Source of the DNA: Pseudomonadota bacterium
Lineage (GTDB): Bacteria > Pseudomonadota > Gammaproteobacteria > Burkholderiales > Methylophilaceae
Direction of reading: 5' to 3'
Assembly (NCBI GenBank): GCA_020053735.1
Contig: JAGVMP010000015.1
Coordinates: 76,708-114,301 of the forward strand
Length of the DNA stretch: 37,594 nt
A program made the position numbers and the translations under genes. A model generated the notes under the pieces. The model made no database searches and was not told the origin of the DNA. It saw only the letters and a program-made list of their open reading frames with translations. Positions 1 to 37,594 of the stretch are shown here, piece after piece (the stretch's first letter is position 1; every line of letters starts with the position of its first letter).

Positions 1-3
1 TGT

Positions 4-495
4 CTACTCTTTACCTAGTTTACTCTTAATAGCGGCATCTACCGTGGGCGACACAAACTGATGTACATCGCCACCCAGCGTCGCAACCTCACGTACTAAA
101 GTAGAAGATACGAACATATACTGTTCAGACGGCGTTAAAAATATGGTTTCCAGCTTGGGGAACAGCTTGCGATTCATGCCAGCCAATTGAAATTCGTATT
201 CAAAATCACTCGCAGCACGTAAGCCACGAATGACCATTTGTGCACTTTGCGCTTGCACAAACTCCATCAACAAACCACTAAAACCCACCACCTTAATATT
301 CTCAGACGTTTTAAACACATTTTGTGCCATCGACACACGCTCCTGAAAGCTAAACAAGGTGCGCTTATTAGTACTACCCGCTACCGCTACAATCACCTCA
401 TCAAATAACGCTGCTGCGCGATGCACAATATCTTCATGCCCTAAAGTAATCGGGTCAAACGTACCGGGGTACACCGCAGTTAGTTTTTTATGCAT
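4..495 (-). CDS. coaD: Phosphopantetheine adenylyltransferase
   Basis: This cytosolic enzyme transfers AMP from ATP to 4'-phosphopantetheine, giving dephospho-CoA, the penultimate step of coenzyme A synthesis. The 163-residue length is normal for bacterial CoaD. The N-terminal nucleotidyltransferase signature GTFDPITLGH is at residues 11-20, with the TxGH motif at 17-20. The C-terminal SSTLVRE stretch near residue 130 matches the ISSTxVRE motif of the family. The gene lies 13 bases downstream of rsmD on the same strand, the usual proteobacterial rsmD-coaD pair, so the two are probably cotranscribed. The stop codon lies at the window edge, so the gene is complete. Confidence 0.97.
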   Translation of the reverse strand: MHKKLTAVYPGTFDPITLGHEDIVHRAAALFDEVIVAVAGSTNKRTLFSFQERVSMAQNVFKTSENIKVVGFSGLLMEFVQAQSAQMVIRGLRAASDFEYEFQLAGMNRKLFPKLETIFLTPSEQYMFVSSTLVREVATLGGDVHQFVSPTVDAAIKSKLGKE

Positions 496-508
496 TTTTT
501 ATCCCCAA

Positions 509-1078
509 TTAGCTATTCGTATTTGCAATGAGCAAATGATAAACCACATTGCCCGCTTTGCCACTTTTTTGTACCAGCCAAATATCATCATTTTGCAGTG
601 CATATTCTGCCTCGGCATAGACCATACCATTCGGTGCAAGATGTTGTTTTAACTGAGGTAGTAGTTGCGCTAGCCAGTTTTTGTTGTAAGGTGGGTCGCA
701 AAAAATAATATCGAATAATTGTTTATTTTGGCTTAAAAAAGCCAGCGCATCTTGCTGCAAAATTAACATTTCACTGGCGTTAAGCATGGTTTGATTTTGC
801 TTTAATGCTTTAAAGGCAAGTGCAGATTGCTCAATCATAGTCACGCTTTTAGCGTTTCTAGAGAGCGCCTCAAACCCCATCGCACCCGTGCCCGCAAACA
901 AATCGAGACATGTTTTGCCAGTTAAATCTTGCCCCAACCAATTAAATACGGTTTGTCGCACACGGTCTGGTGTGGGGCGCAACCCTTCAACATCGGGAAA
1001 TTTAAGCAAACGACTGCGCCAAACACCGGCATTGATGCGGACTTGATTACTGCTAGCTTTTTTGATGAGTTTTGACAA
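509..1078 (-). CDS. rsmD: 16S rRNA (guanine966-N2)-methyltransferase RsmD
   Basis: RsmD methylates N2 of G966 in 16S rRNA during assembly of the small ribosomal subunit, using S-adenosylmethionine. The 189-residue protein has the SAM-binding motif DLFAGTGAMG at residues 59-68 and the N6/N2-methyltransferase catalytic motif DPPY at 128-131. The N-terminal RPTPDRVRQTVFNWL segment (about 34-48) is typical of the family. It sits upstream of coaD on the same strand, and about 100 bases downstream of an M16 peptidase gene. This order (peptidases, rsmD, coaD, with ftsY divergent) is common in betaproteobacteria. Confidence 0.96.
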   Translation of the reverse strand: MSKLIKKASSNQVRINAGVWRSRLLKFPDVEGLRPTPDRVRQTVFNWLGQDLTGKTCLDLFAGTGAMGFEALSRNAKSVTMIEQSALAFKALKQNQTMLNASEMLILQQDALAFLSQNKQLFDIIFCDPPYNKNWLAQLLPQLKQHLAPNGMVYAEAEYALQNDDIWLVQKSGKAGNVVYHLLIANTNS

Positions 1079-1180
1079 GGCTTTAGCTTAAAAGCAAAAC
1101 CATATTTTAACCGAACTGAATTATTGCACACTTTTCTTTTGTTGGTGTTGTACTGTGCGACTCATGCTCTGTTGCCACGC

Positions 1181-2482
1181 CTACAGCGCGCCAACTGTCA
1201 CACTGACAAAATCTTGTGGTTTAATGCGACGTTGAAATGCATCTTTGATTTGCTTAGCCGTTACCTTCGCCACTTGCTTATTAAAATCTTCCAAATAAGT
1301 GAGTGGTAAATTGTGAAAACCTATCAAACTTAAATAATCTAAAATTTTTGCGTTGCTATCAATCCGCATCGGAAAGCCGCCAATAATATTATCTTTAGCT
1401 GCTTTAAGTTCTTTTTCCGTCACCCCATTGGCAATAAATTTAGCTACGGTGGCGTTCACCACTTTGGTCGCCTCATCCGCTTGTTCTTTTTTGGTTTGCA
1501 AACCAATTTGAAATGGTCCCAACTCTGCCATCGGCATAAAGTAGCTGTAAACGCTGTAAACCAAGCCACGTTTTTCACGCACCTCCTCAGTCAAGCGCGA
1601 TACAAAACCACCTCCACCCAATACATAATTACCTAAATATAGCGCAAAGTAATCAGGGTCGCCGCGTTTAATGCCAGGATAACCCAATAAAATATGCGCT
1701 TGGCTAGCAGGGTGCACAATACGCTGCGTGCTGGCGGCTGACGGATAAGTCACCTCAGCAATTTTTGGCACTGCCGCGCCTTGTGGCAAACCCTTTGCTG
1801 CTTCTTCAGCAATCGTTTTTGCCTGCGCTTCTGTCATGTCACCAATCAGCGCAATTACCGCACTTTTGGCAGTGTAATATGTATTGTAAAACGCGATTAA
1901 ATCTTCACGTTTCATGGCGTTAATGGTTTCAATCTCCCCGCTTTCGTCCAAGCCATAAGGGTGATTGGGGTATAGTGCCTGCATAAATGCTTTGTTAGAA
2001 ATGCTTTCTGGTTGGGTGGCAGATTCTTTAAGTCCTGCCACAATACGCGTTTTTTCACGCTCCAAAATGGCTTGTGGAAAGTCTGGCTTATGCAAAATTT
2101 TGTTAAAAGTTTCTAATGCTTTTGCGCTTTCGCTAGTCAGTGTGCGTAGCTTAAAAGCAGCACGATCTACATCTAATTCGCCACCTAAGTTTGCACCAAT
2201 ATCAGCAAATTTGTTAGTAATCACTTCTTCGCTCATGCCGTCTGCGCCTAGTGTCATCAAATAGCGGGTTACCCCTGCTACGCCAGAGGTAGCTTTGGTA
2301 TCGCGTGCGCTGCCTGCAGGGAAGTTGACGGCCATATCGATAATCGGCAAGTCGTTATTTTCGACAAAATAGACTTGCGCGCCAGTGCTGGTTTGCCAGT
2401 GACTGATTTTAACGGCAGCGTTGGCGGCTGTTGAAATTATGGCGGCTGTTATCAATATAAAAAGTTTTAGTGCATTCATCAT
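1181..2482 (-). CDS. M16 family peptidase-like protein lacking the zinc motif
   Basis: A 433-residue protein of the insulinase/pitrilysin (M16) fold, probably exported: residues 1-22 form a hydrophobic signal-like segment ending in a run of alanines. The region where M16 peptidases carry HxxEH, around residues 70-76, reads GVTRYLMTLG, so the zinc-binding and catalytic residues are absent. The C-terminal M16 domain is well preserved, including GGGGFVSRLTEEVREKRGLVYSV. In M16B enzymes such a non-catalytic chain pairs with an active one, and the active partner is encoded just upstream (2691-4058). I infer a two-chain periplasmic peptidase. The start uses ATG ATG. A REP-like hairpin lies immediately before the start, and no strong Shine-Dalgarno is visible beyond GGAA. 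Confidence 0.9.
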   Translation of the reverse strand: MMNALKLFILITAAIISTAANAAVKISHWQTSTGAQVYFVENNDLPIIDMAVNFPAGSARDTKATSGVAGVTRYLMTLGADGMSEEVITNKFADIGANLGGELDVDRAAFKLRTLTSESAKALETFNKILHKPDFPQAILEREKTRIVAGLKESATQPESISNKAFMQALYPNHPYGLDESGEIETINAMKREDLIAFYNTYYTAKSAVIALIGDMTEAQAKTIAEEAAKGLPQGAAVPKIAEVTYPSAASTQRIVHPASQAHILLGYPGIKRGDPDYFALYLGNYVLGGGGFVSRLTEEVREKRGLVYSVYSYFMPMAELGPFQIGLQTKKEQADEATKVVNATVAKFIANGVTEKELKAAKDNIIGGFPMRIDSNAKILDYLSLIGFHNLPLTYLEDFNKQVAKVTAKQIKDAFQRRIKPQDFVSVTVGAL

Positions 2483-2490
2483 TTTTGTGG

Positions 2491-2522
2491 ATTCCGTGGT
2501 TCGCTATCGCTCCCGTCGGAAT
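2491..2522. repeat. REP-like hairpin upstream of the inactive M16 gene
   Basis: A short palindromic unit with ATTCCG at 2491-2496 and CGGAAT at 2517-2522, and GC-rich sequence between. It resembles the short dispersed 'cgtcattccg' palindromes seen in many proteobacterial genomes, and begins only 8 bases from the start codon of the 1181-2482 gene. Only one copy was noticed in the window, so its membership in a repeat family is an inference. Confidence 0.4.
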
Positions 2523-2586
2523 GACGGAGGTGAAAGTGTTTCTAATACTAATTAACTAAAATTTAATAGCCATTTTGCCTTTAGAT

Positions 2587-2686
2587 GACTTTGCAATTGA
2601 GTACGAAAACGCGGCACACCGACGCAGACAGTACGTTTTTGTACGGCAAGGAGGTGTAACAAAGTTATCGGTTCAATTCCAAAGTC
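2587..2686. repeat. Dispersed inverted-repeat element, copy 1
   Basis: A 100-base non-coding element bounded by a 14-base inverted repeat with one mismatch: GACTTTGCAATTGA at 2587-2600 and TCAATTCCAAAGTC at 2673-2686. Its core contains CAGTAC, a 6-base spacer, then GTACGGC. A related core with the same layout occurs at 26802-26931. The element begins 4 bases after the stop codon of the active M16 gene, and separates the two peptidase genes. No coding potential was seen. It could be a MITE- or REP-type mobile repeat or a structured RNA element. Confidence 0.5.
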
Positions 2687-2690
2687 GCTA

Positions 2691-4058
2691 TCAACGCACG
2701 TAAGGCTTGGCTGGCTTGGCATTCGGGTCTATCGGTTGCGGGTCTAAGGTAGCCACCGTCATATTATCTTTAATCAGATACTTCTTCGCCACCGCCTGAA
2801 TTTGCTCAGAGGTGACCGCTTTTAACTTTTCAGGGTACTCTTTAAGCAAGCGCCAGCTGTAATTCATTGTCTCTAGTTGGCCAATTTGCATGGCTTGGTA
2901 GAACATGCTATCACGCTGATACACATCCGCCGCAATTACCGCCGCTTTGACACGGTCTAGCTCTTGTTGTGTCACACCGCCAGTTTTAATCAGCTCAATT
3001 TGAGCAATTAAAGCAGCCTCTAACTCGACGACCGTTTTACCTTCACTGGGCGTTGCCACCAGCTCAAATAGAGATTCGCGCCCTCTTGAGGTGCTGTCAT
3101 AACCTGCCCCCACATCAAGTGCTATGGAAGTTTCGCGCACCAGCTTTTGGTTTAACCTAGCTGAATCATTGCCACTGAGCACCCCCGCCAGCACGTCCAG
3201 CGCATAAGGCTCCCAACCTTGTTCGGCGGTGGTAGCATTATCTACTAAAGTAGGGGTATGAAAGCCCATCGCTAAATAAGGTAACTTGCCAGGCGCTTTC
3301 ACCACCAAACGGCGCTCACCCATTTGTGGCGGCTCAGTTTGCGGTTTGCGTGCAGGTAGTTTTTTAGCTTTTAACTTGCCAAAATGCAGCTTGGCCAACC
3401 TCACCACTTCTTGCGCTTTCACGTCCCCCACCACGACCAAAGTCGCATTATTAGGCGCATACCAGTTGTTGTACCATTCACGCGCATCGGCCGCCGTCAT
3501 GTTTTCCAAATCATTCATCCAGCCCACTACTGGCCGCGCATAGGGGTGTGCTTTAAACGCAGTGGATTGAAATTGCTCGTTCACACGTGATTGCGGTTTA
3601 TCCTCGGTGCGCCAGCGCCGTTCTTCCATTACCACTTTAATTTCTTTGGCAAACTCTTCATCCTTAATCACCAAATTCGCCATACGATCAGCTTCTAGCT
3701 TCATGGCAAGCGGCAAGTGTGATTTTTCTAACTGTTGAAAATAGCAAGTGTAATCTTGACCGGTAAAGGCATTTTCTTTGCCGCCTGCCGCTGCGATGAT
3801 GCGTGAGAATTGACCTGCAGGTACTTTTTTGGTGCCTTTAAACATCATGTGCTCTAACACGTGCGCCACGCCGGTTTTGCCATTCACTTCATCAAGCGCA
3901 CCAGCGCGATACCATACTTGCGAAACCACCACGGGTGCGCGGCGGTCTTCTTGTACAATAATTTTCATGCCATTATTTAGTTTAAATTCCTGAATTTCAG
4001 CTAGCGCCATGGCGGGCAGCATCGCTATACTTAATAGCAAAATTTTTATTTTTAGCAC
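2691..4058 (-). CDS. M16 family zinc metallopeptidase, exported
   Basis: A 455-residue pitrilysin-like protease with a clear signal peptide (residues 1-20, ending AMALA), so it probably acts in the periplasm. The inverted zinc motif HVLEH is at residues 66-70, with the downstream glutamates at about 145-146 (MEERRW) that supply the third metal ligand in M16 enzymes. Both M16 domains are present, giving the usual single-chain M16B length. The second gene of the pair (1181-2482) lacks these residues and is its likely partner. Substrates cannot be told from sequence. The gene diverges from ftsY; the shared upstream region is 4059-4186. Confidence 0.94.
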   Translation of the reverse strand: MLKIKILLLSIAMLPAMALAEIQEFKLNNGMKIIVQEDRRAPVVVSQVWYRAGALDEVNGKTGVAHVLEHMMFKGTKKVPAGQFSRIIAAAGGKENAFTGQDYTCYFQQLEKSHLPLAMKLEADRMANLVIKDEEFAKEIKVVMEERRWRTEDKPQSRVNEQFQSTAFKAHPYARPVVGWMNDLENMTAADAREWYNNWYAPNNATLVVVGDVKAQEVVRLAKLHFGKLKAKKLPARKPQTEPPQMGERRLVVKAPGKLPYLAMGFHTPTLVDNATTAEQGWEPYALDVLAGVLSGNDSARLNQKLVRETSIALDVGAGYDSTSRGRESLFELVATPSEGKTVVELEAALIAQIELIKTGGVTQQELDRVKAAVIAADVYQRDSMFYQAMQIGQLETMNYSWRLLKEYPEKLKAVTSEQIQAVAKKYLIKDNMTVATLDPQPIDPNAKPAKPYVR

Positions 4059-4186
4059 AAGATAATCTTTCTAAACAGGATGATTTTGAATGAACACACT
4101 AATGACATGCGCCAATTTAGTTTAGTTCGTGCGCGTATGCCAGTTTACGACTAAAATAACGCGTAGTGAATATTTAAAGTAGAGTT

Positions 4187-5230
4187 ATGTTCGATTTTTT
4201 TAAGAAAAAGCCCGTAGAAATTGCTCCCCCGAACCCACAGCCAAGCGCAGAGCCAACGACAGAAGTGGTTCCAGTCTCTGCAAGCGAGCCTGCTGTCGAA
4301 GAAAAACCAGAAGCAGTAGAAAAAGTAAGCTTTAGCCAGCGTTTAAAACAAGGCTTAAGCAAAACTCGCCAGCAATTAGGAAGCCAACTAAACAGCCTAT
4401 TTGGCGGCGGCAAAATTGATGCTGACACTTACGAAGAGCTAGAAACAATTTTGTTAACTAGCGATATCGGCGTAGCAGCAACACAGCGCTTATTAGAGAG
4501 CTTAAAAAAGCGTGTTAAACGTGAAAACTTAGAAGACACCAGCGCTTTAAAGCAGGCCTTGAAAGCTGAATTGCTCGCAGTTTTAACGCCCTTAGAAAAG
4601 CCGCTACAAACTAACACTCATGCACCTTTTGTTATCATGCTGGCAGGCGTCAATGGCGCTGGCAAAACTACTACCATCGGCAAGCTGGCCAAGCTGTTTC
4701 AAGCGCAAGGCAATAGTGTTTTAATTGCAGCGGGAGACACATTTAGAGCAGCCGCACGTGAACAATTGCAAGTATGGGGTGAGCGCAACAATGTGACGGT
4801 GATTGCCAGTGAAGGCGGCGACCCAGCCGCAGTGATTTTTGATGCAGTCAATTCTGCAATCGCCAAAAAAATCGATATTGTGATTGCCGATACCGCTGGC
4901 AGGCTTCCCACGCAAATGCACTTAATGGACGAAATTAAAAAAGTACAGCGCGTTATCGGCAAAGCTTTACCCGACGCGCCGCACGAGATTTTGTTGGTGA
5001 TTGATGCTAATACTGGCCAAAATGCAGTCAGCCAAGTAAAAGCGTTTGACGACGCATTGGGCGTAACAGGACTGGTGCTGAGCAAATTAGACGGCACTGC
5101 CAAAGGCGGCGTCATTGCAGCGATTGCGGAAGCACGCCCTATTCCAATTCGCTATATTGGTATAGGCGAAGCGATAGATGATTTACGGCCGTTTAGTGCT
5201 CAGGAATTTACCGATGCACTTTTTGATTAG
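4187..5230 (+). CDS. ftsY: Signal recognition particle receptor FtsY
   Basis: FtsY is the membrane-associated GTPase that docks SRP-ribosome complexes to the Sec translocon for cotranslational membrane protein insertion. The 347-residue protein has a short acidic, proline-rich A region (about residues 10-45), the N domain, then the G domain. The P-loop GVNGAGKT is at 154-161, the DTAGRL motif at 235-240 and the SKLDGTAKGG nucleotide-specificity motif at 299-308. It heads a plus-strand cluster with ftsE 13 bases downstream. The ftsY-ftsE-ftsX-rpoH order is classical in proteobacteria. The A region is shorter than in Escherichia coli, as is usual outside the enterics. Confidence 0.98.
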   Translation: MFDFFKKKPVEIAPPNPQPSAEPTTEVVPVSASEPAVEEKPEAVEKVSFSQRLKQGLSKTRQQLGSQLNSLFGGGKIDADTYEELETILLTSDIGVAATQRLLESLKKRVKRENLEDTSALKQALKAELLAVLTPLEKPLQTNTHAPFVIMLAGVNGAGKTTTIGKLAKLFQAQGNSVLIAAGDTFRAAAREQLQVWGERNNVTVIASEGGDPAAVIFDAVNSAIAKKIDIVIADTAGRLPTQMHLMDEIKKVQRVIGKALPDAPHEILLVIDANTGQNAVSQVKAFDDALGVTGLVLSKLDGTAKGGVIAAIAEARPIPIRYIGIGEAIDDLRPFSAQEFTDALFD

Positions 5231-5243
5231 CTATAATTAACAT

Positions 5244-5912
5244 ATGATAACTTTTGACAATGTCACCAAGCGCTACCCTGGCAGCCACGAGGCGATTAGC
5301 AGCATAAGTTTTTCCATTGAGCAAGGCGAGATGGTGTATGTCACCGGCCACTCTGGCGCCGGAAAAAGTACCTTACTTAAGCTGATGGCGGCAATTGAGC
5401 GGCCTACTTCTGGCACAGTACTTATTAATAATCAAAACGTGAGTAAATTAAAAGAGGCAACGCTGCCTTACGTGCGGCGCAAATTTGGCTTAGTGTTTCA
5501 AGACCATAAGTTATTGTACGACCGCAATTGTTATCACAACGTAGCACTGCCGTTAGCGATTAACGGCATTACCGGCACAGAAGCGGGAAAACGCATACGC
5601 GCTGCGCTGGATAAAGTGGGTTTGCTAGATAAAGAAAAAGCCATGCCAATTACTTTGTCTGGCGGTGAGCAACAACGGCTAGCTATCGCGCGGGCTGTGG
5701 TTTCCAGACCGAGTATATTGATTGCGGACGAGCCAACAGGTAATTTAGACCGCAATTATGCGGAAAACATCATGACGTTGTTTGCTGCGTTTCAGCAGGT
5801 GGGTGTTACTGTGATTGTCGCTACGCATGACGCACTCGGTAATGCCAACTACCAAAACAAAGTCTTGCACCTTAATCAGGGTAAATTAACGAATGTAGAG
5901 ACTAGCGCATGA
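5244..5912 (+). CDS. ftsE: Cell division ATP-binding protein FtsE
   Basis: FtsE is the ATPase of the FtsEX complex, which regulates septal peptidoglycan hydrolysis at the division site instead of transporting a substrate. The 222-residue protein has Walker A GHSGAGKST at residues 35-43, the ABC signature LSGGEQQ at 138-144 and Walker B with D-loop (ILIADEPTGNLD) at 158-169, followed by the switch histidine in ATHD. It overlaps ftsX by 4 bases (stop and start share ATGA), which indicates translational coupling in one operon with ftsY. Confidence 0.97.
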   Translation: MITFDNVTKRYPGSHEAISSISFSIEQGEMVYVTGHSGAGKSTLLKLMAAIERPTSGTVLINNQNVSKLKEATLPYVRRKFGLVFQDHKLLYDRNCYHNVALPLAINGITGTEAGKRIRAALDKVGLLDKEKAMPITLSGGEQQRLAIARAVVSRPSILIADEPTGNLDRNYAENIMTLFAAFQQVGVTVIVATHDALGNANYQNKVLHLNQGKLTNVETSA

Positions 5913-6826
5913 GCGCGTGGGGCTACTCTTGGTTTTCGCAGCACAAGCAAGCGCTTGAATTGGTACTGCGCCGCTTTAAGAGCAACAGGCTGAATACGCT
6001 GCTAATATGCCTAGCGATAGGCGTGACGCTTGCGCTGCCAAGCATACTATATGCTGTGCTAGACAGTGTGAATGGCCTTGCCAATAACGTCAAAACCGAA
6101 TCACAAGTGAGCATATTTTTAGCCACAAACAATAGTGAAGACACGATTGCAAGTATCAAGGCTGCACTAGAAAAAAACGAAGCGATTAAAAACTTTAAAT
6201 TTGTCAGCAAACAAGATGCGCTGGCCAAGCTACAAGCTGCCGATGCCAATAACGAAGTGCTCGATTCTCTAGAAAATAATCCATTACCCGATGCATTTTT
6301 TGTGGAACCCAACAAGCTAGATGCAGACAGCATCACAAGTTTGCAAGCAGAGTTGCGCCAGTTGGAAGGCGTGGATGAAGTGGTGGTAGATGGCGCATGG
6401 TTGAAACGCTTGAATTACTTGGTGCAGCTAGGCAAAGAAGCCATGCTGATTATTACAAGTTTGCTGGCGTTTGCCTTGGTAGCGGTCATCGGCAATACCA
6501 TCCGTATGCAAATTCTAACGCAACAAGCTGAGATTGAGTTAAGCCGATTGATTGGTGCCACCAAAAGCTTCATACGTAGACCGTTTTTATATGCAGGTGG
6601 ACTATACGGCCTGATTGGTGGGCTATTTGCGCTATTGATTACTGTTGTGGTGATTTACCTATTTAATCTTTCTATCGCGCCAATTGCGGCAGAGTATGAA
6701 AGTAATTTTTTGCTCAATACTCCTAGCGCTTCCACCTGCGTTACCATCTGCCTGCTATCATTTCTGCTTGGTTTGTTGTCTGCCTACTTTGCTGTTTCAA
6801 AGTCTTTACTTCACGCTACCAAATAA
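5909..6826 (+). CDS. ftsX: Cell division protein FtsX
   Basis: FtsX is the inner-membrane partner of FtsE; its periplasmic loop activates amidase regulators during septation. The 305-residue protein shows the expected topology: a first membrane segment at about residues 28-50, a large extracytoplasmic loop, and three hydrophobic segments in the C-terminal half (around 175-195, 225-250 and 275-297). The region between the second and third segments (LSRLIGATKSFIRRPFLYAG) is the conserved FtsX/permease motif. Translation is coupled to ftsE. rpoH follows after a 111-base gap that holds its own operator. Confidence 0.96.
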   Translation: MSAWGYSWFSQHKQALELVLRRFKSNRLNTLLICLAIGVTLALPSILYAVLDSVNGLANNVKTESQVSIFLATNNSEDTIASIKAALEKNEAIKNFKFVSKQDALAKLQAADANNEVLDSLENNPLPDAFFVEPNKLDADSITSLQAELRQLEGVDEVVVDGAWLKRLNYLVQLGKEAMLIITSLLAFALVAVIGNTIRMQILTQQAEIELSRLIGATKSFIRRPFLYAGGLYGLIGGLFALLITVVVIYLFNLSIAPIAAEYESNFLLNTPSASTCVTICLLSFLLGLLSAYFAVSKSLLHATK

Positions 6827-6889
6827 GTCTCTGCTTCGCTCTGCAAAATAAACAGTTACAAAACTTTACATTTTCGAAACTTTTTACAA

Positions 6890-6916
6890 CTAGCACTCTC
6901 ATAACCAGAGTGCTAA
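6890..6916. promoter_or_regulatory. CIRCE operator (HrcA binding site) upstream of rpoH
   Basis: An inverted repeat with arms CTAGCACTC (6890-6898) and GAGTGCTAA (6908-6916), separated by exactly nine bases. This matches the CIRCE consensus TTAGCACTC-N9-GAGTGCTAA with one mismatch, at the first base. CIRCE is bound by the heat-shock repressor HrcA. HrcA control of rpoH is a known arrangement in some betaproteobacteria. The site lies 22-48 bases upstream of the annotated rpoH start. I could not place a convincing -35/-10 pair around it. Confidence 0.9.
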
Positions 6917-6937
6917 AATGGCACTGTTGTTAATTTA

Positions 6938-7819
6938 TTGCTTATTAATTCATTAAGGAGCTTTATCATAAACGCTTTAACCATACCGTCAATTTCTTCA
7001 CTTGATAGCTTTGATCAGTACATGCGTGCGATTAAAGCCTTTCCTTTGCTTACTGCAGAAGAAGAGCACGACTACGCTACCCGCTTAAAAAACAACAATG
7101 ACTTAGAAGCTGCACAGATGCTGATTGTTTCCCATCTGCGCTTAGTTGTGAGCATTGCACGCGGCTACACGGGTTATGGCTTGCCACAAGCTGATTTAAT
7201 TCAAGAAGGTAATATTGGGCTAATGAAGGCAGTTAAACGCTTCGACCCAGACCGTGGCGTGCGCTTGGTATCATTTGCCATGCATTGGATTAAGGCCGAA
7301 ATGAATGAATTTATCGTGCGTAACTGGCGCTTGGTTAAAACTGCGACTACAAAGGCACAACGTAAATTATTCTTTAACTTACGCAGCATGAAAAAAGGCT
7401 TGGGCTCACTACAACCAGATGAAGTGAATCATATCGCTAAAGAGCTTAACGTAAAGCCTGAAGAAGTGCTGGAGATGGAATACCGCTTAAACGGGCATGA
7501 AATCTCGCTTGATGCGCAAATAGATGATGACGGCGATGAAAGTTTTAGCCCGATTGCTTATTTAGAGGACGAAAGCCCAGAGCCTTCTGAACATTTAGAG
7601 ATTAAGCAAACTGAAACTGCACAATCAGTTGGCTTAAGTAAGGCATTAGAAAGCTTAGATGAACGTAGTCGCCGCGTGCTAGAAGCGCGCTGGTTAACTG
7701 AAAGCACTACGCTAACCTTGCACGATTTAGCGGCTGAGTTTGGTGTTTCTGCCGAGCGCATTCGCCAGATTGAGCAAAAAGCCATGCAAAAAATTAAAGG
7801 CATGTTGCTTGCTACCTAA
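6938..7819 (+). CDS. rpoH: RNA polymerase heat-shock sigma factor sigma-32
   Basis: RpoH directs RNA polymerase to heat-shock promoters. Region 2 is clear (DLIQEGNIGLMKAVKRFDP, then FAMHWIKAEMNEFI), followed by the RpoH box QRKLFFNLR, which separates it from other sigma-70 factors, and by the region 4.2 helix-turn-helix (FGVSAERIRQIEQKAMQKI) at the C-terminus. The start is uncertain. The TTG at 6938 has no visible ribosome binding site. A strong TAAGGAG at 6954-6960 sits 7 bases before an in-frame ATA at 6968, which would give 283 residues, close to the family's usual length. A CIRCE element precedes the gene, so HrcA repression is likely. Identity is certain; the start is not. Confidence 0.96.
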   Translation: MLINSLRSFIINALTIPSISSLDSFDQYMRAIKAFPLLTAEEEHDYATRLKNNNDLEAAQMLIVSHLRLVVSIARGYTGYGLPQADLIQEGNIGLMKAVKRFDPDRGVRLVSFAMHWIKAEMNEFIVRNWRLVKTATTKAQRKLFFNLRSMKKGLGSLQPDEVNHIAKELNVKPEEVLEMEYRLNGHEISLDAQIDDDGDESFSPIAYLEDESPEPSEHLEIKQTETAQSVGLSKALESLDERSRRVLEARWLTESTTLTLHDLAAEFGVSAERIRQIEQKAMQKIKGMLLAT

Positions 7820-7893
7820 TACAGAATAGTATCGCCATAGACCTCATAGATATTGGCTTGCAGGCATGTTCTAGAAAACACATCATCAATAAA

Positions 7894-7919
7894 AAAACCG
7901 ACTTTAAGTCGGCTTTTTT
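7894..7919. terminator. Bidirectional terminator between rpoH and the dynamin-like gene
   Basis: A perfect 7-base-pair stem CCGACTT / AAGTCGG at 7898-7912 with a one-base centre is flanked by A-runs on the left and T-runs on the right. It can therefore act as an intrinsic terminator for both converging genes, rpoH (plus) and the dynamin-like gene (minus). Confidence 0.85.
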
Positions 7920-7949
7920 ACAATCATTTAATCTACAATCATCTAAAAC

Positions 7950-9908
7950 TTAAGCTGCTTTAACTTCCGCCTCGTTTTCATAAGCCAAAGCATTGCCCAT
8001 ATGCTGGCGCAATATTTGCAAATCAGCCATTTGTGCACGAATACTTTTCTCGATATTTTCCAACTCTAAAATACGGTCTTCCAAAGTATCAGTGGCTTTG
8101 TAAATACGTTTAATACTTTCTAAGCGACGGCGCAATTGCAATTGGTGCTCACGCACTTGCGATTCCATTGGGGCAATCACGGCCTTGAGCCAATTTTCTA
8201 CATCGCGGTTAGCCACTTCATACACGTGAATCACACGGCTTGCTAATGTTTCGAAAAACTTGGTGGTTAAAGTCATTTTTTCGTTAGCAATCATATTAAA
8301 GGCTGTATTAAATTGCTCTTTATAAGCACGTTCCAACTTAGCCAGCTCTTTTTGATAGCGCAAAGTTGAAAAGGCTGGCGGCTCCGATTTACGCAAGCCA
8401 TGCTCTTTACTGAACTTGTCGTACATCACGTCCATCATTTTCTTAATCTCGTCAATTTGCGCATCAGATGACACCAAACGACCTTTTAAGTCTAAGAAAA
8501 AGTTATCCATCGCCTCGCGTATAGTTTTAGTAAAGCTGGCATTTATCATGGTTTCGCGGGTGGTATGCACTTGTACTTTTAGCGCTTCCATGCCGAGCAA
8601 GGTAAACAACTTATTGGTTTGCTGCGAGAATACGCTACGCAAAGCTTGAAAGCGTTGCAAACCTTTTTCAAAGTTTTCTTTATCCACTTTCACTTTGTTC
8701 ATCATGTGTTCAACGACATCTTCGTTCTTACCGCGCAAGCCACGCAACTCTTCCAGCTGCTCCACTACACCCGCTACACGAGAATCTAAAATCATGTTCG
8801 AGTTGCCGATTAAATCTTCAATCTCGTTTTTAGTGTTATCGCGTACAATTTCTTTTTTAGATGGAATCAGCTCATCAGACAGCGCTTTTTCTAATTCGGG
8901 CAAACGACTTTGCGCCAGCAGCGCATCATCACCATTAATTTTTGCCAACAAGCCTTTTTGCGCAGACGTTGGGAAGATTTGATTGTTTTCTAAACCCAGC
9001 AACTCAGCACTAGTCCTCACTTGCTTAGCGATTTCTTTTTCAATATCTGCTTCGTTTTTCAGCTCATCCCACAAGCCATCAATTTTATTCAATACCGCCA
9101 AACGGCCTTTTTGCTTCCAGCGCGTGCCGCTAATGTATTGGCGCCATACGTCAATTTCTGATTTAGTCACGCCAGTATCTGCTGCCAAAATAAATAACAC
9201 CGCATGCGCGTTTGGCAACATGTTGAGCGTCAATTCTGGCTCGGTACCAATCGCGTTTAAGCCTGGGGTATCTAAAATCACCAAGCCCTGCTCCAGTAAA
9301 GGATGCGGGAAGTTAATCATGGCATAGCGCCAGCTTGGAATATCAATGGTGCCGTCTTTATTCAAGCTCATCGCATCATCGCTACTATTCGGGTCAAACA
9401 AGCCAAATTTTTCGGCTTCTTCGGCGGTTACACGCTTGGTACTGCTCACTTCTTTAAACGCAGCGATCATGCTGTCATTATTGTCCACCTCAAACGTCAC
9501 CGTGTGCCATTCGTCGGGGTAGCGCTTGTATTCGGTAGTTGTTGCATCTGATGAGCGAGTTTCAATCGGCAACATCATAATGGAGGTGGGTTTACTAGCG
9601 TCGTACAACAATTCAGTCGGGCACATGGTGGTGCGGCCAGCACTAGATGGCAACAGACGTTGACCATAATCAGCAAAGAAAATTGCGTTAATCAGCTCGG
9701 ATTTACCGCGTGAGAACTCGGCTACAAAAGCAACGTTAAGCTTATCTTCGCGCAATCTTTCTAGCAAATTGGTAATACGCTGATCAATCTGCGCATCGTT
9801 TAGCTCTTGCTCATTTAGCCAACTACGATAATCGCAAATGCTATCAACCAGCGCCTTTCTCCACTCAGAATAGGCTGCAAACTGATGCGCTAATTTATTT
9901 TCTGCCAT
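7950..9908 (-). CDS. Dynamin-family GTPase
   Basis: A 652-residue large GTPase of the bacterial dynamin superfamily. The G domain occupies about residues 55-350: G1 AEFSRGKS at 63-70, a candidate G2 threonine in the GRTTMCPTEL segment (about 91-100), G3 DTPG at 213-216 and G4 NKID at 274-277. The rest is charged, helix-rich sequence typical of the dynamin stalk, ending in a coiled-coil-like segment (about 590-645). No transmembrane segment is obvious. Bacterial dynamins remodel or protect membranes, but the role of this one cannot be read from sequence. It is a single gene, with no adjacent second dynamin as in some tandem systems, and converges on rpoH with a shared terminator. Confidence 0.88.
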   Translation of the reverse strand: MAENKLAHQFAAYSEWRKALVDSICDYRSWLNEQELNDAQIDQRITNLLERLREDKLNVAFVAEFSRGKSELINAIFFADYGQRLLPSSAGRTTMCPTELLYDASKPTSIMMLPIETRSSDATTTEYKRYPDEWHTVTFEVDNNDSMIAAFKEVSSTKRVTAEEAEKFGLFDPNSSDDAMSLNKDGTIDIPSWRYAMINFPHPLLEQGLVILDTPGLNAIGTEPELTLNMLPNAHAVLFILAADTGVTKSEIDVWRQYISGTRWKQKGRLAVLNKIDGLWDELKNEADIEKEIAKQVRTSAELLGLENNQIFPTSAQKGLLAKINGDDALLAQSRLPELEKALSDELIPSKKEIVRDNTKNEIEDLIGNSNMILDSRVAGVVEQLEELRGLRGKNEDVVEHMMNKVKVDKENFEKGLQRFQALRSVFSQQTNKLFTLLGMEALKVQVHTTRETMINASFTKTIREAMDNFFLDLKGRLVSSDAQIDEIKKMMDVMYDKFSKEHGLRKSEPPAFSTLRYQKELAKLERAYKEQFNTAFNMIANEKMTLTTKFFETLASRVIHVYEVANRDVENWLKAVIAPMESQVREHQLQLRRRLESIKRIYKATDTLEDRILELENIEKSIRAQMADLQILRQHMGNALAYENEAEVKAA

Positions 9909-10181
9909 GCTTTATCATCCCCAAAAGTACCTGCCATTTTTGGCTACCTTTTTGTGCGTAACTTATTACTTAATTTTTCACATTTGAACTTTATCACGAG
10001 CCTAACAATATTCAAATAAATCAGTGATATCTGAACTATGTTTTAATGCAATTTCTGACAAAAGGTTAATTTTTAGCAACAAACGGTAAAATGCTAATAA
10101 ATAATGTGGCAAAAAGCGCTAATCTATTAGCCAATTGGCATGTTCTGCTATCATCTTACCTTATTCATTTAAAGCAGTTTT

Positions 10182-10556
10182 ATGAGCGGCCTACACCCAA
10201 ACTCACCTATTCCGATTGATATCCGCCTGCATCAAGCTTCGCGCCTGTTAGAAATTAAGTTTGATAACAACACCGAATGCATGTTGAGTTGCGAGTTTTT
10301 ACGTGTGCATTCCCCCAGTGCAGAAGTACGTGGTCACGGCGCTGGGCAAGAAACTCTGCAAATTGGTAAAGAGCATGTCAACATCACCGCTATCGAACCC
10401 ATCGGCAATTATGCGGTCAAGCTAGTGTTCTCAGATGGTCACGATACGGGCTTGTATTCTTGGGATTATTTATATTATTTGGGTGAACATTACGAGGCGA
10501 TGTGGCAAGATTATATGGCTAAGCTTGAGATGGCTGGGCATAAAAGAACGCCGTAA
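10182..10556 (+). CDS. DUF971 family protein
   Basis: A 124-residue protein matching the DUF971 domain, the fold also found at the N-terminus of gamma-butyrobetaine hydroxylases. Recognisable parts are the early LHQASRLLEIKFD strand, the RVHSPSAEVRGH segment and the C-terminal motif GHDTGLYSWDYLYYLG. It starts at ATG 10182 and ends 15 bases before ubiE, so cotranscription with the ubiquinone genes is likely. DUF971 genes lie next to ubiE in many betaproteobacteria, but no biochemical role is firmly established. The 273-base gap upstream, to the divergent dynamin-like gene, contains no clear further gene. Confidence 0.87.
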   Translation: MSGLHPNSPIPIDIRLHQASRLLEIKFDNNTECMLSCEFLRVHSPSAEVRGHGAGQETLQIGKEHVNITAIEPIGNYAVKLVFSDGHDTGLYSWDYLYYLGEHYEAMWQDYMAKLEMAGHKRTP

Positions 10557-10571
10557 ATTTAGGACAACTAA

Positions 10572-11309
10572 ATGACTGAGAAATCGACACATTTTGGTTT
10601 TAAAACCGTTGAAGAAGCTGAAAAGAAGAAAAAAGTGGGTGAGGTTTTCCACTCAGTTGCCAGCAAGTACGATGTAATGAATGATGTGATGTCGGCAGGC
10701 TTGCATCGTGGCTGGAAGCGCTTCGCAGTTGACTTAAGTGGCGTAAAACTGGGTGACAGTGTGCTGGATATTGCTGGCGGCAGTGGGGATTTGTCTAAAC
10801 TTTTTGCAAAAAAAGTGGGGGCTACTGGTAGTGTAACGTTAACCGACATTAATGCCAGCATGCTCGCGGTTGGTCGCGATCGCATGCTAGATACGGGCCT
10901 CAACGTACCCGCCATGCAATGCAATGCTGAAGCGCTGCCATTTGCAGATAATCAGTTTGATTGTGTGATTGTGGCGTTTGGTTTGCGGAACATGACACAC
11001 AAAGATATCGCGCTGAAAGAAATGCAACGCGTGCTCAAAGTGGGCGGCAGGCTGTTGGTATTAGAGTTTTCAAAAGTATGGCAGCCGCTGGAGAAACTCT
11101 ACGACGCATACTCGTTTAAACTGCTACCGTTTATGGGCAAACTCATCGCCAATGATGCTGAAAGCTATCAATATTTGGCCGAAAGCATTCGCATGCACCC
11201 TGACCAAGAAACGCTGAAGCAAATGATGTTGGACGCAGGATTTGGCAAGGCCGATTATTACAATTTAAGCGCAGGTGTAGTAGCGTTACACAAAGGCTAT
11301 AAACTTTAA
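10572..11309 (+). CDS. ubiE: Demethylmenaquinone/2-polyprenyl-methoxybenzoquinol methyltransferase
   Basis: UbiE carries out the SAM-dependent C-methylation of the quinone ring in ubiquinone (and, where present, menaquinone) synthesis. The 245-residue protein has the N-terminal [22 protein letters not shown] signature (starting near residue 25), the SAM-binding [11 protein letters not shown] at 65-75, and the C-terminal [16 protein letters not shown] segment. All are hallmarks of UbiE. It lies between DUF971 and the ubiJ-like and ubiB genes on the same strand, the usual ubiEJB cluster. Confidence 0.97.
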
Positions 11310-11343
11310 GCACGTATGTTTAAGTCACCATATTCAAATCACT

Positions 11344-11988
11344 ATGTTTAAACCAATAGCCACGCGTTTTTTGCAGCACCTTACTAGCCAAAACCAATGG
11401 TCGAAGCCATATCTTGTACCTTTTGCGGGTAAAATGGTGCAGTTTAATTTTGTACTGGTTAAAGCAAATGTACAGATACTAGAAGATGGCAGTTTAGCTA
11501 TCGCAGGAGACAATTACAATCAAAACGCTACGCCAGAAGCCACTATCCACCTACCTCCCAGCCTTGCCTTGCGAATGATGGCAGGTGACGACGCTGCAAA
11601 AATGCAAATTAAGATTGAAGGCGATGCCCATTTCGCAACAGAATTCAGCAAGGTGTTGCAGAATATGCGCTGGGATGTGGAAGAAGATTTGAGTTATTTT
11701 ACTGGTGATATTGCCGCCAGTAAAATTGGCAGCACCAGCAAAAAAATATTGCATACGGCCAAACAACAAACTATTAATGCCGCAGAAATGTTAAGCGAAT
11801 ATTGGCAAGAAGAGAAAAATATGCTCGCCAAAAAACGTCATGTAGAAAGCTTTAACGCCAATGTAGATACACTAGTTGGAGATGTGGCGCGCTTTGAAAA
11901 ACGCCTGGAAAAGTTAAGTAAAGCAAAGTTAAGCAAAGCACTTAATACAAAACAGGATACAAAACAAGAAAAAGAAAGCCCCAATTAA
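11344..11988 (+). CDS. ubiJ: SCP2-domain ubiquinone biosynthesis accessory factor UbiJ
   Basis: A 214-residue protein with an N-terminal sterol carrier protein 2-like domain (about residues 20-105, including the MKxQIKIEGDAHFATEFSKVL-like stretch at about 75-100) and a lysine-rich C-terminal helical tail. UbiJ holds the hydrophobic ubiquinone precursors in the soluble Ubi complex. The assignment rests on the SCP2-type sequence and on its position between ubiE and ubiB. The stop codon overlaps the ubiB start by one base (TAATG), so the two are translationally coupled. Sequence conservation in this family is low, so context carries much of the call. Confidence 0.88.
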   Translation: MFKPIATRFLQHLTSQNQWSKPYLVPFAGKMVQFNFVLVKANVQILEDGSLAIAGDNYNQNATPEATIHLPPSLALRMMAGDDAAKMQIKIEGDAHFATEFSKVLQNMRWDVEEDLSYFTGDIAASKIGSTSKKILHTAKQQTINAAEMLSEYWQEEKNMLAKKRHVESFNANVDTLVGDVARFEKRLEKLSKAKLSKALNTKQDTKQEKESPN

Positions 11989-13541
11989 TGCATTATTTTC
12001 GCTTAATTTATATTTTTTGGGTATTTTTGTGGTTTCGCCTCGACGACTTTATTGCGGGGCGCATAGCATTTAAACCACTCCATACCCTCATTAAAATTAT
12101 CATGTGCTGGCGTAAGCCACAGCAAAATCGTGGCATTCGCTTACGTTTGGCTTTGGAGAAACTGGGGCCAATTTTTGTAAAGTTTGGTCAAATGTTATCT
12201 ACGCGGCGCGATTTATTGCCTCAAGAAGTTGCCGATGAACTGGCCAAACTACAAGACCAAGTGCCACCTTTTGATTACACAGCAGTACAAGCCAGCATAG
12301 AGGCTGCGTTTGGCGCACCGATTCACAATATTTTCCCAGTGTTTGAGCAGTCACCTGTGGCTAGCGCATCGGTAGCGCAAGTGCATTTTGCCGAGTTAGC
12401 TGATGGTCAAGAGGTGGCGGTAAAAGTACTGCGGCCAAATATTGATCAAATCATCCACCAAGATATTGCACTACTAAAATCACTGGCTTGGTTGTTGCAA
12501 GCGGTATCATCTGAGGGTAAGCGCCTAAAGCCACAAGAAATTGTAAGTGAATTTGCGCGGCATACTGAGCATGAACTCGACCTCACCTTAGAAGCCGCCA
12601 ATTGTAGCCAACTATCACGCAATTTTAAAGACCGCCGCCTGCTCATTCCAGAAGTGTATTGGGATTTTTGCCGCAAACAAGTGATGACCATGCAGCGTAT
12701 GCACGGCACACCCGTCAGCCAAATTGAGTCGTTGCGCGCCAACGGCATCAACATCACCCAACTCGCGCATGACGGCGTGGAAATATTCTTTACGCAGGTA
12801 TTCCGTGATGGCTTTTTTCATGCTGACATGCACCCTGGCAACATTCAGGTAGCGACAGAAGGCGCTGATAAAGGTAAATATATTGCGCTGGATTTTGGCA
12901 TTATGGGCACACTGTCGGACACTGATAAGTATTACCTTGCGCGCAATTTTTTAGCGTTTTTTAATCGCGATTACCGCGATGTAGCAGTGGCGCATATCGA
13001 ATCGGGCTGGGTGCCTGCGGACACCAATGCCGATGAGCTAGAAATCAACATACGTGCGATATGTGAGCCGATTTTTGATAAACCACTGAAAGACATTTCT
13101 TTTGGCAGAACGCTTTTAAGTTTATTCCAAATGTCGCGGCGGTTTGGCGTAGTGATACAGCCTCAACTGGTGATGCTGCAAAAAACGTTGCTGAATATTG
13201 AAGGCTTGGGCCGCGATTTAGACCCAAATATTGACCTTTGGCAAAGCGCCAAACCGTTTTTAAACCGCTGGATGAGCGAGCAAGTCGGCATGCGTAGCCT
13301 ACTTAAAACGCTTAAAAAAGAATTGCCATTTATTGTCAAAACTGCGCCGCAAATACCTAGGCTGGTGCATCAATTTTTAAACCAACAAACCCAAACCGAA
13401 CAAGATGCGCCTTTACGTGCAAGCATTGACGCACTGATTCAAGCACAACAAAAACAAGCGCGCTGGCAGAAGCGCTTGGTTTTATCAATCATCGCGTTGC
13501 TGTTAATTCAGTGCTTAGGCTTATTGCTGCTCGCTTACTAG
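11988..13541 (+). CDS. ubiB: Ubiquinone biosynthesis atypical kinase UbiB
   Basis: UbiB is an ABC1/ADCK-type atypical kinase/ATPase needed for aerobic ubiquinone synthesis, peripheral to or anchored in the inner membrane. The 517-residue protein has the family's KxGQ motif (KFGQ, residues 65-68), the alanine-rich loop ASASVAQVH (125-133) that replaces the glycine-rich loop, the ATP-binding lysine in VAVKV (146), the catalytic HADMHPGN motif and LDFG. One hydrophobic segment at the C-terminus (SIIALLLIQCLGLLLLAY) is a membrane anchor. It ends 14 bases from the convergent mutM stop; no terminator is evident between them. Confidence 0.97.
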   Translation: MHYFRLIYIFWVFLWFRLDDFIAGRIAFKPLHTLIKIIMCWRKPQQNRGIRLRLALEKLGPIFVKFGQMLSTRRDLLPQEVADELAKLQDQVPPFDYTAVQASIEAAFGAPIHNIFPVFEQSPVASASVAQVHFAELADGQEVAVKVLRPNIDQIIHQDIALLKSLAWLLQAVSSEGKRLKPQEIVSEFARHTEHELDLTLEAANCSQLSRNFKDRRLLIPEVYWDFCRKQVMTMQRMHGTPVSQIESLRANGINITQLAHDGVEIFFTQVFRDGFFHADMHPGNIQVATEGADKGKYIALDFGIMGTLSDTDKYYLARNFLAFFNRDYRDVAVAHIESGWVPADTNADELEINIRAICEPIFDKPLKDISFGRTLLSLFQMSRRFGVVIQPQLVMLQKTLLNIEGLGRDLDPNIDLWQSAKPFLNRWMSEQVGMRSLLKTLKKELPFIVKTAPQIPRLVHQFLNQQTQTEQDAPLRASIDALIQAQQKQARWQKRLVLSIIALLLIQCLGLLLLAY

Positions 13542-13555
13542 CGTTTTTGGCAGAC

Positions 13556-14401
13556 TTATACCTGACAACTTTGACAATAAAACGTAGAGCGCTGTCCAAG
13601 CCGAATGCACTTAATTGGTTTGCTGCATACCCTACAAAACTCATCCTTACGGCCATACACAAAGTGTTCTTGCTGAAAATAACCAGGGTTACTATCAGCA
13701 CCAAAAAAATCGCGCAAACTACTACCGCCTGCATTTAGCGCGTCGTTCAAGGTCGATTTAATCTCTGCCACCAGTTTTTCGCATTGCTTTAACGTGACAT
13801 TTTTGGCTGGTGTTTCTGGGTGGATGCGCGCGCGAAATAGCGACTCACTCGCATAAATGTTACCGACACCTACTACTAAGTGGCTATCCATGATGGCAAT
13901 TTTAATAGCAGCAGAACGCGTCGCTAATTGTTGTTTTAAGTATGGGGCATTAAATGCGTCATCTAGCGGCTCTGGGCCGAGTGGCGCAAGCAGCGCATGC
14001 TGATTAGGCTGCAGGCCGGCCCATAACACAGCACCAAAGCGGCGCGGGTCACGCAGGCGCAGTACGCGACCTGGCTGACGATCTATACCATTAAACTCAA
14101 TATCAAAATGGTCGTGCTTTTCGGGGGGGTAATTTCTATCGAGCAGGCAAATGCGACCAGACATTCCTAAATGCAACAGCAACGTGCCACTCGTTACTTT
14201 ATTGTCGTCAGCAAACTCCACCAAAATATATTTAGCTCGGCGACTTATAGACGTTAAGGTTTGATTAGCAAGCGTTTGTGGCAAATGCGCTGGGATAGGC
14301 CAGCGCATACTGGCATTACGGATAACGACGTTTTTGACGGATTGATTTAGTAGCGGAAGTAGCCCACGACGGGTGATTTCTACCTCGGGAAGCTCAGGCA
14401 T
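13556..14401 (-). CDS. mutM: Formamidopyrimidine-DNA glycosylase
   Basis: MutM (Fpg) removes 8-oxoguanine and ring-opened purines from DNA and cuts the abasic site. The 281-residue protein begins MPELPEVE, so the catalytic Pro2 and Glu3 are present after Met removal. The conserved lysine region RRAKYILVEF is near residue 55, and the C-terminal four-cysteine zinc finger is intact (two CxxC pairs in the last 26 residues). The gene is the last of a minus-strand run after the Gld-type ABC genes, 42 bases from the DUF4340 gene. It may be read through from that operon. Confidence 0.98.
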   Translation of the reverse strand: MPELPEVEITRRGLLPLLNQSVKNVVIRNASMRWPIPAHLPQTLANQTLTSISRRAKYILVEFADDNKVTSGTLLLHLGMSGRICLLDRNYPPEKHDHFDIEFNGIDRQPGRVLRLRDPRRFGAVLWAGLQPNQHALLAPLGPEPLDDAFNAPYLKQQLATRSAAIKIAIMDSHLVVGVGNIYASESLFRARIHPETPAKNVTLKQCEKLVAEIKSTLNDALNAGGSSLRDFFGADSNPGYFQQEHFVYGRKDEFCRVCSKPIKCIRLGQRSTFYCQSCQV

Positions 14402-14443
14402 AAGTCTTGGGCATAGTACGCAGGTATGATGTCGCTTTGAATT

Positions 14444-15337
14444 TTAATTAATATTGAGTGGTGGATTTAGCATGTTAAACCCAACATCGTTACTAAAGTG
14501 ATATAGCAAGCCTTCATCTGGGCGGGCGAGTAACAAATCGGGTGACTCTTGAATCTTATCAAAGTGTACTTTTGTACCATCTTTAAGCTTGATTTTAAAA
14601 AATGGGTAGATGATTTTACGATCTGGCGTATACAGCTCCACCTGTTTAGCTTGCGCCTGCTTCCAACTGTAATCCAGCCATTCATTTAACTCATTTTGCG
14701 TAATTTTGGCCTTGGGCGCGTTGGTTTTCCATTTGCCGTTCACGATATCTACTTGCAAACCAATATCTTCCCACTGCTCTAAATGCGCATAATCAAAACC
14801 AGCAATTTGTTTGGCCTCTGGTTGCGCGAGTGGAGTTTTATCTACTATTTCAATGGGTTGTGTAGTGGCGGCTTCGGCATAGCTACTTGGCAACAAATAT
14901 ACACTGTCTTTGTACGCCACGTATTGCTCATCAGTCACCGTATTAAACGTACCAAATAGAAATTCCTCTGTACCAGTTACACCACTTAACTTAAGACGCA
15001 GCTGCGGGTTATTTAAACCAAACTTTTCTTTGTCAGTCGCGCTAAATTTGTCTTTAGTTTTTGCCGCAATAATTGACAAAATACGCTGCACAGAAAGCTG
15101 ATCAGCACGCGTTTTATAAGGCGCTGTCATGCGCCAAAAACCGTCTACTTTTTCAAAAGTGGTTGGCGCTTGCGTAGGAAATTCAACTTTGATTGCATTG
15201 AAGTCGGCTAGCTTCAGCGTGGTTACCTCATGCTGCACAGGTCCGTCGTTATTGGTTTGTGGACGGAGGTAGAGAAACGCGACCAACCCCGCTACCAGCA
15301 CCAACATCATCAAATTAAGTATCCATCTATTTTTCAT
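14444..15337 (-). CDS. DUF4340 domain-containing membrane-anchored protein
   Basis: A 297-residue protein with one N-terminal membrane segment (about residues 7-24) and an extracytoplasmic remainder. The repeated pattern of FxKVDGFWRMTAPYKTRADQ and KFGLNNPQLRLKLSG matches the DUF4340 domain, which is regularly found downstream of GldG-like ABC components. It closes the operon ATPase (17567-18520), permease, GldG-like, DUF4340, all on the minus strand with short gaps. The function of the domain is not known. Its placement suggests an accessory extracytoplasmic subunit of the ABC system. Confidence 0.85.
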   Translation of the reverse strand: MKNRWILNLMMLVLVAGLVAFLYLRPQTNNDGPVQHEVTTLKLADFNAIKVEFPTQAPTTFEKVDGFWRMTAPYKTRADQLSVQRILSIIAAKTKDKFSATDKEKFGLNNPQLRLKLSGVTGTEEFLFGTFNTVTDEQYVAYKDSVYLLPSSYAEAATTQPIEIVDKTPLAQPEAKQIAGFDYAHLEQWEDIGLQVDIVNGKWKTNAPKAKITQNELNEWLDYSWKQAQAKQVELYTPDRKIIYPFFKIKLKDGTKVHFDKIQESPDLLLARPDEGLLYHFSNDVGFNMLNPPLNIN

Positions 15338-15376
15338 AGGCTATTTTTCATCTATTACCATCTTCAATAGTTTATT

Positions 15377-16771
15377 TTATGCCTTGCGACGCTTCCACCA
15401 CAACCAAAAGCCAGCAATAAAAATAGTTAGCGGAATAAAATATTGAAAGCCGTGGAATATGCTCATCGCCAATAAACGGCTCGACTCATTATCTGGAATT
15501 GTCACGTTAATGTCTTTTAATGGCATCGGCTGTATGGTAATCAGCTTATCATCGCCTGCTAACCAGTTGACAATATTGACACCAAAATCTAAATTGCCAC
15601 CATTAGTAATAAAGGTGTTAGATAAGAAATTGGCATTGCCCATCACCACCACACGCTGGCCTTTTTTGCCATAGATACGCTCTAAGGCCACACCAATATT
15701 AATCGGGCCGCGTTTGTCCTTTTTCTCATCAAACACGACTTTTTGCTTATTGCCATCTCCCACAATTTTGTCACTTTCTAACCAGCCATTTGGTGCCACT
15801 TCTACCAAACGCCCTACTTTCCAGCCAAATTCGTCTGAAGCTTTTGCATCTATCTCGTGCGCCTCAGGAAACAGTGTGCGCAGTTGGAAATTACGCGTAA
15901 TCGGATGGTCACCATAAAAGCTGGCAAACGCCACTTTGGCATCAGCACCGTAAGTTGCTGCCGTCATATCTACTGCAATACCAGGCGAAACGGTAAAGCC
16001 CAAGTAATCTGCCACTTCTTTCAAACCATGCAAATTATCGTTATCGAGCAACCACAGCAAATTCCCACCAGATTCTAGATAGGCCTTAATTTTCTTGGCT
16101 TCAATCTCGCTTAAATCAACCTGCGGGCTAGCAATCACTAGCATGGCGCCGTTGGCTGGCACCGCTTGGGCAATGGTTAAATCTGGATTGGCAAATTTAA
16201 AACCTTTAGTTTCTAGCTGCTTACCAAATTCACCAATATCATGGTTTTTTAAACCTTGTAAATGACGCTCGCCATGTCCATCTAAAAACATAATAGGTTG
16301 CTGATTGGTGCGTGCCAAACGCACCAATAAATTGGTCATTTCTTGTTCAGCAAATGGCGGGAATATATGTTCGGTACGTTTGTTATACTCCACCACCGTC
16401 TCGCCATCTTCTTTAATATTGGCTTCTTGCGCCAATTTTGGCTCAGATGATGGGTTGATAAATTTAAGGTTAACGTCTTTTTTCTCGCGCTTGTAGCGCG
16501 CCACAAAATCAATCATGCCCTTTCTAAAGGTATCGCCACGATTCGCATCATCATTGGTGGCATACACGGTGATGTTGATAGGGTCTTTCATGGTTTTTAA
16601 AATATTAATACTGCCTTGCGTAAGGATATTGCGATTGGCCTGCGTAATATCTTTTGCCACACGATACTGATTTGACAGAAAGCCTAGTACTAGAATAAGT
16701 GCTAAAAATATCACCACAAACAGCCAGCTTTGCGCCAGCATTTGTAAACGTAGATTTTTGTTAATTTTCAT
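15377..16771 (-). CDS. GldG-like ABC-type auxiliary protein
   Basis: A 464-residue protein of the 'ABC-type uncharacterized transport system' (GldG/IFT52-like) family. It has an N-terminal membrane segment (about 14-34), a long extracytoplasmic domain, and a C-terminal membrane segment (about 440-460) ending in a basic tail. The domain contains the typical IMFLDGHGERHLQGLKNHD and LRTLFPEAHEID stretches. GldG works with the ABC subunits GldA and GldF in gliding Bacteroidetes, but the same gene trio is widespread in non-gliding proteobacteria, where its role is unknown. It lies 25 bases downstream of the permease gene and 39 upstream of the DUF4340 gene. Confidence 0.88.
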   Translation of the reverse strand: MKINKNLRLQMLAQSWLFVVIFLALILVLGFLSNQYRVAKDITQANRNILTQGSINILKTMKDPINITVYATNDDANRGDTFRKGMIDFVARYKREKKDVNLKFINPSSEPKLAQEANIKEDGETVVEYNKRTEHIFPPFAEQEMTNLLVRLARTNQQPIMFLDGHGERHLQGLKNHDIGEFGKQLETKGFKFANPDLTIAQAVPANGAMLVIASPQVDLSEIEAKKIKAYLESGGNLLWLLDNDNLHGLKEVADYLGFTVSPGIAVDMTAATYGADAKVAFASFYGDHPITRNFQLRTLFPEAHEIDAKASDEFGWKVGRLVEVAPNGWLESDKIVGDGNKQKVVFDEKKDKRGPINIGVALERIYGKKGQRVVVMGNANFLSNTFITNGGNLDFGVNIVNWLAGDDKLITIQPMPLKDINVTIPDNESSRLLAMSIFHGFQYFIPLTIFIAGFWLWWKRRKA

Positions 16772-16796
16772 AATAATTTATATATTTTGTATGGAG

Positions 16797-17543
16797 TTAG
16801 CCTCTTAAACGCTCTGCGTCTAAGCGACGAATTGTCAGCACTAAAAACATCATGATGACCAATAGAAAGTAAGACACATCTGCCGAGTCAATTAAACCCG
16901 TTGAGAATGCTTGAAAGTGCCTCATTAGAGACAATTGTGAAATGGTATTGGTTGGGTCACCCGCAAATATTCTATCCATAAAAATCAGCGCAATCAGCGT
17001 AATAAAGGTCATGACGGCTGCGGCAACAGGTTGCGAAGTTAAGCTTGAGAAGTATAAGCCGACCGCGCTGGCGCTGGCGATCAACAAAAACAAGCCAAGT
17101 GAATTAGCGACAATAAAGCCAAAATCAATATCTGACCAAATGTTGAGCGTGCATAGCATTAACGCAATGTACAAAATAAGAATGCTCAAAAACGCCACTA
17201 AACCTATAAATTTGCCTAATACAATTTCAGTTAATGATAACGGTGCACTGAACAGAAACGGTAGCGTTTGGCTACGGCGCTCCTCTGAAATTAAGCGCAT
17301 TGAAAGCAGCGGAACCGCAAACAGCACCACCAAAAATGCCCAGCCATAGACAGTTTGGCCGACAAATTGCGTCACGCCAACACGCTCTGCTGGCCGTACT
17401 GCGCCAGACATGACTTCGAAATAGCCATTCACACCATTTAAATAGAGCGAGCCAAATAAGGCAGTAAATATCGCCAAAATAATCCAGCCCATGGGTGATG
17501 CAAACATGCTTTTTAGTTCTTTTCTTACAATATTGAATATCAT
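16797..17543 (-). CDS. ABC-2 type permease (GldF-like)
   Basis: A 248-residue integral membrane protein with about six hydrophobic segments, beginning with MASPMGWIILAIF-type sequence (about 13-35), as expected of ABC-2 permeases of the GldF/NosY type. A conserved cytoplasmic stretch, MRLISEERRSQTLPFLFSAPLSLTEIVLGK, lies near residues 82-112. It is encoded directly after the ABC ATPase gene (23-base gap) and before the GldG-like gene, so the three probably form one membrane complex. The substrate is unknown. Confidence 0.92.
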   Translation of the reverse strand: MIFNIVRKELKSMFASPMGWIILAIFTALFGSLYLNGVNGYFEVMSGAVRPAERVGVTQFVGQTVYGWAFLVVLFAVPLLSMRLISEERRSQTLPFLFSAPLSLTEIVLGKFIGLVAFLSILILYIALMLCTLNIWSDIDFGFIVANSLGLFLLIASASAVGLYFSSLTSQPVAAAVMTFITLIALIFMDRIFAGDPTNTISQLSLMRHFQAFSTGLIDSADVSYFLLVIMMFLVLTIRRLDAERLRG

Positions 17544-17566
17544 TTTTAACTCTCTTTTTCGTGCAA

Positions 17567-18520
17567 TTAAGCAGTGTCAGCAGCATTGTCTTGATAAGTC
17601 AGCTGTACAAATACATCTTCCAAGCTGGTATGGTCTGGCGCAATTTGGAACAAGCCCCATTTATTTTTAACGGCTGCTTGCACAATCGCTTCATGCGCAA
17701 CTTTATTGTCATCGGCGCCATCAGCAAATCTAATCCGCATCATATTTGCATCGACCGCTTCAGCTTCGGTAATGCCTTTAATTTTAAGCAGCTCTGCCAC
17801 TGTTGGTGCCTTGTTAAAGCCTAGCAATAATTTGTTGCCAACGCGCTGGCGTTTGAGTACGTCAATACCACCGTTGAATACCAGTTTGCCCTTGTCGATA
17901 ATTTGTACGTGGTCGCACACCATTTCCACCTCTGGCAGAATATGTGTCGATAGAATCACACTATGCTCGCCACCAATTTCACGAATTAGCGCACGAATAT
18001 CGCGAATTTGAATGGGATCTAGGCCAACCGTTGGTTCATCTAGAATCACCACCATCGGGCTGTGAATAATCGCCTGTGCAATGCCCACGCGCTGCTGATA
18101 ACCGTTAGATAGATTCTCAATCAAACGCTTGCTCATATGGCTTAGACCGCACCGCTCTTTGGCGTTTTCTACCGCTTTTTTAATATGCTTGCCAGTCACG
18201 CGGTGTAAACGCGCAGCAATCGTTAAATACTCATCCACCGTCAGTTCTTTATACAACGGGCGCATTTCGGGCAAATAGCCAATCAGCGCTTTAGCCTCTT
18301 TAGGGTTTTCTATCATGTCGATGCCGCAAATTTTGACACTACCTGCGCTAGGCGCTAGGTTGCCTGTCAGCATTTTCATGGTGGTCGATTTACCCGCACC
18401 GTTTGGACCTAAAAAGCCCAATACTTGGCCTTTAGTCAAATTAAAGCTGACATCGCTGACGGCTGGTCTGCCACCATATAAACGGGTGAGCTCAATCGCT
18501 TCTACTGTTAAATTGGTCAT
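17567..18520 (-). CDS. ABC transporter ATP-binding protein (GldA-like)
   Basis: A 317-residue ATPase subunit. Walker A GPNGAGKST is at residues 38-46, the ABC signature LSNGYQQ at 137-143, and Walker B with D-loop (VVILDEPTVGLDP) at 157-169, followed by the switch His in LSTHILPE. The extra C-terminal part of about 90 residues is typical of ATPases that pair with ABC-2 permeases. It is the first gene of the minus-strand operon with the GldF-like, GldG-like and DUF4340 genes. The 219 bases separating it from the divergent TPR gene must carry promoters for both. Confidence 0.95.
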   Translation of the reverse strand: MTNLTVEAIELTRLYGGRPAVSDVSFNLTKGQVLGFLGPNGAGKSTTMKMLTGNLAPSAGSVKICGIDMIENPKEAKALIGYLPEMRPLYKELTVDEYLTIAARLHRVTGKHIKKAVENAKERCGLSHMSKRLIENLSNGYQQRVGIAQAIIHSPMVVILDEPTVGLDPIQIRDIRALIREIGGEHSVILSTHILPEVEMVCDHVQIIDKGKLVFNGGIDVLKRQRVGNKLLLGFNKAPTVAELLKIKGITEAEAVDANMMRIRFADGADDNKVAHEAIVQAAVKNKWGLFQIAPDHTSLEDVFVQLTYQDNAADTA

Positions 18521-18739
18521 AAAATAATGAACTAGCTCTTAAATTAACTTGCTTGTGTTGAATCAAAATTGCCATGCTTGTGAAACAATTTTACTAGATA
18601 AGTTTCATGCAAAAAGCTATAGTCGTACTAATATATTGTTTACCTAGTAATACATTACGTACAACCCTTAATTATGGATGAACTTGCGCTAACTGTCACG
18701 GACTAAACGATACATAAACCACATTTGGATATTGAGTAC

Positions 18740-20437
18740 ATGCCCCAACTTAAAAAAATAGTGATTGCCTTAGCATTGTTAAGCAGCAGCTTAACAGCAT
18801 TGGCAGACACTAAAACCACTACTGCTATTACGCCTACGATTACGCCAGCCATTACCTCGGCAACACCTGAGTTTGTGTATAAATATTTGCTGGGTGAGGT
18901 GGCAGGTCAGCGTGGCGACGTGGTGTTAGCCAGCCAGTTATTCTTAGATTTAGCCAAACAAACGCGCGATGCCCGCTTAGCCGAGCGCGCAGCGCGTAGC
19001 GCCGCTTTTGCCCAGCAACCTGGCATCGCCTTACAGGCCGCCATTTTGTGGGCAGAGCTAGATCCAAGCTCAGTCGAAGCACAACAAGCCTCTAGCCAGT
19101 TACTGATTGCCAGTGGCAATTTAAAGCAAGCCAAACCGCATATTGAAAAATTATTAGCCAAAGAAGATACACGCGCCAACGGTTTTTTGTATTTACCAAG
19201 CCTGTTAGCCAGCCAAAAAGATAAAGTTGAAGTGCTTAATGCAGTGACTGCATTTGCCAAGCCTTACCCTAAATTACCTGAAGCACACTTTGCGATTGCC
19301 CAAGCTGCATGGGCTGCAGACAAACCTGATATCGCCAGAAGTTCGCTTGAAGCTGCTAATAAATTGCGGCCAGGATGGGAATTAGCGGCGCAAATGCAAG
19401 CTCAAATGCTGCTTAAAGAATCACCAGAAAAAGCAATCGCTTACTATCAGGATTTTTTGAGCAAGCACCCCAAAGCCAATGACGTGCGCATGGCCTATGC
19501 CAAATTGCTAGTGAGCCAGAAAAAATATAATGAGGCGAAACCTGAGTTTGTAAAACTAGTAGAAAGCGCGAATGGCAGCCCAGAAATTAGTGCCGTGGTA
19601 GGAATTTTGTCATTAGAATCAAGCGATTATTTAATGGCAGATAAATATTTTCAACAAGCCATTAGTGCGGGGTTTAAAGAGCCTGACCAGCTACACTTAT
19701 ATCTAGGCCGCAGTGCAGAGCGCCAAAAACAAGATGAAAAAGCACTGAGTTGGTACGACAAAATCCAAGCAGGTGACCATTATTTAGAAGGCAGATTATC
19801 CGCCGCCAATGTGATTGTGCGCACTAAAAATGTGGATGCTGCCATTAAATTGCTTGACGAAGTTGAGGATTTGACGCCTGAACAACAAATGCTGGTAATT
19901 CAAACTGAAGCCAATATGCTGAACCAAGCTAAGCGGGAGCAAGAGGCGTTTGATATGCTGCAAAAAGCGACGCAAAGCTGGCCCAATGCGGTAGAAATTA
20001 TTTACGATTTTGCCATGGCGGCTGAGCGCGTAGGTAAATTGGATGTGATGGAAACAGAGCTACGCAAAACAATGAAGCTAAAACCTGATTTTGCGGCAGC
20101 TTACAACGCGCTTGGTTATTCGTTTGCAGACCGTAACATTAAGCTGCAAGAAGCTAAAAACCTCATTGAAACCGCCCTGCAATTACAGCCAGGTGACCAC
20201 TACATGCTGGACAGCTTAGGCTGGGTACATTATCGCTTGGGCAATTTAGAAAAAGCCGCAGAAAATTTACGCAAAGCTTATGAAATACAAGCCGACCCAG
20301 AAATTGCAGCGCATTTAGGTGAAGTATTGTGGAAACAAGGCAAAGAAGAAGAAGCAAAAAAAATCTGGTCCAGCGCCTTAAAGGATTTTCCTGAAAATCC
20401 AGTATTGTTGGCAACTGCCAAAAAATTTAACTCTTAA
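18740..20437 (+). CDS. Exported tetratricopeptide-repeat protein
   Basis: A 565-residue protein from the ATG at 18740, which places a signal peptide right at the N-terminus (IVIALALLSSSLTALA). An in-frame TTG at 18725 is possible but would push the signal peptide inward. The rest is built of helical TPR-type repeats. The clearest are in the C-terminal third: AAYNALGYSFADRNIKLQEA, then HYMLDSLGWVHYRLGNLEKA and the following unit. It probably acts in the periplasm or at the outer membrane as a scaffold. Placement directly upstream of lolB is common in betaproteobacteria and fits a role in envelope assembly, but no specific function is established. Confidence 0.9.
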   Translation: MPQLKKIVIALALLSSSLTALADTKTTTAITPTITPAITSATPEFVYKYLLGEVAGQRGDVVLASQLFLDLAKQTRDARLAERAARSAAFAQQPGIALQAAILWAELDPSSVEAQQASSQLLIASGNLKQAKPHIEKLLAKEDTRANGFLYLPSLLASQKDKVEVLNAVTAFAKPYPKLPEAHFAIAQAAWAADKPDIARSSLEAANKLRPGWELAAQMQAQMLLKESPEKAIAYYQDFLSKHPKANDVRMAYAKLLVSQKKYNEAKPEFVKLVESANGSPEISAVVGILSLESSDYLMADKYFQQAISAGFKEPDQLHLYLGRSAERQKQDEKALSWYDKIQAGDHYLEGRLSAANVIVRTKNVDAAIKLLDEVEDLTPEQQMLVIQTEANMLNQAKREQEAFDMLQKATQSWPNAVEIIYDFAMAAERVGKLDVMETELRKTMKLKPDFAAAYNALGYSFADRNIKLQEAKNLIETALQLQPGDHYMLDSLGWVHYRLGNLEKAAENLRKAYEIQADPEIAAHLGEVLWKQGKEEEAKKIWSSALKDFPENPVLLATAKKFNS

Positions 20438-20465
20438 GTTTTAAATATTAGTTTTATATATCCAT

Positions 20466-21077
20466 TTGAGTTTAAACAGAAAATTACTTTTAGCCGTATT
20501 TGTACTGGCTGTGTCTGCATGTGCAACACAGCCCACCGCACCAACCTCAAAATCGCTTGAAAACCTTGCTGTGCATCAGGCACATTTGGCCACATTGGCA
20601 AATATTCAAGCGTTTTCGCTGAAAGGCAGACTAGGCGTAGTATCGCAAAAGCAGGGCTTTTCAGGTGGAATTGAGTGGCAACACCACACCACTACTGACA
20701 ACATTGATGTGTTTTCACCCGTTGGCGGCAAAGTAGCGAATATCGCAAAAACACCTGACCAAGTTGTATTAACGGATCAAAAAAGCCATCAGATTAAAGC
20801 AAATGACGCAGAAACGCTGACTGAAACCACGCTGGGCTTTCGTTTGCCGTTGAAGGGTTTAAGCGACTGGGCAGTTGGACGTCCTACCACCAGTAAAATA
20901 GAGGCTTCCAACTGGGACTCGCAAGGCAGGCTGACCATGCTAAAACAAGATGGCTGGGATATTCGCTTTGATAACTATCTTGAAAGTAGTGGCACTTTTC
21001 TACCCACCAAAATCGTGTTAAAAAGTGAGAAAGTGAATTTAAAATTGTTAGTGGAAAAGTGGCTAAGTACGCAATAA
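20466..21077 (+). CDS. lolB: Outer-membrane lipoprotein receptor LolB
   Basis: LolB takes lipoproteins from the periplasmic carrier LolA and inserts them in the outer membrane. The 203-residue protein has a lipoprotein signal with the lipobox V-S-A-C, so Cys19 is the lipidated residue. The sequence AFSLKGRLGVVSQKQGFSGGIEWQ (about 50-73) is the characteristic LolB start of the mature domain. The start codon is TTG; no ATG fits and no clear Shine-Dalgarno is visible, so initiation is probably weak or coupled to the TPR gene 28 bases upstream. In most betaproteobacteria ispE follows directly; here two extra genes intervene. Confidence 0.93.
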   Translation: MSLNRKLLLAVFVLAVSACATQPTAPTSKSLENLAVHQAHLATLANIQAFSLKGRLGVVSQKQGFSGGIEWQHHTTTDNIDVFSPVGGKVANIAKTPDQVVLTDQKSHQIKANDAETLTETTLGFRLPLKGLSDWAVGRPTTSKIEASNWDSQGRLTMLKQDGWDIRFDNYLESSGTFLPTKIVLKSEKVNLKLLVEKWLSTQ

Positions 21078-21172
21078 TCAAGCGTGCATTGTGAGCGAGG
21101 AAAAATGGCAGGCCTACGAGCCGCATGGATACTGGCTCTCAGAGCATCGGTTTTGATGATGTAATCAGCTAA

Positions 21173-22033
21173 ATGACAAATCAATTGATGATGAAACAAG
21201 AAACTTTAGATGATTGGTTAAAATCTCAAATTGCTAGAGGTTGCACTCTAGAATCAATGATTGAGGCCATGCAAAGTGCGGGCTACACCGAGGCTAATGC
21301 GCGCAGCATTGTCATTAAAGCCTTCCACGATGCTGATAATAACAATGCAAAACCTTCGTCACATTTAGCAACAATCGCTGCCTGGCAAAAAGTTGCCAAA
21401 AATAGGCGCAACAATAAACTAAAGTCGCCTCTTATTAAGCCAGTCATTAGCCTAAACTCACCACACCTGATGGTGTTTGACAATTTGTTAAGCGATGCAG
21501 AATGCGATGCGCTGATTGCGCTTTCAGAAGCCAAAATGCAAGATTCTACTGTAGTAGACCCCATCACTGGGCAATATGTAAAGCACCCCGAACGCATTTC
21601 GCGTGGCACACATTTAGACCATCAAAGTAGCGAGGTAGTGACTGCTATTGAAAGTCGCATCAGCCAATTACTTGGCTTTGCACTGAATCAGCAAGAAGCC
21701 ATCCAAATTTTGCACTACCAAGTGGGTGGCGAATATCGACCACATTACGATTTTTTTCCACCGGCCGACACTGGCAGCCAACCTGCCATTATTCAGGCAG
21801 GCCAGCGGCTAGCGACTTTAATCATGTACTTGAATACGCCTGAGGAAGGCGGTAGTACTGATTTACCCAACATTGGCTTGAGCGTGACCGCCAAAAAAGG
21901 TAATGCCATATATTTTGAGAATATCGACCAGAATGGCCTGCCCGATAACAATACACTGCATGCGGGCACGCCAGTACTGGCTGGCGAAAAATGGATAGCC
22001 ACCAAATGGTTTAGAGAACGTCATTTATTTTAG
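21173..22033 (+). CDS. Prolyl 4-hydroxylase-like 2OG-Fe(II) dioxygenase
   Basis: A 286-residue enzyme of the prolyl 4-hydroxylase alpha-subunit family, which uses iron, O2 and 2-oxoglutarate to hydroxylate proline or related residues. The iron ligands are visible as His191 and Asp193 (in PHYDFF) and His263 (in TLHAG), and Lys273 is placed to bind 2-oxoglutarate. The first 55 residues form a separate small helical domain (DDWLKSQIARGCTLESMIEA), perhaps for substrate binding. No signal peptide is present, so it is cytosolic. The substrate is unknown. With the next gene it interrupts the usual lolB-ispE neighbourhood. A 19-codon ORF with its own GAGG site (21105-21164) lies just upstream. Confidence 0.9.
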   Translation: MTNQLMMKQETLDDWLKSQIARGCTLESMIEAMQSAGYTEANARSIVIKAFHDADNNNAKPSSHLATIAAWQKVAKNRRNNKLKSPLIKPVISLNSPHLMVFDNLLSDAECDALIALSEAKMQDSTVVDPITGQYVKHPERISRGTHLDHQSSEVVTAIESRISQLLGFALNQQEAIQILHYQVGGEYRPHYDFFPPADTGSQPAIIQAGQRLATLIMYLNTPEEGGSTDLPNIGLSVTAKKGNAIYFENIDQNGLPDNNTLHAGTPVLAGEKWIATKWFRERHLF

Positions 22034-22159
22034 TGTCCATTTACACCACCACCTAAAATTAAGTTTTACCAAATAAGCCTATGCTTAATCGCAAATGGTT
22101 TGCTGGCAATGCATCGTTTGCAGTATGATAATTATTAAATTATTAACCTGGTAATAGCC

Positions 22160-23302
22160 ATGAACAAAACTAGAATAGGCGTTGTTGGTACTGGATTTAT
22201 CGCGACCGGACTACGCCACCTCATCCAAACATCGCCTGACTTTGTTACCTCTAAAATCCTTACTCGCCGCCCTGTTAACTCAATTGACGGCAGCCCAGAA
22301 GGTATTTTAACCAACTCATTAAACGAACTTATAGATCATTCAGACATTGTGTTTGAATGTTCGGGCGATGTTGTGCACGCGACTGACGCCATTCTTGCTG
22401 CAACGAACGCCAAGAAAAAAGTAGTGACGCTTAATGCTGAATTTCATACCACGACTGGCTCTTACTTTGTGCGTCGAGGTGATTACATCACCGATGCCGA
22501 TGGTGACCAACCAGGCTGTCTAGCGAGGTTGAAACAAGAAATTATAGGTATGGGGTTTGAACCCATGGCTTATGTGAATATCAAGGGTTTTATCAACCTT
22601 AATCCAGAAAGAAAAGAAATGGAATACTGGTCTGAGCAACAAGGCATCAGATTAGAACAAGTCGTATCTTTCACAGACGGTACAAAATTACAAATAGAGC
22701 AGGCCTTAGTGGCCAACGGCTTAGGGGCGACAATTGCACCAGGCGGAATGACAGGCGCGCGAGTAGAAAATCTAAATGACATGGATTATTTAGTGCGAAT
22801 TGCAGAACAAATGGGGCAAGCAGTAAGTGATTTTACTTTATGCAAAGGCGCACCTCCAGGGGTACTGATTGTTGCAAAAAACAAAGAAGCTGACAGGTTA
22901 GGTAAATACATTGTAGGTCCTCTCAAGACGACTGAGGGTCTTGCCTACATGATGCTAAGGCCATACCACCTATGCCACCTAGAAGCATTAAATACTGTGC
23001 GCAGAGTAATCGCAGGCGAAGACATGCTGATCAACAACTCAGCCAACCCTGAGTTTACAATAGCTGCAATTGCAAAGGGCAAAATATCGCGTGGGAGTGT
23101 GATTGAAAAAGGCGCAGGTGGCTTTGAGGTGCGCGGCGTGGCGGTGAAAATGAGTACCAACAAGAATGCAGTGCCTATCTGCTTATTACAAAATACTAGA
23201 GTCATCAGAGATATCGAGCCTGGTCAAACTGTATGCTTTGATGATGTGGAAATGACAGAGTCTAACGCGCTTAATTTTTACCAGCAAATACTGAATGGTT
23301 GA
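22160..23302 (+). CDS. NAD(P)-dependent dehydrogenase-like protein with SAF domain
   Basis: A 380-residue protein with an N-terminal Rossmann fold (GVVGTGFIATG, residues 7-17) related to homoserine dehydrogenase and similar oxidoreductases. It has a central substrate domain (around 120-300, including PGGMTGARVENLNDMDYLVR) and a C-terminal SAF-like region (IEKGAGGFEVRGVAVKMSTN onward, to IEPGQTVCFDDVEM). Homologues of this architecture occur in polysaccharide and other biosynthetic clusters, but I cannot assign a substrate. It lies 126 bases after the dioxygenase gene and 61 before ispE. A role as a small-molecule or sugar-related dehydrogenase is an inference. It is not the housekeeping homoserine dehydrogenase, which lacks the SAF region. 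Confidence 0.8.
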   Translation: MNKTRIGVVGTGFIATGLRHLIQTSPDFVTSKILTRRPVNSIDGSPEGILTNSLNELIDHSDIVFECSGDVVHATDAILAATNAKKKVVTLNAEFHTTTGSYFVRRGDYITDADGDQPGCLARLKQEIIGMGFEPMAYVNIKGFINLNPERKEMEYWSEQQGIRLEQVVSFTDGTKLQIEQALVANGLGATIAPGGMTGARVENLNDMDYLVRIAEQMGQAVSDFTLCKGAPPGVLIVAKNKEADRLGKYIVGPLKTTEGLAYMMLRPYHLCHLEALNTVRRVIAGEDMLINNSANPEFTIAAIAKGKISRGSVIEKGAGGFEVRGVAVKMSTNKNAVPICLLQNTRVIRDIEPGQTVCFDDVEMTESNALNFYQQILNG

Positions 23303-23363
23303 TTAACGATGTTGCTTGCTCAGCATCCTTAGCATTGTAAATTTACTTTTTATACATTCAGCA

Positions 23364-24215
23364 ATGCAAGCTTTCCAAACTTTTTTGGCCCCTGCAAAAA
23401 TCAACTTATTTTTGCACATCACGGATCGTCGTGCAGATGGTTATCACACGCTGCAAAGCGTATTTCAACTGCTAGATTTTTACGATACGCTACATATTAA
23501 GGCGACAAAAAATGCTGAGATTAAGCGTGTAAATGATATCAGCGGCGTGCCTGCAAGTCAGTGCTTATGCGCCCTAGCCGCCAGTGCTTTACAGAAATAT
23601 ACAGGTTGCAGCTTAGGCGTGGAATACGCAATCGACAAGCACATTCCCATGGGAGGCGGCTTGGGTGGCGGCAGCTCTGATGCAGCCACTATGCTATTAG
23701 CGCTCAATCAATTATGGCATCTCAATTTAAGCCGTAACGAGCTGATGCATATTGGCCTGAAGTTAGGCGCCGATGTGCCAGTATTTATATTCGGCCAAAA
23801 CGCGTGGGCAGAGGGCGTGGGTGAGCAACTCACTGCCATTGACCTAGCACCTAGTCATTATGTAGTGCTAACGCCGCAAGTTCATGTATCAACGGCACAA
23901 ATTTTTGCCAATTCTGCATTGACAAGAGACACGAAACCATTGAAAATAGCGGACTTTTCGAGGGGCATGCATTCTAGTTTATTCAAGAATGACCTCGAAG
24001 CAGTAGTTTGTGAAGAATATCCGGCAGTTGCAAGCACTTTAGAATGGCTTAAGCCTTACGGCGAAGCTAGAATGAGCGGCTCGGGCGCATCGGTATTTGT
24101 TGCAGTTAATTCAAAACAAAAGGCGGAAGAACTTTTAGCCAAAAAACCTGAAAATACAACAGGATTTGTGGCAAAAGGGTTGGTTAAGCATCCACATTTT
24201 GATTTAGCGCGCTAA
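23364..24215 (+). CDS. ispE: 4-diphosphocytidyl-2-C-methyl-D-erythritol kinase
   Basis: IspE phosphorylates CDP-methylerythritol in the MEP pathway to isoprenoid precursors, which here also feed the ubiquinone side chain. The start is taken at ATG 23364, giving 283 residues, the family's usual length. A longer in-frame TTG at 23316 adds 16 residues not expected in IspE. Lys12 and the motif PAKINLFLH (10-18) mark the substrate site, and the GHMP-kinase ATP loop PMGGGLGGGSSDAA is at 95-108. The C-terminal GSGASVFVA motif is present. It is followed by tRNA-Gln and prs, as is usual in betaproteobacteria. Confidence 0.97.
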   Translation: MQAFQTFLAPAKINLFLHITDRRADGYHTLQSVFQLLDFYDTLHIKATKNAEIKRVNDISGVPASQCLCALAASALQKYTGCSLGVEYAIDKHIPMGGGLGGGSSDAATMLLALNQLWHLNLSRNELMHIGLKLGADVPVFIFGQNAWAEGVGEQLTAIDLAPSHYVVLTPQVHVSTAQIFANSALTRDTKPLKIADFSRGMHSSLFKNDLEAVVCEEYPAVASTLEWLKPYGEARMSGSGASVFVAVNSKQKAEELLAKKPENTTGFVAKGLVKHPHFDLAR

Positions 24216-24261
24216 TCATTTAGCAAACTAATTAATTTGCAAACTAATGCAAAAAGTTTAT

Positions 24262-24338
24262 TGGGGAGTCGCCAAGTTGGTTAAGGCACTGGGTTTTGAT
24301 CCCAGCATCCGAAGGTTCGAGTCCTTCCTCCTCAGCCA
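24262..24338 (+). tRNA. tRNA-Gln (anticodon TTG)
   Basis: A 77-base cloverleaf including an encoded CCA end. The 7-base-pair acceptor stem (TGGGGAG with CTCCTCA) has one G-T wobble. The anticodon stem is CTGGG/CCCAG with loop TTTTGAT, giving anticodon TTG for glutamine. The T arm is canonical (GAAGG TTCGAGT CCTTC). Position between ispE and prs is the standard betaproteobacterial arrangement. Confidence 0.97.
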
Positions 24339-24345
24339 ATATTGT

Positions 24346-24398
24346 AAAGCGTGTAGATGCGGGCGTGTTAACCCTAAGATTTACACGCTTTAATTTTT
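24346..24398 (+). terminator. Hairpin with T-run after tRNA-Gln
   Basis: AAAGCGTGTA at 24346-24355 pairs perfectly with TACACGCTTT at 24382-24391, followed by AATTTTTTAA. It could end the tRNA-Gln transcript or act as an attenuator in front of prs. The loop of about 26 bases is long for a classical terminator. Confidence 0.6.
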
Positions 24399-24426
24399 TA
24401 ATTTTAAGTGTTTAAAGGCGTTCACT

Positions 24427-25377
24427 TTGAGCAACGGCAACATGATGGTGTTTACTGGCAGCGCTAACCCAGCGCTAGCAAGCCAAGTGGCTAAACACTT
24501 GGGCATTGCGCTTGGTCGTGCCGATGTTGGCCGCTTTAGTGATGGCGAAGTGATGCTAGAGCTGCTTGAAAATGTGCGCGGCAAAGATGTATTTGTGCTG
24601 CAATCGACTAGCTACCCGACCAACGATACGCTGATGGAAGTGATGGTCATGGTAGATGCGCTGCGCCGCTCGTCAGCTGGCCGCATTACTGCTGCCATCC
24701 CTTATTTAGGTTATTCACGTCAAGATCGCCGCCCACGCTCTGCCCGCGTGGCGATTACCGCAAAAGTAGTGGCCAATATGCTGACCAGTGTTGGCGTAAA
24801 CCGTTTACTGACGATGGATTTGCACTCAGACCAGATTCAAGGTTTTTTTGATATTCCAGTGGATAATATTTATGCCACACCTATTTTGCTGGATGATTTG
24901 CTTAAGCAAAATTATGAAGATTTAGTCGTCGTTTCGCCTGATGTCGGTGGCGTTGTACGCGCACGTGCAGCGGCTAAGCAGTTAAACTCTGACTTAGCCA
25001 TTATTGACAAACGTCGCCCAAAAGCCAACGTAGCAAAAGTCATGAACATTATCGGCGAAGTGGCTGGCCGCAATTGTGTGATTATGGATGACATGGTGGA
25101 CACCGCCAATACGCTATGCGAAGCGGCAGCTGCGCTTAAAGCGCAAGGCGCTAAAAAAGTATTGGCCTATGCCACCCACCCAATTTTATCCGGTGCTGCA
25201 GCCCAGCGCATTGCAGATTCTGCAATAGATGAATTGGTGGTAACCAACACCATTCCACTTGACAAAGCATCGAGTGAATGTAAAAAAATTCGCCAATTAA
25301 GTGCAGCGGGTTTAATCGCTGAAACGATTAAACGCATTAGCCAAGAGGAATCAGTCAGTTCCTTATTTATGGATTAG
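24427..25377 (+). CDS. prs: Ribose-phosphate pyrophosphokinase
   Basis: Prs makes PRPP from ribose 5-phosphate and ATP, the precursor for nucleotides, histidine and tryptophan. The 316-residue protein has the divalent-cation/substrate motif [11 protein letters not shown] at 131-141 and the PRPP-binding loop [13 protein letters not shown] at 218-230. The start is the TTG at 24427, preceded by AAAGGCG at a suitable distance. It yields the normal MVFTG-proximal N-terminus seen in relatives. ATG codons at 24442 and 24445 would make the protein slightly too short. Upstream lie tRNA-Gln and a hairpin, and rplY follows after 83 bases. Confidence 0.97.
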
Positions 25378-25460
25378 TTTTAACCCTACACGCTGGTCGC
25401 GGTGTGTAGATTTTAGTGCAGTACCGGTCTAATTAAACAGACTGTTTTAGGAGCAACAAA

Positions 25461-26126
25461 ATGAGTATTTCAATTAATGCAGTTAAACGTGACGTTAAAG
25501 GTACGGGTGCGAGCCGCCGTGCACGTCGCGCTGGCAATGTGCCAGGTGTAGTTTACGGTGGCGCTCAAGCCGCTGTCAACTTAGAGTTAAATCACAAAGA
25601 ATTGTTTTTACAATTCCGTCACGAGGCTTTTCACGCTTCTATTTTAGATTTAATTTTAGATGGTAAAAAAGAAAGCGTGTTACTGCGCGATTACCAAATG
25701 CACCCAGTGCGCAACACTATTCAACACATTGATTTTCAACGTGTTTCTGCCAATGAGAAAATCCATGTAAGAGTGCCTTTCCACTTCCTAAACGAAGACA
25801 CCGCGCCTGGCGTTAAATTAGGTGGCGGCATTGTGGCGCACATCATGACAGAAGCCGAAGTAAGCTGCTTACCGAAGGATTTACCAGAATTTATCGAGGT
25901 AAATGTTGGCGCGCTTGAGCTTGGCGATTCTGTTCACTTGTCTCAAGTCAACCTGCCTAAAGGTGTGGAATTTGTTGCACTTGCGCATGGTAACGACGCG
26001 GCAGTTGCGGCAATTGCCAAAACGCGCGGCGGTGTTTCTGAAGATGAAGCGGCAGATGCTGCTATTGCAGCGGATGCAGCAGCCGAATCTGCGGCAGAAA
26101 CTGCAGTGGATAAAGAGGCCGAATAA
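25461..26126 (+). CDS. rplY: 50S ribosomal protein L25/general stress protein Ctc
   Basis: A 221-residue long-form L25 (TL5/Ctc type) that binds 5S rRNA. The N-terminal L25 domain covers about residues 5-95 (RDVKGTGASRRARRAGNVPGVVYGG and LLRDYQMHPVRNTIQHIDFQRV). The C-terminal beta domain (about 100-190) is followed by a low-complexity acidic/alanine tail of about 25 residues. The Shine-Dalgarno AGGAGC precedes the ATG at good spacing. The prs-rplY-pth-ychF order is standard in the group. A strong terminator follows the gene. Confidence 0.97.
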   Translation: MSISINAVKRDVKGTGASRRARRAGNVPGVVYGGAQAAVNLELNHKELFLQFRHEAFHASILDLILDGKKESVLLRDYQMHPVRNTIQHIDFQRVSANEKIHVRVPFHFLNEDTAPGVKLGGGIVAHIMTEAEVSCLPKDLPEFIEVNVGALELGDSVHLSQVNLPKGVEFVALAHGNDAAVAAIAKTRGGVSEDEAADAAIAADAAAESAAETAVDKEAE

Positions 26127-26140
26127 TTTTTGGCTAATTA

Positions 26141-26174
26141 AAAACGCGCGCTTATCGTTAAGTGCGCGTTTTTT
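26141..26174 (+). terminator. Rho-independent terminator after rplY
   Basis: A long stem formed by AAAACGCGCGCTTA and TTAAGTGCGCGTTTT (one G-T wobble within it) around a short TCG loop, followed directly by a T-run. The flanking A and T runs make it usable on both strands. It separates prs-rplY from pth. Confidence 0.88.
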
Positions 26175-26190
26175 ATTTTAAACTATCAAT

Positions 26191-26775
26191 ATGGGCATTA
26201 AACTTTTTGTAGGTCTTGGCAACCCTGGCGATAAATACGTAGCCACCCGCCACAACGCTGGCTTTTGGTTTGTGGACGCGGTAGCTGCCCAAAACAATAG
26301 CAAGCTAGCGCTAGATGCAAAAATGTTTGGCATTGTTGGCAAGCTTAATTCAGCATTCTCTAAGAATGACACTTGGTTACTCAAACCCACCACATTTATG
26401 AATGCCAGCGGTAAAGCAGTAGCCGCGATGGCTAATTATTACAAAATTACCCCTGCTGAAATTTTAGTGGTGCATGATGAATTAGACTTACCTGCAGGCA
26501 GCGCAAAATTAAAATTTGGCGGTGGTCATGGCGGCCACAATGGCTTAAAAGATATACACGCGGCCTTAGGCACAGCCGATTATTGGCGCTTGCGCTTGGG
26601 CATAGACCACCCAGGTGACCGTAACGAGGTTGTCAACTATGTGTTAAAAGTGCCCGCACGAGAAGAAAATGATGCCCTGCAAGCCAGTATCCATGCGGCC
26701 TGTAGCGTGGTAGATTTAATGCTTAAAGGCGAATTTGAAAGTGCCATGTTAAAATTGCATACAAAAGATAGTTAA
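26191..26775 (+). CDS. pth: Peptidyl-tRNA hydrolase
   Basis: Pth frees tRNA from peptidyl-tRNA that drops off ribosomes. The 194-residue protein has the family's Asn11 (GLGNPG) and the catalytic His21 in RHNAG, the TFMNASG motif, the VVHDELDLPAG segment with the conserved aspartate, and GGGHGGHNGLKDI. Its length is normal. The ATG lies 16 bases after the rplY terminator; no strong Shine-Dalgarno is visible. A dispersed inverted-repeat element lies between pth and ychF. Confidence 0.97.
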   Translation: MGIKLFVGLGNPGDKYVATRHNAGFWFVDAVAAQNNSKLALDAKMFGIVGKLNSAFSKNDTWLLKPTTFMNASGKAVAAMANYYKITPAEILVVHDELDLPAGSAKLKFGGGHGGHNGLKDIHAALGTADYWRLRLGIDHPGDRNEVVNYVLKVPAREENDALQASIHAACSVVDLMLKGEFESAMLKLHTKDS

Positions 26776-26801
26776 TTTTAACTAACGAAATATACGAGCT
26801 G

Positions 26802-26931
26802 TTTTTCCACCTGTATTTTTAAACGAGTACAAGGCGGCAAGGATGAAGCGCCGAAGACAGTACATCGAGTACGGCTAGGCAATGAAGACACAGCCAACAC
26901 AGTAATCGTTTAAAAGACAAACTGGAAAAAA
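26802..26931. repeat. Dispersed inverted-repeat element, copy 2
   Basis: A 130-base non-coding element with imperfect terminal inverted repeats of about 25 bases: the left arm at 26802-26826 begins TTTTTCCA and ends TTTTAAACGA; the right arm at 26906-26931 is its near reverse complement. The core has AGACAGTAC, a 5-base spacer, then GTACGGC, the same layout as the element at 2587-2686. The right arm ends 1 base before the ychF start codon, so its GGAAAAAAG supplies the apparent ribosome binding region of ychF. Confidence 0.6.
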
Positions 26932-26932
26932 G

Positions 26933-28018
26933 ATGAAATGTGGAATTGTAGGCCTACCTAACGTAGGCAAAAGTACGCTTTTTAACGCCATTACCAAGGC
27001 GGGCATTGCGGCAGAGAACTACCCGTTTTGTACCATTGAGCCAAACGTTGGCATTGTAGAAGTGCCTGATACGCGCTTGCAACCGCTAATTGATATTGTG
27101 AAACCACAAAAAGTGCAGCCCGCTATTGTAGAGTTTGTCGATATTGCTGGCTTAGTCGCTGGCGCCTCAAAAGGTGAAGGGCTAGGCAACAAGTTTCTTG
27201 CCAATATTCGCGAAACAGACGCTATTGCACATGTGGTACGCTGCTTTGAAGATGGCAACGTAATTCATGTCGCCAATAAAATTGATCCTCTAAGTGATAT
27301 TGAGGTGATTAATACCGAACTGGCACTGGCAGACATGGAAACCGTTGAAAAAACCATGCAACGCGAAGGCAAAAAAGCTAAAAGTGGCGATAAAGAAGCC
27401 ATTGCGCTGATGGCGGTGCTCGACAAAGTATTGCCATGCTTGAATGAAGCTAAAGCTGTGCGTACATTGGGTTTAGATAACGATGAGTTACAACTGCTTA
27501 AACCGCTATGCCTAATCACCGTAAAACCAGTGATGTATTTAGCCAACGTGGATGAAAAAGGCTTTGAAAATAACCCGTTTTTAGACAAAGTTGTGGCGCT
27601 AGGCAAAGCTGAACACGCGCCAGTCGTGTGCATTTGCGCCAAAATTGAAGGCGAAATCTCAGAGTTGGACGACGAAGACAAATTGCTATTCTTAAGCGAG
27701 CTGGGTCAGGATGAACCTGGCTTAAACCGCGTGATTCGCGCAGCCTATGATTTACTTGGCTTGCAGACCTATTTCACCGCCGGGGTACAGGAAGTACGCG
27801 CTTGGACAGTGAAAAAAGGCGCTACCGCCCCGCAAGCTGCAGGTGTCATCCATACTGACTTTGAGCGTGGCTTTATTCGCGCCGAGGTGATTCAATATGA
27901 CGAATATGTGAAAAACAAAGGTGAGCAAGGTAGCAAAGAAGCTGGGAAAATGCGTTTGGAAGGCAAAGAATATATTGTGCAAGATGGCGATGTGATGCAC
28001 TTTAGGTTTAATGTCTAG
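26933..28018 (+). CDS. ychF: Ribosome-binding ATPase YchF
   Basis: YchF (OLA1 type) is an Obg-family P-loop protein that prefers ATP and binds ribosomes. It is linked to translation and oxidative stress control. The 361-residue protein has G1 GLPNVGKS at 7-14, the FVDIAGLV G3 region and the NVDEKG specificity region, and ends in the TGS domain (from about 280: [19 protein letters not shown] to [11 protein letters not shown]). It follows pth, as in many proteobacteria. Its start codon abuts a repeat element, and a bidirectional terminator shared with the first pqqA copy lies 40 bases downstream. Confidence 0.97.
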
Positions 28019-28057
28019 CCAGGTATGTTTTAATCATCATAGTATTAATTGAGCAAC

Positions 28058-28086
28058 AAAAAGCCCGCATTTAGCGGGCTTTTTTT
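28058..28086. terminator. Bidirectional terminator between ychF and pqqA copy 1
   Basis: A perfect stem AGCCCGC (28062-28068) / GCGGGCT (28074-28080) with a 5-base loop, flanked by A-runs and T-runs. It ends ychF on the plus strand and pqqA on the minus strand. Confidence 0.92.
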
Positions 28087-28098
28087 AAGCGTTTAAGC

Positions 28099-28170
28099 TT
28101 ATTTGTTCATTACGTACATTGTTACTTCAAAGCCAAAACGCATTTCTGTAGCTGCTGGTGTTGTCCACAT
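28099..28170 (-). CDS. pqqA: Coenzyme PQQ precursor peptide PqqA, copy 1
   Basis: A 23-residue peptide starting MWTTPAATEM and ending FGFEVTMYVMNK. This is the PqqA signature: an N-terminal W-x-x-P-A, then E-V-T-M-Y, whose Glu15 and Tyr19 are the residues cross-linked by PqqE to become the PQQ skeleton. The length equals known PqqA peptides. AAAAGGAT lies about 8 bases upstream of the ATG as a ribosome binding site, and an intrinsic terminator follows 12 bases after the stop. No pqqB, C, D or E gene is nearby. An identical peptide is encoded at 31070-31141. The gene is far shorter than usual ORF cut-offs and easily missed. Confidence 0.93.
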   Translation of the reverse strand: MWTTPAATEMRFGFEVTMYVMNK

Positions 28171-28291
28171 GATTCGGTATCCTTTTAAGTTTGGCGATTC
28201 ACAATGTCTCGCTTCATGTATTGCATTATGCACCCTGCTATAAAATCAACGCTATGTGCACTGCGTAAATATTCCTAGTGATTTTACTTAA
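28171..28291 (-). promoter_or_regulatory. Conserved leader/promoter region of pqqA copy 1
   Basis: About 120 bases upstream of pqqA that are shared with copy 2. Blocks kept in both copies (minus-strand reading) include TTGATTTTA, GCATAATGC (a palindrome-like site at 28223-28231), ACATGAAGCGA and CATTGTGA, plus the ribosome binding site. TTGATT and the TAAT block are only about 13-15 bases apart, so a standard sigma-70 promoter is not certain. The conservation itself suggests shared regulation. Confidence 0.5.
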
Positions 28292-28380
28292 AACATTAGA
28301 GAATTTTATGTGATTGATATGCCATGAGAGCCAATATCCATGAGGTCTTTGGGGCATGCTATTTTAACAAAATATGCAAT

Positions 28381-28413
28381 AAAAAAACCCAGTGATTTTC
28401 ACTGAGCTTTTTA
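28381..28413 (-). terminator. Terminator after the tRNA-Gly-like gene
   Basis: A perfect CAGTGA / TCACTG stem (28390-28404) with a 3-base loop. On the minus strand it is followed by GGTTTTTTT, directly downstream of the tRNA-Gly-like gene. Confidence 0.75.
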
Positions 28414-28417
28414 AATT

Positions 28418-28492
28418 TGGAGCGGGAAATAAGTTTCGACCTTACACTTCAACCTTGGAAAGGTTGCGCTCTGCCCCTTAAGCTATTCCCGC
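28418..28492 (-). tRNA. tRNA-Gly (anticodon TCC), atypical
   Basis: A 75-base cloverleaf with encoded CCA. The acceptor stem GCGGGAA/TTCCCGC is perfect, and the anticodon stem CAACC/GGTTG encloses loop TTTCCAA, giving anticodon TCC. The D stem GCTT/GAGC has one T-G pair, and the D loop keeps a GG. The T stem GTAAG/CTTAT has one G-T pair. The T loop reads GTCGAAA, so the nearly universal T54 is replaced by G, and the variable loop has only four bases. The body resembles the usual tRNA-Gly(GCC) from memory, not the usual tRNA-Gly(TCC). It may be a diverged duplicate, a specialised tRNA or a decaying gene. A terminator lies just downstream. Confidence 0.8.
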
Positions 28493-28671
28493 ATTATGTG
28501 TAATTACTTTGTCACATTCTCATACATGTCTATTTGCTAAACAATAGCCCAATGGGGCTAACAAAACACTAAGTAATCAGCATTAAATTGACCCAAAATA
28601 AATAAATGTAGACATTTACTGCTTGCCTGCGTTTTGTAACTGGGGAGTACATTTTTTAACAAGGAGTTTTT

Positions 28672-28986
28672 ATGAAGGTTATACAGATTGTAACAATGGC
28701 AGCTTTAACTTTAGGTTTAACGCAATTGGCTTATGCCAACCACGATGGTGCAGATGGCAAGAACTGCGCACAGAAAAAACATAGCTTGCAAGACAGCGAC
28801 ACCAACAAAGACGGTGCGATCAGCCGTGATGAATTTATGAGCGCACGCCAAGCGCCCGCAGAAGAACATTTTGCCAAGATGGATGCGAATAAAGACGGTA
28901 AAATTGATCAAGCTGAGCGTGATGCAATGAAAGCCAAATGGGAGGAGCATCACAAAAAGCCTGAAGTTAAACCAGAAGCCAAATAA
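28672..28986 (+). CDS. Small exported EF-hand protein
   Basis: A 104-residue protein with a signal peptide (residues 1-22, ending LAYA) and two canonical EF-hand loops: residues 43-54 (DTNKDGAISRDE) and 71-82 (DANKDGKIDQAE). The tail is lysine- and proline-rich. It probably binds calcium or a similar metal in the periplasm. The second loop has Asp at position 9, but neither loop has the position-2 proline that marks lanmodulin. AAGGAG lies at ideal spacing before the ATG. It is a single-gene unit with its own terminator, inside the block bounded by the pqqA repeats. Function is otherwise unknown. Confidence 0.88.
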   Translation: MKVIQIVTMAALTLGLTQLAYANHDGADGKNCAQKKHSLQDSDTNKDGAISRDEFMSARQAPAEEHFAKMDANKDGKIDQAERDAMKAKWEEHHKKPEVKPEAK

Positions 28987-29025
28987 GCAATAAATTAGGC
29001 AAGTTTAAATTTAATAAAAAGCAAT

Positions 29026-29060
29026 AAAGCCCCATGGTGAGCAACCTCGGGGCTTTTTAT
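29026..29060 (+). terminator. Rho-independent terminator after the EF-hand gene
   Basis: AAAGCCCC (29026-29033) pairs with GGGGCTTT (29049-29056), with an inner GGT/ACC pairing, followed by TTAT. It ends the EF-hand transcript. Confidence 0.85.
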
Positions 29061-29086
29061 TGCGTCGCATTAGCCCAAAGAGGTTC

Positions 29087-29115
29087 TTGACACGCTTCGA
29101 CAGCCTGCGTAAATT
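29087..29115 (+). promoter_or_regulatory. Putative sigma-70 promoter of the carbamoyltransferase gene
   Basis: A consensus -35 TTGACA at 29087-29092 is followed after exactly 17 bases by TAAATT (29110-29115) as a -10 box (4 of 6 matches). Transcription would start around 29122, giving a leader of about 110 bases before the ATG at 29233. Confidence 0.55.
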
Positions 29116-29232
29116 CTGTATTGGCTACAATAAATTCATTTTTAATTTAGCTAAACATAACTAAAAAATACCTTCCAAGTCGAAGTTAATAATTTAATAA
29201 AGTAGTTTTTATCAGTTTATAAGGGTGTAAAT

Positions 29233-30918
29233 ATGATAATTTTGGGCATAAATTTTATGTTCCACGACTCTAGCGCTTGCATTTTAAAGGATGGCGAGTT
29301 AGTGGTTGCGCTTGAAGAGGAGCGTTTTACGCGCAATAAGCACGACGTAGTGTTTCCTCACAAAAGTATTGAACAGTGCTTAAAAGTGGCTAAACTGAGT
29401 TTTGATGACATTGACCATGTTGCACTGTCATTTAAGCCCACACTAGATATTCACAGAAAAATTGCTTTTCTGTTTAAGCACCCCTCTAAATTTCTCAAAA
29501 ATTTTAATTTGCACATTTTGCGCTATTACTGGCGCTATCGCACCATCAGCAGATGGCATAAAGCCACATTTAAAAACACTAAAAAACCGCCGATGCATTT
29601 TGTGCCGCACCATCAATCGCACATTGCGGGTAGCTTTTTTTGCTCACCTTATGAAGAAGCTGCATTGTTATCGATGGATGGCTCTGGTGAGTGGGCAACT
29701 GCGTCGCTGGGCTATGGTAAAGGGATTGATGTTACTGAATTTAAACGTATATTTTTCCCTAACTCTATGGGTTCTATTTACGAGGCAGTCACCTACTTCT
29801 GCGGCTTTAAGCCATCTTATGACGAAGGCAAAACCATGGGCTTGGCACCCATGGGCAACAGCGAATTTTTTATTGATGAAGTGCGCAAAATTATCAATGT
29901 GGCGCCTGATGGCGACTTGTTGATTGATTTTGAATATTTTGATTTTGACGATGGTCAGTTTGAATACCTAAGCGATAAGTTTATTCAAACATTTGGCCGC
30001 AGGCGCTTACCACACGAACCTTTTGAACAACATCACATGAATGTAGCGGCGGCTTTTCAGGTGCGGTTAGAAGAAATTGGGCTTGAGCTATGCAAAATTT
30101 TAAAAGCTAAAACCAAGGCTGATTATTTGGTAGTGGCAGGTGGCGTGTCACTCAACAGCGTGATGAATGGCCGTATAGTGCGCGAAAGTGGCTTTAAAGA
30201 TTTATATGTGATGCCGGCCGCGGGCGATAACGGCACCTCTATTGGCGCGGCTTATTATGTGCACAATGCCATTCTAAAGAATCCGCGCCCTGCTCCGCAC
30301 ATGAATCCCTATTTGGGCACAGAATACTCGAACGAGCAAATTGAGTTTGTACTAAAAGAATGTAAATTAAGCTACGAATATCATGAAAACATAGAGCAAA
30401 AAACTGCAGAGCTGTTACATGCAGGCCATATTTTATGCTGGTTCCAGGGCAGAATGGAAATTGGTCCACGCGCCTTGGGTGGCCGCAGTATTATTGCCGA
30501 CCCTACTAAAAAAGAAATGAAAGATAAAATTAATGCGCAAGTGAAACACCGCGAGGCTTATCGCCCATTTGCGCCTTCTGGCATTAAAGAGGTAGCGGCA
30601 GAATACTTTGAAACTAGGGTAGAAGACCCGTTTATGCTAAAAGTCTGCATGGTGAAAAAAGATAAAGTGGATATTTTGCCTGCCATTACGCATGTAGATG
30701 GCAGCGCTAGGCTACAGACTGTAGATGCAAATACGCACCCGCGCTACCACAAAATGATTAGTGAATTTGGCAAGCTTTCTGGTGTGCCAGTGATTCTGAA
30801 CACCAGCTTTAATATTATGGGCGAGCCGATTGTAGAATCACCTTACCATGCCGTACGTTGCTTTTTTTCTACTGGCCTGGATTACTTGGTGATTGGCAAT
30901 TACGTGGTAGAAAAATAA
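29233..30918 (+). CDS. NodU/CmcH-family carbamoyltransferase
   Basis: A 561-residue protein matching the family that moves a carbamoyl group from carbamoyl phosphate to a hydroxyl of a sugar or natural product. The N-terminal Kae1-like domain starts ILGINFMFHDSSA (His11) and holds PHHQSHIAGSFF (metal/substrate histidines near 126-130) and DGSGEW (149-154). The C-terminal YrdC-like domain contains QGRMEIGPRALGGRS and LNTSFNIMGEP. The protein is full length. No glycosyltransferase, polyketide or Nod genes are nearby, so the acceptor is unknown. AAGGGTG lies at suitable spacing before the ATG. The gene lies just inside the second pqqA repeat, whose terminator it probably shares. Confidence 0.92.
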   Translation: MIILGINFMFHDSSACILKDGELVVALEEERFTRNKHDVVFPHKSIEQCLKVAKLSFDDIDHVALSFKPTLDIHRKIAFLFKHPSKFLKNFNLHILRYYWRYRTISRWHKATFKNTKKPPMHFVPHHQSHIAGSFFCSPYEEAALLSMDGSGEWATASLGYGKGIDVTEFKRIFFPNSMGSIYEAVTYFCGFKPSYDEGKTMGLAPMGNSEFFIDEVRKIINVAPDGDLLIDFEYFDFDDGQFEYLSDKFIQTFGRRRLPHEPFEQHHMNVAAAFQVRLEEIGLELCKILKAKTKADYLVVAGGVSLNSVMNGRIVRESGFKDLYVMPAAGDNGTSIGAAYYVHNAILKNPRPAPHMNPYLGTEYSNEQIEFVLKECKLSYEYHENIEQKTAELLHAGHILCWFQGRMEIGPRALGGRSIIADPTKKEMKDKINAQVKHREAYRPFAPSGIKEVAAEYFETRVEDPFMLKVCMVKKDKVDILPAITHVDGSARLQTVDANTHPRYHKMISEFGKLSGVPVILNTSFNIMGEPIVESPYHAVRCFFSTGLDYLVIGNYVVEK

Positions 30919-31012
30919 GCTTAGCTACACTACTTTTTTATATGCCCTGTAGGCCTTATGAATATTGCCTCACAGAGCATATGTTTTGATAAGTATCAGA
31001 TTGATGAGCAAC

Positions 31013-31039
31013 AAAAAGCCCGCACTTAGCGGGCTTTTG
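31013..31039. terminator. Bidirectional terminator between carbamoyltransferase and pqqA copy 2
   Basis: A stem AGCCCGC (31017-31023) / GCGGGCT (31029-31035) with loop ACTTA, flanked by A and T runs, equivalent to the terminator of copy A. The T-run is interrupted by one G on the plus strand. Confidence 0.9.
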
Positions 31040-31069
31040 TTTAAGCGTTTAAGCTTATATTTGTTCAAC

Positions 31070-31141
31070 TTACTTATTCATAACATACATTGTAACTTCA
31101 AAGCCAAAACGCATTTCTGTAGCTGCTGGTGTTGTCCACAT
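31070..31141 (-). CDS. pqqA: Coenzyme PQQ precursor peptide PqqA, copy 2
   Basis: Encodes the same 23 residues as the copy at 28099-28170, with the conserved E-V-T-M-Y core (Glu15, Tyr19). The DNA differs at five codons (two Val, one Tyr, one Asn, one Lys), and every change is a silent third-position change. AAAAAGGAAA lies upstream as a ribosome binding site, and an intrinsic terminator is downstream. It lies after the MORN-repeat gene on the same strand, but has its own conserved leader. The processing genes pqqB-E must be elsewhere in the genome. Confidence 0.93.
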   Translation of the reverse strand: MWTTPAATEMRFGFEVTMYVMNK

Positions 31142-31260
31142 GATAGTTTCCTTTTTAGTTTGGCGTCTCACAATGATTCGCTTCATGTGTTGCATTATGC
31201 GCCACATACTAAAATCAACCCTGTGCGCTTAACGTAATGTTGACTAGTGATTTTACTTAA
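31142..31260 (-). promoter_or_regulatory. Conserved leader/promoter region of pqqA copy 2
   Basis: Shares the same blocks as the copy 1 leader, including GCATAATGC (31192-31200), TTGATTTTA and ACATGAAGCGA, while the bases between the blocks have diverged. It fills the whole gap between the MORN gene stop and pqqA. Confidence 0.5.
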
Positions 31261-31722
31261 TCACTCCTTAATTTCTTGACCATCTTTGTAAGTAGCCTTG
31301 TATTTAACGCTACCATCTTTATTCCATGCGGTCTCCACACCTTCTTTTTTACCATCTACAAAATTGGCTTGCACGCGTTTTTGACCATTATCGTACCATT
31401 GCGTAAAACTGCCATGCTCGCGCCCTTCTTTATAATTAGCCTCTAGCTTGATTTGGCCGTTTTCATACCATTGATTCCACACGCCATCTTCTTTGTCATC
31501 TACATAATTGGTTTGAATCTGCTTTTTACCACTCGGATACCAAAATGTTTCTATGCCTTGCTTCTTGCCTTTTATCACATTGACTTCGTACTTCAGTTTT
31601 CCGTCGGCAAAATGCTCTATTTGCTTACCTGTAAAGTTTTTATCAAAAATACCAGTTGCAAAGGCAGTTGCGTTAAATGCTAAAAAACATGCTGCAGTCA
31701 AAAGTGTTGTTAATTTTTTCAT
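31261..31722 (-). CDS. Exported MORN-repeat protein (YwqK-like)
   Basis: A 153-residue protein with a signal peptide (residues 1-22, ending ATAFA) followed by about five tandem units of 22-24 residues of the MORN_2 type. Each unit has a pattern like W-Y-x-N-G-Q-x-K and Y-x-x-G-x-x-x-G, as in FTQWYDNGQKRVQANFVDGK. Such proteins are often labelled 'YwqK family antitoxin', but no toxin gene is adjacent and the signal peptide argues for a periplasmic or surface structural role. Its stop codon coincides with the edge of the pqqA repeat. Confidence 0.85.
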   Translation of the reverse strand: MKKLTTLLTAACFLAFNATAFATGIFDKNFTGKQIEHFADGKLKYEVNVIKGKKQGIETFWYPSGKKQIQTNYVDDKEDGVWNQWYENGQIKLEANYKEGREHGSFTQWYDNGQKRVQANFVDGKKEGVETAWNKDGSVKYKATYKDGQEIKE

Positions 31723-31806
31723 GTTTATTTCTCTTTTAAAAACCTTATTTAGGAGTCAGAATAAGCGTAATTGTTCCAATTACTACATAATAAAAAAGGA
31801 AATAAT

Positions 31807-32499
31807 ATGACTGCAAACCAAGTACTAATCACCGGTGCTAACCGTGGTCTTGGGCTAGAGTTTACCAAACAATACGCCGCTGATGGTTGGTTCGTACTGG
31901 CGTGCTGTCGCCACCCACAATCGGCAATGGCTTTGCAGACGCTAGCAGCAGCGCATGGTAACGTGAAAATACACGCATTAGATGTGGGTGATTTTGCGCA
32001 AATTGATGCCTTAGCTTTACAGCTTAAGCATGAAAGTATTGACCTGCTGCTGAACAACGCTGGCGTTTACCCTAGCAGTAGTTTTGGTGACACCAATTAT
32101 AGTGAATGGGCAGATGGCTTTAAAATTAACAGTATGGTGCCACTTAAAATGGCCGAGGCCTTTGTGCAGCACATATCGCGCGGCCAACTCAAAAAAATCG
32201 CTACACTTTCTAGCAAAATGGGTAGCATAGACGACAACAGCAGCGGCGAGAGCTACAGCTACCGCACCAGCAAAGCCGCAGTAAATATGGCGATGAAAAG
32301 CCTATCAATAGACCTAAGACCGTACGGCATTAGTGTAGTGACGCTGCATCCAGGCTGGGTACAAACTGACATGGGTGGCAGCAACGCCCTGATTAACACA
32401 CAAACCAGTGTGGCAGGCATGCGCAAAGTCATTGCAGATTTAAACTTAAGTAATACGGGGAATTTTATTGCTTATGATGGTCAAGCCATTAATTGGTAA
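31807..32499 (+). CDS. Short-chain dehydrogenase/reductase
   Basis: A 230-residue SDR from the ATG at 31807, which is preceded by AAAGGAAAT. An in-frame TTG at 31771 would add 12 residues unlike SDR N-termini. The cofactor motif TGANRGLG is at residues 9-16, then LLNNAGVYP (NNAG motif), and the catalytic YRTSK (YxxxK) with a preceding serine-rich TLSSKMGS. It resembles the C-factor/CsgA-like group of SDRs; the substrate cannot be read from sequence. It is divergent from the MORN gene and convergent with the COG3146 gene. Confidence 0.92.
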   Translation: MTANQVLITGANRGLGLEFTKQYAADGWFVLACCRHPQSAMALQTLAAAHGNVKIHALDVGDFAQIDALALQLKHESIDLLLNNAGVYPSSSFGDTNYSEWADGFKINSMVPLKMAEAFVQHISRGQLKKIATLSSKMGSIDDNSSGESYSYRTSKAAVNMAMKSLSIDLRPYGISVVTLHPGWVQTDMGGSNALINTQTSVAGMRKVIADLNLSNTGNFIAYDGQAINW

Positions 32500-32519
32500 A
32501 GGCGCCTGACGGCAGGAAA

Positions 32520-33668
32520 TTAGCCCGCTTTAAACGGTGCACGCTGTTCTAGCTCACTCACATAAGCGGCAATGCCCGCTTGCTCGCGTACTAAAAACTG
32601 TTGAATCGCTAATTCAAAATCTGCATGTGCAATTTTGTGATATGAGCAGGTTGGGCGAGCCTCAAAACCACGCGCTAATTTGTGTTCGCCTTGTGCCCCA
32701 CCTTCAAAATACTTAATATTTTCTGCAATACAAAATTGCTGAGCTTGGTAATAACACAGCTCAAAATGTAAGCCAGAAATGAATTGAACTGTGCCCCAGT
32801 AGCGCCCATACAACGTAGTTTCATTGTAAATATTCAGCGTGCTGGCAATTGGCTTGTCGTCAATTTGCGCCACCATTAATAAAACATTGTTTGGCATGGT
32901 GTTGCCAATTTCGGCAAAAAAGGCGCGTGTTAAATACGGTGTGGAATGATGTTCGCGATAAGTGTTGGCATAACACTGGTAAAAAAAGTCCCAGTCGTTT
33001 GCAGTAATCTCTGCACCTTTAATCCACTTGCAGGTGACCCCAGCATGTTGAATTTTTTTGCGTTCTTGATGAATTTTTTTGCGCTTATCATGGCTCAGTG
33101 TCGCTAAAAACTCCTCAAAATTTGCGTAATTTTTATTACACCACCTAAACTGTACGCCAGTGCGCTTCAACCAACCAGCAGCTTCAAACTGAGATGCACA
33201 TGTGTCATCTGGAAATAGCACATGAGCACTGGAAAGCTTGTGCTGCTGCATACCGCCCTCAATCGCGTCTATCATCAGACTTTTTACATGATCATCTTTA
33301 GCTAACAAGCGGACACTAGTGATTGGCGAGAATGGAATCGCACATAGTAGCTTTGGGTAATAATTTAAACCGCTACGCTGATAAGCATCGGCCCACGCCC
33401 AATCAAACACGTATTCACCGTAGGAATGGCTTTTTAAATACATTGGTATGGCGCCAATGAGCTGGCCATTTTGTTTGGCGACCAAAGGATAAGGGTTCCA
33501 GCCCGTGCTGTGACCCACGCTACCAGAATGCTCTAATGCACTTAAAAATTCATGACTTAATACTGGCGTGCCGTCGGTGAGTGCATTCCATTGTTTAGCA
33601 TCAATTCCATCTAAACTGGGTAATAGTTCAACCGAAATGTTTTGTGGAGTATGGGACTTTAACTGCAT
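32520..33668 (-). CDS. COG3146-type GNAT/FemAB-like acyltransferase
   Basis: A 382-residue protein of the COG3146 (DUF482) family, related to the GNAT/FemAB acyltransferase fold. Diagnostic stretches are the SHEFLSALEHSGSVG segment near the N-terminus, FLATLSHDKRKKIHQERKKI in the middle, and YFEGGAQGEHKLARGFE near residue 320. No signal or membrane segment is present. Members are conserved in many proteobacteria without an assigned substrate. The gene is probably monocistronic, convergent with the SDR gene. Confidence 0.86.
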   Translation of the reverse strand: MQLKSHTPQNISVELLPSLDGIDAKQWNALTDGTPVLSHEFLSALEHSGSVGHSTGWNPYPLVAKQNGQLIGAIPMYLKSHSYGEYVFDWAWADAYQRSGLNYYPKLLCAIPFSPITSVRLLAKDDHVKSLMIDAIEGGMQQHKLSSAHVLFPDDTCASQFEAAGWLKRTGVQFRWCNKNYANFEEFLATLSHDKRKKIHQERKKIQHAGVTCKWIKGAEITANDWDFFYQCYANTYREHHSTPYLTRAFFAEIGNTMPNNVLLMVAQIDDKPIASTLNIYNETTLYGRYWGTVQFISGLHFELCYYQAQQFCIAENIKYFEGGAQGEHKLARGFEARPTCSYHKIAHADFELAIQQFLVREQAGIAAYVSELEQRAPFKAG

Positions 33669-33786
33669 AAAACACTGTGAGCTTATGCGCTTAAAAAATC
33701 AAGCCTTACTAGAAAGGGTGCTGCAATTTGAGGGTATTCGATTGAAAAACTAGAAAAATAACTTGGTTTAGATTAACTTGGTAAAG

Positions 33787-34365
33787 CTAAATGGGTCGTT
33801 TACGTCCGTTGGCAGCTTGCTTATTAGCTTTTGATTTGCTTTTGTCTTTAATAGCAGCTTCCACTTCTTCAATTTTCTGTGCTTCCATTTTGGCTTCAGC
33901 GGCTTTTTGACGTTCTATTTGTTTAGCTTGTGCCAGTTGCAGCTCTTCTAACGTAATCACTTCATCTTCGTCAATATCTACGTAGCTAAAGTGTCGCGCC
34001 ACTTGTGGCAGACAATGCGTCGCTTCCTCACGGTCTAACGAATCATCGTTATCCCTATTGCACTCGTTAAAGCGTTTTTCCACGCTCTCTTGCATAGCCT
34101 TGCGTTTTTGTGCAATTTGATTGTGCTCTGGATCAGTCGATTTTGCGTAATCCCCCAGTGCTTTGCGTAGGCGGGCGCGATCATCAGGACTAAAATTGTG
34201 TTCTAAAGTCTGCTCTATGGCGCTGGTATCAGCGTCATCTACTATCGATTTATCCTCTGCAATAAAATTATTTTTACCGCCAGCAAATACTGGCAACACC
34301 AAGCTGGTACCCAATACAAACAGAATTGGTGTGCTTGCTAAATAAAAATGTGCTTTAAAACCCAT
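33787..34365 (-). CDS. Membrane-anchored or exported EF-hand protein
   Basis: A 192-residue protein with an N-terminal hydrophobic segment (about residues 7-28, ending PVFAGG) that may be a signal peptide. Two EF-hand loops are at 103-114 (NRDNDDSLDREE) and 130-141 (DIDEDEVITLEE). The first has Asn at position 1 and Asp at position 9, and its helices carry two cysteines (102 and 118). The C-terminal 45 residues are a lysine/glutamate-rich helix. It probably binds metal outside the cytoplasm; function unknown. The divergent OmpR-type gene starts 250 bases upstream. Confidence 0.82.
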   Translation of the reverse strand: MGFKAHFYLASTPILFVLGTSLVLPVFAGGKNNFIAEDKSIVDDADTSAIEQTLEHNFSPDDRARLRKALGDYAKSTDPEHNQIAQKRKAMQESVEKRFNECNRDNDDSLDREEATHCLPQVARHFSYVDIDEDEVITLEELQLAQAKQIERQKAAEAKMEAQKIEEVEAAIKDKSKSKANKQAANGRKRPI

Positions 34366-34615
34366 TATTTTATAAAGTATCTCTAATATTTTATTGTTTT
34401 ATGTTAGACATGATTGCAGCCGATTACTATGAATTATGTTTGTAAATGCATTGTTTCATGCCGCTAAATATTTGTAACTATTTGTAACATTTACTTATTT
34501 AACGTTTTCGATTGCTACTATTGCACAAAAGTTTCTACATTTCTAGCTTTATTAAACCTTAAAACTTATACTAGCTTCGTTACAACATTAACTAAAATGT
34601 GTGAAAGCAAACAAC

Positions 34616-35356
34616 ATGGCAGAATCTGGCAATAATATATTAAGCAAAAAAATACTGATGGTGGATGATGATGCGCGTATACGGGAGTTGCTACAACGTT
34701 ATTTAACTGAACAAGGTTTTAATATCAAAACCGCAGGCGATGCCAAAGAAATGGATGCAGCGCTAAATGTTGATAGCTTTGATTTATTGGTACTAGATTT
34801 AATGTTGCCAGGTGAAGATGGATTGGCGATTTGTCGCCGTTTGCGTGGTAACAATGTAAAAACACCCATTATTATGCTGACCGCTCGTGGTGATGAAGTG
34901 GATAGAATCATTGGGCTGGAGATGGGCGCAGATGATTACTTACCCAAACCATTTAACCCACGTGAATTATTAGCACGTATTAATGCGGTTATGCGCCGCC
35001 ACGAATATAGCCCAGAATCGGATAGCGCAGGTAAATCTGAAGCGTTTAGCTTTGGCGATTTTGTGTTTGACACGTCCACTAGAAGCCTTAGCCGCGATGG
35101 CATGCAAATTACCATTACCAGTGGCGAATTTGCACTGTTAAAAGTGTTTACTGAGCATCCGCGCCAGCCGCTTTCGCGTGATCGATTGATGCAATTAGCG
35201 CGTGGTCGCGAGCTAGATGTGTTTGACCGCAGTATTGATGTGCAAGTATCTCGTTTACGGCGAATCGTCGAACCAGACCCAGCACATCCGCGTTATTTGC
35301 AAACCATGTGGGGATTTGGCTATGTATTTATCCCTGATGGTGAAACAACCCACTAA
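34616..35356 (+). CDS. ompR: OmpR-family two-component response regulator
   Basis: A DNA-binding response regulator of 246 residues from ATG 34616; an in-frame GTG at 34601 is the alternative, and neither has a clear Shine-Dalgarno. The receiver has the acidic pocket VDDD (16-19), phosphoacceptor Asp61 in LVLDLMLPGEDG and Lys111 in PKPF. The C-terminal winged helix (about 145-240) ends YLQTMWGFGYVFIPDG, typical of OmpR. The sensor kinase gene follows after 32 bases. The gene symbol follows family resemblance to the OmpR/EnvZ pair. The regulated genes are not known. Confidence 0.93.
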   Translation: MAESGNNILSKKILMVDDDARIRELLQRYLTEQGFNIKTAGDAKEMDAALNVDSFDLLVLDLMLPGEDGLAICRRLRGNNVKTPIIMLTARGDEVDRIIGLEMGADDYLPKPFNPRELLARINAVMRRHEYSPESDSAGKSEAFSFGDFVFDTSTRSLSRDGMQITITSGEFALLKVFTEHPRQPLSRDRLMQLARGRELDVFDRSIDVQVSRLRRIVEPDPAHPRYLQTMWGFGYVFIPDGETTH

Positions 35357-35388
35357 GCATATTCATCGTTCAAAACTGACCACTTGCT

Positions 35389-36699
35389 TTGAAGTTTTTA
35401 CCGCGCACCCTACTTTCCCGCATCATGCTACTAATCGCCTTGCTGTTGGCGATTAGTATTTATGCTTCACTTAAAATTTTTGATTATTTTGACCGCGAAC
35501 CACGCGCCACTACGGCAGCATTGCAAGCGGTCACTATTGTCAATTACACGCGCGCCTCACTCATTGCCTCCCACGAAGATAGACGCTTGGCTTTGCTATC
35601 AGAACTGTCTGGTCGCGAAGGTGTGCGCGTCTATGTGGCAGATTTTTTAGAAGATATTGAGCCGCTCCCTGACGATCCATTTATTTATTTAATTGCCCAA
35701 AAAATTCGTGAGCGTTTGGGTGTGGAAACCATCATTACCATTAATCATTATGGAATTCCGGGCTTATGGATTAGCTTTAACGTAGAGCAAGATGATTTTT
35801 GGGTAGTGATTCCAAAAATTCAAGTGGACAGACCTTTCCCTTGGCATTGGTTAGGCTGGGGGGCGGTGGTGGGTTTACTTTCTCTGTTCGGCGCCTATTT
35901 AATTGCATCGCGCATCAACCAACCCCTTAATTTGTTGGTATACGCTGCCGATAGGTTGCGTAAAGGCGAGCCTGCACCACGCCTACCAGAAGCAGGCGTA
36001 GCAGAGTTACGCGAAGTCAGCCGTACCTTTAACGATATGGCAGAATCGCTCATGCGCTTAGATAACGAACGGACACTTTTATTGGCGGGCGTTTCGCATG
36101 ATATTCGCACACCGTTGGCCCGACTACGTATTGCAGTAGAACTATTACCAGACGAAAGTTGCGGAAGCCTAAAAGCGGGCATGGTGGAAGATATTGCCGA
36201 CATGGACAATATCATTCACCAATTTTTAGACTTTGTGCGTGGCGTAGAAGGTGAGCCCACCAAAATGATGGATATCAATGTGTTGCTGCAAGCCTTGCAA
36301 GAGCGCCAAGCGCGTGCCGGGCGCGAGCTTAAAGTGCATTTAAGCAGCACTTATTTTATCCCACTGCGGCCCTTAGCTATGCAGCGCTTACTGGATAACT
36401 TAGTTGGCAACGCCTATGCGTATTCCAAAGGTATAGTAGAGGTTGAAAGTAAAATCACCGCCGAAAATATCATCATTAGCATATTGGATAACGGGCCAGG
36501 CATCCCTGCCGAACATGCCGAACGCTTACTACGCCCCTTCGAGCGCATGGATAGTGCGCGCAACAAAAATGAAGGCGGTAGTGGTTTGGGCTTAGCCATT
36601 TGCAATAGAATTGCCAAACTGCATCGTGGTAAATTAGAACTGATTAATCGCCCAACTGGCGGCTTAGAAGCGCGCTTAACCTTACCAATTCAACACTAA
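35389..36699 (+). CDS. envZ: EnvZ-type sensor histidine kinase
   Basis: A 436-residue membrane sensor kinase, partner of the OmpR-type regulator upstream. TM1 is at about residues 12-30, followed by a periplasmic domain of about 120 residues, TM2 at about 155-174, HAMP (about 175-226), and the dimerisation domain with phospho-acceptor His237 (GVSHDIRTPLARLR). The ATPase domain has the N box LDNLVGNA (335-342), DNGPGIP (367-373) and GGSGLGL (396-402). The start codon is TTG 35389; no ATG fits, because TM1 begins immediately. The low-complexity end is normal. Confidence 0.94.
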   Translation: MKFLPRTLLSRIMLLIALLLAISIYASLKIFDYFDREPRATTAALQAVTIVNYTRASLIASHEDRRLALLSELSGREGVRVYVADFLEDIEPLPDDPFIYLIAQKIRERLGVETIITINHYGIPGLWISFNVEQDDFWVVIPKIQVDRPFPWHWLGWGAVVGLLSLFGAYLIASRINQPLNLLVYAADRLRKGEPAPRLPEAGVAELREVSRTFNDMAESLMRLDNERTLLLAGVSHDIRTPLARLRIAVELLPDESCGSLKAGMVEDIADMDNIIHQFLDFVRGVEGEPTKMMDINVLLQALQERQARAGRELKVHLSSTYFIPLRPLAMQRLLDNLVGNAYAYSKGIVEVESKITAENIIISILDNGPGIPAEHAERLLRPFERMDSARNKNEGGSGLGLAICNRIAKLHRGKLELINRPTGGLEARLTLPIQH

Positions 36700-36716
36700 T
36701 CATTTAACTTTTCTGT

Positions 36717-37594
36717 TCAGCCAGCAATTAGCCACTGTAAGCCACTGCCTGATATTTGATTACGCCCAGCTTGTTTAGCTTTGTATAAATGTTTATCGGC
36801 ATCCACAACCATTTCATCTAAATCCTTGCCTATTAAAGTTGTGATGCCAATGCTACAGGTATAACGCAATTCCACTTGTTTTACTTGTAGTGATTGATTC
36901 TCAACCGCCATTCTAAATTGATTAATATAGTCATAATTTGTTAAATATTGCTGCGATTGGCTAATGACGGCAAACTCCTCACCACCAATACGCGCAACAA
37001 TATCATCTGCAAAATACGTTTTTAACATATTGGCGAAATTTTTAATTACCTCGTCTCCAACACTGTGTCCAAACCTATCATTAATCTTTTTGAAGAAATC
37101 AATATCCATCATCATCACCGTCAACGGTGACGCTTCACTTGGTGACTTCGTTTTAACAGATTTAAGCAGTTTGCCACCTTCTTGAAAAAAGTAGCGACGG
37201 TTGTATAAGCCAGTTAGAAAATCGGTATTAGATAAACTTTTTGCATAGCTTACAGCTTCTAGCATGTCTAAATTTTGTGTAATACGACACAACAACATTT
37301 CATAGTTGAACGGTTTGGCAATAAAATCATTTGCACCCGCTTTTAAGAATTTAACTGCAATACGTGGGTCTGTTGAAGTAGAAATACCGATAATAATTAG
37401 CTCATCACTATTGTGATTTTTACGCGCTTCTGCGGTAAAGGTGTAGCCATTCATGTTTGGCATTTGGTTATCCACCAATATCAATTTAATATCGGGGTAT
37501 TCTTTCAGCTTGTCTAAAGCTTCTAGGGCGTTACTGGCATTGTGTACTTGAAATTTCTGCAGAGCTAACTCACGCGTAATAATAAAACGTGATA
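36717..37594 (-). CDS. Response regulator with GGDEF domain (diguanylate cyclase), 5' end cut
   Basis: The reading frame stays open to the window edge, so the N-terminus is missing. The visible part starts within a receiver domain: its phosphoacceptor Asp is in ILVDNQMPNMNGY and its Lys in AKPF. A GGDEF domain follows, with NTDFLTGLYNRRYF, MMMDIDFFKKINDRFGH and the active-site GGEEF intact. It should make cyclic di-GMP from two GTP when phosphorylated. The inhibitory I-site RxxD, expected five residues before GGEEF, is replaced by FADD, so feedback inhibition at that site is probably absent. It converges on the envZ-type gene. Confidence 0.92.
   Translation of the reverse strand, partial: SRFIITRELALQKFQVHNASNALEALDKLKEYPDIKLILVDNQMPNMNGYTFTAEARKNHNSDELIIIGISTSTDPRIAVKFLKAGANDFIAKPFNYEMLLCRITQNLDMLEAVSYAKSLSNTDFLTGLYNRRYFFQEGGKLLKSVKTKSPSEASPLTVMMMDIDFFKKINDRFGHSVGDEVIKNFANMLKTYFADDIVARIGGEEFAVISQSQQYLTNYDYINQFRMAVENQSLQVKQVELRYTCSIGITTLIGKDLDEMVVDADKHLYKAKQAGRNQISGSGLQWLIAG

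Follow-up and report, generated by a model that had tools for sequence, protein, structure and literature searches.

Two pqqA genes in the window

The window, a stretch of 37,594 nucleotides from a member of the Methylophilaceae, carries two short open reading frames (28099-28170 and 31070-31141) whose minus-strand translations both read MWTTPAATEMRFGFEVTMYVMNK*; the plus strand of the same two intervals gives no PqqA. Both peptides contain EVTMY, which includes the glutamate and tyrosine from which PQQ is made. Against the TIGR02107 (PqqA) profile, whose curated cut-off is 20 bits, both frames and the other copies in this genome, five in all, score 36.4 bits each. Judged by sequence, the two frames are intact pqqA genes. 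The features around them are as follows.

28060..28082, minus strand: terminator hairpin of copy 1 (folding z -4.0)
28099..28170, minus strand: pqqA copy 1, 23 residues and stop (translation, TIGR02107)
28180..28187, minus strand: Shine-Dalgarno-like AAAAGGA of copy 1, read from the sequence
28225..28230, minus strand: putative -10-like CATAAT within GCATAATGC, copy 1, read from the sequence
28275..28291, minus strand: predicted operator TTAAGTAAAATCACTAG of copy 1 (zero mismatches to YTWMKKAWWWTCAYKAG, whole-genome scan)
28418..28492, minus strand: tRNA-Gly between the copies, outside the mechanism
28672..28986, plus strand: small EF-hand protein, lying between the two pqqA genes and without a known link to them
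29233..30918, plus strand: carbamoyltransferase, likewise between the two genes and without a known link
31015..31037, minus strand: terminator hairpin of copy 2 (folding z -3.8)
31070..31141, minus strand: pqqA copy 2, same peptide as copy 1 (translation, TIGR02107)
31148..31156, minus strand: Shine-Dalgarno-like AAAAAGGA of copy 2, read from the sequence
31194..31199, minus strand: putative -10-like CATAAT within GCATAATGC, copy 2, read from the sequence
31244..31260, minus strand: predicted operator TTAAGTAAAATCACTAG of copy 2 (zero mismatches, whole-genome scan)

The initial annotation, which named no strand, had described two genes for one 23-residue PqqA with silent differences only, and on the minus strand this description is borne out: codons 16, 19, 20, 22 and 23 differ, and every change is silent. 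Five silent changes out of five would be expected by chance with a probability of about 0.0003 for random single changes, or 0.0008 when transitions are weighted. The ribosome binding site, conserved leader and intrinsic terminator ascribed to each copy were also seen. The leaders are about 86% alike over 125 bp, and both hairpins are GC-rich, have a U tract and fold better than 200 of 200 shuffles; they were recognised by folding, not by a simple terminator scan, which listed neither. In a promoter scan neither copy was assigned a promoter, and the -10-like boxes were not listed. Since each copy has its own terminator, the two resemble stand-alone transcription units. The carbamoyltransferase was found in this genome alone when genus neighbourhoods were compared; it was rejected as a member of a pqqA module, a relative 89% alike in locus L072 having different neighbours. 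Rfam searches at the gathering threshold over 26000-33000 returned only the tRNA.

In a search of the whole genome, which the initial annotation had proposed, we found five pqqA copies in total, all encoding one peptide, and in 10 of 10 pairs the differences were silent only. One copy lies on another contig together with pqqE, which scores 498 bits in a profile search and identifies a PQQ-making enzyme in this genome; pqqB, pqqC and pqqD were assigned from position and appearance, without models of their own. For pqqE, the placing of pqqB-E outside the window is supported, and the two window copies are rightly called orphans, because the sole pqqE above the cut-off is on that other contig, close to a different pqqA copy. 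According to the available part of PMC4109929, Methylophilaceae genomes carry 3-12 pqqA, usually alongside a single set of the remaining pqq genes, and a count of five is common. The five copies here fit this range, and the multicopy part of the finding is therefore already known. The initial annotation had missed this publication, and also that the operator in the leader is common to pqqU-like genes.

A predicted operator upstream of pqqA and pqqU-like genes

Gibbs sampling gave a mixed output in which a palindrome, CTMATGA-NNN-TCATKAG, was noticed, and pattern scans followed. Every one of the five pqqA copies of this genome has a version of this one palindromic operator upstream. With a looser pattern, exactly four places in the genome matched without mismatch, all of them before pqqA and including both window copies, and the fifth copy matched with one mismatch; one-mismatch places of the loose pattern are about as frequent as in the controls (10 and 14 versus 9 and 12). 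No PQQ-dehydrogenase gene of this genome is among the zero-mismatch places. Separately, in locus L302 a 15-base core match with one mismatch falls right where the xoxF reading frame begins.

The predicted operator extends through the genus and the family, although the patterns were designed on members of these sets and the sensitivity figures are biased upward. Within the genus, the region 80-180 bp upstream holds a site with no more than one mismatch in 55 of 62 pqqA copies, where shuffled sequences give 0.1; three stand-alone or other copies have versions with 3-5 mismatches. From 21 other family genomes selected for complete pqqA listing we counted 17, leaving out G014, G033, G064 and G073, for which the operator listing was incomplete. 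There, a pqqA follows every one of the 38 exact operators (38/38) at a distance of 90-131 bp, and when one mismatch is allowed, 50 of 62 pqqA have an operator; ten of the remaining 12 have 2-3 mismatches, one has 4, and one is truncated at the end of its contig. Elsewhere in the order, too, the core is found before pqqA. Among 49 exact operators from 31 genomes belonging to 13 other families, 44 are next to PQQ genes, and the other five, with no recognised PQQ gene nearby, were taken as chance or unknown. A reversed pattern gave 0 matches across 250 genomes. Of three pqqA in genome G150, one has the exact core and the others have 2 and 3 mismatches.

PqqU is a TonB-dependent PQQ importer (PMC12124388, available in part; PDB 9c4o, 6v81). 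In the family set of pqqU-like genes (24 loci minus L333, dropped for its length, with G004 and G005 having entered through the motif itself), an exact core lies upstream in 11 of 23 (0 expected) and, when one mismatch is allowed, a core lies there in 17 of 23 (0.12-0.14 expected). Outside the family, where six loci were available and L329 was skipped, a core within one mismatch precedes only one of the five scored genes. The best solved relatives of two own-family receptors with a core operator are 9c4o and 6v81 (PqqU/YncD), at E 1e-126 or lower. Eleven receptors score 539-682 bits against NF041535 (NCBIfam PqqU), below its cut-off of 1200, and are therefore named pqqU-like. At E 1e-60, no pqqU-like gene was found in the genome of the window. 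For E. coli pqqU we claim no operator, the best core match having two mismatches and a Fur-like look.

A palindromic operator before scattered pqqA and pqqU-like genes is apparently new: the available portion of PMC4109929 describes no shared operator, pqqU link or trans regulator. In the available text of PMC12124388, pqqU and pqq are inferred to be generally independent in regulation, from their lack of synteny, with four syntenic Burkholderiales genomes noted. In contrast, the shared box suggests joint control of pqqU and pqqA in this order. A truncated pqqA2 promoter has been used in Methylovorus sp. MP688 (reference 20 of PMC9851590, through whose available part we know it), and that study might already map the upstream element.

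Retention and probable joint control of the copies

The two window copies are probably members of a PQQ-supply regulon switched in trans, in which one operator-binding activator would drive the pqqA copies together. The initial annotation had suggested gene dosage, and this is a plausible reason for having several copies. As a full account, however, plain dosage is rather unlikely. In that case copies would be kept because extra precursor is useful, and leader likeness would be a by-product of copying whole units with promoter and terminator, as the similar leaders of the window pair and the close pqqA pairs at the same neighbourhood in two other genomes would allow. Across neighbourhoods, genera and families, however, what leaders have in common is largely the operator, a half-site after it and a -10-like box, and the core also stands before pqqU-like genes, a group without relationship to pqqA.

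It is less probable still that gene conversion keeps the copies alike and that the silent-only divergence owes nothing to selection on each copy. The window pair would fit such a process, with codons 1-15 identical and all five differences within the last eight codons. Copies at different sites are also slightly more alike in one genome (0.930) than in different genomes (0.918), so that some conversion or a shared codon habit is possible. Between genomes, however, copies of the same neighbourhood resemble each other more than those of different neighbourhoods (0.945 versus 0.918; reached in 0 of 1000 label shuffles), a comparison made without five copies having no shared neighbourhood, one of them decayed. 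This clustering supports retention of the copies at fixed places. Moreover, 60 genus copies comprise 43 coding sequences and only 3 peptides, after removal of two decayed copies from the 62 and with a survey pattern that requires most of the PqqA core and so favours conserved copies and under-counts decayed ones. The two decayed-looking copies (G068_L082 and G089_L111) both lie away from the neighbourhood of the window. The initial annotation's reading of silent divergence as selection on both copies is partly supported, and the within-genome likeness speaks against a clean split between sites.

Least probable is a binding site for a Fur-family metal regulator, with the uptake gene a TonB-dependent receptor: the core CTAATGAWAATCATTAG resembles the classical Fur consensus and the E. 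coli pqqU-yncE spacer contains ATAATGATTACCATT, but Fur sites would be expected in front of numerous iron genes, whereas the exact sites lie almost only at PQQ genes (the 38/38 and 44/49 above), and the conserved neighbour is a LuxR-type regulator.

A candidate regulator of PQQ supply

This neighbour is a conserved response regulator of the NarL/LuxR type. Its gene lies at operator-bearing PQQ loci in 23 of the 31 genomes from other families, and 26 of the 31 have either a regulator or a kinase gene there. The L388 protein has a PF00072 receiver and a PF00196 GerE DNA-binding domain, both above their cut-offs; the others were assigned by similarity to it only. It falls outside the named NCBIfam equivalogs, the best of the 25 matches listed being UvrY/SirA/GacA (207 bits versus 280). 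No relative occurs in any own-family locus examined, and a regulator next to the prolyl aminopeptidase by xoxF, sought in the window's genome by analogy with other families, is absent.

In the regulon that we favour, an activator would bind some 65 bp upstream of the probable transcription start and switch the pqqA copies together. Several units under one regulator would supply more of a peptide consumed one per PQQ, and PQQ uptake would rise in parallel through the pqqU-like genes. The trans switch is most likely a two-component system, formed by the NarL/LuxR-type regulator and a HAMP-PAS-HisKA_3 kinase, since in other families its genes neighbour pqqA copies that carry the operator. Lack of PQQ, methanol and lanthanide are candidate signals.

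Known systems resemble this proposal in part. Pseudomonas AgmR/ErbR (PedR1) is a LuxR-type activator held likely to raise PQQ biosynthesis genes; it shares its type with our candidate but has a different gene neighbourhood, and the available excerpt of PMC12997753 mentions no binding motif or palindrome for it. PMC9851590, as far as available, describes five pqqA copies in what is apparently a Hyphomicrobium strain, with stand-alone copies as in the window, one of them strongly transcribed: pqqA1 and the stand-alone pqqA3 are expressed far above the others. Such unequal expression counts against joint switching.

The 3-12 copies of a 23-codon gene in methylotrophs are reported in the available part of PMC4109929 without explanation, and a shared operator makes the question testable. 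It predicts one signal for the pqqA copies and PQQ uptake, offers a candidate sensor-regulator pair, provides a handle for annotating easily missed short genes, and is relevant to PQQ production strains. More tentatively, and with somewhat less than even confidence, we propose that a dedicated NarL-type system reads one operator and sets PQQ supply, both scattered pqqA and uptake, in many bacteria of the order, and that viruses of these bacteria carry this operator too, which would place viral pqqA under the regulator of the host. The operator thereby suggests a route by which viruses could tap host methanol oxidation. Viruses of methylotrophs carry pqqA (PMC7678222), and the available part of that paper does not mention operator look-alikes before it. 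We found such look-alikes, with at most two mismatches, in 14 of 91 non-redundant viral upstream regions, against 0.25 in shuffles; short contigs in this set may contain some host DNA.

Two identical PqqA peptides in the window and the history of their genes

In the window, two pqqA genes, each for a 23-residue precursor of PQQ, were examined:

28099-28170, minus strand, pqqA copy 1 (W1), encoding MWTTPAATEMRFGFEVTMYVMNK
31070-31141, minus strand, pqqA copy 2 (W2), encoding MWTTPAATEMRFGFEVTMYVMNK, the same peptide as copy 1

The initial annotation described a pair with identical peptides and silent divergence only. We found both genes to be real, since minus-strand translation gives this peptide at each, and all five codons that differ between them do so silently. 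The ribosome binding site, leader and terminator assigned to them are also present at both copies, with strong hairpins; simple terminator and promoter scans listed neither of these hairpins and no promoter for either gene. When the search was extended to the whole genome (G000, 2.44 Mb in 19 contigs), three pqqA copies were added to the window pair, making five TIGR02107 matches with one common peptide. As had been supposed, pqqE lies elsewhere: the sole match over cut-off is on contig C5, near another pqqA copy, whose neighbouring genes are found again at this site in relatives.

In the family, pqqA is present in 149 of 150 genomes, with 1 to 12 matches per genome. A published table gives 3-12 copies for Methylophilaceae, as a rule beside a single set of the remaining pqq genes, and the paper refers to earlier work that had noted multiple copies (PMC4109929). 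Five copies are described in what is apparently a Hyphomicrobium strain, where pqqA1 and the stand-alone pqqA3 are expressed far above the remaining ones (PMC9851590). Taking our survey and these two papers together, stand-alone duplicates of pqqA are already an established trait and not a new one.

To follow the copies over time, 62 pqqA genes from 15 genomes of the genus were sorted into sites by their neighbouring genes. The W2 neighbourhood, in which FemAB-like, SDR and MORN genes lie upstream, also carries pqqA in several other species, and a close pqqA pair occurs at such a neighbourhood in two other species (G089 and G111). W1 looks like an additional copy at the W2 place, with genes for a carbamoyltransferase, an EF-hand protein and tRNA-Gly now lying between the two. 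Among 60 genus copies (two decayed ones left out) there are 43 coding sequences but only 3 peptides. Between genomes, likeness is higher among copies of the same site (0.945) than among copies of different sites (0.918), a difference reached by 0 of 1000 label shuffles. Within a genome, different-site copies show an intermediate likeness of 0.930, so that some homogenisation between copies of one genome is possible. Two genus copies look decayed, with residues changed (L082, G068:C6:84656-84712; L111, G089:C3:75680-75736), which shows that pqqA copies can be lost.

The carbamoyltransferase gene (29233-30918) is absent from all other genus neighbourhoods compared, and a relative with 89% identity in locus L072 has neighbours that differ from those in the window. 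Two small EF-hand-type proteins encoded near pqqA (28672-28986 and 33787-34365, the latter match being below the Pfam cut-off) are candidates for calcium or lanthanide binding.

A palindrome before pqqA and pqqU-like genes

A 17-base palindrome, here called the operator, recurs in pqqA leaders that otherwise vary by site. With up to one mismatch, CTMATGANNNTCATKAG occurs at two places in the window's genome, each before pqqA. The looser YTWMKKAWWWTCAYKAG matches without mismatch at exactly four places there, every one before pqqA, and the fifth pqqA has it upstream with one mismatch. The remaining one-mismatch matches are as frequent as in the control, and the majority of those examined lie within unrelated ORFs. 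The operators of the window pair, both zero-mismatch matches to YTWMKKAWWWTCAYKAG, are:

28275-28291 (C1:104982-104998), operator of copy 1
31244-31260 (C1:107951-107967), operator of copy 2

In the genus, the loose operator was found with at most one mismatch in 55 of 62 copies and with at most two in 59 (shuffles, 0.1 and about 1.0); the best match of one copy has five mismatches. In 17 further family genomes, all 38 exact operators stand upstream of pqqA, 90-131 bp from the ATG, and 50 of 62 pqqA genes have the operator with at most one mismatch. The other 12 comprise ten with 2-3 mismatches, one truncated at a contig end, and one, the second gene of a tandem pair, with at best four mismatches. 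In other genera, the operator has no more than two mismatches in 28 of 30 pqqA loci, where it stands 126-145 bp upstream of the ATG. About 23 bp after the operator comes a weaker half-site, which reads tTTCatg in the other genera; at two genus sites the sequence is TTTTAAg.

Two near-operators, in two genera, do not precede pqqA; both precede the same TonB-dependent receptor, whose gene has a moeA-like neighbour. For this receptor, PqqU/YncD are the best relatives of solved structure, and the NCBIfam PqqU model fits best by far, yet with a score below the curated cut-off (hence pqqU-like). Of 61 genomes searched, 31 contain relatives, and 24 of the 31 belong to the family; the window's genome has none. 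Upstream of 23 family pqqU-like genes, the 15-base core of the operator is exact at 11, within one mismatch at 17 and within two at 21, against 0, 0.12 and 1.18 expected from the remaining sequence of those loci and 0, 0.14 and 2.1 from shuffles. Outside the family, only one of the five pqqU-like loci scored has the core within one mismatch. On the ground of lacking synteny, independent regulation of pqqU and the pqq operon has been inferred to be the general case, save in four Burkholderiales genomes where the two are syntenic (PMC12124388). Since pqqU-like genes and pqqA have the operator box in common, our sequence comparison suggests that joint control in this order is wider than these four genomes.

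A search of open-licence papers on pqqA copies and promoters, PqqU regulation, ErbR and the literal operator sequences found no report of the operator. The operator may thus be new, but a Methylovorus pqqA2 promoter study cited in PMC9851590 might already describe an upstream element.

The operator in other families and in viruses

A scan of 250 genomes from the order found the exact operator (A/T in the middle) in 38, seven of them from the window's family, and the reversed-pattern control in none. Outside the family, 31 genomes from 13 families contain 49 exact operators between them. A pqqA pattern lies within 320 bp of 41 of them (42 of 50 including one own-family operator); beyond this set, one has pqqA at 638 bp, one stands 110 bp before a pqqU-like gene and another 399 bp before pqqB, so that 44 of 49 adjoin PQQ genes. 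In one genome (G165) two pqqA genes have the exact operator; in another (G150), one of the three pqqA genes has the core exactly, and the remaining two have it with 3 and 2 mismatches. In seven loci (L378, L379, L383, L385, L399, L400 and L401) a pqqU-like gene comes after pqqA. No PQQ gene was recognised near five exact operators (L371, L376, L380, L390 and L396), one of which lies 192 bp from a gene that by eye is rubrerythrin-like.

At least 120 viral stretches (L162-L281) from a viral contig scan encode PqqA of this type; pqqA in phage has already been published (PMC7678222). Enough upstream sequence was available for 116, of which 91 are non-redundant. In these 91, the operator was found with at most two mismatches at 14 (0.25 in shuffles), with at most three at 32 (2.54 in shuffles) and exactly at one (L180). 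Most viral copies lack a recognisable operator.

A candidate regulator

In 13 of the 31 outside-family genomes, two operators lie 4.4-5.5 kb apart on one contig, reading away from each other. Detailed reading of individual loci places tonB, prolyl aminopeptidase, histidine kinase and response regulator genes between the two operators; at one end pqqA precedes pqqB, and at the opposite end there is a second pqqA. The response regulator has receiver and GerE domains. Among the 31 genomes, 23 from 10 families have it in their fetched loci, with 67-92% identity to the copy in L388; for 20 of these 23, the match is no more than 72 bp away from an operator. The regulator or kinase is present in 26 of 31. 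These results demonstrate a common cis element that is strongly associated with PQQ genes and has a conserved neighbouring gene of a suitable type.

Because of this conserved proximity, we propose the response regulator as the putative cognate regulator of the operator. It would activate from upstream of the promoter, and might thereby coordinate the dosage of the consumed PqqA peptide with PQQ uptake. Autoregulation would fit the placement of the operator between divergent pqqA and kinase-regulator genes in L402, and between pqqA and the tonB-to-regulator genes in L373 and L378. No relative of the regulator was found in the fetched own-family loci.

In the window's genome, a prolyl aminopeptidase-like gene is divergent from xoxF (L406 7129-10270, G000:C14). 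Its homologs adjoin the PQQ regulator genes in other families, and the protein might take part in PqqA breakdown.
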